A stretch of 46,980 bases of DNA, taken from assembly GCF_001425685.1 (NCBI RefSeq), contig NZ_LMCY01000003.1, positions 203,831 to 250,810 of the forward strand, read 5' to 3'. The translations under genes and the position numbers were made by a program. Source of the DNA: Massilia sp. Root335. Its GTDB lineage: Bacteria; Pseudomonadota; Gammaproteobacteria; Burkholderiales; Burkholderiaceae_D. Below, in pieces: positions 1 to 46,980 of this stretch. Under the pieces are notes generated by a model. That model made no database searches and had not been told where the DNA came from. It worked only from the letters and a program-made list of their open reading frames with translations. How positions within the stretch are numbered: position 1 is the first letter of the stretch; each line of letters begins with the position of its first letter.

Positions 1-1
1 G

Positions 2-3678
<3,677 letters not shown>

Positions 3679-3679
<1 letters not shown>

Positions 3680-4542
3680 TGGCCGCGGTAATCGGCACAT
3701 CGAATGCGTGGACCGGCCTGGCGGCCGGGCTGGCGATCGAGGAACTGGAAACGCAGCTGCTGCTGGAAGCCTTGTTCCAGCGCTTCGGCCACGATTTCCG
3801 CGCCTACGACCGCCACGTCCTGCGCATGCGGCTGGCGGACGCCATGCGCGCGCAGGGCGCCGCCACGCTGTCCGGCCTGCAGGAAAAGGTGCTGCACGAT
3901 CCGGCCGCGTCGGCCGCGCTGCTGCGCATGCTGTCGCCGCAGCCTGCCGCACTGTTCGACGATCCGGACCACACGCAGCGCCTGCGCACCGTGCTGGCGC
4001 CGTCGCTGCGCGCCTCGCCCCTGCCCCGGGTGTGGATCGCGGAATGCGCGGGCGTGGGCGAAGCGTGGACGCTCGCCGTCGTGCTGGCGGAAGAAGGCGT
4101 GCTGGGCAAGCTGGACATCCACGCGACGCTCGCCAACGAGGATCTGGTGGCGCAGCACCAGGACGCATGGCTGCCCGTGGCCGACCTCGACGCCGCGCAG
4201 TCGCGTTACGCGGCCGGCGGCGGCCAGGCGGCGCTGCCGTCGTACTTCGACGTGCGCGACGGCCGCGCGCGCCTGCAGCCGCACCTGCGCCGGCGCATCA
4301 CGTGGTCGCAGTACAGCCTCGTGACGGATGCCTCGTTCAATGAGTTCCAGGCGATCCTGTGCGGCAGCGCGCTGTCCGACTTCGGGCCCGTGCTGCGCCA
4401 GCGCGTGCTGCGGCTGTTCCACGACAGCCTGGCGCGCTTCGGCGTGCTGTGCCTGGACCGGCCGCTGTCCGTGTCGGATGCCTATGCGGGGACGTACCAG
4501 GCGATCGAAGGCGACCGGCCGTGGTACAAGCGGGTCGGGTAA
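3679..4542 (+). CDS. CheR-like methyltransferase-fold protein with degraded SAM motifs
   Basis: A 287-residue protein whose ATG overlaps the upstream kinase stop (ATGA). The layout follows CheR: a helical N-terminal part (GLAIEELETQLLLEALFQRFG to about residue 100) and a Rossmann-like C-terminal part. Canonical CheR motifs are altered. The CSTGEEPYS-type SAM loop reads ECAGVGEAWT, the ATDID ribose-binding segment reads ATLANED, and the CRNVLIYF motif reads LCGSALSDF. CheR normally methylates receptor glutamates with S-adenosylmethionine. Loss at several motifs suggests this copy binds poorly or not at all to SAM and acts as an accessory of the neighbouring kinase; this is inference. No frameshift is apparent and the reading frame is intact. 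It ends one base before the convergent GST. Confidence 0.8.
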
Positions 4543-4543
4543 T

Positions 4544-5167
4544 TCAGACCGCCTGCGCGCCCGGCCGCTCCGCAATCCTGTCGCGCCACCCCTGCAAATT
4601 CGCCAACCCCTCATCCGAGGGCCGGAACCGCATCAGCCCGCGCGCGAATTCCAGCGCGCAGAATGCCGTGATGTCGGCGATCGTGAAGCGGTCGCCGGCC
4701 ACGTAGTCGCGGTCCGCCAGCACGCCGTCCAGCCAGCGCGCCGACTCGCGCACCCTGGCGCCCTGCGCGGCGCCGAAATCGCCGAACTGCGGCTGCTCCA
4801 GCGCGGCCAGGCCAGGGTGCGTGTGGCGCACGCAGTTGGCGATGCGCAGGAACAGCTGCAGCTCGCAGCGCCGGTCCATCATCTCGATGAAGGCGCGTTC
4901 CTCGAAGCCCTCGCCCATCAGGTTCGGATGCGGGAACATCCCCTCCAGGTAAGTACAGATGGCGCGCGTCTCCGCCAGCGTGCGGCCGTCGTCCAGTTCC
5001 AGCACGGGCACCTGGGCCATCGGATTGAGGGCCATGAACGCCGCGCCGCGGTGCTCGCCCTTGCCCAGGTCGATCTGTATGGTGTGGATGCCGGAAATGC
5101 CCTTCTCGGCCATGAACATCAGGACGCGGCGCGGGTTCGGCGCCCGGCTGCTCGTGTACAGTTTCAT
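4544..5167 (-). CDS. Glutathione S-transferase family protein
   Basis: A 207-residue cytosolic GST. The N-terminal thioredoxin-like domain (1-80) carries the TSSRAPNPRRV start, the cis-proline segment QVPVLEL and the glutathione-binding ETRAI motif (Glu-Thr in place of the common Glu-Ser). The helical C-terminal domain contains the N-capping-box-like FTIADITAF near residue 160. The family conjugates or reduces electrophiles with glutathione; the substrate cannot be told. The ATG at 5167 is the natural start, directly opening the beta-alpha-beta fold. The gene is convergent with the CheR-like gene and divergent from the M1 peptidase, so it is probably monocistronic. Confidence 0.9.
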   Translation of the reverse strand: MKLYTSSRAPNPRRVLMFMAEKGISGIHTIQIDLGKGEHRGAAFMALNPMAQVPVLELDDGRTLAETRAICTYLEGMFPHPNLMGEGFEERAFIEMMDRRCELQLFLRIANCVRHTHPGLAALEQPQFGDFGAAQGARVRESARWLDGVLADRDYVAGDRFTIADITAFCALEFARGLMRFRPSDEGLANLQGWRDRIAERPGAQAV

Positions 5168-5240
5168 GCGTCTGCTCCTCGTCTCGTCATGCGTCGCCGA
5201 TCATACTCCACGCCGCGACCCCTTCTGTCCACTTGTTCAT

Positions 5241-5270
5241 TTGACAGGCCGCGCCGTTTGACCGTAGATT
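5241..5270 (+). promoter_or_regulatory. Candidate sigma-70 promoter of the M1 aminopeptidase
   Basis: TTGACA at 5241-5246 is followed by an 18-bp spacer and TAGATT at 5265-5270. It lies about 70 bases upstream of the start codon, in the divergent spacer. The -35 is a full consensus match and the -10 matches 4 of 6. No transcription data are available. Confidence 0.5.
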
Positions 5271-5338
5271 GCCAGACTGGCCGCGCGCACTACCCCAACC
5301 ATCGCGCGCGTTCGACGTACATACTCGATAGGAATCCC

Positions 5339-8026
5339 ATGCAACGCAGCCTGATCTCCGCCGCCGTCATCCTCGCCCTGGCGGCCCTGCCCATCGTCCA
5401 CGCCAGCGCCGCGCCTACCCGCGCCCACGCCGGCGCGGCGGCCGCCGTCGACACCACGACGCAATTGCCGCGCAACGTCATCCCCACCCACTACCAGATC
5501 TCGCTCACGCCCGATGCGGCCGCCGCGTCGTTCGGCGCCCGCGCCGTCGTCACGATCAACGTCACCAAGGCCACCGACAGCATCACGCTGAACGCGGCCG
5601 ACCTGAAGTTCGCGCACGTGACGCTGGCCCCGGCCGCCGGCGGCGCCGCGCGCGATGCGACGGTGGCCGTCGACGCCGCCGCGCAGACCGCGACGTTCAC
5701 CTTCGCGCAGCCCGTCGCGCCTGGCATGTACCACCTGGCGATGGATTACACGGGCGTGATCGGCACCCAGGCCGTGGGCCTGTTCTCGCTGGACTACCCG
5801 GGTGCCGACGGCAAGAAGCAGCGCGCGCTGTACACGCAGTTCGAGAACTCGGATGCGCGCCGCATGATCCCCTCGTGGGACGAGCCGGCGTACAAGGCGA
5901 GTTTCGCGCTGGACGTCGTCGTGCCGGCCGGCCAAATGGCCGTCAGCAACATGCCGGCGACGGCCACGGCGACGCTGCCGGACGGCCGCCGCCACATCAG
6001 CTTCGCGACGACGCCGAAGATGTCGACCTACCTGCTGTTCTTCGCCCTCGGCGACTTCGAACGGGCGGCCGCGAAGGTCGAGGGCACCGAGGTCGGCGTC
6101 GTCACCCGCCGCGGCGCGCTGCCGCAGGCGCGGTTCGCGCTCGACGCCCAGCAGTCGATCCTGCGCGAATACAACGATTACTTCGGCGTGCGCTACCCGC
6201 TGCCCAAGCTGGACAACGTGGCCGGCGCCGGCCGCAGCCAGTTCTTCGGCGCGATGGAAAACTGGGGCGCGATCTTCACGTTCGAATACGCGCTGCTGCT
6301 CGACCCGGCCATCGCGACCCAGCACGACCGCGAAGAGATCTTCGAGACCGCCGCGCACGAGATGGCGCACCAGTGGTTCGGCGACCTCGTGACGATGCGC
6401 TGGTGGGACGACCTGTGGCTGAACGAGGGCTTCGCCTCGTGGATGGAGAGCCGCACGACCGCCCGCCTGCATCCCGAATGGAACACCCACCTGGGCGCCG
6501 TCGCCACGCGCGAGCGCGCCATGCGCCGCGATTCCGTCGCCGGCACGCACCCGGTCGTGCAGCACGTGGAGACCGTCGAGCAGGCCAACCAGGCGTTCGA
6601 CGAGATCACGTATTCGAAGGGCGAATCGGTGATCCGCATGCTCGAAGCCTATGTGGGCGAGAACGCCTGGAGGAGCGGCGTGCGCGCGTACATGAAGGCG
6701 CATGCGTACGGCAACACGGTGTCGGACGACCTGTGGAAGCAGATCGAGAAGGCGGCCGGCAAGCCGGTGACGGCCATCGCCCACGATTTCACCCTGCAGC
6801 CCGGCATCCCGCTGATCAAGGTGGGCGAGCCGGCGTGCCGCAACGGCGCGACGACCGTGGCGCTGACGCAGGCGGAATTCACGCGCGACCGGGCCGGCAA
6901 GGCGCCGCTCGCGTGGCGCGTGCCCGTCATCGCGCAAATCGCCGGCAACGCGAAGCAGGCGACGACGCTCGTCACCGGCGGCAAGGGCACGATCACCGTG
7001 CCGGGCTGCGGCGCCGTCATCGTCAACGCCGGCCAGACCGGCTACTACCGCACGCTGTACACCTCCGCCGACTTCGCGCAACTGGCGCAGCGGTTCGCGA
7101 GCCTGGCCCCGATCGACCAGATCGGCCTGCTGGCCGACAGCGGCGCGCTCGGCCTGGCGGGCCAGCAACCGGCGTCCGACGTGATGGACCTCGTGAAAGC
7201 GACGCCGGCCGGCGCCGATCCGGCCGTGTGGTCGCGCATCGGCGGCATGCTGGCCGACCTCCACACGCGCTATCGCGACCAGGCCGCCGGCGGCGACACG
7301 ACGCGCATGCGGCGCTTCGACACCTTCGCGATCGCGCGCCTGGCCCCGCTGATGGCGCAGGTCGGCTGGACGGCGCGGCCGGGCGAACCGTCGGCCGTGG
7401 CGAACCTGCGCGGCCAGCTGATCGTCGTGCTGAGCGACCTGGGCGACGCGACCACCATCGCCGAAGCGCGCCGCCGCTACGCCGCGCTGGCGACGGATGC
7501 CAACGCCGTGCCGGGACCGCTGCGCAAGACCGTCATGGGCGTCGTCGCCCAGCACGCCGACGCCGCCATGTGGGACCAGCTGCACGCGGCCGCCCGCAGC
7601 GAGACGAACCCGCTCGTGCGCGACCAGCGCTACACCTTGCTGGCCGCGGCGGACGACCGCGCGCTCGCCATGCGCGCACTGCAACTCGCGCTCACGGACG
7701 AGCCGGGCCTGACGATCAGCGCGACGATGATCTCGGAAGTCGCACGGCGCTATCCGGACATGGCGTTCGACTTCGCCCTCGCCAACCTCGCCCGGATCAA
7801 CGAGCGGGTGGACGCCAGCTCGCGCAGCCGCTACCTGGCGCGCCTCGCGATGGGCTCGTCGGATCCGGCCATGGTCGGCAAACTGGAGGCCTATGCGCAG
7901 GCGAACCTGGCGCCGAGCTCGCGCGGCGACGTCGAGGCGGCCGTCGCCTCCATCAAGGACCGCATCCAGGTGAATGCGGCGCGCCTGCCGGAGATCGATG
8001 CGTGGCTGGCGAAGAACGCCGAATGA
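5339..8026 (+). CDS. Exported M1 family zinc aminopeptidase
   Basis: An 895-residue protein starting at ATG 5339 with an immediate signal peptide (MQRSLISAAVILALAALP, likely cleavage near HASA). The mature part has the M1 fold: an N-terminal beta domain, the exopeptidase motif GAMENWG at about 304-310, the zinc site HEMAHQW (H340, E341, H344) with the third ligand E363 in NEGF, and the later catalytic Tyr region ITYSKGESV. A C-terminal ERAP1-like helical domain runs to the end, the usual length for the family. It removes N-terminal residues from peptides, here probably in the periplasm. Much longer upstream readings of this frame lack a signal sequence and overlap the GST on the other strand, so they are not used. 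Confidence 0.94.
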   Translation: MQRSLISAAVILALAALPIVHASAAPTRAHAGAAAAVDTTTQLPRNVIPTHYQISLTPDAAAASFGARAVVTINVTKATDSITLNAADLKFAHVTLAPAAGGAARDATVAVDAAAQTATFTFAQPVAPGMYHLAMDYTGVIGTQAVGLFSLDYPGADGKKQRALYTQFENSDARRMIPSWDEPAYKASFALDVVVPAGQMAVSNMPATATATLPDGRRHISFATTPKMSTYLLFFALGDFERAAAKVEGTEVGVVTRRGALPQARFALDAQQSILREYNDYFGVRYPLPKLDNVAGAGRSQFFGAMENWGAIFTFEYALLLDPAIATQHDREEIFETAAHEMAHQWFGDLVTMRWWDDLWLNEGFASWMESRTTARLHPEWNTHLGAVATRERAMRRDSVAGTHPVVQHVETVEQANQAFDEITYSKGESVIRMLEAYVGENAWRSGVRAYMKAHAYGNTVSDDLWKQIEKAAGKPVTAIAHDFTLQPGIPLIKVGEPACRNGATTVALTQAEFTRDRAGKAPLAWRVPVIAQIAGNAKQATTLVTGGKGTITVPGCGAVIVNAGQTGYYRTLYTSADFAQLAQRFASLAPIDQIGLLADSGALGLAGQQPASDVMDLVKATPAGADPAVWSRIGGMLADLHTRYRDQAAGGDTTRMRRFDTFAIARLAPLMAQVGWTARPGEPSAVANLRGQLIVVLSDLGDATTIAEARRRYAALATDANAVPGPLRKTVMGVVAQHADAAMWDQLHAAARSETNPLVRDQRYTLLAAADDRALAMRALQLALTDEPGLTISATMISEVARRYPDMAFDFALANLARINERVDASSRSRYLARLAMGSSDPAMVGKLEAYAQANLAPSSRGDVEAAVASIKDRIQVNAARLPEIDAWLAKNAE

Positions 8027-8035
8027 CGCCAGGCT

Positions 8036-9592
8036 TCAGGGCACGGTGACCGTGCCGCGGCGGCGCGCGGCCAGCCACGCATCGAGGCGCCGGGCCGCAC
8101 CCGGCGCCTCGTGCAGGCCGAGCTTCGTGCGCCGCCACAGGATGTCGTCGGCGCACGTGGCCCATTCCTGGCGCACGAGGTAGTCGGCCTCGACCTCGTA
8201 CAGCCCGGCCACGATTTCCGCGCCCAGGTCGGCGCGCGTGCGGCAATGGGCCAGCAGCGCGGACAGCCGCGTGCCGTAGCTGCGGGCATAACGCGTCAAC
8301 AGGCCTTCCGGCAGCCAGGCGAATTGCTGGCGGCGCGTGCGCACCCACGCGTCGTATTCGAGCACCGCGCGCGCGATCGGCACCTTGCCGTACAAGTCGC
8401 CGCCCGGCAGGCAGGCGTGCGCGGTCCACGCTTCTACCCGCCGGCCGAGGACGGGGCCGATCCAGTCGACGGCCTGCTCGGCCAGCTTGCGGAACGTGGT
8501 GACCTTGCCGCCGAACACGGACAGCAGCGGCGCGCCGCCGGCCGTGTCCTGTTCGAACCGGTAGTCGCGGCTGGCCGACGAGGCGCTGCCGCCTTCGTCG
8601 CCGATCAGCGGCCGCACGCCCGCGTAACTCCACACCACTTCCTCCGGTCCGATGCGGCGCTCGAAGCAGCGGTTCACGGCATCGCACAGATAGGCTGTCT
8701 CGGCGGGGCTGATCGCGACCCGGTCGAGGTCCTTCGCATCGTGGTCGACGTCGGTCGTGCCGACCAGCGTGAACGCGCCCTCGTACGGCAGCGCGAACAC
8801 GATGCGGCCGTCCGGCTGCTGCAGCAGGTAGGCGTGGTCGCCGTCGAACAGGCGCGGCACGACGATATGGCTGCCTTTCACGAGACGCATGGCCCGGGCC
8901 GGGCCCGCGCCGGCCGCCTGCAGGAAGCTGGCCGCCCACGGCCCGGCCGCGTTCACGAGGCAGCGCGCGTGCACGTGGACGTCGCCGCCCGGCCCCTGGA
9001 GGTCGGCCTCCCAGCGTTTCGTTTCGCGCCGCACCCGCACGCAGCGCGTGCGCGTGAGGATGGTGGCGCCGCGCTCGCGCGCGTCGAGCGCCGCCAGCAC
9101 GACGAGGCGCGCGTCGTCGACCCAGGCGTCGGAATACGCGTACGCTTTCACGAACTGGCGCTGCAGCGTGGCCCCGGCCGGGCTCCCGCGCAGGGAGACG
9201 GTGCCGGACGGCGGCAGGAAATCGCGCGGCGCCAGGTGGTCGTAGAGAAACAGGCCGGCGCGGATCATCCAGCCCGGACGCTGCCCCGGCGCGCCGGCCG
9301 CCTGCGGCATCAGGAAACGCAGCGGGCGGATGATGTGCGGCGCGCTCTTGAGCAACACTTCGCGCTCGGCCAGCGCCTTGCGCACGAGCCCGAAGTGATA
9401 CTGCTCGAGATAGCGCAGCCCGCCGTGGATCAGTTTGCTGGAAGCGGACGATGTGTGCTGCGCGAGGTCGTCCTTTTCGCACAGGACGACGCGCAGGCCG
9501 CGCCCGGCCGCGTCGCGCGCGATCCCGGCGCCGTTGATGCCGCCGCCCACGACGAGGACGTCGCAATCGATACGTTTGGCAAGTTCTCCCAT
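8036..9592 (-). CDS. glpD: Aerobic glycerol-3-phosphate dehydrogenase
   Basis: A 518-residue flavoprotein oxidising sn-glycerol-3-phosphate to dihydroxyacetone phosphate and passing electrons to quinone at the inner membrane. Its ATG at 9592 is preceded by AGGAG and leads straight into the FAD-binding beta-alpha-beta motif (VLVVGGGINGAGIARDAAGR). Further signatures are SSKLIHGGLRYLEQY, LVKGSHIVVPRLF, and the TTDVDHD segment, with the C-terminal helical DAO_C domain after about residue 390. Length and motif order fit GlpD. No glpK or glpF is adjacent, so glycerol uptake genes lie elsewhere. It is divergent from the HD-hydrolase gene and convergent with the M1 peptidase with a 9-base gap. Confidence 0.95.
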   Translation of the reverse strand: MGELAKRIDCDVLVVGGGINGAGIARDAAGRGLRVVLCEKDDLAQHTSSASSKLIHGGLRYLEQYHFGLVRKALAEREVLLKSAPHIIRPLRFLMPQAAGAPGQRPGWMIRAGLFLYDHLAPRDFLPPSGTVSLRGSPAGATLQRQFVKAYAYSDAWVDDARLVVLAALDARERGATILTRTRCVRVRRETKRWEADLQGPGGDVHVHARCLVNAAGPWAASFLQAAGAGPARAMRLVKGSHIVVPRLFDGDHAYLLQQPDGRIVFALPYEGAFTLVGTTDVDHDAKDLDRVAISPAETAYLCDAVNRCFERRIGPEEVVWSYAGVRPLIGDEGGSASSASRDYRFEQDTAGGAPLLSVFGGKVTTFRKLAEQAVDWIGPVLGRRVEAWTAHACLPGGDLYGKVPIARAVLEYDAWVRTRRQQFAWLPEGLLTRYARSYGTRLSALLAHCRTRADLGAEIVAGLYEVEADYLVRQEWATCADDILWRRTKLGLHEAPGAARRLDAWLAARRRGTVTVP

Positions 9593-9746
9593 GTCCACCA
9601 CACTCCTGTTCGCCCGGACCCGCGTCCGGCCGCAGCCTACTATAATCCGCGAACGGGGCCCTGTGTTCGGCCACGTCAATCCGGCCGGGGTCGGCCGGTG
9701 GGCCGTGTAGAATCGGACCATGACGACTGTTTCCCGAGATCCTTGA

Positions 9747-10385
9747 ATGGCGCCCGATATGCGCGCCTGGGTACGCATGCCGTCCGGCAAACGGCTCGAC
9801 CTGTTGAATCCGACCCCGTTCGACTGGGACGACAGCGACCTTGCCCTCGGCCTGGCCCGCACCTACCGCTGGGGCGGACATTCGGCCTGGCCGCTGCCGC
9901 TGTCCGTCGCCCAGCACTCGATCGCCGTCATGCTGTTGCGCCGCGCCGCGGCGCCGGTCCAGCTGGCCCCCGTCGCCGAACTGCGCGAACTGCTGCACGA
10001 CGCCGAGGAAGGCCTGCTCGGCTTCGATGCCGTCTCGCCCATCAAACCCTTCCTCGGCGACGGTTTCCGCGCCCTCACCCGCCGGCTGGAACAGGCCGTC
10101 TTCCTGCGCTACCGCCTGCCCGCCTGGACGCCGGCCGAACACCAGTTGCACAAACGGGCCGACCGCCTGGCCGCGGCCAGCGAGGCCGTGCACGTGGCCG
10201 GCTGGTCGGAGCAGGAAGTGCGCACGACGCTCAAGATCCGCTCGCCCGTGCTGGAACGCGATCCGCTGGTCGACGCCTACGGCTGCCCGCCCTGGGAACC
10301 GTGGCCGCCGGGCCTGGCCGCTGAACGCTTCCTGGGCGAACTGGAACATCTGCAACGGCGGATCGACGAAGGCGACGCCGCGTGA
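9747..10385 (+). CDS. HD-domain hydrolase, YfbR/phage-HD type (COG1896-like)
   Basis: A 212-residue protein with the spaced metal-binding residues of the HD superfamily: H57 in SVAQHSIAV, the HD doublet H84-D85 in ELLHDAEEGL, and a downstream Asp in KRADRLAAA near 152. The GGHS...SVAQHS and LLHDAEE...VSPIK signatures match a family related to 5'-deoxynucleotidase YfbR. A metal-dependent phosphohydrolase acting on nucleotides is likely, but the substrate is not determined. It overlaps the Sir2 gene by 4 bases (GTGA), so the two are co-translated. An 8-codon reading frame (9720-9746) stops immediately before its ATG. Confidence 0.8.
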   Translation: MAPDMRAWVRMPSGKRLDLLNPTPFDWDDSDLALGLARTYRWGGHSAWPLPLSVAQHSIAVMLLRRAAAPVQLAPVAELRELLHDAEEGLLGFDAVSPIKPFLGDGFRALTRRLEQAVFLRYRLPAWTPAEHQLHKRADRLAAASEAVHVAGWSEQEVRTTLKIRSPVLERDPLVDAYGCPPWEPWPPGLAAERFLGELEHLQRRIDEGDAA

Positions 10386-11206
10386 ATCCGGACCATGATG
10401 CCGCGCTCGCCCGGGCCGCCGCGCTGCTGCGCGCCGCGGACGGCCTGCTGATCGGCGCGGGCGCCGGCATCGGCGTCGATTCCGGCCTGCCCGATTTCCG
10501 CGGCGACCACGGCTTCTGGCGCGCCTATCCGCCCCTCGCCGCCGCCGGCATCCGCTTCGTCGAGATCGCGAATCCGCACAGCTTCGACACGCATCCCGCG
10601 CTGGCCTGGGGCTTCTACGGCCACCGGCTCGCCCTGTACCGGAACACGGTGCCGCACGCGGGCTTCGCGGTCCTGCGGGATATCGGCGCGCGTCTGCCGC
10701 ACGGCGCATTCGTCTTCACGAGCAACGTCGACGGCCAGTTCCAGCGCGCGGGCTTCGGCGACGGGGAGATCGTCGAATGCCACGGGTCCATTCATCACCT
10801 GCAATGCACGCGCCCGTGCGGCGACGCCATCTGGCCGGCCGGCGCCGTCGATCCCATCGTCGATCCGGCGTCCTGCCTGATGGCCCCGCCGCTGCCGCGC
10901 TGCCCCCGCTGCGGCGCGTTGGCGCGGCCGAACATCCTGATGTTCGGCGACGGCCGCTGGCTGGACGCGCGCACGGAAGACCAGTACGCCCGCTTCGGGC
11001 GCTGGCGCGCGCAGGTGCGCAAGCCCGTCGTCATCGAACTGGGCGCCGGCACCGACGTGCCTTCCGTCAGGCGCATGTGCGAGGGACAGGGCGCGCCGCT
11101 GATCCGCATCAATCCGCGCGCGCCGCACGTCGCGCCGGGCCAGGGTGCCGGCATCGCGCTTGGCGCGCTGGAGGCCTTGCTCACCCTTCGTGCGTTGCTG
11201 GACTGA
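10382..11206 (+). CDS. Sir2 family NAD-dependent protein deacylase
   Basis: A 274-residue sirtuin beginning at GTG 10382, which overlaps the upstream stop. NAD-binding motifs are GAGAGIGVDSGLPDFRG (about 25-41) and FTSNVDGQF (112-120). The catalytic base is H134 in ECHGS. A structural zinc site is formed by C142/C146 and C174/C177 in CTRPC and CPRCG, and ELGAG near the end closes the Rossmann fold. The reaction removes acyl groups from lysines while consuming NAD and releasing nicotinamide. Co-translation with an HD hydrolase is uncommon for sirtuins and hints at a nucleotide-linked function, which is inference. A PncA-like nicotinamidase that could recycle nicotinamide lies 18 kb away. Confidence 0.9.
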   Translation: MNPDHDAALARAAALLRAADGLLIGAGAGIGVDSGLPDFRGDHGFWRAYPPLAAAGIRFVEIANPHSFDTHPALAWGFYGHRLALYRNTVPHAGFAVLRDIGARLPHGAFVFTSNVDGQFQRAGFGDGEIVECHGSIHHLQCTRPCGDAIWPAGAVDPIVDPASCLMAPPLPRCPRCGALARPNILMFGDGRWLDARTEDQYARFGRWRAQVRKPVVIELGAGTDVPSVRRMCEGQGAPLIRINPRAPHVAPGQGAGIALGALEALLTLRALLD

Positions 11207-11318
11207 CGCACCCGCCGGGCAGTATTTACCTGCGCAAACCGGCCCTGCGCGGCGCGAAAATACTCGACGACGTATCAACTCAATGACCTAAGATGTTGAT
11301 TCGACGGGATTAATTTTA

Positions 11319-11452
11319 ATATCCACAAGAAATGTGGATAACTGTGTGGACAAGCGCCTCTTGACAAGCCGGAAGCGCAGTATTGGTGCGGGTTTCAACA
11401 AACTGCCCGTTGAACAGGCAAAAACGAATCCCCTTAAAATCAAGGACTTACA
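11319..11452 (+). repeat. DnaA-box-bearing intergenic element, copy 1
   Basis: The 380-bp gap between the convergent sir2 and uvrD genes holds this AT-richer element. It opens with three DnaA-box-like 9-mers: ATATCCACA (11319-11327), TGTGGATAA (11333-11341, the exact reverse of TTATCCACA) and TGTGGACAA (11345-11353). Next come CTTGACA (11360-11366), GCGGGTTTCAACAA (11388-11401), TGCCCGTTG and AAAATCAA, ending CTTAC. The same blocks in the same order and orientation occur at 13889-14021. No open frame or known RNA family was recognised in it. Confidence 0.75.
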
Positions 11453-11502
11453 GTTGCTCGTGTTTTAAGCAGGAACTGGAAACGGGGCTAATTCCTACAA
11501 AA

Positions 11503-11531
11503 CCGCCGTGGCGGGGATAACTTTGCCCCGC
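11503..11531 (-). terminator. Possible terminator hairpins downstream of uvrD
   Basis: On the minus strand GCGGGG (paired with CCCCGC, arms 11511-11516 and 11526-11531) is followed by an overlapping short CCGC/GCGG hairpin and then TTTTG. The stems are short and the T-run is only four bases, so this is a weak candidate for ending uvrD transcription. Confidence 0.3.
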
Positions 11532-11586
11532 TGTTCCGCTTCTGTCCACTTTTCCTGTCATCTTGCCGTCATTTTCGCCCGGTGCG

Positions 11587-13722
11587 TCATTTCCAGGCAT
11601 TGCGCGCGCGGTCGCGCACGAGCATCCGCACGCTGTCCGGCATCGGCTTGCGGGTTTGCAACGTATCGGCATTCGTCCAGACACATTCCTCGAAATGCTT
11701 GAGCATGACGGGCGTCACGAAGCGCGTCCGCTGTGCGTACACGTGGCGGTCGCCCATCTGCGCCTGCTGCTTGATGAAGAAGCGGTTCGGGACGACGAGG
11801 TGCAGGTGTTCCTTGGCCCGCGTCATGGCGACATACAGCAGGCGGCGCTCTTCCTCGATGTCCTCGGCGCTCCCCGTCGCCATGTCGGACGGAATACAGC
11901 CGTCGACGACGTTCAGCACGTGCACGGCCTTCCACTCCTGGCCCTTGGCCGAGTGGATCGTCGACAGGATCAGGTAATCCTCGTCCAGCAGCGGCGGGCC
12001 GGCGCGGTCGCTCGTCGCTTCCGGCGGGTCGAGCGTCAGTTCGGTCAAGAAGTTTTCGCGTGAGCCATAGCCGGCGGCCAGTTGTACGAGCTGGTCGAGG
12101 TCGGCGGCACGGACGGGCGCGTCGTCGTGCAGGCGTTCGAGGTGCGGCGCATACCAGTCGCGCACGAGTTCCACGTCCAGCGGCCAGCGCAGGCCGGTCG
12201 TGCGCAGGGTGCGGAACAGCGCCGTGAACTGGTCCCACTCGCCTTGCGCGCGCGCGGGCGCGGGAAACGCGTCGACGGCCGCGACGGGCTCGGCCGCCTG
12301 CGCCACCGCGTCCAGGAAACGGGCGGCCGTCGCGGGACCGATACCGGGAATCAGCTGGACGACCCGGAAGCCCGCCACCCGCCCCGCGGGATTCTGGGCG
12401 AAGCGCAGCATGGCGAGCACGTCCTTGATATGGGCCGCTTCCAGGAATTTGAGGCCGCCGAATTTGACGAACGGAACGTTGCGCCGCACCAGCTCCAGCT
12501 CCAGCGCCGCGCTGTGGCTGGCGGCGCGGAACAGCACGGCCTGCTGCGTGAGCTTGATGCCGGCCTCGCGCTGCTCCAGCACGCGGTTGCAGACCCAGCG
12601 CGCCTGCTCGGCCTCGTCCGGGATCAGCACCAGTTGCGGCTTGGCGGTCGCGACCTTGTCCGTCCACAGCGTCTTGGCGTGGCGCTCCAGCGCGGCGCCA
12701 ATGACGGCATTCGACGCGTCGAGGATGGGCTGCGTGGACCGGTAGTTGCGGTCCAGCGTGATGATGCGGGCGGGCTGCGCGAACTGCTGCGGGAAATCGA
12801 GGATGTTGCGCACCGTCGCGCCGCGGAACGAATAAATCGACTGCGCATCGTCGCCGACGACCATCACGCCCCGTCCGTCCGGCTTCATGCCCTGCAGGAT
12901 CGCGGCCTGCAGCCGGTTCGTGTCCTGGTATTCGTCAACGAGCACGTGATCGAACAGCGCGCCCAGTTCCGGCCCGAGCTCGGGGTCGGACGCCATCTCG
13001 GCCCAGAACAGCAGCAGGTCGTCGTAGTCGAGCACGTTCTGCTCCTGCTTGGCGTCGACGTAGGCGCCGAACAGGCGCTTGAGCTGCTCTTCCCATTCGC
13101 TGCACCATGGAAAGGTCGACTGCAGCACGTCGGCGAGCGGCTCGCGGCTGTTGACGACGCGCGAGTAGGCCGCCAGGCACGTGCCCTTGAGCGGAAAACG
13201 CTTCTGGCCGGACGCGGCACCGAGGCCGACTTCTTGCCGCACGAGGCCCATCAGGTCTTCGGAATCCGCGCGGTCGTGGATCGTGAACGAGGCTTCCAGG
13301 CCGATCCGCCCGGCGTACTCGCGCAGCAGGCGCGCGCCGATGCCGTGGAAGGTGCCGGCCCACGGCAGGCTGCCCACGGCCGCCGACGACGTGCCCAGCA
13401 CGCGCTGCAGCACGCCGGCCGCGCGCTGGCCCATCTCGCCCGCGGCGCGGCGCGAAAAGGTCAGCAGCAGGATGCGCTGCGGATCGCCGCCCGCCAGGAT
13501 CAGCTTCGCGACCCGGTGCGCCAGCGTATTCGTCTTGCCCGAGCCGGCGCCCGCGACCACGAGCAGCGGCCGCACGGGGTCCACGCCCATGTCGTGCTCG
13601 ACGGCAGCCAATTGCTCGGGGTTCAGACCGGCGAACGGATCGGCGGGCGCGGATGGCCTCGACATGGGGGTGGCGGCGGCGGGGATGGCGGCGGCGGGGA
13701 TGGCGGTGGCGGCGTTGGACAT
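11587..13722 (-). CDS. UvrD/Rep/PcrA-family superfamily 1A DNA helicase
   Basis: A 711-residue ATP-dependent 3'-5' helicase with all SF1A motifs in order: Walker A AGAGSGKTNT (K63), TFSRRAAGEM, motif II VDEYQDTN, motif III GDDAQSIYSFRGA, motif IV LDRNYRS, motif V STIHSAKGQEWKAVH and motif VI RRLLYVAMTRAKEH. It unwinds DNA in repair or removes blocks from forks. It is close to UvrD in length but lacks the long UvrD tail; which paralog it is cannot be settled here. The first about 20 residues are an Ala/Pro-rich simple repeat, and Met-20 (MSRPSAP) is an alternative start. A LexA-like box lies 22-41 bases upstream, and diverged copies of one intergenic element lie at both ends of the gene. Confidence 0.93.
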   Translation of the reverse strand: MSNAATAIPAAAIPAAATPMSRPSAPADPFAGLNPEQLAAVEHDMGVDPVRPLLVVAGAGSGKTNTLAHRVAKLILAGGDPQRILLLTFSRRAAGEMGQRAAGVLQRVLGTSSAAVGSLPWAGTFHGIGARLLREYAGRIGLEASFTIHDRADSEDLMGLVRQEVGLGAASGQKRFPLKGTCLAAYSRVVNSREPLADVLQSTFPWCSEWEEQLKRLFGAYVDAKQEQNVLDYDDLLLFWAEMASDPELGPELGALFDHVLVDEYQDTNRLQAAILQGMKPDGRGVMVVGDDAQSIYSFRGATVRNILDFPQQFAQPARIITLDRNYRSTQPILDASNAVIGAALERHAKTLWTDKVATAKPQLVLIPDEAEQARWVCNRVLEQREAGIKLTQQAVLFRAASHSAALELELVRRNVPFVKFGGLKFLEAAHIKDVLAMLRFAQNPAGRVAGFRVVQLIPGIGPATAARFLDAVAQAAEPVAAVDAFPAPARAQGEWDQFTALFRTLRTTGLRWPLDVELVRDWYAPHLERLHDDAPVRAADLDQLVQLAAGYGSRENFLTELTLDPPEATSDRAGPPLLDEDYLILSTIHSAKGQEWKAVHVLNVVDGCIPSDMATGSAEDIEEERRLLYVAMTRAKEHLHLVVPNRFFIKQQAQMGDRHVYAQRTRFVTPVMLKHFEECVWTNADTLQTRKPMPDSVRMLVRDRARNAWK

Positions 13723-13743
13723 GGCGGTTGAGCGTTGATGCTC

Positions 13744-13763
13744 AACTGTACATTTGTCCAGTA
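13744..13763 (-). promoter_or_regulatory. LexA-like SOS box in the uvrD promoter
   Basis: On the minus strand the 20-mer TACTGGACAAATGTACAGTT matches the E. coli LexA consensus TACTGTATATATATACAGTA at 15 of 20 positions. The core is CTGG-N8-ACAG, one mismatch from CTGT-N8-ACAG. It overlaps a candidate -10 (TACAGT) whose -35 would be TTGCAT 18 bp upstream. This placement suits a repressor operator, and uvrD is a classical SOS gene in E. coli. Confidence 0.6.
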
Positions 13764-13819
13764 TCTAAATGCAAGCGGGATGATGTCGATGTAGCAAAAC
13801 CACGTCAATGTCGCCGGCA

Positions 13820-13860
13820 AAAAGAAAGCGGGCGTACGGCATGGCGACCGCGCCCGCTTT
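13820..13860 (-). terminator. Intrinsic terminator reading leftward
   Basis: A perfect 10-bp stem (AAAGCGGGCG at 13825-13834, CGCCCGCTTT at 13851-13860) encloses a 16-base loop. On the minus strand it is followed by CTTTTTG, a good U-tract. It would end transcripts of the small gene at 14106-14324 before they reach the uvrD promoter. Confidence 0.75.
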
Positions 13861-13888
13861 ACTTGCCTGATTATCAAAGCTTGCTCAG

Positions 13889-14021
13889 ATATCCACAAAA
13901 TCTGTGCATAAGGTTGTGGAAAAACACCCTCTTGACATGTCAAAACCAAGCTGGAATGCGGGTTTCAACAATTTGCCCGTTGCGTGGGCAGAACTCAACC
14001 TTCGCAAAATCAATGGCTTAC
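13889..14021 (+). repeat. DnaA-box-bearing intergenic element, copy 2
   Basis: This is a diverged direct copy of the element at 11319-11452. It has ATATCCACA (13889-13897), TGTGCATAA (13903-13911, reverse of TTATGCACA and so a TTATNCACA match) and TGTGGAAAA (13915-13923). The same ordered blocks CTCTTGACA, GCGGGTTTCAACAA, TTGCCCGTTG, AAAATCAA and CTTAC follow. It lies in the 383-bp gap upstream of uvrD. The two copies bracket the helicase gene about 2.57 kb apart. Confidence 0.75.
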
Positions 14022-14105
14022 GAGGTCAAGCGGAACATAAATCGACACAATATGCAAGATGAAAAGAAAGAAAATATCGTGCATAAGTGTCCTGCGCCTC
14101 CTCCC

Positions 14106-14324
14106 TTACCTGCACCACGAACGCCTGCGGCCCGGCTCCGTCAGCACGCGTTCGATGACGTCGTTGCCGACGTTTTGCGAACGCATGTATTCCACGGCCG
14201 ACATCGTATTGCTGCGCTGCTGGAGCGCAATACCCAGGTCGACGATGTCCGTCTGTTGGGCATCGCGCCGCTGATAGGGGACGGTCGCCTGACCGTCTTC
14301 GAGCTCGGGGGAGTCTTGGTTCAT
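14106..14324 (-). CDS. Small conserved-looking hypothetical protein
   Basis: A 72-residue acidic-to-neutral protein (MNQDSPELEDGQATVPYQRR...), not recognised. It has no signal peptide or membrane segment. The middle (TDIVDLGIALQQRSNTMSAVEYMRSQNVG) looks like a single helical region and the end is basic (PGRRRSWCR). The ATG at 14324 has a good ribosome site (AGGA about 8 bases upstream), and an intrinsic terminator lies about 250 bases downstream, which supports a real transcription unit. Reading frames on the other strand here have no such signals. Function unknown. Confidence 0.6.
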   Translation of the reverse strand: MNQDSPELEDGQATVPYQRRDAQQTDIVDLGIALQQRSNTMSAVEYMRSQNVGNDVIERVLTEPGRRRSWCR

Positions 14325-14381
14325 CGCAGTTCCTGACTTTGATGGATTGAAAGGGATTGCCGTCTAACGAGTATTTCCCAC

Positions 14382-14393
14382 CTTTGGCCAAAG
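14382..14393. promoter_or_regulatory. 12-bp perfect palindrome upstream of the small gene
   Basis: CTTTGGCCAAAG is a perfect 12-bp palindrome. On the minus strand it overlaps a TTGACT -35-like hexamer about 65 bases upstream of the start at 14324. It could be a repressor operator; the cognate regulator is unknown. Confidence 0.35.
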
Positions 14394-14501
14394 TCAAGTT
14401 TATTTTTAATCTTCATGGTATGCCAACTGTCCCGCGCCGTGCGCCACCCGCTTGCCGCTGCGCCTAGAATGGCCCCGTCATCCAACCGTCACGAGGAATC
14501 C

Positions 14502-14678
14502 ATGAGCGCCATGCCCGATCCCGACCTGAAACCCGGCGACGAAGCCGAACCCGGCACGCCCGGCGCAGGCGAAGACCTGTGCGAAACCTGCGGCGGCAGC
14601 GGCAAGCTGGCCGACGGCAAGACCTGTCCCGAATGCGAAGGGACGGGACGCGTGGTGCGGGGTATCGGCGGCGGCTGA
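14502..14678 (+). CDS. 58-residue DnaJ-type CxxCxGxG zinc-ribbon miniprotein
   Basis: The protein has an acidic Pro/Gly-rich start (MSAMPDPDLKPGDEAEPG) and then two copies of the DnaJ zinc motif, CETCGGSG and CPECEGTG, four cysteines that would bind one zinc. In DnaJ this motif occurs four times and helps hold unfolded protein. Here it stands alone with no J domain. GAGGAATCC precedes the ATG at 14502, and longer upstream readings lack support. It may act as a small zinc-bound adaptor; this is speculation. The neighbours are unrelated. Confidence 0.75.
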   Translation: MSAMPDPDLKPGDEAEPGTPGAGEDLCETCGGSGKLADGKTCPECEGTGRVVRGIGGG

Positions 14679-14756
14679 TGCCGTCCGCCATCGCGCCCGC
14701 CCGCGCGGCGCCCGTCCAGCATGGACAGACCCGGGCGGCGGCGCGATAATCGGGAG

Positions 14757-15419
14757 ATGAACACGCTCCGCTCCAATAGTTCCAGTAGTTCCAGTAGTTC
14801 CAATAGTTCCAATAGTTCCAATAGTTCCGATACCCCCGATAGTTCCGCCAGCGCCGCCCTGCCCGACCGCCCCCGTCCCCGCTCGCTCACCGACCTGTTC
14901 GTGTCCTTCACCCTGCTGGCCCTGCAGGGCTTCGGCGGCGTGCTGGCCATCGTCCAGCGCGAAGTGGTCGACCGCAAGGGCTGGCTGACCCAGGAGGAAT
15001 TCATCGAAGACTGGGCCGTCGCCCAGATCATGCCCGGGCCGAACGTCGTCAACCTGTCCCTGATGATCGGCGGCCGCTATTTCGGCATCGCCGGCGCCCT
15101 GGCCGCGCTGGCCGGACTGCTGGCCGTGCCGCTCGTGCTCGTCCTCGGGCTCGTGATACTGCACGACCGCTTCGCCGCCAGCCCCGTCGTGGCGGGCGCG
15201 CTGCACGGCATGGCCGCCGTCTGTGCCGGCCTGATCGGCGCGGCCGGCCTGCGCCTGGTGAGCGCGCTGAAGAAGAGCCCGATGCCGCTGTCCTGGTGCG
15301 TGGCCATCAGCGCGGCCGGCTTCGTGCTCGTGGCGCTGCTGAAGTGTCCGCTCGCCTGGGTGCTGTTCGGCCTCGGCGGCCTGGGCTGCGTTCTCACCTA
15401 CCGCCGCCTGAAAGCATGA
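14757..15419 (+). CDS. chrA: Chromate transporter ChrA-type subunit, N-terminal-domain homolog
   Basis: A 220-residue membrane protein of the short-chain CHR family. The signature is FGGVLAIVQREVV, WLTQEEF and AQIMPGPNVVNLS at about 60-105, followed by four or five hydrophobic segments. Full-length ChrA has two such halves in one chain; here each half is a separate gene and the two overlap by 4 bases (ATGA), so both subunits are likely made together and assemble. The family exports chromate coupled to the proton-motive force. The first 40 residues are an unusual Ser/Asn-rich tail encoded by a 9-bp tandem repeat. ATG 14757 follows CGGGAG and is preferred to upstream starts. Confidence 0.87.
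   Translation: MNTLRSNSSSSSSSSNSSNSSNSSDTPDSSASAALPDRPRPRSLTDLFVSFTLLALQGFGGVLAIVQREVVDRKGWLTQEEFIEDWAVAQIMPGPNVVNLSLMIGGRYFGIAGALAALAGLLAVPLVLVLGLVILHDRFAASPVVAGALHGMAAVCAGLIGAAGLRLVSALKKSPMPLSWCVAISAAGFVLVALLKCPLAWVLFGLGGLGCVLTYRRLKA
14772..14825 (+). repeat. 9-bp in-frame microsatellite (TCCAATAGT/TCCAGTAGT) in chrA
   Basis: Six consecutive 9-bp units run TCCAATAGT, TCCAGTAGT twice, then TCCAATAGT three times, and decay into TCCGATACC. They encode a Ser/Asn run at the extreme N-terminus. Because the unit is three codons, slippage changes length without breaking the frame. Confidence 0.95.
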
Positions 15420-16057
15420 GCGCGCCCCTGCACCTCACGCTGGACGGGGCCGACTGGCTCAACCTGTTCGGCCATTTCCTCACCCTGTCGATGATGTCGG
15501 TCGGCGGGGCCATCTCGACGACGTCGGAGATGCACCGCTTCCTCGTCGAACAACATCATTGGCTGACCCAGCAACAATTCAACCAGTCCATCGCGCTGGC
15601 GCAAGCCGCCCCCGGGCCGAACGTCCTGTTCGTCGCCCTGATGGGGTGGCACGTCGGCATGAACGCCGGCAGCACGGGCGCCGCCCTGTTCGGCGTCCTC
15701 GTGACGATGGTCGGCATCATGACGCCCTCCACGATCGTCACCTACACGGCGGCCCGCTGGGGCCACCGCAACCGCGACCTGCGCGCCGTCCGCGCCTTCA
15801 AGCAGGGCATGGCGCCCATCGTCATCGCCCTGCTGCTGTCGACGGCCTGGATCATGGCCAGTTCCGCCAGCGCCGTGGCGCCGCCCGCCGCGGCCAGCGG
15901 CGTCGAAGCCGTTGCGGGTGCCGCGCGCGAGCTCCTGGCGCACTGGCCCCTGTGGCTCACGGTCATCGTCAGCGGACTGGTCATCTGGCGCACGCGCATC
16001 CACCTGTTGTGGCTGCTGGCGGCGGGCGCCGTGCTGGGGGCCCTCGGCCTGATCTGA
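15416..16057 (+). CDS. chrA: Chromate transporter ChrA-type subunit, second half
   Basis: A 213-residue partner of the preceding gene, with the CHR motif VGGAISTTSEMHRFLV, WLTQQQF and AQAAPGPNVLFVALMGW at about 28-78 and several hydrophobic segments after it. Its ATG overlaps the upstream stop, and it ends 74 bases before the S-formylglutathione hydrolase gene. No ChrB-type regulator is adjacent. Paired short ChrA proteins are known to need both members for chromate resistance in other bacteria; activity here is inferred from homology only. Confidence 0.87.
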   Translation: MSAPLHLTLDGADWLNLFGHFLTLSMMSVGGAISTTSEMHRFLVEQHHWLTQQQFNQSIALAQAAPGPNVLFVALMGWHVGMNAGSTGAALFGVLVTMVGIMTPSTIVTYTAARWGHRNRDLRAVRAFKQGMAPIVIALLLSTAWIMASSASAVAPPAAASGVEAVAGAARELLAHWPLWLTVIVSGLVIWRTRIHLLWLLAAGAVLGALGLI

Positions 16058-16131
16058 AGCGCATTGGCAACCCGGCCTCGGACCGGGCATACTTGCGTTT
16101 TTGATCATCCATACTTCCGACGGACCGAGCC

Positions 16132-16974
16132 ATGCCCGAACTCCTCAGCGAACACATTTGTTTCGACGGCGTCCAGCGCTTCTACAAATACGATTCCGCC
16201 GCCATCGGATTGCCGATGCGTTTTTCCGTGTACCTCCCGCCCGGCGCGCACGGCAAGCGCCTGCCCGTGCTGTTCTACCTCGCCGGCCTGACCTGCACCG
16301 AAGAGACCTTCATGACCAAGGCCGGCGCCCAGCGCGTGGCCGCGCAGGAAGGCCTGATCCTGGTCGCGCCGGACACGAGCCCGCGCGGCGCCGGCGTGCC
16401 GGGCGAGACGGACAGCTGGGACTTCGGCGCCGGCGCCGGCTTCTACGTGGACGCCACGCAAGAACCGTGGACTACCCACTACCGCATGTACAGCCACATC
16501 CTCGAACTGCGCGAACTGGTGCTGGCCGAACTGCCGGCCGATCCGGCGCGCGTGGGCATCTTCGGCCACTCGATGGGCGGCCACGGCGCCCTGATGCTGG
16601 CGCTGCGCAATCCCGCCCTGTTCCGGTCCGTGTCGGCCTTCGCGCCCATCGCCGCGCCGTCCCGCTGCCCGTGGGGCGAAAAGGCGTTCGGCGGCTACCT
16701 CGGCCCCGATCGCGACGCGTGGCGCGCCTACGATGCGACCGAGCTGATGGCGTGCGCCGACGCGCCTCCGTTCCCGAAAGGCATCCTGATCGACCTGGGC
16801 CTGGACGACAAATTCCTGGCCGAGCAGCTGTACCCGGACGCCTTCGCGCAAGCCTGCCGCGCCGTCGGCCAGCCCCTCGAACTGCGCCGCCATCCGGGCT
16901 ACGACCACGGCTATTACTTCATCTCGACCTTCGTCGACGACCACCTGCGCTTCCACCGCCGCAACCTCGGCTGA
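16132..16974 (+). CDS. fghA: S-formylglutathione hydrolase
   Basis: A 280-residue alpha/beta hydrolase of the esterase D family. It hydrolyses S-formylglutathione to formate and glutathione, the second step of glutathione-dependent formaldehyde detoxification. The triad is visible: S147 in GHSMGGHG, Asp at 225-226 in DLGLDDKFL, and H259 in GYDHGYYF. The N-terminal LAGLTCTEETFMTKAGAQR and GAGFYVDATQEPW segments are family hallmarks. The usual partner, glutathione-dependent alcohol dehydrogenase (frmA/adhC), is not adjacent, so formaldehyde oxidation must be encoded elsewhere. It is preceded by a 74-bp gap and is probably its own unit. Confidence 0.95.
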   Translation: MPELLSEHICFDGVQRFYKYDSAAIGLPMRFSVYLPPGAHGKRLPVLFYLAGLTCTEETFMTKAGAQRVAAQEGLILVAPDTSPRGAGVPGETDSWDFGAGAGFYVDATQEPWTTHYRMYSHILELRELVLAELPADPARVGIFGHSMGGHGALMLALRNPALFRSVSAFAPIAAPSRCPWGEKAFGGYLGPDRDAWRAYDATELMACADAPPFPKGILIDLGLDDKFLAEQLYPDAFAQACRAVGQPLELRRHPGYDHGYYFISTFVDDHLRFHRRNLG

Positions 16975-17128
16975 CGCCGCCCCGGTCCACGTCCCGTCGC
17001 GTCATGCGAAACGACGTGGGCCACACTGTCATGGACCCGGGCGGTTCCGTAAAATTCCCCGTTTTCCCGCGCGTGCTGGCCCGGATCAAACGTCCCGTCC
17101 GGCCACCCGCGCACGTATCGGGACGCCC

Positions 17129-17159
17129 CTTGCAAACCCGTTTCGCCCGCCCTATAAAT
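17129..17159 (+). promoter_or_regulatory. Overlapping sigma-32-like and sigma-70-like promoter of the Hsp20 gene
   Basis: CTTGCAA (17129-17135) and CCCTATAAAT (17150-17159), 14 bases apart, resemble the heat-shock sigma-32 consensus CTTGAA-N(13-17)-CCCCATNT. The same bases also read as TTGCAA-17-TATAAA, a good sigma-70 promoter. It lies about 73 bases upstream of the Hsp20 ATG. The double match makes both basal and heat-induced expression plausible. Confidence 0.55.
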
Positions 17160-17231
17160 GGGATTGGCGGCGTCCGGTGCGTCGCCGAACGCCATTCCTG
17201 AACGTCTGTCTTGTTAAAAGGGAGGTCCATC

Positions 17232-17699
17232 ATGAACCTGATCAGAAGAGGCGCGACGCCGCTCTCCACCTACCGTCCCGGCGCCATGGAAGACCAGTTC
17301 GGACGCATGGTCGAGAACATGTTCCAGGATTTCTTCGCCCCGCTCGCCCAGGGCCGCTGGTCCGGCGACGACGTCGGCATGCCGCGCCTGGACGTCAGCG
17401 AGACGGAAAAAACCTTCGAGGTGCGGGCCGAGCTGCCGGGCGTCAAGAAGGACGACGTGCACGTCTCGATCGACGGCCAGCGCGTCACCATCGAGGGCGA
17501 GTGTCAGCAGGCAAACGAACAGCGCCAGGGCGAACAGGTGGTGTATTCTGAGCGCTCGACACGCAAGTACCAGCGCAGCTTCACGCTGCCCGCCGAGGTC
17601 GACGATGCCAGTGCCCAGGCCCGCCTCGAGGACGGCGTGCTGGTGCTCTCGCTGCCCAAGAAACAGGGCGGCACGGCGCGCCAGCTGACGATCCAGTAA
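17232..17699 (+). CDS. Hsp20/alpha-crystallin small heat-shock protein
   Basis: A 155-residue ATP-independent holdase. ATG 17232 follows GGGAGG, and a TTG in frame 21 bases upstream is less likely. The N-terminal region to about 45 (FGRMVENMFQDFF) is followed by the alpha-crystallin domain with PRLDVSETEKTFEVRAELPGVKKDDVHVSIDG and the FTLPAEVDDASAQARLEDGVLVLSLPK hallmark near 118-145. The end carries LTI, a minimal I-x-I-like anchor. It is the first gene of a same-strand stress cluster, with PRTase, SRPBCC and erythromycin-esterase-like genes following. The 102-bp gap to the next gene allows a shared transcript but does not prove one. Confidence 0.94.
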   Translation: MNLIRRGATPLSTYRPGAMEDQFGRMVENMFQDFFAPLAQGRWSGDDVGMPRLDVSETEKTFEVRAELPGVKKDDVHVSIDGQRVTIEGECQQANEQRQGEQVVYSERSTRKYQRSFTLPAEVDDASAQARLEDGVLVLSLPKKQGGTARQLTIQ

Positions 17700-17801
17700 G
17701 CCGCAGCGCGCGCGGCACGCGTACGTGGCCCGGCGGCCCGCTGGCCGCCCGTGGCCGCGCTCGCGCCGCCGCCACGCGGTGAACCTCAGGAACCGTGCAT
17801 C

Positions 17802-18521
17802 ATGGCCGACATCCGACATTTCAAGGACCGCACCGAGGCGGGCCGCCTGCTGGCCAAGCGGCTCGGCGAGTACGCCCGGCGCCCGGATGCCGTCGTGCTG
17901 GCGCTGCCGCGCGGCGGCGTGCCGGTGGGGTTCGCGATCGCACAGCGGCTCGGGATCGCCCTCGACATCCTCATCGTCCGCAAGCTCGGCATGCCGGGCC
18001 ACGAGGAATTCGCGATGGGCGCGGTGGGCAGCGGCGGCGTGCGCGTGCTCCAGTCCGGCGTGCCCGGCCTGATGGGCGTCAGCGCGCACGACGTCGACCT
18101 CGTGACGGCGCGCGAACTGGCCGAGCTGCAGCGGCGCGAGCGCGCCTACCGCGGCGGCCGGGCGCCGCTCGACCTCGCGGGGCGCAGCGCGATCCTCGTC
18201 GACGACGGCGTCGCGACGGGCTCCACGATGCTGGCCGCGATCGAAGTGGCGCGCAGGCTCGGGCCGCGCACGCTGGTGCTGGCGGTCCCCGTCGCGCCGC
18301 CCGACACGGCGGCCGCGCTCGCGGCGCGCGTCGACGATCTCGTCTGCCTGTCGACCCCGCCGCAATTCCGCTCGGTCGGCCAGTGGTACGACACGTTCGG
18401 CCAGACCAGCGACGAGGAAGTGCAGGATTTGCTGGCCACCGCCTGGCACGACGAGGCGATGGCCGGGGCCAGACCAACCGGAGGAGCGAATCATGAGACA
18501 AACGACCGACACAGGCTTTGA
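17802..18521 (+). CDS. Predicted phosphoribosyltransferase (COG1926 type)
   Basis: A 239-residue type I PRTase-fold protein. The PRPP loop ILVDDGVATGSTM lies near 130-142. The family-specific segments ALPRGGVPVGFAIAQRLG and RKLGMPGHEEFAMGAV lie between about 35 and 75. The acceptor base is unknown for this family, although the intact PRPP motif suggests catalysis. ATG 17802 is chosen over an upstream in-frame start because homologs begin at the FKDRTEAGRLLA segment. Its end overlaps the SRPBCC gene by 29 bases, which indicates tight coupling. In other bacteria the same domain occurs fused to erythromycin-esterase domains, fitting the gene two places downstream. Confidence 0.85.
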   Translation: MADIRHFKDRTEAGRLLAKRLGEYARRPDAVVLALPRGGVPVGFAIAQRLGIALDILIVRKLGMPGHEEFAMGAVGSGGVRVLQSGVPGLMGVSAHDVDLVTARELAELQRRERAYRGGRAPLDLAGRSAILVDDGVATGSTMLAAIEVARRLGPRTLVLAVPVAPPDTAAALAARVDDLVCLSTPPQFRSVGQWYDTFGQTSDEEVQDLLATAWHDEAMAGARPTGGANHETNDRHRL

Positions 18522-19659
18522 AATCGCGAAATGGCTGGGCGGCGCCGCCGCCGGCGCCCTGCTGATGTACATGCTCGACCCCGACCGCGGCGGCGCGCGG
18601 CGCGCCCAATCGGCCGCGGCGGTGCGCAACGCCGGGTCGCGCACGTCCAGTGCGCTGGGCAATGTGTGGCACGGCGCCGGCGCGCGCATCGGCGCTGCCG
18701 CCGACACCCTGCGCGACGGCGCGGCCGGCCTGGCGGACGATCTCCGGACGGACGGCGCGGGAGCCGCGACGGGCTCGGCGATCGAGCGCATGGGCCGCGC
18801 CGCCAGCGACGCGCTCGACGCCGGCCTCGACAAGGCGAAAGACGGCATGGACAAGGCCAGGAGTGCACTGAGCCGCGGCGGCCAAGGCATCGGGAACGGC
18901 CTCGACAAGGCCGGCGATGCGATCGAGGAATCGTATGGCGCGCGCAGCCTGCGCGCGCGCATGCGCGACGCCCTGCAGGCGGGGCCGGACGGCGAATGGA
19001 CGCCGGCCGCGCGCAATTCGGCCCTGGCCGGCGGCGGCCTGCTGGCGCTGTATGCCCTGACGCGGCGCTCGCCGCTGGGCCTGTTGCTCGGCCTGGCCGG
19101 CGCCGCGCTGCTGGCGCGGGGCGCCGCCAACCAGCCCCTGACGGGCATGCTGCGCGGGCGCGGCATGGGCCTGGACCAGACCATCGACTTCAGCAAGTCC
19201 ATCGTCATCGACGCCGCGCCGGACGACGTGTACGACGTCTGGGCCAATTACGAGAACTTCCCGCACTTCATGTCCCACGTCGTCGAGGTGCGCGACCTCG
19301 GGCGCGGGCGCTCGCACTGGATCGTGCGCGGACCGGGCGGCAGCGAGTTCGAATGGAATTCCGTGCTCACCGAGCAGAGCCGGCCGCACCGCCTGGCCTG
19401 GCGCAGCGAGGCCGGCGCCGAGATCCCGCAAAGCGGCTCGATCCAGTTCGAACCGCAGCGCGGCGGCACGCTCGTCACCGTCCACATGTCGTACACGCCG
19501 CCGGCGGGCGTCCTCGGCCACGGCCTCGCGACGCTGCTCGGCTCCGATCCCAAGGCCCAGATGGACGACGACCTGGCGCGCATGAAGGCCTTCATCGAAC
19601 GGGGCGCCGTGCCGCGCGACGCCGCGCGCACGCGCGCCGGCAGCCGCTGGCTGCACTGA
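18493..19659 (+). CDS. SRPBCC (polyketide cyclase/START-like) protein with N-terminal membrane-proximal region
   Basis: A 388-residue protein with GGAGG before its ATG. The N-terminus has a Gly/Ala-rich hydrophobic stretch ending YMLDPDRGGARR (about 13-37), typical of DUF-type envelope stress proteins. An Ala/Asp-rich helical region (about 80-150) follows, then a second hydrophobic stretch (about 175-215), and from about 230 an SRPBCC ligand-binding fold (SIVIDAAPDDVYDVWANYENFPHFMSHV ... WNSVLTEQSRPHRLAWRS). The fold binds hydrophobic ligands or lipids in a cavity; no ligand can be named. It overlaps the PRTase gene and sits 7 bases before the esterase-like gene, so these three are very likely one operon. 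Confidence 0.82.
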   Translation: MRQTTDTGFEIAKWLGGAAAGALLMYMLDPDRGGARRAQSAAAVRNAGSRTSSALGNVWHGAGARIGAAADTLRDGAAGLADDLRTDGAGAATGSAIERMGRAASDALDAGLDKAKDGMDKARSALSRGGQGIGNGLDKAGDAIEESYGARSLRARMRDALQAGPDGEWTPAARNSALAGGGLLALYALTRRSPLGLLLGLAGAALLARGAANQPLTGMLRGRGMGLDQTIDFSKSIVIDAAPDDVYDVWANYENFPHFMSHVVEVRDLGRGRSHWIVRGPGGSEFEWNSVLTEQSRPHRLAWRSEAGAEIPQSGSIQFEPQRGGTLVTVHMSYTPPAGVLGHGLATLLGSDPKAQMDDDLARMKAFIERGAVPRDAARTRAGSRWLH

Positions 19660-19666
19660 GGCCGTC

Positions 19667-20998
19667 ATGGCAACCCCGCATGCCGTTTCCGCGATCCGCG
19701 CCGCCGCCCGCCCGCTGACGGGCGGCAAACGCGATTACGACGCCCTGCTCGACCTCGTCGGCGACGCGCGCTTCGTCCTGCTGGGCGAAGCGACGCACGG
19801 CACGCACGAGTTTTACGAGGAACGCGCGCGCATCACCCGGCGCCTGATCGAGGACAAGGGCTTCCACGCCGTGGCGGTCGAGGCCGACTGGCCGGATGCC
19901 TACCGCGTCAACCGCTACGTGCGCGGCCGCGGCGCCGACCGCGACGCCAACGATGCGTTGTCCGGCTTCAAGCGGTTCCCGAACTGGATGTGGCGGAACA
20001 CCGACGTCGCCGGCTTCGTCGAGTGGCTGCGCCACCACAATGCGCGCGCGGCGGGCCAGCAGGTCGGGTTCTACGGACTCGACCTGTACAGCATGTTCTC
20101 GTCGATCGAGGAAGTGCTGCGCTACCTCGACGAGGTCGACCCGAACGCGGCGCGCCAGGCCCGCGAACGCTATGCCTGCTTCGACCATTACCACGAGGAC
20201 AGCCAGCACTACGGCTACACGGCGAGCCTCGACCTGTCCGCGTCGTGCGAGCAAGGCGTCCTCGAACAATTGAAGCAGCTGCAGCAACGCGCCGCCGACT
20301 ATATGTACCGGGACGGCGACGAGGAAGCGTTCTTCTATGCCGAGCAGAACGCGCGGCTCGTCAAGAATGCCGAGGAATACTACCGGACCATGTTCCGGGG
20401 TCGTGTGTCGTCCTGGAACTTGCGCGACAGCCATATGGCAGAGACCCTGGACGCGCTGGCGCGCCACTTGTCGAAGGATGACGAACCGCCCAGCAAAATC
20501 ATCGTCTGGGAACATAATTCCCACATCGGCGACGCGCGCGCGACGGAGATGGGCGAGATGGGCGAGTGGAACGTCGGCGAACTGGCGCGCAAGGAATATG
20601 ACGGGCAGACGCGTCTGATCGGCTTTTCCACCTACGACGGCTTCGTCACGGCCGCATCCGAATGGGACGCGCCGGCCGAGCACAAGCGCGTCAGGCCGGG
20701 CATGCCGGGCAGCTACGAAGAGCTGCTGCACGCGACGGGCATCCCCCGCTTCCTGCTGCCGCTGCGCGACGGCGACGATCAAGTGCGCGACACGATGCTG
20801 GAACGCAAGCTGGAACGCGCCATCGGCGTCATCTACCTGCCGCGCACAGAACGCCACAGCCATTATTTTGCGGCCGAAATGGCGCGCCAGTTCGATGCCG
20901 TGATCCACATCGACCACACGACGGCAGTGCAGCCGCTCGATCCGGGTGGCGGCTGGCATTCGGACGAGCCGCCGGAAACTTATCCGACCGGTATCTAA
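19667..20998 (+). CDS. Erythromycin esterase family protein
   Basis: A 443-residue cytosolic protein of the EreA/EreB superfamily (COG2312). Conserved active-site segments are intact: LLGEATHGTHEFYEERARITRRLI with E41 and H44/H47, VAVEADWPDAYRVN, a central NLRDSHMAE, and KIIVWEHNSHIGDA. EreA/EreB hydrolyse macrolide lactones through a His-activated water. Most chromosomal homologs such as this one are not resistance enzymes and their substrate is unknown. The position in a stress operon argues for a housekeeping or stress hydrolase. It is 7 bases downstream of the SRPBCC gene. Confidence 0.9.
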   Translation: MATPHAVSAIRAAARPLTGGKRDYDALLDLVGDARFVLLGEATHGTHEFYEERARITRRLIEDKGFHAVAVEADWPDAYRVNRYVRGRGADRDANDALSGFKRFPNWMWRNTDVAGFVEWLRHHNARAAGQQVGFYGLDLYSMFSSIEEVLRYLDEVDPNAARQARERYACFDHYHEDSQHYGYTASLDLSASCEQGVLEQLKQLQQRAADYMYRDGDEEAFFYAEQNARLVKNAEEYYRTMFRGRVSSWNLRDSHMAETLDALARHLSKDDEPPSKIIVWEHNSHIGDARATEMGEMGEWNVGELARKEYDGQTRLIGFSTYDGFVTAASEWDAPAEHKRVRPGMPGSYEELLHATGIPRFLLPLRDGDDQVRDTMLERKLERAIGVIYLPRTERHSHYFAAEMARQFDAVIHIDHTTAVQPLDPGGGWHSDEPPETYPTGI

Positions 20999-21017
20999 GC
21001 CCCCCGGTCATGTATCG

Positions 21018-21165
21018 ACAATTGTGTATCCCAGGCGCGTCAATGTGAAAATTGGCGAGAATGCAACGGCCTGCACAATTGTAAAATGAACAAATGTCTT
21101 GCGAGTGTTGCGCGCCGTCATGAGTCGGTCGCGCAACCGTGCAATCGTCAACAGTCATTTGTTCA
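21018..21165. promoter_or_regulatory. Paired palindromes and inverted repeat upstream of the CsgG-like gene
   Basis: In the 180-bp spacer, the perfect 8-bp palindrome ACAATTGT occurs twice (21018-21025 and 21075-21082). TGAACAAATG at 21087-21096 is exactly reverse-complemented by CATTTGTTCA at 21156-21165. The latter ends 13 bases before the start codon, where it could mask the ribosome site or serve as an operator pair. Confidence 0.45.
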
Positions 21166-21178
21166 CTCATCGAGGGCT

Positions 21179-22162
21179 ATGAAACCAATCCGGGTATCCA
21201 TTCTTGCTGCCCTGCTCGCGGGCAGCGCCGGCCTGCACGCGCAGGAAACCAATTCCAACGTGGAACATTGCGACCGTCCGCTCGGCACACTCGCGGTGAC
21301 CGAAGCCCAGAGCGAGAGCGCGCACGCGCTGCAGAGCTATGGACTGGGCTCGCCGGTTGCGCTGCTGCGCATCATGGTGCAGCAATCGAACTGCTTCCAG
21401 GTCGTCGAGCGCGGTGCCGCGATGGCCAACCTGCAGCAGGAGCGCGCACTGGCCGCGAATGGCGAGACGCTGGCCGGCAGCAATGTCGGCAAGGGCCAGT
21501 TACAGGCGGCGGACTTCGTGATGACGCCGAACGTCCAATTCGCCGCCAACAACACGGGCGGCATCGGCGGCGCGATCTCGGACTACGGCGGACGGCTGCT
21601 CGGCGGGCTGGGCCGGATCGCGGGCGGCATCGCCGGCAACCTGAAATTCAAGGAAGCACAGACCAGCCTGCTGATCGCGGATGTCCGTTCCGGCATCCAG
21701 GTCGCGGCGGAAGAAGGCGTCGCGACGAAGACCGACTTCGGCATTTCCGGCTGGAGCTGGGGCGGCGGCGATTACTCGCGCCTGGGCGGCTATACGAATA
21801 CGCCGGAAGGCAAGATGGTCGCGGCCAGCCTGCTCGACAACTACAACCGCATCGTGCTCAAGATCCGCAACGAGCCCAGCCTCGTGCGCACGGCCAGCGC
21901 GGCCGGCAAGGCGAATGCGCAGGCGTCCACGCGCGAGGGCGTGCCGGTGTCGGCCGGCGCCAGCGTGTATGCGCGCCTCGCGACCGTCAAGGTGTACACG
22001 GAACCACGCGCCGGCAGCAAGGTGATGGGGACGCTGAAGCGCGCGGAAGAAGCGATCGCCACCGGCGAAGAACGCGACGGCTTCGTCAAGATCGACGGCG
22101 AAAACGTGTCGGGCGGCTGGGTCCAGCGCACGCTGGTGGCGACGCAGCCGGCACCGCGGTAA
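21179..22162 (+). CDS. Exported CsgG/HfaB-like protein with C-terminal SH3-like domain
   Basis: A 327-residue protein beginning at ATG 21179 with a signal peptide (MKPIRVSILAALLAGSAGLHA). The body resembles the CsgG fold: GTLAVTEAQSES, SPVALLRIMVQQSNCFQVVERG, QAADFVMTPNVQFA and a Gly-rich loop, then TSLLIADVRSGIQVAAEEG. In CsgG this fold forms the outer-membrane curli pore, but no lipobox cysteine is evident, so a true CsgG secretion role is doubtful. Residues about 265-320 form a bacterial SH3-like unit (SVYARLATVKVYTEPRAGSKVMGTL ... GGWVQRTLV) that may bind peptidoglycan. No other curli genes are near. The gene is convergent with the diguanylate cyclase with a 9-base gap. Confidence 0.75.
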   Translation: MKPIRVSILAALLAGSAGLHAQETNSNVEHCDRPLGTLAVTEAQSESAHALQSYGLGSPVALLRIMVQQSNCFQVVERGAAMANLQQERALAANGETLAGSNVGKGQLQAADFVMTPNVQFAANNTGGIGGAISDYGGRLLGGLGRIAGGIAGNLKFKEAQTSLLIADVRSGIQVAAEEGVATKTDFGISGWSWGGGDYSRLGGYTNTPEGKMVAASLLDNYNRIVLKIRNEPSLVRTASAAGKANAQASTREGVPVSAGASVYARLATVKVYTEPRAGSKVMGTLKRAEEAIATGEERDGFVKIDGENVSGGWVQRTLVATQPAPR

Positions 22163-22171
22163 GCCAGCGTC

Positions 22172-24565
22172 TCAGCGGACCTGCGCGTCGGCCCGCGGCG
22201 CGGCCGCGGCCGGCGCATCGCCCGCCGCCCGCACGACGCAGCGGTCCCTTCCGCCGTGCTTGGCCGCATACAGCGCGCCGTCGGCCCAGCCCAGCACCTG
22301 GTCCTGCGTGGGCAGCGGGCCATCCGTGCCGCGCACGAGCGCGATGCCGACGCTGGCCGTCACGGCCAGCTCGCCCGCCCCCGTCGCGAAGGGCCGCCGG
22401 ATGGTGGCCACGATCTTGGCGCCGATCCGCTCGGCTTCTTCCAGGCCCTTGACGTCTTCCAGCAGCACGACGAATTCGTCGCCGGCCAGCCGGGCCGGCG
22501 TGTCGGTCACGCGCACGCAGGCGGCCAGGCGCTGGGCGAACTCCTTCAGGACCTCGTCGCCGACGCCGTGGCCCCAGGTGTCGTTGATGGTCTTGAAGTG
22601 GTCGATATCCATATAGGCCACGCCCAGCACCTGGCGCTGGCGGCGCACGCGCTCCAGGGCCAGGCCCAGCAGCTCGCCGAACAGGCGGCGGTTGGCGATG
22701 CCCGTCAGGCTGTCGAAGCGGGCCATCTGCACGAGCCGGCTTTCCGCCTCCTTCACGCGGGTCATGTCGTGCGCCAGCGCATACACGCCCGCGACGGCGA
22801 CCGTCACCCGGCCCTGCGCCTGCACGTCCGGGACGAACGTCCATTCGAGGATGCGGTGCCGGCCCTGCGCCTGCAACGGCATCTCGAACGTGGCGCCGAC
22901 GCCTTCGAACGCCTGCTTCAGGCGCGGACGCGCCGCGTCGTAGGCCGGCTTGCCGAGGACCTCGGCCAGGTGCATGCCGGGAAGGCGGACCGGTTCCAGC
23001 CCCAGCCAGGCCTGGAACGTCGCGTTGCCGAAGCCCATGCGGTGGTTGCGGTCGATGTAGCAGATCAGCACGGGCAGGTTGTCGGCGATCAGGCGCAGGC
23101 GCTGCTCGCTCGCGGCCTGGGCCAGCTCCGCTTCCTTGCGCTCGCTGATGTCCATCGCCATGACGGTGAAGCCGACGACGCGGCCCTCCTGGTCGACGTC
23201 CGGGATCGTGTCGATCATCTGGTGGCGCGACGCGTCGTCGCTGCGCACGTCCTCGATGTGGCCGCGCTCGCCGCGCAGGGCCGCGCGGATCAGCGGTTCC
23301 AGGCGGGTGTAGCCGGCCTCGCCCAGCGCCTCGCGCACCGTGCGCCCGAGCGCCCAGTCCGGCGGCGTGCCGATCATGCGGTCGAAGCCGGCGTTGGTGA
23401 ATTCGAAACGCTCGTCACGGTCGACGTAGGCGATCACGGCCGGGACATTGTCGGCGATCGCGCGCATGCGGGCGCTCGCGCGCTCGCGCGCGTGCACGAG
23501 GTCGTGGAAGGCGCGGCCCAGTTCGCCGACCTCGTCATGCCGGGCGAGCGCCAGCACGTCGATGTCGACGCCCTCGTGGCGGACCGCGGCGACGTTGCGG
23601 CGCAGCGCGTCCAGCGGGCGCAGGCCGCGCCGCACGAGCCACCACGCCAGGATGCCCGCCACCAGCGCGAGCACCGCCGCGACGACGAGCACCGTGCGGC
23701 GCACGCGCGCCAGCGGCGCGAACGCCGCGGCCTCCGGGTTGCGCGCGCCGAGGATCCAGCCCGTCGTGGCCAGGCGCCGGTAGGTGACGATGGCGGGGCC
23801 TTCACGGTCGTCGCCGTACAGCCAGCCCTCGAACCCGTGCAGCGCGCGCGCCAGGCCGGGCTGGGTGCCGGGGCTCTCGTCCAGGCGCTCCGGCGCACGC
23901 GCCTTCGGGGGCGCGTCGATCAGCACGCCGTCGGCCGACATCAGGAACAGGTAGCCGCCGCCCGGCCGCAGGGCGTCGACCTGGCGCAAAAACCGCGCAT
24001 GCTGCAGGTCGATGCGGCCGGCCAGCACGTACAGGATCTCGCCGTGGTCGTCGAACACGGGGGCCGTCACCACCACCACTTTCGCGCCGGACAGGCGGCT
24101 CTGGAACGGGTCGGAGACGATGCCGCGCCCGCGCAGCAGGGTTTCTTCGAAATACGGGCGGCCGGCGGCCGTCAGCGGCTGGGCGCTCGGCATGGTCGCG
24201 CCCGACGCGACCAGTTCGCCGTTGCGCGTGAAGGCGGCGATGTTGACGAAGTCCTCGCTGGCGTCGGCCGTGCGCTCGGCCAGCCAGGCCTGCAGGCGGC
24301 GCGGGTCGTGGCGGGCGTCCACCGGCAACGCGGCGGCCAGCGCGGCCATCTGGCGCAGGCGCGCTTCCAGCTGGTCGTCGAGGAAGGCGGCGGCGCCGGA
24401 CAGCAGCGCATACTGCTGCCCGCCCAGGACCGCACGCAGGTCGTGTTCGGCCACGTCCACGGCCAGCGGGCCTGCCAGCAGCGTGGCGCCCAGCACCAGC
24501 ACGCCGACGGCGCCGGCCAGGCGGCTGCGCAGGGTGGTCGGAAAAGAGATGGGTCGTCGCATCAT
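22172..24565 (-). CDS. Membrane diguanylate cyclase: Cache, HAMP-like, two PAS, GGDEF
   Basis: About 797 residues from ATG 24565 (a GTG at 24577 is an alternative). An N-terminal helix (RLAGAVGVLVLGATLLAG) and a second one (TVLVVAAVLALVAGILAWWLV, about 290) enclose a periplasmic dCache-type sensor. A HAMP-like linker follows, then two PAS domains (ADNVPAVIAYVDRDERFEFTN and ADNLPVLICYIDRNHRMGFGN). The cyclase domain has FDSLTGIANRR, YMDIDHFKTINDTWGHGVGDEVL and RLAGDEF, with an RVTD inhibitory site five residues upstream. The signature is AGDEF instead of GGDEF, a variant that is often still active. It makes cyclic di-GMP from two GTP; no EAL domain is present. It is convergent with the CsgG-like gene. 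Confidence 0.9.
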   Translation of the reverse strand: MMRRPISFPTTLRSRLAGAVGVLVLGATLLAGPLAVDVAEHDLRAVLGGQQYALLSGAAAFLDDQLEARLRQMAALAAALPVDARHDPRRLQAWLAERTADASEDFVNIAAFTRNGELVASGATMPSAQPLTAAGRPYFEETLLRGRGIVSDPFQSRLSGAKVVVVTAPVFDDHGEILYVLAGRIDLQHARFLRQVDALRPGGGYLFLMSADGVLIDAPPKARAPERLDESPGTQPGLARALHGFEGWLYGDDREGPAIVTYRRLATTGWILGARNPEAAAFAPLARVRRTVLVVAAVLALVAGILAWWLVRRGLRPLDALRRNVAAVRHEGVDIDVLALARHDEVGELGRAFHDLVHARERASARMRAIADNVPAVIAYVDRDERFEFTNAGFDRMIGTPPDWALGRTVREALGEAGYTRLEPLIRAALRGERGHIEDVRSDDASRHQMIDTIPDVDQEGRVVGFTVMAMDISERKEAELAQAASEQRLRLIADNLPVLICYIDRNHRMGFGNATFQAWLGLEPVRLPGMHLAEVLGKPAYDAARPRLKQAFEGVGATFEMPLQAQGRHRILEWTFVPDVQAQGRVTVAVAGVYALAHDMTRVKEAESRLVQMARFDSLTGIANRRLFGELLGLALERVRRQRQVLGVAYMDIDHFKTINDTWGHGVGDEVLKEFAQRLAACVRVTDTPARLAGDEFVVLLEDVKGLEEAERIGAKIVATIRRPFATGAGELAVTASVGIALVRGTDGPLPTQDQVLGWADGALYAAKHGGRDRCVVRAAGDAPAAAAPRADAQVR

Positions 24566-24724
24566 GGGTGAGTGCACCGCTACGCATCGGGCCGTACCAG
24601 TATGTCATACCGCTTGAATTTCTACTAATACGAAGCAAAACATCAATTCCCTTGCTCTTGACCGGGCGGATTGGTTTAGCATTGCACTTTAGGCCCGGCA
24701 ACTTGATAACGATCCCGCGAGGAC

Positions 24725-25204
24725 ATGAGTAAATACACACTGCACGTCAACGGCAAGGCCCAGGCCGTCGACGTCGAGGCGGATACCCCGCTGCTGTGGG
24801 CGCTGCGCGATACCCTCGGTCTCGTCGGCACGAAATACGGCTGCGGCGTCGGCGCCTGCGGGGCCTGCACCGTGCACGTGGACGGCCAGCCGGCGCGCGC
24901 CTGTCAGTTGCCGGTGAGCAGCGTCGGCAAGCGCCGCATCACCACCATCGAAGGGCTGGACGCGCGCGCCATGCATCCGCTGCAGCAGGGCTGGACCGAA
25001 CTGGACGTGCCGCAGTGCGGCTATTGCCAGGCCGGCCAGATCATGACGGCATGCGCGCTGCTGAAACAGCATCCGCGTCCGACCGACGCCCAGATCGACG
25101 ACGCGATGGCGGGCAACCTGTGCCGCTGCGCGACCTATGTGCGCATCCGTGCCGGCATCCACCGGGCGGCGGACATCGCCGGCGCCGGCAAGGGCAAGGC
25201 ATGA
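24725..25204 (+). CDS. iorA: Isoquinoline 1-oxidoreductase-type molybdenum hydroxylase, 2Fe-2S subunit
   Basis: A 159-residue small subunit of the xanthine-oxidase family. The plant-type 2Fe-2S cluster cysteines are C40, C45, C48 and C60 (CGVGACGAC...C). The second, helical-bundle cluster uses C98, C101, C133 and C135 (CGYC, CRC). Electrons from the molybdenum site in the large subunit pass through these clusters. The ATG at 24725 overlaps the next gene by 4 bases at its end. The true substrate may be an aldehyde or N-heterocycle and cannot be assigned from sequence. Confidence 0.92.
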
Positions 25205-27462
25205 GCCGGCCCGCCTCCCCCGCGCGCCGCCGCTTCCTCGGCCGCTCGGCCGGCGCCGGCGTCGCCCTGCTGCTCGGCGTGCAGGCCGACGGCGCCGTCG
25301 CCGCGCTGTCCGACGACGGCCAGGCCGGCGCCGCGGCCGGCGACTTCATGCCGAACGCCTTCATCCGCATCGGCACGGACGGGCGCGTCACGCTCGTCTC
25401 CAAGCAGCCGGAAATCGGCCAGGGCATCAAGACGTCGCTGCCGATGGTGCTGGCCGAGGAACTCGAGGTCGACTGGAAATCGGTCCGCGTCGTGCAGGGC
25501 GACCTGAATCCGATCTACGGGTCGCAGGGCGCCGGCGGGTCGACGTCGACGCCGGCCAACTACGACAACTTCCACCGCCTGGGCGCCACCGCGCGCACGC
25601 TGCTGGTACGCGCGGCCGCGCAGACGTGGAACGTGGCGGAGGCCGAGTGCCGCGCGGAGAACGGGGCCGTCGTGCACGGCGCCAGCGGCCGCACGCTGGG
25701 ATACGGCGCGCTCGTGCGCACCGCGTCCGCGCTGCCCGTGCCGCTCGCAGCCGGCGTCGTGCTGAAGGATCCGGCCACGTACCGCCTGCTCGGCACGCGC
25801 GTGGGCGGCGTCGACAACGCGCTCGTCGTCAGCGGCCGGCCGCTGTTCGGCATCGATACGCGCCTGCCCGGCATGCTGTATGCGACGTACGTGAAATGCC
25901 CCGTGCCGGGCGGCCGTCCCGTCGACGCCAACCTCGCCGCCGTCAAGGCCATGCCCGGCGTGAAGGCGGCGTTCATCGTCGAGGGCACGGAAAACCTGAA
26001 CGGGCTGCGGCCCGGCGTCGCCATCGTCGCCGACTCGACGTGGAACGCCTTCCGCGCCCGCAAAAAACTACAGGTGACGTGGGACGAAGGCGAAGGCGCG
26101 CGCCACAGCTGGGCGGGTTTCGTCGCCCAGGCGCAGGCCGCCAGCGGCCAGCCCGGCGCCGCCGTGCTGCGCAAGGACGGCGACGTCGATGCCGCCCTCG
26201 CCGGCGCCGCGCGCACCGTCGAGGCGAACTACGTCTATCCGTTCATCTCGCACGCGAGCATGGAACCGCAGAACTGCACGGCGTGGTTCAAGCCGGCCGA
26301 CGGCACGCTCGAGCTGTGGGCGCCGACGCAGAACCCGGGCGCGGGCCAGGCCCTCGCGGCCGCCACCTTCAACATCCCGAAGGACAAGATCACCCTCCAC
26401 ATCACGCGCAGCGGCGGCGGATTCGGGCGGCGGCTGTCGTCCGACTTCATCGTCGAGGCGGCGGCGATCGCGCAACGGGTCAAGGCGCCCGTCAAGCTGA
26501 CGTGGATGCGCGAGGACGACCTGCAGCACGACCACTTCCGCGCCGGCGGCTTCCACTTCCTGCGCGGCGGCGTCGATGCGCAGGGCAAGGTCGTCGCCTG
26601 GCACGACCATTTCGTCACGTTCGCCAACCGCGTCGACAGGAAGGAAAGCGACGGCGGCACGGCCAGCGTGCTGCTTGCGGGCAGCGGCGCCAACCTGTCC
26701 GGCGACGAATTCCCCGGCCGCTGGCTCGCCAACTGCCTGATCGAACAGACGCCGCTCGAATGCCGCATCCCGATGGGACCGTGGCGCGCGCCGGGCAGCA
26801 ATGTGTTCGCGTGGGTGTTCCACAGCTTCATCGACGAGCTGGCGCATGCGGCCGGACGCGATCCCGTAGCGTTCCGCCTCGACCTGCTGGGCGACAAGGA
26901 CCTCGTGGCCGGCACCGGCGAACGCGGCGTGCCGTACAACGTGCGGCGCATGCGCGCCGTGCTGCAAGCCGTCGCGGAGAAATCCGGCTGGGGCCAGCGC
27001 ACGTTCGCGCGCGGCCAGGGCGCCGGCGTCGCGTTCCACTTCAGCCACCGCGGCTACGTGGCCGAAGTGGCCGAGGTGACGGTGTCGAAGGAAGGCCGGC
27101 TGCGCGTGGACCGCGTCGTCGTGGTCGCCGACATCGGCGCACAGGTCGTCAACCTGTCCGGCGCCGAGAACCAGGTGCAGGGGGCCGTGATCGACGGCCT
27201 GTCGACCCTGATGTATCCGGCGCTCGACATCGACAAGGGCCGCGTCGTGCAGAGCAACTTCCACGACTATCCGCTGCTGCGCATGCCCGATACGCCGACG
27301 AAGGTCGAGGCGCACTTCCTCAAGACCGCCTATCCCGTCACGGGCCTGGGCGAGCCCGCGTTCCCGCCGCTCGCGCCGGCCGTCTGCAACGCGATCTTCG
27401 CCGCCACCGGCAAGCGCGTGCGCGAACTGCCGCTCGCGAAGGCGGACCTGTCCTGGAGCTGA
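25201..27462 (+). CDS. iorB: Isoquinoline 1-oxidoreductase-type molybdenum hydroxylase, large subunit
   Basis: A 753-residue molybdopterin-binding subunit. It begins with a twin-arginine-like signal ([19 protein letters not shown]), so the complex may be periplasmic, with the small subunit carried along. Family segments are [47 protein letters not shown], the [24 protein letters not shown] stretch and the catalytic-glutamate region [14 protein letters not shown] near the C-terminus. It overlaps iorA (ATGA). No FAD subunit or molybdenum-cofactor chaperone (XdhC type) is adjacent. Such two-subunit enzymes usually pass electrons to a cytochrome c rather than to NAD; that is family knowledge. Confidence 0.92.
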
Positions 27463-27466
27463 CGGC

Positions 27467-28969
27467 GTGACGACGGGCGACGTGTCCGACCTGCTGGGCC
27501 AGGCCGTCCGGCTGCACCAGCAGGGCCGGCTCGAGGACGCGCAGGCCTTGTACCGGCGCGTGCTGGCGGCGGCCCCGCGCCAGTTCGATGCGCTGCACCT
27601 GCTGGGCGTGATCGAGCGCCAGCGCGGCCAGCCCGCGCGCGCGGTCGAATTCATCCAGGAAGCGCTGCGCGCCGATCCGCACCAGGCGCGCGCCCACTGC
27701 AACCTGGGGGCCGCGCTGCAGGACCTCGGCCGCGTCGACGCGGCGCTGGCCAGCTACGAGGCCGCGCTGCGCATCGATCCGGGCTATGCGCTCGCGTGGG
27801 ACAACCGCGGCAACACGCTGCGCCGGCTCGGCCGCCTGCCGGAAGCGCTGGACAGTTACGAGCGCGCCCTCGGCATCAGCCCGGCGATGGCGGATGCGTG
27901 GTGCCACCGGGCCATCGTGCTGCACGACCTGGGCCGCCACGCCGACGCGGCGGCGAGCGCCGAACAGGCGCTGGCGGCGCGGCCCGCGCACGCGGACGCC
28001 CTCGTCGCGCTGGGCCATGCGCTGCAGGCGCTGGACCACCACGCGGCCAGCGTCGAGGCCTACGACCGCGCGCTCGCGCTGGCCCCGCAGGCGGCGGACA
28101 CGTGGTGCGCGCGCGGCACGGCGTTGAAAAAATCTGGCGACCTCGCCGGCGCGCTGCACAGCTACGAGCGGGCGCTGGCCGCGCGTCCCGATTATGCGCT
28201 GGCCGAGCAGTACCGCGCGAACACGCTGCGCGCGCTGGGCCAGCGCGACGCGGCCGTCGACGCGTACCGCCGCGCCCTCGCGCTCGGTGCGGACGCGAAC
28301 GAGATCCGCTTCGCGCTGGCCGCGCTGGGCGAGGCCGACCAGCCGGACGCCGCGCCCGCCGATTACGTGAAAAGCCTGTTCGACCAGTATGCCGGACGGT
28401 TCGACCGCCACCTCGTCGACGTGCTCGCCTACCGCACGCCGGCGCTGCTGGAGGCGCTGCTGCGTCCGCGCCTGGCGGCGCCGCCGCTGGCATCGGTACT
28501 GGACCTCGGCTGCGGCACGGGCCTGTGCGCGCCGTTCCTGCGGCCGCTGGCGCGGCATCTCGCCGGGATCGACCTGTCGCAGCGCATGCTGGACAAGGCC
28601 GCGGACCTGGGCCTGTACGATGAACTGGCGTGCGCCGACATCGTCGACTGGCTCGCGGAGCGGCCCGCGTCGTGCGACCTCGCCGTCGCGGCCGACGTGC
28701 TGGTGTACATCGGGGACCTGGCGCCGCTGTTCGCGCGCGTGCGGCGCGTGCTGCGCGCGGGCGGGCTGTTCGCGTTTTCCTGCGAGGCGCTGGGCGGCGG
28801 CGGCGGCCGTGGTTATGCGCTCCAGCCGTCGAACCGGTTCGCGCATGCGCCGGATTACGTGCGGCGCACCGCGCGGGCGGCCGGGTTCGACGTCATTGCG
28901 ACCGAAGCGGCGACGCTGCGCCGCGACCATGGACGCGACGTTCCTGGTTACCTGATCTTGCTGTCGTAG
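27467..28969 (+). CDS. TPR-repeat protein with C-terminal class I SAM methyltransferase domain
   Basis: A 500-residue protein beginning at GTG 27467, four bases after iorB stops. Residues 1 to about 285 form roughly eight TPR repeats (for example AHCNLGAALQDLGRVDAALASYEAALRIDP). The rest is a methyltransferase with SAM motif VLDLGCGTGLCAPFL, acidic residue in GIDLSQRML, and the DLAVAADVLVYIGDL motif typical of type 11/12 enzymes. TPR-methyltransferases are thought to modify a bound protein or small-molecule partner; the target is unknown. The stop codon TAG (28967-28969) is formed by the left end of the palindromic element described next. Confidence 0.88.
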   Translation: MTTGDVSDLLGQAVRLHQQGRLEDAQALYRRVLAAAPRQFDALHLLGVIERQRGQPARAVEFIQEALRADPHQARAHCNLGAALQDLGRVDAALASYEAALRIDPGYALAWDNRGNTLRRLGRLPEALDSYERALGISPAMADAWCHRAIVLHDLGRHADAAASAEQALAARPAHADALVALGHALQALDHHAASVEAYDRALALAPQAADTWCARGTALKKSGDLAGALHSYERALAARPDYALAEQYRANTLRALGQRDAAVDAYRRALALGADANEIRFALAALGEADQPDAAPADYVKSLFDQYAGRFDRHLVDVLAYRTPALLEALLRPRLAAPPLASVLDLGCGTGLCAPFLRPLARHLAGIDLSQRMLDKAADLGLYDELACADIVDWLAERPASCDLAVAADVLVYIGDLAPLFARVRRVLRAGGLFAFSCEALGGGGGRGYALQPSNRFAHAPDYVRRTARAAGFDVIATEAATLRRDHGRDVPGYLILLS

Positions 28970-29100
28970 GGTGGGCACGCCGTGCCCACGCGTTCAGCAT
29001 GCGCCGGCGCGGACACGACGTATCTTTACCCTCCGGCCGGCGCGGACACGATATATCGCGCCTCGCGTATCACCGCGTGGGCACAGGGTGCCCACCCTAC
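28966..29100. repeat. 135-bp palindromic intergenic element (GTAGGGTGGGCAC family)
   Basis: The left end (28966-28992, GTAGGGTGGGCAC, GCC, GTGCCCACGCG) and the right end (29074-29100, CGCGTGGGCAC, AGG, GTGCCCACCCTAC) are each hairpins and together an inverted repeat. The middle contains GCCGGCGCGGACACGA twice (from about 29001 and 29036). This looks like two REP-type palindromes in a BIME-like arrangement. A single related hairpin is at 33779-33805. It sits between convergent genes and may act as a bidirectional terminator or mRNA-stabilising structure. Confidence 0.9.
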
Positions 29101-29702
29101 GCGACCGACAACGCCACCATCCCGAACTCGCCGAGCCGCACCGGCACGGCGCCGCGCGCGACCATGCGGTCGAGCGCGCGGCGGCCGTCGCCCGGCCGCA
29201 CGTCCACGGCGCGCATGGCTTCCGGCACGACCAGCGTCGTGAAATCCTCTTCGAGCGCATCCGTGACGGTGTTCAGCACGCAGTAGTCGGTGGCCAGGCC
29301 CACCACCGTGACGCGCTCCACGCCGCGCTCGCGCAATTGCACGGCCAGGTCGGTGCCGCCGAACGCGGAATAGGCGTCGGCCGCCGCCGTGGCGGCCTTG
29401 GAGATGACGACGGCGTCGTCCGGCAGCGCGAGTTCGGCCGCGAATGCGGCCCCCGGCGTGTCCGCCACGCAGTGCGGCGGCCACGGTCCGCCCTGGGCCT
29501 GGAACGAGCAGTGGTCGCCCGGGTGCCAGTCGCGCGACGCGAAAATGGGCAGTTCCTGCGCGCGATACAGCTCGATCAGGTGGTTGATGGGCGCGACGAC
29601 TTCGTGGCCGCCCGCCACCCCGAGCGCGCCGCCGGGCAGGAAATCGGCCTGCATGTCGATCACGAGCAAGGCGTCGCGCTTGTCGAGGTGGATCGCACTC
29701 AT
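29097..29702 (-). CDS. pncA: Nicotinamidase (isochorismatase-superfamily hydrolase)
   Basis: A 201-residue cytosolic enzyme that converts nicotinamide to nicotinate in the NAD salvage (Preiss-Handler) route. The catalytic triad is D16 (VIDMQADF), K102 (SKAATAAADAYSAF) and C141 (GLATDYCVLNT). The metal ligands are D58, H60 and H64 in SRDWHPGDH. Length and motif order fit PncA. Its stop (TAG on the minus strand) lies in the end of the palindromic element, three bases inside. Nicotinamide released by sirtuins such as the one at 10382 is its expected substrate pool. The gene starts 53 bases from the small gene upstream, so the two may share a promoter. Confidence 0.93.
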   Translation of the reverse strand: MSAIHLDKRDALLVIDMQADFLPGGALGVAGGHEVVAPINHLIELYRAQELPIFASRDWHPGDHCSFQAQGGPWPPHCVADTPGAAFAAELALPDDAVVISKAATAAADAYSAFGGTDLAVQLRERGVERVTVVGLATDYCVLNTVTDALEEDFTTLVVPEAMRAVDVRPGDGRRALDRMVARGAVPVRLGEFGMVALSVA

Positions 29703-29755
29703 GCTGTTCTCCAGATAAAGCGGGCGAGCCGCGATGCCCTATTGTCGCGCAAACT

Positions 29756-30115
29756 TCAGTGCCGCGTCTCCCGCGCGGCGATGGCGGCGGCGGCGGCCGG
29801 GTCCGGATCGTGCCCGCCGAGCCGGTCGAGGATGGCCGCGGCCCGTTCGGCCAGCGCGGCGTCGGCTGCGTTCACCGTGACCTGGCAGTCGCGCACGTCG
29901 TCCTGCGCGACGGGCGCGTAGGTGTGCGAATAGGCGGTCTTGCCCGTCACCGAGGGCGCGTCGCCGACCGTGAAATTGCCTTGGACAGGTCCGCTTTCGT
30001 CGACGCGGACGTCGATCGCGACATCGTCCGCCGCGATGCCGGCGGCCAGCAGCTCGATGCGCGCCGCCTCGGCGACGGTGACGTGCTTGAACGTGCGGAT
30101 GATGGCTTGCTGCAT
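29756..30115 (-). CDS. Hypothetical protein with general-stress-protein-17M-like fold
   Basis: A 119-residue protein. AGGAGG is placed 6-7 bases before the ATG at 30115, a strong start signal. The first half (QQAIIRTFKHVTVAEAARIELLAAGI) has the pattern of the 17M/YsnF-type stress domain, where a beta strand is followed by a helix that reads like an intra-protein deviation. The second half (CQVTVNAADAALAERAAAILDRLGGHDPD) repeats a strand-helix unit, so it may be a ferredoxin-like fold. There is no signal peptide. Function is unknown. It is upstream of pncA on the same strand by 53 bases. Confidence 0.7.
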   Translation of the reverse strand: MQQAIIRTFKHVTVAEAARIELLAAGIAADDVAIDVRVDESGPVQGNFTVGDAPSVTGKTAYSHTYAPVAQDDVRDCQVTVNAADAALAERAAAILDRLGGHDPDPAAAAAIAARETRH

Positions 30116-30343
30116 GGTGTCCTCCTGCATGATATGCGCTTGCAATCACCGTACCAGAATCCCGTGGCGCACGGCGCCCGCCGCGACCGGCCCGGATGTC
30201 GTACCCTGTCTCAATCGTAGGTTCTCCCGCGCTATTTTCCACACGTGCGGCATGATTCCGCCAATTTAGTACAATCTGGCAACACCCCAGCCGTAGCACC
30301 GCGCTTCATGACTTTTCAATAACATCACTCCCAAGAGAATAAA

Positions 30344-31513
30344 ATGAAAATTTCAGCCCGGATTGCTTCATCCCGCCCCCTCGCCACCACCGCCATGCAC
30401 GGGCGCGTGGAAACGCTGCGCAGCGAGGGCCAGTCAGTGATCGATTTTTCGATTGCGATCTCGCACTTCCCGGCGCCCCGGCCGGTGCTGGACGCGGTGG
30501 CCGCGGCGATCGAGCGCCGCCGCATCATGCCGTACACGAGCGTGGTCGGCGCCCTCGACGTGCGCGTCAGCCTGGCGGACAAGTTGCGCAAGGAAAACGG
30601 CCTCGAGGTCCACACGGACGAGATCATCGTCACCAATGGCGCCAAGCAGGGGTTGTACGAAGCGCTGTATGCATTGAGCGACCCCGGCGACACCGTGCTC
30701 GTGTTCAAGCCGCACTGGCCGGCCTATGTTGCTACGTCACAACTGCTGGGCCTGCGCCCCATCCTCGTCGACCTCCCCGAGGAAATCACGCCCGCGCTGC
30801 TGGACGGGCTGGGCAAACCCGACATCGTCATCATCAATAACCCGCACAATCCCACCGGCAAGGTGTACACTCGCCGGGAACTGGAACACCTTCGTGCATG
30901 GGTGGAGCGCATCGGGGCCCGGGTGATCGTGGATGAAAGCTACGAACACCTGATCTTCGACGGCGGACACACCAGCCTGGCGGCATTGTGCGACTGGCGG
31001 AAGATCGGCGTGGTGACGCTGTTTTCGGCCTCGCAAAGCTATGCCATGATGGGCTGGCGGGTCGGCTTTGCGCTGGCGCCCGCCGAAGTGGTCAACGCGA
31101 TGCAGACGCTGCAAGGTCCGATCACGGCTGCCGCCCCCCATTTGTCGCAGGTCGCTCTCGAGGTCGCATTCGCGACCGGTGCGCCGCGCGCGATGATGGC
31201 GGACTACCGTGAACGGCGCGACCTGGTGGTGCGGCTGTTTGCCGAGGTCCCCTGGATCGTCATGCACGCGCCGGCCTCCGGTCCGTACCTGTGGGGAGAC
31301 GTGCGCAGCCTGACGCTGGACACCGTCGGCTTTGCCGATGCGCTGCTGGAGGAACATAAAGTGGCCGTCATGCCGGGCGAGGCGCTGGGCGTGCCGGGCC
31401 ATATCCGGCTCGGCTATATTTCGGACGACGTGGCGACATTGCGCGAAGGCATCCGCAGGATAATCGAATTTGGTGATGCGTTTGCCGCCCACAAGGCGGC
31501 AGATAGAAGATAG
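30344..31513 (+). CDS. Fold type I aminotransferase-like protein lacking the PLP lysine (K to Q)
   Basis: A 389-residue homolog of class I/II aminotransferases. Retained PLP and substrate features are NNPHNPTG (N169), VDESYEHL (D197, Y200), GWRVGF (R239) and the carboxylate-binding Arg in GHIRLGY (R355). The Schiff-base lysine, normally in SKxxAMTGWR, is replaced: the segment reads SASQSYAMMGWR with Q231 (codon CAA at 31034-31036). Transamination through an internal aldimine is therefore not expected, although PLP or a substrate may still bind. Known lysine-less fold type I relatives include ColD and the LCB1 subunit of serine palmitoyltransferase. It ends five bases before a Cache-type hybrid kinase, and composition is less GC-rich than in its neighbours. 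Confidence 0.85.
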   Translation: MKISARIASSRPLATTAMHGRVETLRSEGQSVIDFSIAISHFPAPRPVLDAVAAAIERRRIMPYTSVVGALDVRVSLADKLRKENGLEVHTDEIIVTNGAKQGLYEALYALSDPGDTVLVFKPHWPAYVATSQLLGLRPILVDLPEEITPALLDGLGKPDIVIINNPHNPTGKVYTRRELEHLRAWVERIGARVIVDESYEHLIFDGGHTSLAALCDWRKIGVVTLFSASQSYAMMGWRVGFALAPAEVVNAMQTLQGPITAAAPHLSQVALEVAFATGAPRAMMADYRERRDLVVRLFAEVPWIVMHAPASGPYLWGDVRSLTLDTVGFADALLEEHKVAVMPGEALGVPGHIRLGYISDDVATLREGIRRIIEFGDAFAAHKAADRR

Positions 31514-31518
31514 ATAAG

Positions 31519-33759
31519 ATGACATCTGGCTTGAGCCGCTTCCGGCTGAACAGCCTGCGCAGCCGGCTCATGTTGCTGGTCGCGCTGGCGATCACGCCGC
31601 TGGCGGTGATGACGATCCTGTCCGGGATCCGCGAACGCGAACATGCCATCAAGGCATCGGAAGAAAACCTGCGCCGCCTGACGGGCATGGCGGCCGCCAA
31701 CGAAGCCCAGTCGATCGAGGGCGCGCGCCAGATCCTCGTGGACCTGGCCAGCGTCCCCGACCTGATGGGCGACACGGCCAAGTGCACGTCGCTGCTGTCC
31801 GACGTCCTCGACCGCAACGAGGGCTTCGTCAACTTCGGCCTCATCCAGCTGAACGGCGACGTCACCTGCAGCGCCGTGCCGCTGCTGCACCCCGTCAACC
31901 TGGGCGACCGCAGCCACTTCCGCCGCGCCATCTCGGAACGCCGCTTCATTGCCGGCGACTACGTGTTCGGGCGCGTCATCAAGAAGCACACGATCAACCT
32001 CACCTACCCCGTCATCGACCGCAGCGGCAAGGTGCTGGCCGTCGTGTTCGCGGCGATGGACCTCGAAGGCCTGGACACCTTCATCAACGACATCAACCTG
32101 CCGCCCGGCTCCGTGCTGGCGACGGCGGACGCGCGCGGCACCATCATCTCGCGCCGCCCCGATCCCGAACGCTTCTTCGGCACCAGGCTGTCGCCCGCCA
32201 CGCTGGACGCGCTGAACACGGCCGGCCAGCGCGCCGTGACGATCCGCGGCGACGACGGCGTCGAGCGCCTGCACACCTTCGCCCGCGTGGGCGCGCCCGC
32301 GCTGACCGACTACACGGTCACGATCGGCATCCCCACCGAGACGATCCTCTCGGCCGCGCGCCATGACCAGATCATGTCCCTGCTCGGCCTCGCGGCGACC
32401 ACGCTGCTCGCGATGCTGGCCGCGTGGCTCGTGGGCGACGTCCTGATCGTCCAGCGCGTGCGCAAGCTGATGGGCACCGCCGAGCGCATCGCCGCCGGCG
32501 ACCTGGAAGCGCGCTCCGGCATCGCCTACGGCCACGAGGAGATCGGCAACCTGGCCCAGGCGCTGGACCGCATGGCCGCCGCGCTGCAGAAGAAGGAGAC
32601 GGCCCGTTCGCTGGCCGAGCGCGAACTGCGCGCCGCCGACCAGCGCAAGGACGAATTCCTCGCCATGCTCGCGCACGAGCTCCGCAACCCGCTGGCGCCG
32701 ATCAGCACGGGCGCCCACCTGCTCAAGCTGCTGCACTCGGACAATGCGCAGATCACGCAGACGTGTTCCATCATCGTGCGCCAGGTCGACCACATGACGA
32801 GTCTCGTCGACGACCTGCTGGACGTGTCGCGGGTCACGCGCGGCCTCGTCTCGCTGTCGACCCAGGTGCTGGATTTCAAGCGCGTCGTCGACGACGCGGC
32901 CGAGCAGATCCGCCCGCTGATCGCGGCGCGGCGCCACCGCGTCGTGATCGAACTGCCGCCCATGCCGGCCTACGTCAAGGGCGACCACAAGCGCCTCGTG
33001 CAGGTGTGCGCGAACCTGCTCAACAACGCGACCAAGTACACGCCGGAAGGCGGCACCATCCAGCTGCGCGTGGACGCGGACGGCAACGACTACGTGCTGA
33101 CAGTGGCCGACGACGGCATCGGCATGGAGCCGGCGCTCGTCGAGCGCGTGTTCGACCTGTTCACCCAGGCCGAGCGCACGCCGGACCGTTCGCAGGGCGG
33201 CCTCGGGCTCGGCCTGGCCCTCGTGAAAAGCCTCGTCGAGCTGCATGGCGGCGAAGTGAGGGCGTACAGTCCCGGCCTGGGCAAGGGGTCCACGTTCACC
33301 GTGCGCCTGCCCCGCTACACGCAGGACGTCGTGCTGGCGGCGGCGCCCATCGTCGGCGGACCGCATGGCGACGGCGCCGTACCGCTGCGCATCCTGCTCG
33401 TGGACGACAACGTGGACGCCGTGCACACGCTGCAGTTGTTCCTCCGTTCCGGCGGCCACCGCGTGGAAGTCGCGTATTCCGCCACGGACGCGCTGGAACT
33501 GGCGAAGTCGTTCGTGCCGGAAGTCTGCCTGCTCGACATCGGCCTGCCCGACTTCGACGGCAACGAACTGGCACGCCGCCTGCGCCTGCTGCCGCAGGCC
33601 GCCGGCGCCACCCTGATCGCGATGACCGGCTACGGCCGCCAGCAGGACCGCGACGCGTCGATGGCGGCCGGCTTCGACCATTACCTCGTCAAGCCGGTGA
33701 ACACGACGCAGCTGGCGGATATCCTGGCCGCCGCCGCGGAGGCGAACATCCGGCGCTAG
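31519..33759 (+). CDS. Cache-HAMP hybrid sensor histidine kinase with receiver
   Basis: A 746-residue inner-membrane protein. Two helices (RLMLLVALAITPLAVMTI at about 15-33 and LLGLAATTLLAMLAAWLV at about 290-310) flank a periplasmic dCache sensor (about 35-285). A HAMP linker, HisKA (MLAHELRNPLAP, H386) and HATPase (NNATKYT, DDGIGM, GLGLGLALV) follow, then a C-terminal receiver with D673 in LLDIGLPDFDGN and Lys in LVKPV. Cache domains bind small molecules outside the membrane, often amino acids. Five bases separate it from the lysine-less aminotransferase gene, so they form a probable operon. No DNA-binding output is encoded beside it, so phosphate presumably goes to a partner elsewhere. Confidence 0.93.
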   Translation: MTSGLSRFRLNSLRSRLMLLVALAITPLAVMTILSGIREREHAIKASEENLRRLTGMAAANEAQSIEGARQILVDLASVPDLMGDTAKCTSLLSDVLDRNEGFVNFGLIQLNGDVTCSAVPLLHPVNLGDRSHFRRAISERRFIAGDYVFGRVIKKHTINLTYPVIDRSGKVLAVVFAAMDLEGLDTFINDINLPPGSVLATADARGTIISRRPDPERFFGTRLSPATLDALNTAGQRAVTIRGDDGVERLHTFARVGAPALTDYTVTIGIPTETILSAARHDQIMSLLGLAATTLLAMLAAWLVGDVLIVQRVRKLMGTAERIAAGDLEARSGIAYGHEEIGNLAQALDRMAAALQKKETARSLAERELRAADQRKDEFLAMLAHELRNPLAPISTGAHLLKLLHSDNAQITQTCSIIVRQVDHMTSLVDDLLDVSRVTRGLVSLSTQVLDFKRVVDDAAEQIRPLIAARRHRVVIELPPMPAYVKGDHKRLVQVCANLLNNATKYTPEGGTIQLRVDADGNDYVLTVADDGIGMEPALVERVFDLFTQAERTPDRSQGGLGLGLALVKSLVELHGGEVRAYSPGLGKGSTFTVRLPRYTQDVVLAAAPIVGGPHGDGAVPLRILLVDDNVDAVHTLQLFLRSGGHRVEVAYSATDALELAKSFVPEVCLLDIGLPDFDGNELARRLRLLPQAAGATLIAMTGYGRQQDRDASMAAGFDHYLVKPVNTTQLADILAAAAEANIRR

Positions 33760-33778
33760 GTGCGCGGGATGCCGGCGT

Positions 33779-33805
33779 CATGTGGGCACGGGGTGCCCAC
33801 CCTAC
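33779..33805. repeat. Single REP-type hairpin related to the 28966-29100 element
   Basis: GTGGGCAC (33782-33789), GGG and GTGCCCAC (33793-33800) form an 8-bp stem followed by CCTAC. This matches the right end of the larger element almost base for base. It also sits between convergent genes, the kinase on the plus strand and the DUF3016 gene on the minus strand. Confidence 0.85.
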
Positions 33806-33842
33806 GGTTACGTAAATCGCGCAGGCGGGCGGCTTCCGCACG

Positions 33843-34328
33843 TCACCGCCGCGGCGCCCCGAACGTCTTCTTCCACCATTCGTCGATCATCTGCATCTCG
33901 TACGGCCAGCGCGCGTCGCGGGGATACGTGTTGATGTGGTCCGCGTACCCCTTGTCGCTGAGCTGCGCGGTGCCGCTCGCGACGACCTTGCCGCCCTCGC
34001 TGAGCGTGTAGCGCAGGCGCATGGCCGGCCAGTCCGCGCCGCCGCGCATGATGCGCAGCTCGTCGCTGCCCAGGCCATTCGGCTCCTCGCGTCCGACCAG
34101 GTCGATGTCGAGCACGTCGATGGCGAGGTCCTGCCCGGGCGGCAGCGCCGCGCCCAGCGTCTCGAAATGCTTCCTGAAATCGTCGAGCGCCTGCGTGCGC
34201 TGCCACGGCGCGCGCGGCAGGTCGGTGAAGCGTTCGGGCTGGACGTAGTGGACGGTGACGGCGGCCGATGCGGCGCCTGCGCCGGCCACGAGGCCCATGC
34301 CCAGCAATGCGGCGATGCGGATGTCCAT
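33843..34328 (-). CDS. Exported DUF3016 family protein
   Basis: A 161-residue protein with an N-terminal signal peptide (MDIRIAALLGMGLVAGAGAASA). It shows the DUF3016 pattern: VTVHYVQPERFTDL, then DLAIDVLDIDLVGREEP, RIMRGGADWPAMRLRYTL, and a C-terminal YEMQMIDEWWKKTF. Family function is not established; proteins of this type are secreted or periplasmic. The ATG at 34328 opens the signal directly. It is convergent with the preceding kinase and divergent from the antiporter. Confidence 0.82.
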   Translation of the reverse strand: MDIRIAALLGMGLVAGAGAASAAVTVHYVQPERFTDLPRAPWQRTQALDDFRKHFETLGAALPPGQDLAIDVLDIDLVGREEPNGLGSDELRIMRGGADWPAMRLRYTLSEGGKVVASGTAQLSDKGYADHINTYPRDARWPYEMQMIDEWWKKTFGAPRR

Positions 34329-34448
34329 GGTCGTTCTCCGGTCGGTTGATCCGACAACGATACCGGCAACTATACGCCGGTTCGCCGGCCTGCCGTGCCG
34401 CGCTCATCCGCCCCATCCCTTATCATCGGCCCTGACCGAGGAGATGAT

Positions 34449-36089
34449 ATGGAGACCGTCGAAGTCGTCCTGGCGATGCTCGTCGCCGTGATCGCCAGCG
34501 GCTACGTGGCGCGCGTGCTGCCCGTGGCCCTGCCCCTGCCGCTGATCCAGATCGTGCTGGGCGCCGTGATCGCGGGCGTCTTCGGCCACGGCGTCGCGCT
34601 CGACCCGGACATCTTCTTCCTCCTGTTCCTGCCCCCGCTGCTGTTCGTGGACGGCTGGCGCATCCCCAAGATCGGCCTGTTCCGCGACAAGGCCACGATC
34701 CTGGAGCTGGCCCTCGGCCTCGTCGTGTTCACCGTCGTCGGCGCCGGCTACCTGCTGCACTGGATGATCCCCGCGATGCCGCTCGCGGTGGCGTTCGCGC
34801 TGGCCGCCATCGTGGCGCCGACCGACCCCGTGGCCGTCGCGTCGATCACGGCGCGCGTGCCCATGCCGCCGCGCCTGCAGCACATCATCGAGGGCGAGAG
34901 CCTGCTCAACGATGCGAGTGGCCTCGTCTGCTTCCGCTTCGCCGTCGCCGCCGCCGTGACGGGGCACTTCTCGCTGGCGCGGGCGGGCCTGTCGTTCCTG
35001 TGGATCGCGCTGGCCGGCATCGCGGCCGGGGTGGCGATCACGTTCGCCATCACGCGCGCGCACGGCATCCTGCAGCGCCGCTTCGGCGAAGAGGACGGCG
35101 TGCCGGTGCTGATCAACCTCCTGACGCCGTTCGGCGCCTATCTCGTGGCCGAGAGGCTGAACGCGTCCGGCATCCTGGCGGCCGTCGCGGCCGGCGTCAC
35201 GATGAGCTACCTGGAACTGTCGGGCGGCGCCACGCCCGGCACGCGCATCCGCCGCAACGTCATCTGGGACGCCCTGCAATTCACCCTGAACGGCACCATG
35301 TTCGTGCTGCTGGGCGAACAACTGCCGGACATCGCGCGCGGCGCCCTCCACCCGGACGGCGGCCAGCCGTTCGACCCGTGGTGGCTCGCCGGCCGCGCCC
35401 TCGCGTTCAGCCTGGGCCTCCTGCTGCTGCGCTTCGCGTGGGTGTGGATCTCGCTGCAGCTGACCCTCCTGAACCGGCGCCGCCTCGGCCGCCAGGCGTT
35501 TGCGCCGAAGCTGCGCGTGATGCTGGCGACGTCCGTGTCCGGCGTGCGCGGCGCGCTGACGATGGCCGGCGTGATGACCTTGCCGCTCGCCCTGCCGGAC
35601 GGCGCCCCGTTCCCCGCGCGCCAGCTGGCGATCTTCCTCGCCGCCAGCGTGATCGTCGTCTCGCTGCTGGTCGCCGGTGCCGCGCTGCCCGCCCTGCTGC
35701 GCGGCCTCAGGATGCCGGACGAACCGGACGCGCCGTGCAGCGAGGACGACGCCCGCCGCGCGGCCACGCTGGCCGCCGTCGCCGCGCTGGAACAGGCGCA
35801 AAAGGCCGACGGCCGGACCGGCGCGGATGCCGCTCCCGCTGCGCGCGACCAGGCCGTCGGCCACGTGCTGCGGCTGTACCGGCACCGCCTGGACGCGGCC
35901 GGCGCGGCGGGCGGCAATGGCGATGCCCAGGCCCAGCTGCGCACGGAACGCGCCTACCGGCTGCTCGCGCTGAACGCCGAGCGCGACACCGTGCTGCGCC
36001 TCGCGCGCCGCATGGACATCTCGGACGAGACGGCGCGCAAGCTGCTGCGCCAGATCGACTTGCTGGAAGCGCGCTACCAGCTGGACTGA
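34449..36089 (+). CDS. CPA1-type Na+/H+ antiporter (NhaP-like)
   Basis: A 546-residue membrane exchanger. ATG 34449 follows GAGGAGATGAT and opens the first membrane helix. About twelve hydrophobic segments fill residues 1-430. The ion-binding motif is IVAPTDPVAVASI (about 118-131), with EGESLLNDASG shortly after and a later GVRGALTMAGV. It exchanges sodium (or potassium) for protons at the inner membrane and serves pH and salt tolerance. A 120-residue cytosolic tail (SEDDARRAATLAAV ... DISDETARKLLRQIDLLEARYQ) resembles the helical tail of bacterial NhaP-like antiporters. It lies alone between a DUF3016 gene and the PEP-CTERM gene. Confidence 0.92.
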   Translation: METVEVVLAMLVAVIASGYVARVLPVALPLPLIQIVLGAVIAGVFGHGVALDPDIFFLLFLPPLLFVDGWRIPKIGLFRDKATILELALGLVVFTVVGAGYLLHWMIPAMPLAVAFALAAIVAPTDPVAVASITARVPMPPRLQHIIEGESLLNDASGLVCFRFAVAAAVTGHFSLARAGLSFLWIALAGIAAGVAITFAITRAHGILQRRFGEEDGVPVLINLLTPFGAYLVAERLNASGILAAVAAGVTMSYLELSGGATPGTRIRRNVIWDALQFTLNGTMFVLLGEQLPDIARGALHPDGGQPFDPWWLAGRALAFSLGLLLLRFAWVWISLQLTLLNRRRLGRQAFAPKLRVMLATSVSGVRGALTMAGVMTLPLALPDGAPFPARQLAIFLAASVIVVSLLVAGAALPALLRGLRMPDEPDAPCSEDDARRAATLAAVAALEQAQKADGRTGADAAPAARDQAVGHVLRLYRHRLDAAGAAGGNGDAQAQLRTERAYRLLALNAERDTVLRLARRMDISDETARKLLRQIDLLEARYQLD

Positions 36090-36141
36090 ACCGCCCCGGC
36101 CTCGCTGCGACCCTGCCCGCATGGCGCACTGTCGGCTGTCT

Positions 36142-36169
36142 TTACAACGCACATTTCCGATATTTGTAA
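36142..36169. promoter_or_regulatory. Inverted repeat TTACAA-N16-TTGTAA, candidate activator site
   Basis: TTACAA at 36142-36147 and TTGTAA at 36164-36169 form a 6-bp inverted repeat with a 16-base spacer. It lies about 30-55 bases upstream of the sigma-54 element at 36198. An enhancer-binding protein site would fit, although these usually lie somewhat farther upstream. Confidence 0.3.
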
Positions 36170-36197
36170 GACGCTGATTACATTCAGTTATCCAACA

Positions 36198-36213
36198 TGG
36201 TGTGAATCTTGCT
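36198..36213 (+). promoter_or_regulatory. Sigma-54-type promoter of the PEP-CTERM gene
   Basis: TGGTGTGAATCTTGCT fits the sigma-54 consensus TGGCACG-N4-TTGCW: the GG and GC pairs are exactly ten bases apart and TTGCT is complete. Transcription would start near 36224, giving a leader of about 57 bases before the ATG at 36281. Dependence of PEP-CTERM genes on RpoN with PrsK/PrsR has been described in Zoogloea-like floc formers. Confidence 0.65.
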
Positions 36214-36280
36214 CAATAATTAACCGCAGGACCGTACCAAGTCTTTGATTTCGCTCATACCAATAAATAGGGAGATCACT

Positions 36281-38437
36281 ATGTTTGGGAAACTCAGTCT
36301 TAGCGTCAGATGGCTGGGCGCGCTCGTCGTGCTCTTGTTCTCGCAGTGGGCCGCGGCCGGCCCCATCGCAATCGGTTATATGTCGTTCGACGTCACCTCG
36401 GGCACCACGGCCCAGTTCGACATCGCCAACCTCACCGGTCCCAACGCGCTCGCCCCGGACTTCCCGGTCGCCACGCCGCTCGCTTTCAACGCGCTGAACC
36501 TGCTCGTCACCTTCTCGGACGGCACCACCCACACGTTCGGCCTGTCCGACTTCACGCTCAGCGTGGACGGCATGTCGCTCGACGGTCCGACGGTCGCGAT
36601 CGGCGGGACGACGCTGCCCGTGGCGGCGACGCTGTCGGGGCTGGTCGGTCCGACCTCGATCGATCCCGGGACCGGCACCATGATGGACATCGACGCCGCC
36701 TTCAGCCCCGTGATGCTCGGCGACATCCACGGTCCGGCGCTGGACGACGGCGCGCTCGGCGTCATCTACGTCCACGAACCGGGCACCGTGACCGTGCCGG
36801 AACCGTCGTCGGCCTGGCTCATCCTGATCGGCGCCGCCGCGTTCGGCCTGCGCCGGCGCGCCCGCTCGGCCGCGCTGGTCGCCCTGCTCGCCGGCGCGGG
36901 CACCGCGTCGGCCGCGATTCCCGTCAAGCTCGCGGCCGCGTCGATTCCCAGCAGCGGCGTCGTCGGCGTGTCGTTCGTGAAGGTCACGGCGATGGGCCTG
37001 CCCGCCGTGGCGCCCGCCGGCGTGATGGTGACGATCGCCCCCACCTGCGCCGTCGGCGGCCCGGTGGCGGGCCAGGCGATCACGCCGGCGTCGTCCATCA
37101 TTCCCGTGATCGGCAGCACGTCCCAGGTCCGCTTCCAGATCCCGGCCGCGCTCAACCAGGGCACGTATTACGTCTCGCTGTCCGGCGGCAGCGGCGCCGG
37201 GGCGTTCGCCAGCACCAACTGCTCCGTGCTGAACGTGACGACGTCGAACACGACGCTCAACTCGTGCCTGCCGACCAGCTCACTGGCCGTCGCGCTCGGC
37301 CCGACGGTCACCGCCTACGTACCGAACGGCTGGTGGGGCGGCGGCGCGACCGGCATCCAGGTCGTACCGATCGAAGGCGCCGGCGCACCCACGTCGATTT
37401 CCACGGCCGGCATCGTGAATTCCTGCTCGTCCAACCCGAGCACCGGCCAGGCCGTGTGCACCGCCAACACGAACGACGTGTACCTGATCAACGGCCACAC
37501 GCTGACCAATACCCTGCTCAGCAGCGCCACCGGCAACGCGTTCTTCTCCGGCGGCGGCTGCCGCAATTGCGGCGTGGCCGTGAACGGCCTGACGAATACC
37601 GCCTACATCACGGTGGGCCTGTCCGACAGCGCGTCCGGCTCGGGCATCCAGGCGCTGAACCTGGCCACCAACGCGTTCGGCACGCCGCTGCGCCTGCGCC
37701 ACATCGTCTCCGAAAACATCTCGGTCGACGCCGGCCGCAACCTGCTGCTGACCCCGGGCGAGGACAACAGCTATGGCCTCGTGCGGCTCTCCAGCGCGGG
37801 CGACCTGCTGACGGAATTCGAGAACAGCACGATCGGCGGCGGCGGCGAATATGACTCGAGCGCATCGGACTGCACGACCGGCATCGCGCTCGCGTCGAAC
37901 GAGTTCACGTCGAACGTGTCGATGGCCGACTTGAACCAGGCCAGCTTCATACCCGGTTCCGGCAGCGGGATCGGCAGCTGGACGTCGCCGCACAACGTCG
38001 TGACGCTCGACGGCTCCTTCGCGGCCGGCATCTCCGGCATCTCGGTGGCGCCGGGCGGCCAGCACATGGGGATCCTGACCGGCGAGTTCGGCGGCCAGAG
38101 CTTCGCCGTGTTCCAGCTGCCGGCCACGCCGGCCACGGGCGGCACGGTCCCGGCCCTCGTCGACTACGCGGTCGTCAACACCCTGCCGAACACGCCGGAC
38201 GGCGCGTCCTTCACGGCCGGTTTCGACCCGCACACCATCACGGCCTACACGAGCCCCAACGACGGCCGCGCCTATGGCGTGATCGCCGACTGGGCGACCG
38301 GCACGCCGAGCTGGCTCGCCGTCATCGACCTCAAGAAGATCCAGGGCGCGCCCCGCATTGCGGGCACGCACACGGTCGATACATCGGTGTACGACGTCCT
38401 TGCCAGCGGCGCGGTCCGCTACGTCGCCGTGCACTGA
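36281..38437 (+). CDS. Exported two-part protein with an internal PEP-CTERM signal and a second signal-like segment
   Basis: A 718-residue protein. ATG 36281 has GGGAG about 7 bases upstream. Residues 1-26 are a signal peptide (LGALVVLLFSQWAAAG). Residues about 27-170 form a Gly/Thr-rich secreted domain. At 172-195 a complete PEP-CTERM tripartite signal appears: VPEPSS, a hydrophobic helix, and the basic end RRRAR. It is followed without a stop by ALVALLAGAGTASAA (199-212), a signal-peptide-like segment ending in a typical AxA site. The remaining 505 residues have repeated propeller-like strands and several cysteine pairs (CLPTSS, CRNC, DCTTG). In PEP-CTERM proteins the signal is normally at the extreme C-terminus, for exosortase. 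A sigma-54-type promoter precedes the gene. Confidence 0.85.
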   Translation: MFGKLSLSVRWLGALVVLLFSQWAAAGPIAIGYMSFDVTSGTTAQFDIANLTGPNALAPDFPVATPLAFNALNLLVTFSDGTTHTFGLSDFTLSVDGMSLDGPTVAIGGTTLPVAATLSGLVGPTSIDPGTGTMMDIDAAFSPVMLGDIHGPALDDGALGVIYVHEPGTVTVPEPSSAWLILIGAAAFGLRRRARSAALVALLAGAGTASAAIPVKLAAASIPSSGVVGVSFVKVTAMGLPAVAPAGVMVTIAPTCAVGGPVAGQAITPASSIIPVIGSTSQVRFQIPAALNQGTYYVSLSGGSGAGAFASTNCSVLNVTTSNTTLNSCLPTSSLAVALGPTVTAYVPNGWWGGGATGIQVVPIEGAGAPTSISTAGIVNSCSSNPSTGQAVCTANTNDVYLINGHTLTNTLLSSATGNAFFSGGGCRNCGVAVNGLTNTAYITVGLSDSASGSGIQALNLATNAFGTPLRLRHIVSENISVDAGRNLLLTPGEDNSYGLVRLSSAGDLLTEFENSTIGGGGEYDSSASDCTTGIALASNEFTSNVSMADLNQASFIPGSGSGIGSWTSPHNVVTLDGSFAAGISGISVAPGGQHMGILTGEFGGQSFAVFQLPATPATGGTVPALVDYAVVNTLPNTPDGASFTAGFDPHTITAYTSPNDGRAYGVIADWATGTPSWLAVIDLKKIQGAPRIAGTHTVDTSVYDVLASGAVRYVAVH

Positions 38438-38441
38438 CGGC

Positions 38442-38756
38442 TCAACGGGCAGCCTGGCCCCCCAGGCTGCTGCGCAGCCAGTCGCGCCCGCGCGCATCGA
38501 GCGCCTTGTCGATGACGTGGGCCGGCAGGCTGTACACCGTGGCCCACGTCGCGCGCCCGTCCGCGGCGTTCGACGGGAAACTCGTCGTCTCGATGGGCCA
38601 GTGATATTTACGCTTGAGGGCGCGGACGATGGCCGCCAGGGTCACGCGGCCGCGCAACGGTTCGGCGCCCGCCTGGTCGGCATTCGACAGCAGGACGGCG
38701 AGCACGATGCCGCGCGCGGTGCGCGGGCCGGGGAAGATGGGTGATTTGCCGGGCAT
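38442..38756 (-). CDS. Small basic hypothetical protein
   Basis: About 104 residues from ATG 38756, beginning MPGKSPIFPGPRTARGIVLA. The middle has LRGRVTLAAIVRALKRKYHWPIET, with many Arg and Lys, and there is no signal peptide or known motif. Some helical winged-helix-like character is possible around TLAAIVRALKRKYHW. An in-frame upstream reading to 38903 overlaps the divergent topoisomerase gene and lacks support. A TACAAT hexamer lies directly upstream of the ATG, but no convincing -35 accompanies it. It is convergent with the PEP-CTERM gene, four bases apart. Confidence 0.55.
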   Translation of the reverse strand: MPGKSPIFPGPRTARGIVLAVLLSNADQAGAEPLRGRVTLAAIVRALKRKYHWPIETTSFPSNAADGRATWATVYSLPAHVIDKALDARGRDWLRSSLGGQAAR

Positions 38757-38859
38757 GGCGCCATTGTAACGGGCGCGGCCAACGTTAGTTCCCGAACGGT
38801 GCGCGCCGGGCGCCGGCGTAGACTGGCGCCAGCCCACTCTTGCGAACGACGAGCACCCG

Positions 38860-39987
38860 ATGAAGAGCGAAGACCCCGCGCCGGCGAGTCCGGTGCCGAA
38901 CACCGATCCGCCCGCCGCCGCGAAGGCCGCGGGCCTGCGCTACGTCCACGACGACCGTCCCGGCATCCGCCGCGAGGCGGCCGGCGACAGTGTCCGCTAC
39001 CTCGACGCCGGCGGCGCGCCCGTCGACGACGACGCCACGCTCAAGCGCATCAAGTCGCTCGCCATTCCGCCCGCGTGGACCGACGTCTGGATCTGCCCGC
39101 AGGCCAACGGCCACCTGCAGGCGACCGGCCGCGACGCGCGCGGCCGCAAGCAATACCGCTACCACCCCAAGTGGCGCGAAGTGCGCGACGAGGTGAAGTA
39201 CGAGCGCATGATCAACTTCGGCAAGGCGCTGCCCAGTATCCGCAAGGAAGTCGACCGCGCCCTCGCCCTCCCCGGCCTGCCGCGCGACAAGGTACTGGCG
39301 ACGATCGTCTACCTGCTGGAAGCGACCATGATGCGCATCGGGAACGACGAATACGCCCGCGAGAACAAGTCCTACGGCCTGACGACGCTGCGCAACCGTC
39401 ACGTCAAGATCGACGGCAGCGACGTCGAGTTCCGCTTCCGCGGCAAGAGCGGCGTGTACCACGACGTCAAGGTGCACGACCGGCGCCTGGCGCGCATCAT
39501 CCAGCGCACGCGCGACCTGCCCGGCCAGGACCTGTTCCAGTACCTCGACGAGGCCGGCGAACGGCACACGGTCGGGTCGAGCGACGTCAACGACTACCTG
39601 CGCACGATCACCGGCGAGGATTACACCGCGAAGGATTTCCGCACGTGGTCCGGCACGGTGCTGGCGGCGATGGCGCTGCAGGAATTCGAAGCCGTCGATT
39701 CGGACGCCCAGGCCAAGAAGAACATCGTGCGCGCCATCGAGTCCGTCGCGCAGCGGCTCGGCAACACGCCGTCCGTCTGCCGCAAGTGCTACGTGCACCC
39801 GGCCGTGCTGGACGCCTACCTGGACGGCACGATGCTCGAAGGCTTGCGCGCCCGCGCCGAGGAAAGCCTCGTCGAAGACCTGCGCGAGCTCGAACCCGAG
39901 GAAGCGGCCGTGCTCGCGATGCTGGAGCGGCGCCTCGCGCAGGAGACGGCGCACGCCGACCTCGCGGTCAAGCGGCGCGCCGCCTGA
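38860..39987 (+). CDS. DNA topoisomerase IB (poxvirus/bacterial type)
   Basis: A 375-residue enzyme that relaxes supercoiled DNA through a 3'-phosphotyrosine intermediate. The N-terminal domain includes LAIPPAWTDVWICP and GRDARGRKQYRYHPKWREVRD (about 70-110). The catalytic domain has ATMMRIGNDEYARENKSYGLTTLRNRHV and FRFRGKSGVYHDVKV. The attacking tyrosine is Y311 in CRKCYVHPAVLDAYL. Bacterial type IB enzymes of this size are sporadic and their role is not well defined. ATG 38860 fits the start of the family. The stop directly abuts the convergent PNPOx-family gene. Confidence 0.92.
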   Translation: MKSEDPAPASPVPNTDPPAAAKAAGLRYVHDDRPGIRREAAGDSVRYLDAGGAPVDDDATLKRIKSLAIPPAWTDVWICPQANGHLQATGRDARGRKQYRYHPKWREVRDEVKYERMINFGKALPSIRKEVDRALALPGLPRDKVLATIVYLLEATMMRIGNDEYARENKSYGLTTLRNRHVKIDGSDVEFRFRGKSGVYHDVKVHDRRLARIIQRTRDLPGQDLFQYLDEAGERHTVGSSDVNDYLRTITGEDYTAKDFRTWSGTVLAAMALQEFEAVDSDAQAKKNIVRAIESVAQRLGNTPSVCRKCYVHPAVLDAYLDGTMLEGLRARAEESLVEDLRELEPEEAAVLAMLERRLAQETAHADLAVKRRAA

Positions 39988-40893
39988 CTACGCGGCGCGC
40001 TCCGCCAGCCCGAACGCGCCGGGACGCAGCCAGCCGCGCACGATCCGGAAGCGCCACATGCGCTCCACCGGCGGCACGCGGTCCGGGTCCGCGGCGGTCC
40101 AGTCGATGTCCACGATGCCCTGCAGCTGCAGCACGTCGCCCGTCGCCACGTCGGCCAGCACGATGGCCGCGCGCGGCTCCGCGACGAAGTTGCCCAGCGT
40201 GTTGAAGTAGCGGTTGCCCGCGTAGTCCGGCACGCACAGGACGTCGCCGTCCAGCCGCGCGAAGCCGGCCGGCCCGCCGCGGTGCGAGATGTCCAGGCCG
40301 GCCGCGGCATCGGGCGCGTCCGCGCCGCTCGCGCTGGCCACGAACAGCGTCGTCGCCGCCGCCAGCAGCGCGCGCGCCCGTGGCGGCAGGTCGGCGCCGA
40401 ACGCCGTCGCCGGTCCCGGCGTGCGCGCCACCGGCGCCAGGGAGCGCACGTGGATGTAGCGCGGGCAGTTGCCGAACGATTGCGCGACGTCGACGCCGAA
40501 CCCGGTATCGCCCACTTGCGCGAGGAAGCCGTTCAGGCGGTTGCGCCGGCGCGTGCCGAGGTCGATGCCGAGCAAGCCGACCGCTGCACCGGTCGCCATG
40601 CCATCGACGATGCGCGCGCGCACCGGGTCGTCGGCGGGCGGCAGCGCCGCGACGTCCAGGCGCGCCGGATCGGGCGAGCTGGCGAAGCCCGGCGGGCCTT
40701 GCACGACGGTCGCCAGCGGCCAGCCGTCGGCATCCGCGACGGCCACGCAGACGAACGGCAGCAGCGGGAAGAAGGTGCGGTGCTGGTCCGGCATGCGGTT
40801 GCGGATCGGCGCGTTGAACGGCTCGATGCCCGCCAGTTCCTGCGCCCGCAGCTCGCCCGCGTGGAACGGCATGGGAATGCGGTCTCCGTCCAT
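39988..40893 (-). CDS. Pyridoxamine 5'-phosphate oxidase-family FMN-binding protein
   Basis: A 301-residue flavin-reductase-like protein. The PNPOx-type split barrel shows in FVCVAVADADGWPLATVVQGPPGF (about 45-80), FLAQVGDTGFGVDVAQSFGNCPRYIHVR (about 140-170) and LDISHRGGPAGFARLDGDVLCVPDYAGNRYFNTLGNF (about 200-235). Such proteins bind FMN and reduce varied substrates; PLP synthesis is not implied. It is the downstream gene of a two-gene operon with a GST, seven bases apart, divergent from a LysR regulator. The ATG at 40893 is preferred over upstream readings into the GST gene. Confidence 0.85.
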   Translation of the reverse strand: MDGDRIPMPFHAGELRAQELAGIEPFNAPIRNRMPDQHRTFFPLLPFVCVAVADADGWPLATVVQGPPGFASSPDPARLDVAALPPADDPVRARIVDGMATGAAVGLLGIDLGTRRRNRLNGFLAQVGDTGFGVDVAQSFGNCPRYIHVRSLAPVARTPGPATAFGADLPPRARALLAAATTLFVASASGADAPDAAAGLDISHRGGPAGFARLDGDVLCVPDYAGNRYFNTLGNFVAEPRAAIVLADVATGDVLQLQGIVDIDWTAADPDRVPPVERMWRFRIVRGWLRPGAFGLAERAA

Positions 40894-40900
40894 GATCGCC

Positions 40901-41506
40901 TCACTCGGCGGGCATCGCGACGAAACCCGGCAGCGCCTGCACGCGGCCGATCCAGGCCAGCACACGCGGATACGGATCGAGCGCGATGCCGCCTTCCGGC
41001 GCGTGGGCGACGTAGCTGTAGCAGGCGACGTCCGCGATGGTGGGCGTCGGCGCCGCCAGCCAGTCGCGCGCGGCCAGCTCGCCTTCCATCAGGCCCAGCA
41101 CCCGCGCGGCCAGCGCCTGCGACAGCCCCGCCGGCACGCCGGTATCGTAGAACCGGGCGGAGACGCGCGCGGCGGCCGGCCCGAACATGATCTCGCCCGC
41201 CGCCTGCGACAGCCAACGCTGCACGCGGGCCGCGCCGACGGGGTCTTCCGGCAGCCAGGCCGCGCCGGCCGGATAGCGCTTCGCGAGGTAGACGAGGATG
41301 GCGTTGCTGTCGGCCAGCACGACGTCGCCATCCTGCAGCACGGGAATCTGGCCCAGCGGATTGAGCGCCAGGAACGCCGGCGCGCGGCGCACGTCGGCCG
41401 GGCTGTCGGCGAACTCGTACGGCAGGTCGAGCAGGTGCAGGAACAGCATCACGCGGTGCGTGTGGCCGGACAGGCGGGTGCCGTGGAGGATGCGGGTCTG
41501 GGGCAT
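40901..41506 (-). CDS. Glutathione S-transferase family protein, LysR-linked
   Basis: A 201-residue GST. The thioredoxin-like domain holds HGTRLSGHTHRVMLFLHLL, the cis-Pro segment QIPVLQDG and the glutathione-binding DSNAIL (Asp-Ser) motif; the second domain has TIADVACYSYVA near 160. It lies upstream of an FMN-binding oxidoreductase gene in the same direction (7-base gap) and diverges from lysR at 41610. A GST together with a flavoprotein under a LysR regulator is a common detoxification layout. The electrophile is unknown. Confidence 0.92.
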   Translation of the reverse strand: MPQTRILHGTRLSGHTHRVMLFLHLLDLPYEFADSPADVRRAPAFLALNPLGQIPVLQDGDVVLADSNAILVYLAKRYPAGAAWLPEDPVGAARVQRWLSQAAGEIMFGPAAARVSARFYDTGVPAGLSQALAARVLGLMEGELAARDWLAAPTPTIADVACYSYVAHAPEGGIALDPYPRVLAWIGRVQALPGFVAMPAE

Positions 41507-41547
41507 GGTCGTCTCGTGGTGGGTGGGGATTGCTTGCATCGTAATGC

Positions 41548-41568
41548 GATTCCATTCACACCGGAATC
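41548..41568. promoter_or_regulatory. Candidate LysR-regulator operator in the divergent spacer
   Basis: GATTCC (41548-41553) and GGAATC (41563-41568) form a perfect 6-bp inverted repeat with a 9-base spacer. It is placed in the 103-bp region between the GST start and the lysR start, where autoregulating LysR proteins usually bind. Confidence 0.5.
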
Positions 41569-41609
41569 CGGCATAATGGCAATTCAGCATTTCAGTTTTC
41601 GAAATAATC

Positions 41610-42503
41610 ATGGACCGACTCGACGAGCTGCACGTGTTCATCGCCATCCTCGACGCGGGCAGCATGGCCGCCGCCGCGCGCAAGCTGGGGCGCTCGCCGG
41701 CCGCCGTCACGCGCATCCTCGCCCTGCTCGAAACCCGCGCCGGCGCGCGCCTGTTCGAGCGCAGCACGCGCCGCCTGACCCCGACGGAGACTGGCCTGCG
41801 CCTGGCGGAACAGGCGCGCCGCCTGCTGGCCGACTACGACGCCGCGCTGCAGCCGCCGGGCGCCGGCGCGCCGCGCGGCCTGCTGCGGCTGACGGCGCCG
41901 ACCGTGTTCGGCCGCCGCCACGTGGCGCCCGTCGTCACGCGCTTTCTCGCGCTCCACCCGGACATCCAGGTCGACCTGACGCTCTCGGACCGCAACGTCG
42001 ACCTGATCGAGGAAGGCATCGACGCCGGCCTGCGCATCGGCGCCCTGTCCAACATGAGCCTCGTCGCGCGCCGGCTGGGCGAGGTGCGCCAGGTGACGGT
42101 CGCGAGCCCCGCCTACCTCGACCGGCGCGGCACGCCGCACGTGCCCGCCGACCTCGCGGGGCATGAGCTGATCATGTCGACGTCCGTGCGCACCATGGCC
42201 GAGTGGCGCTTCCGCGCGGACGGCCGCGAGCACGTCGTGCGCTACGGTCCGCGCCTGCGCATGAACGACGTCGAGGCCGTGCTGGCGGCCGCGCGCGACG
42301 GCTTCGGCATCGCCCGCGCGATGTCGTACCAGGTCGAGCCGGACCTGCGGGCCGGCCTGCTGCGCCGCCTGCTCGTCGACTACGAACCGGAGCCGGCGCC
42401 CGTGCACCTCGTGCTGCCGAGCAGCCGCCACATGGCGCCGCGGCTGCGCGCGTTCGTCGATTTCGCGGTGGCGGAATTCGCGGCGCTGGCGGTGATCCGC
42501 TGA
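41610..42503 (+). CDS. LysR-type transcriptional regulator
   Basis: A 297-residue regulator. The winged helix-turn-helix occupies residues 1-60 (LHVFIAILDAGSMAAAARKLGRSPAAVTRILALLETRAGARLFERSTRRLTPTETG in two parts), and the ligand-binding domain follows from about 88, with LRLTAPTVFGRRHVAPVV. It belongs to the AaeR/DsdC-like large group whose members sense small aromatic or related ligands. It is divergent from the GST/PNPOx pair and likely controls that pair and itself. The gene ends 44 bases before the racemase gene. Confidence 0.93.
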   Translation: MDRLDELHVFIAILDAGSMAAAARKLGRSPAAVTRILALLETRAGARLFERSTRRLTPTETGLRLAEQARRLLADYDAALQPPGAGAPRGLLRLTAPTVFGRRHVAPVVTRFLALHPDIQVDLTLSDRNVDLIEEGIDAGLRIGALSNMSLVARRLGEVRQVTVASPAYLDRRGTPHVPADLAGHELIMSTSVRTMAEWRFRADGREHVVRYGPRLRMNDVEAVLAAARDGFGIARAMSYQVEPDLRAGLLRRLLVDYEPEPAPVHLVLPSSRHMAPRLRAFVDFAVAEFAALAVIR

Positions 42504-42547
42504 CATTCTGGCTATACTGGACGGCTCGACATCGACAGGAGGCGTGC

Positions 42548-43246
42548 ATGACGCAGAAGATCATCGGTATGCTGGGCGGGATGAGCTGGGCCAGCTCGGC
42601 CGAATACTATCGCCTCATCAACGAGGGCGTGCGCGACCGCCTCGGCGGGCTGCATTCGGCGCGCTGCCTCATGTGGTCGTTCGACTTCGACGACATCGCG
42701 GTGCTGCAGCGCAGCGACCGCTGGGACGCCGCCGCCGCGCTGATGATCGAGGCGGCGCAGCGGCTGGAACGGGGCGGCGCCGACTTCCTCATCATCTGCA
42801 CGAACACGATGCACAAGGCCTACGGGCAGCTGCAGGCCGCCGTCGATTTGCCGCTGCTGCACATCGCCGACCCGACGGCCGAACGCATCAGAGCGGCAGG
42901 CTTGAGGCGCGTCGGCCTGCTCGGCACCGCGTTCACGATGGAGCAGGATTTCTACAAGGGCCGGCTGGCGGACGAACACGGCCTCGACGTGCTCGTGCCC
43001 GACGCCGAGGACCGCGCCACGGTCCACCGCATCATCTACGACGAGCTGGTAAAAGGCCGGATAGAAGCGGCGTCGCGCGCGGCCTGCCGCGGCGTGATCG
43101 AACGGCTCGTCGCCGCCGGCGCCGAGGCGGTCATCCTCGGCTGTACCGAACTCGTACTGCTCGTGACGCCGGCAGACAGCCCCGTGCCGCTGTTCGACAC
43201 GACCGGCCTGCACGCGGCGGCGGCCGTCGAGCTGGCGCTGGGCTGA
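42548..43246 (+). CDS. Aspartate/glutamate racemase family protein
   Basis: A 232-residue PLP-independent racemase. AGGAGG-like CAGGAGGCG precedes the ATG at 42548. The two catalytic cysteines are C84 (IICTNTMHK) and C199 (ILGCTELVLL), and the N-terminal GMLGGMSWASSAEYYRLIN segment is the YgeA/RacX-type substrate loop. Members racemise Asp, Glu or, in broad-specificity cases, other amino acids. Only a 44-bp gap separates it from lysR upstream, with TATACT at 42513-42518, so it may have its own promoter. It is convergent with the FAD oxidase gene. Confidence 0.9.
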   Translation: MTQKIIGMLGGMSWASSAEYYRLINEGVRDRLGGLHSARCLMWSFDFDDIAVLQRSDRWDAAAALMIEAAQRLERGGADFLIICTNTMHKAYGQLQAAVDLPLLHIADPTAERIRAAGLRRVGLLGTAFTMEQDFYKGRLADEHGLDVLVPDAEDRATVHRIIYDELVKGRIEAASRAACRGVIERLVAAGAEAVILGCTELVLLVTPADSPVPLFDTTGLHAAAAVELALG

Positions 43247-43249
43247 CGC

Positions 43250-44638
43250 TCACCCGGCCGGCGCGATGTTGTGGTTGAAGCGGAACAGGTTGTCCGGGTC
43301 GTAGCGCTGCTTGACCTGCACGAGCCGGTCCCAGTTCGGCCCGTATGCCTCGCGGATGCGCGACGTCTCGTCCTGGGTGAGGAAGTTGATGTACACGCTG
43401 CCCGCCGCGTACGGCGTCACGGCCGCGAAGAATTCGCGCGCCCAGGCCACGCAGCGGGCGTCGTCGGCCGCATCGTTCCAGCGGCCGTGCACGTTCATCG
43501 CATACGTCACGTTGCGGTGCGGGTAGGCCGTCGCATCGGCGGCCGGTTCGTTGGCGCGGCCGCCGATCAGGCCCATGAAGATCTCGCACTGCGGCGTCGG
43601 CACGCTGGCGGCATAGCGCAGCACGACGTCGATCGCATCGTCGGACAGGGTCGTGAAGTTGTGCGACTTCCAGTAATTGCGCGCGCCCGGGGCCAGCAGC
43701 GGGTCGAAGATCTTTTGCCACGCCGCGTACGGCATGGCGCCGACGTGTTCGCCCAGCACATGCCCGAACGCGCGCACGGGGGCGATCACGGAGGCCGCGT
43801 CTTCCGGCGTGCGCGGCGAGCACACGGCCAGCGCGACGATGTCCTGGCCGTGCACGGGCGGCGGCAGGAACGGCAGCGGCGGCGCCTGGCGCAGCACGGC
43901 CCAGATCGACACGTCGGCCGGCAGCGTGTCGACGTAATCGCGGTACTGGCGCAAAACATCCCGGCCCTGCGCCGCCGGAAACACGAGCAGCCCGGCCGTC
44001 ACCTGCGGCCCGACGGCGTGCAGCGCGAACTCGAAGCGCGTGACGACGCCGAAGTTGCCGCCGCCGCCGCGGATCGCCCAGAACAGGTCAGGTTCCTGGC
44101 GCGGCCCGATGTGGCGGCGGCGGGCGTCGGCCGTGACGATTTCCGCGCCGACGAGGCTGTCCACCGTCAGCCCCAGCATGCGCGACAGCCAGCCGAAGCC
44201 GCCGCCCAGCGTGAGGCCGGCCGCGCCCGTCGTCGAATTGATGCCGAGGGGGACGGCCAGTCCGCACGCCTGCGTCTCGTGGTCGACGTCGGACAGCAGC
44301 GCGCCGCCGTCGACGTAGGCGAGGCGCGCGTCCGGATCGACGTGCACGCCGCGCATGCCCGAGAGGTCGATCACGAGGCCGTCGTCGCAGACGGCGTTGC
44401 CGGCGATATTGTGGCCGCCGCCGCGCACGGCCAGCGGCAGGCCGTGGTCGCGCGCGAACGCGACGGCCGTGCACACGTCGGCTGTGCCGGCGCAGCGCAC
44501 GATCAGCGCCGGCCGGCGATCGATCATCGCATTCCAGATCCGGCGCGCGGCGTCGTAGTCCGGGTCGCCCGGCTGCAGCACCGGTCCCCGCAGGGCGGCC
44601 GCGAGGCCGTCCAGCACTTCAGGTTTCAACTGCATCAT
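43250..44638 (-). CDS. FAD-linked oxidase with BBE domain
   Basis: A 462-residue flavoprotein of the berberine-bridge-enzyme family. The PCMH-type FAD domain shows LAVRGGGHNIAG with H76, the residue used for covalent 8-alpha-histidyl FAD. The position of the second, cysteinyl FAD link is NSTTGAAGLTLGGG, without Cys, so only mono-covalent binding is expected. The C-terminal BBE motif is FRFNHNI. The family oxidises sugars, alkaloids or phenols with oxygen. ATG 44638 has GGAGG five bases upstream. No signal peptide is present. It is convergent with the racemase gene. Confidence 0.9.
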   Translation of the reverse strand: MMQLKPEVLDGLAAALRGPVLQPGDPDYDAARRIWNAMIDRRPALIVRCAGTADVCTAVAFARDHGLPLAVRGGGHNIAGNAVCDDGLVIDLSGMRGVHVDPDARLAYVDGGALLSDVDHETQACGLAVPLGINSTTGAAGLTLGGGFGWLSRMLGLTVDSLVGAEIVTADARRRHIGPRQEPDLFWAIRGGGGNFGVVTRFEFALHAVGPQVTAGLLVFPAAQGRDVLRQYRDYVDTLPADVSIWAVLRQAPPLPFLPPPVHGQDIVALAVCSPRTPEDAASVIAPVRAFGHVLGEHVGAMPYAAWQKIFDPLLAPGARNYWKSHNFTTLSDDAIDVVLRYAASVPTPQCEIFMGLIGGRANEPAADATAYPHRNVTYAMNVHGRWNDAADDARCVAWAREFFAAVTPYAAGSVYINFLTQDETSRIREAYGPNWDRLVQVKQRYDPDNLFRFNHNIAPAG

Positions 44639-44762
44639 CGCGGCCTCCGACCGGCGCGCCCGGCGGATGGCGGCCGCCATCCGGCCCGCGCCCTCTTGCA
44701 GCATAGGCCGCGGCGCGGGATGTGCAAGCGGCGGCGGCCGTCCGGCCGGACGCTGCCGCACG

Positions 44763-44768
44763 TATAAT
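44763..44768 (+). promoter_or_regulatory. TATAAT -10 element before the last kinase gene
   Basis: A consensus TATAAT sits 29 bases upstream of the ATG at 44797. A convincing -35 hexamer at the right spacing was not found, so the promoter is incomplete evidence. It argues for the ATG at 44797 rather than the in-frame ATG at 44767. Confidence 0.35.
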
Positions 44769-44796
44769 GGATCACTTGGTATTGACGGACACCCCC

Positions 44797-46980
44797 ATGC
44801 GCGCTCACCACGGGCCCACGCTGTCGCTGCGCCACCTGCTGATCCTGCTGACCGCGATCGGCCTGCTGCCGCTGGCCGCGCTCGGCGCCTGGAGCGTGCA
44901 CCTGGCCGCGGAATACCACCAGAGCGAACAGGAACGCGCGCTGCTGGACCTGGCGCGGGCGCTGTCGAGCGCCGTCGACGCGGAACTGGACGGCACCGTC
45001 GCCACGCTCGCCAGCATGGCGCGCACCCCGGCGCTCGACACCGGCGACGTGCGCGCGTTCTACCCCATCGCGCGCGACCAGGCCCTGGCGCAGCAGGAAT
45101 GGCTGGGCGTGATCCTGGCCGACGGCACCGGCCGCATGCTGTTCCGCACGACGGCGCCGTTCGATGCGCCGGCGCAACCCATCGCCGATCCCTCCAGCCT
45201 GCACCTGGCGCTCGCGCTGCGCCGTCCCGTGATCGGGCACGTCGCGCGCGGCAAGGGCGGCCGTCCCGCCGTGCCCGTGCGCTATCCGGTGAGCGACGCG
45301 GCCGGCCATTCCTACGTGCTGACGGCCGTCGTCCGGCCCGACCGCATCATGCGCGTGGTCGAGCGGCAGCGGGTGCCCGCCGGCTCGATGATCACGGTGC
45401 TGGACAGCGACGGCACGCTCGTCGCCCGCTCGCGCGGCCAGGACGACGTCGGCGCCGCGCCGGCCCCGACGCTGGCGCGGCTGGCCCGGTTGAACGGCCC
45501 GGAAGGCGTCGGGCCCACCGTCACCATCGAGGGCGACGCGCTGACGACGGCCTATACCCGGCTGTCGCGCTACGGCTGGACGGTCGCCGTCGGCGCGCCG
45601 CCCGCGGGCTGGGCCGGCGCCGCCGCGCAGGGATTCATCTGGTACGCGGCCGGCATCGTGCTGTCGCTGGCGCTGAGCATCGGCCTCGCGTCCATGCTGG
45701 CGCGGCGGATCGTGCGCCGCATCGCCGCCCTCGAGACGGGCGCCGCCGCGCTGGGCGCCGGTGCCGATCTCGCCGTACCCCATTCGCGCATCCGCGAAAT
45801 CGACGCGATGGGCGCCGCGCTGCGGGCGGCGGCCGGGCACCGCGCCGCGCACGAACAGGAACGCGGCCGCCTGATGGACACGCTGGCCCAGGCCCTCGCC
45901 ACGCGCGAGCAAGCGCTGGAGCAGGCGCGCCGGGCCGGCCGCGCCAAGGATGAATTCCTCGCCGTGCTGGGCCACGAACTGCGCAATCCGCTGGCCCCGA
46001 TCGCCGGCGCGCTCGACCTGATGGACCTGCGCAACGACGAGGGCAGCCGGCGCGAGCGCGGCATCATGCGGCGCCAGGTCGCGCACCTCAAGCACCTCGT
46101 CGACGACCTGCTCGACGTCTCCCGCATCGCGTCCGGCAAGCTGCGCATCGACCTCGCGCCGGTGGACCTCGCGGCCGTCGCGCGCCACGCCGTCGCCGCC
46201 CTGCCCGACCAGCCCATCCGGCTGCAGGCGCCGGACGCGCTGTGGGTCGACGGCGACGAACACCGGCTCGCGCAGGTGCTCGGCAACCTGCTGTCGAACG
46301 CGGCCCGCTTCGGCAGCACGGACACGCACGTCGTCCTCGACGGCGCCGACGGCGCGGCGCGCCTCGTCGTCAGCGACAACGGCGTCGGCATGCAGGCCGG
46401 GCTCGCCGGGCGCGTGTTCGAACCGTTTTACCAGGCGCCGCAGCCGCTGGCGCGCCACGGCGGCCTCGGACTCGGCCTCGCCATCGTGCACCGCATCGTC
46501 GAGCTGCACGGCGGCCGCGTGAGCGCGCACAGCGACGGTCCCGGCATGGGCAGCCGCTTCGAGATCCGGCTGCCGCTGGGCACGCCCGCGGCCGCCCCCG
46601 CGCCGGCCGCCGTGCGCGCCGAAAGCCGGCCGCTGCGCGTGCTCGTGGTGGACGACAACGAGGACGCGGCCACGCTCACGGCCGCCGTCCTGCGCCAGCT
46701 CGGCCACGACGTCAGGACGGCGCATACGGCGCTGGCCGCGCTGGACGTGCAGGCCGCCTGGCCGCCGGACGCGGCGATCCTGGACATCGGCCTGCCCGAC
46801 CTGGACGGCTACGCCCTCGCCGCCGCCATGCGGCGCGCGGCGCACCGGCCGCTGCGGCTGGCGGCCCTCACCGGCTACGGCCGCCAGGCCGGCGTCGTCG
46901 CCCACTCGCCGGACGACGCGGCCGCGTTCGACCTGCACCTGACCAAGCCGGCCAGCGTGGACGACTTGCGGCGGGCGCTG
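44797..46980 (+). CDS. Hybrid sensor histidine kinase with receiver (3' end outside window)
   Basis: 728 codons are visible and the frame is open to the right edge. A membrane helix (HLLILLTAIGLLPLAALGAWSV, about 12-33) and a second (FIWYAAGIVLSLALSIGLASML, about 285-305) bracket a periplasmic sensor with a Cache-like LGVILADGTGRMLFRT. HisKA has VLGHELRNPLAPI with H393. The HATPase boxes are NLLSNAARF, DNGVGM and GLGLGLAIV. The receiver starts LRVLVVDDNEDAATL and has D663 in ILDIGLPDLDGY and Lys in LTKPAS. An upstream in-frame ATG at 44767 overlaps a TATAAT hexamer and is less likely. It resembles the 31519 kinase in layout. Confidence 0.93.
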   Translation, partial: MRAHHGPTLSLRHLLILLTAIGLLPLAALGAWSVHLAAEYHQSEQERALLDLARALSSAVDAELDGTVATLASMARTPALDTGDVRAFYPIARDQALAQQEWLGVILADGTGRMLFRTTAPFDAPAQPIADPSSLHLALALRRPVIGHVARGKGGRPAVPVRYPVSDAAGHSYVLTAVVRPDRIMRVVERQRVPAGSMITVLDSDGTLVARSRGQDDVGAAPAPTLARLARLNGPEGVGPTVTIEGDALTTAYTRLSRYGWTVAVGAPPAGWAGAAAQGFIWYAAGIVLSLALSIGLASMLARRIVRRIAALETGAAALGAGADLAVPHSRIREIDAMGAALRAAAGHRAAHEQERGRLMDTLAQALATREQALEQARRAGRAKDEFLAVLGHELRNPLAPIAGALDLMDLRNDEGSRRERGIMRRQVAHLKHLVDDLLDVSRIASGKLRIDLAPVDLAAVARHAVAALPDQPIRLQAPDALWVDGDEHRLAQVLGNLLSNAARFGSTDTHVVLDGADGAARLVVSDNGVGMQAGLAGRVFEPFYQAPQPLARHGGLGLGLAIVHRIVELHGGRVSAHSDGPGMGSRFEIRLPLGTPAAAPAPAAVRAESRPLRVLVVDDNEDAATLTAAVLRQLGHDVRTAHTALAALDVQAAWPPDAAILDIGLPDLDGYALAAAMRRAAHRPLRLAALTGYGRQAGVVAHSPDDAAAFDLHLTKPASVDDLRRAL

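Follow-up and report, generated by a model that had tools for sequence, protein, structure and literature searches.

The window, a 46,980-nucleotide stretch of DNA from Massilia sp. Root335, contains an open reading frame (ORF) at 36281..38437 that encodes 718 amino acids without any internal stop. Full-length homologues exist for the whole ORF, which has the make-up of a tandem-signal, polyprotein-like gene. This ORF and all its features given below are on the + strand. A GGGAG resembling a ribosome-binding site (36270..36274, by eye) lies 6 bases 5' of the ATG, and a promoter scan returned no sigma-70 sites. Residues 1-26 (36281..36358), ending in WAAA, resemble a signal peptide by eye and are taken as putative signal peptide 1. 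An N-terminal beta-rich domain follows (residues 27-169, 36359..36787), delimited from an AF2 model and from stand-alone N proteins, and leads into an internal PEP-CTERM signal (residues 171-195, 36791..36865) made of VPEP, a hydrophobic helix and RRRAR. Directly behind it comes a second signal-peptide-like segment (residues 196-211, 36866..36913) with predicted cleavage after TASA (A211), at an A-x-A whose position is conserved among family members and stand-alone C proteins alike. The remainder consists of a first C-terminal beta sub-domain (residues 212-328, 36914..37264), seen in the AF2 model and lacking any Pfam family over cut-off, and a beta-propeller-like domain (residues 329-718, 37265..38434). 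Two hydrophobic segments thereby flank a basic loop in the middle of the ORF. This is the layout drawn by the first-pass annotation: VPEPSS occupies residues 172-177, the hydrophobic stretch 178-190, RRRAR 191-195 and ALVALLAGAGTASAA 198-212; the signal peptide and C-terminal domain of about 500 residues that it had also described correspond to the signal-like N-terminus and a C part of 507 residues.

The AF2 model of the 718-residue protein, built on a 63-row alignment, has a mean pLDDT of 87.6. Confidence is high for the beta-rich N domain at about 27-168 (with a block above 90 for 31-160) and for the C-terminal part, and low in the linker, where segments 169-176 and 189-209 fall below 50. 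In Foldseek the C-terminal part matches propellers of the WD40/YncE type (1gxr, 7seu, 7kqq; TM by target 0.64-0.69); the folds are similar, but sequence identity is low (11-14%) and a shared function is not implied. The top match of the whole model, 6zqa, was set aside for its poor TM. A phmmer search of the window protein against the PDB found no match at E <= 1, and Pfam and NCBIfam scans reported nothing besides PEP-CTERM over cut-off. Eight cysteines of the C domain are invariant in the 63-row alignment, which would fit an exported domain.

The internal PEP-CTERM signal scores over the curated cut-offs, which cover PEP motif, helix and basic cluster, with both PF07589 (residues 171-193; 23.1 bits, cut-off 20.7) and TIGR02595 (residues 172-194; 22.9 bits, cut-off 16). 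It does not lie near the C-terminus: about 525 residues follow it. Passages of Haft et al. 2006 (PMC1569441) describe PEP-CTERM near the extreme C-terminus, with fewer than 10 residues after it in 87% of cases, and suggest that long-tailed examples may be non-functional; passages of PMC12188702 and PMC9850573 also present the signal as C-terminal, with processing described as thought or possible. The source genome has 43 TIGR02595 matches over cut-off, and 41 of them end at most 31 residues from the stop (39 of these at most 15), the two longer-tailed terminal cases having 29 residues, in a stretch with masked letters, and 31. Only two of the 43 are internal, the other one being followed by 355 residues in an unrelated protein. 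Within the window protein's own family (alignment A1, 63 rows), every row has P175, and P173 and E174 are each kept in 90% of rows or more, a pattern unlike that of a decaying signal. Some internal signals of the family do appear weak or variant (e.g. VPLP, VPVP), since TIGR02595 at E <= 0.01 on whole proteins matches only 30 of the 63 members and the helix after PEP passes the hydropathy threshold in 97 of 116 rows.

Behind the PEP-CTERM signal, SAALVALLAGAGTASA forms a short hydrophobic run ending in A-x-A (A209-S-A211), and A211 lies 12 positions before the C-domain landmark P223. Landmark counts use 116 of 118 rows (P0004 and P0051 lack the regex landmark; P0023 was anchored on a wrong P-x-P), and among these 116 rows with both landmarks the loop has a net charge of at least +2 in 114, the second segment is hydrophobic in 115 and A-x-A is present in 97. 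The triplet lies 9-13 residues before the landmark in 85 of the 118 fused proteins, the window's own included, and is missing from that distance in 33; 1000 shuffles of the 118 averaged 33.1 and never exceeded 47. A looser small-residue rule holds for 113 of 118, the shuffle control covering strict A-x-A only, and the region is alanine-rich, so that same-window shuffles yield A-x-A anywhere in 66.9%. Stand-alone C proteins have A-x-A at the same 9-13 distance in 39 of 56, a subset of 116 chosen for Met and landmark. The uncharged run to the site has a median of 19 in both sets, with quartiles of 5.5-23 in fused against 16-21 in C-only proteins. The family thus combines an internal signal-like segment with an A-x-A at fixed distance, as expected of a polyprotein cleaved by signal peptidase. 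For codons 199-213, comparison of the window ORF with M. rhizosphaerae gives 6 nonsynonymous and 0 synonymous changed codons, which are small numbers; NG86 dN and dS are both about 0.33 there, compared with a dN of about 0.06 and a dS of 0.16-0.34 in the domains, and 0.09 and 0.11 in signal peptide 1. Judged from these alignments, the second segment drifts in sequence and retains its pattern, in the manner of a signal peptide.

The fused arrangement is conserved well beyond the source genome. A protein search returned 441 matches, and among the 120 listed, 117 are at least 640 aa long and have the PEP-CTERM motif internally, mostly near residue 160-200. Sources named among the listed homologues include Massilia luteola, Burkholderiales GJ-E10, Edaphobacter, Terracidiphilus, Acidobacteriaceae, Candidatus Acidoferrum and a Stellaceae MAG. 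P0002, a record named Massilia luteola (97% identity), has an intact junction, as does Massilia rhizosphaerae (L003; 88% identity, full length). The gene is single-copy in the source genome, and one of 148 other genomes has a match, full length at 88% identity, with an ORF identical to that of Massilia rhizosphaerae. The same species was the only relative found on genome contigs, where no Acidobacterial DNA with split genes turned up; viral contigs yielded no relative, and plasmids only a Streptomyces C-domain homologue. That homologue, from an actinomycete (Streptomyces sp. NBC_01276 plasmid, NZ_CP108443.1:260223-261248), is a propeller part by itself and aligns with 48% of the query at 39% identity. 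C-domain searches recovered 1 of 398 genomes across the phylum (the source genome itself) and 2 of 399 across the order (the source genome and G677), so the family looks rare in Pseudomonadota. The first-pass annotation had asked whether the junction is conserved, holding that homologues uniformly stopping after RRRAR would speak against its polyprotein reading; the junction is in fact kept in M. rhizosphaerae, in P0002 and in more than 100 more distant proteins. Its suggestion of a sequencing error does not survive the homologues with an intact junction, including those at 88% and 97% identity; together with low dN/dS in both halves, intact fused homologues lead us to reject both such an error and a recent stop loss.

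Both halves also occur as separate proteins with their own signals, the outcome of the separate searches that the same annotation had proposed. The N-domain search found 18 short proteins, several of which end in a terminal PEP-CTERM (e.g. P0123), the others being cut off or without one. A search with C-domain residues 329-718, with full-length proteins out of range, gave 406 matches; many of the stand-alone C proteins among the 120 listed are about 520 aa long and start with Met and a signal-like leader. To place the two forms on a tree, 63 of the 118 fused proteins were combined with C-only ones under a strict choice: 52 candidates were hand-picked from the C-domain matches (contig >=5 kb) and 4 then dropped, leaving 48. 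The resulting quick tree has 6 state changes, at least 3 of them forced by starred branches; a wider one, with 201 proteins from a looser set, has 11, 9 of them forced. Both trees have SH-aLRT as their only support, and gains and losses of the fusion are not told apart because the root was not inferred. One C-only clade (P0185, P0186, P0219, P0226, P0239) sits inside a starred clade of otherwise fused proteins. Two N/C pairs come from contigs of equal size, P0126/P0239 (27,872) and P0133/P0196 (4,220); as the case for neighbourhood derives from this match in size, it is suggestive that N and C halves lie adjacent in the window's own family. P0133 and P0196 overlap by 12 codons in another frame (at most 8 in 20 shuffles) and may be a frameshifted fused gene, for which reason they are not counted as a native split. 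The idea that two adjacent genes had fused holds in part: for an old event that happened repeatedly, not for an accident.

The gene and its 190-bp leader (36090..38437) are missing from the syntenic site in the 4 relatives examined. The flanks adjoin in 3 of the 4 (1-37 nt apart; 36089 to 38438 in L149), and the fourth, L151, has 907 nt of other sequence between them and no trace of the gene. Such a pattern of presence and absence would be expected if the gene had been acquired already fused, or if it had been lost elsewhere. The 36090-38437 block lies between a putative sodium/proton-antiporter-like gene, recognised by eye, and the next gene.

The same junction was found in two unrelated families. 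The second internal PEP-CTERM of the source genome belongs to a tandem HAF-repeat protein (TIGR02913; G000:C32:142910-145087, - strand; L007/L020) with the order signal, HAF domain, VPEP...RRRRARS, LAALGCGLILAAPAALA, HAF domain and terminal LPEP. A HAF search gave some match in 52 of 101 genomes, and fused HAF frames in which a signal-like segment comes after an internal PEP-CTERM occur in 14 of these and in L127 and L128, two genomes of another genus of the family; as only selected loci were fetched, this count of 16 is a lower bound. A terminal PEP-CTERM is also present in 9 of the 16 fused HAF proteins read and absent in 7. A relative of the HAF second half stands alone in G052 and G056 (79-80% identity), where the Met leader ends (ADPLYTATFLPENF or AAPLYTATFLPENF) at the same sequence point as the internal LADPLYTATFLPDNF. 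HAF genes in G053, G047 and G007, considered as split partners, were rejected: they form a separate tandem, but in reversed order, with the C-half-like gene first.

A junction profile run on 116 genomes of the family matched 70, mostly as partial matches to ordinary PEP-CTERM tails. It further pointed to L129:667-1713 (+) and L130:996-1976 (-), where one frame joins a choice-of-anchor-J domain, PEP-CTERM, a signal-like segment and NF047450 (post-PEP-CTERM-1). The internal PEP-CTERM exceeds the TIGR02595 cut-off in all five fused HAF and choice-of-anchor-J proteins scanned. NF047450 itself, searched in 79 genomes, has 15 loci in 11 genomes, none of them fused. Thirteen of the 15 are frames of their own, 101-321 nt 3' of the stop of a PEP-CTERM gene, and the separate frames begin by eye with Met and a hydrophobic leader; no PEP-CTERM neighbour was found for the other two. 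With 13 of 15 loci as neighbours, the pair of PEP-CTERM gene and secreted-partner gene is the common state for NF047450 and fusion the exception. One such locus is in the source genome (G000:C69:86565-86997, - strand; L134 and L050), where about 100 nt separate the frame from the stop codon of the PEP-CTERM gene before it; the two are likely a partner pair.

Exosortase (PF09721) has two matches in the source genome (249.9 and 227.6 bits) and occurs in all 18 other genomes examined that have one of the three junctions; since the comparison covered junction-bearing genomes, this establishes that exosortase is available, not that the two are associated. The stronger match (G000:C32:62580-66323, L004) lies within a 920-codon open frame, possibly a fused or multi-domain exosortase, the model itself having 254 positions.

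Taken together, these observations make it probable that the ORF product is an exported polyprotein, with signal peptidase I (SPase I) freeing the C domain and exosortase sorting the N domain. We infer the topology and both cuts from sequence, as follows. Sec would export the N domain; the PEP helix would stop transfer and the RRRAR loop would stay inside; the second segment would re-initiate transfer and the C domain would go out. SPase I would cut after A211 during export, releasing the propeller-like part and leaving the N part with a PEP-CTERM and a hairpin tail, and exosortase would then process this N part by a cut at VPEP. The arrangement would have the advantage of a fixed 1:1 delivery of two partners, one sorted or anchored and one released. 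The first-pass annotation had offered such a polyprotein next to a fusion by stop loss or a sequencing error, and the conserved junction and the separate halves with their own signals favour the former.

The reading closest to this one is an uncut membrane hairpin, a two-helix anchor that would hold both domains, still one membrane protein, at the outer side of the inner membrane. Its topology is identical up to cleavage, and the basic loop of 114 of 116 rows as well as the 33 of 118 proteins without A-x-A at 9-13 would suit it; we nevertheless consider it unlikely, given that A-x-A holds the same distance as in stand-alone signal peptides, that the uncharged run has the same median of 19 in both sets, though fused proteins vary more, and that each half has its own signal in the separate forms. 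Somewhat less probable still is a course in which SPase frees the C domain while the internal PEP-CTERM is no exosortase substrate, so that the N domain stays in the inner membrane. The remark on long-tailed cases in Haft et al. 2006 (PMC1569441) and the TIGR02595 matches in 30 of 63 members point that way, against which stand the invariant or nearly invariant PEP of the 63 aligned members and the five HAF and choice-of-anchor-J fusions over cut-off.

Two further explanations seem very improbable. Separate versions of the halves exist, and P0133/P0196 look like overlapping frames (perhaps of a frameshifted fused gene), as might be expected if the window gene had arisen by accidental stop loss, assembly error or a neutral fusion without function; yet another species retains the gene intact at 88% identity, dN/dS being low in both halves, long fused proteins make up 117 of the 120 listed matches, and the junction recurs in three unrelated families. 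Production of two proteins from an internal start, instead of by cutting, draws on a linker Met in 34 of 118 fused proteins and on in-frame CTGs at codons 182, 190, 199 and 202. From codon 172 to codon 230 of the window ORF, however, ATG, GTG and TTG are all absent in frame and there are only CTGs, hence no common start codon just 5' of the second signal segment, and the GTGs at codons 170 and 172 have no obvious ribosome-binding site upstream by eye.

Returning to the polyprotein, we lean, with less assurance, towards a recurrent class comprising at least three unrelated families, in which the gene of a PEP-CTERM protein fuses in frame with that of a secreted partner next to it, both signals are kept back to back, and exosortase and SPase I would split the chain so that one product is sorted and the other released, in a fixed 1:1 ratio. 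The window protein shares with the PEP-CTERM/exosortase system (PF07589, TIGR02595, PF09721) an N-terminus that by eye resembles a signal peptide, VPEP with helix and basic cluster, and an exosortase in the genome, but its PEP-CTERM is internal: about 525 residues come after it, and so does a second export-like signal. The tandem HAF-repeat proteins, one of them from the same genome, likewise have an internal PEP-CTERM with a signal-like segment behind it, whereas their domains are unrelated and 9 of 16 also end in a terminal PEP-CTERM. NF047450 is a curated domain named for following PEP-CTERM, and L129 and L130 have it behind the same junction; it is absent from the window protein (no match at E <= 1) and is a separate downstream gene at 13 of 15 loci. 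The name post-PEP-CTERM-1 implies that NCBI curators had already noticed something after PEP-CTERM; among the open-licence papers searched we found none with 'post-PEP-CTERM' and none with both 'PEP-CTERM' and 'polyprotein'. Polyproteins with internal signals exist in bacteria: in the cytochrome b/c1 polyprotein FbcH of Bradyrhizobium, signal peptidase cuts the precursor at a signal inside the chain. FbcH shares with the proposed scheme a bacterial precursor and an internal-signal cut, but is not known to involve PEP-CTERM or exosortase, and the proteins are unrelated.

Long-tailed PEP-CTERM cases were earlier set aside; here an internal PEP-CTERM is conserved in more than 100 proteins together with a second export-like signal. 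If processed, these chains would be natural polyproteins of bacteria, matured by two membrane proteases, and exosortase would accept internal signals, contrary to the published description. The family would then offer a clean test of what exosortase needs C-terminal of its site. PEP-CTERM substrates are mostly without known function, and the junctions name candidate partners for some of them: the N domain with the propeller, and PEP-CTERM proteins with post-PEP-CTERM-1.
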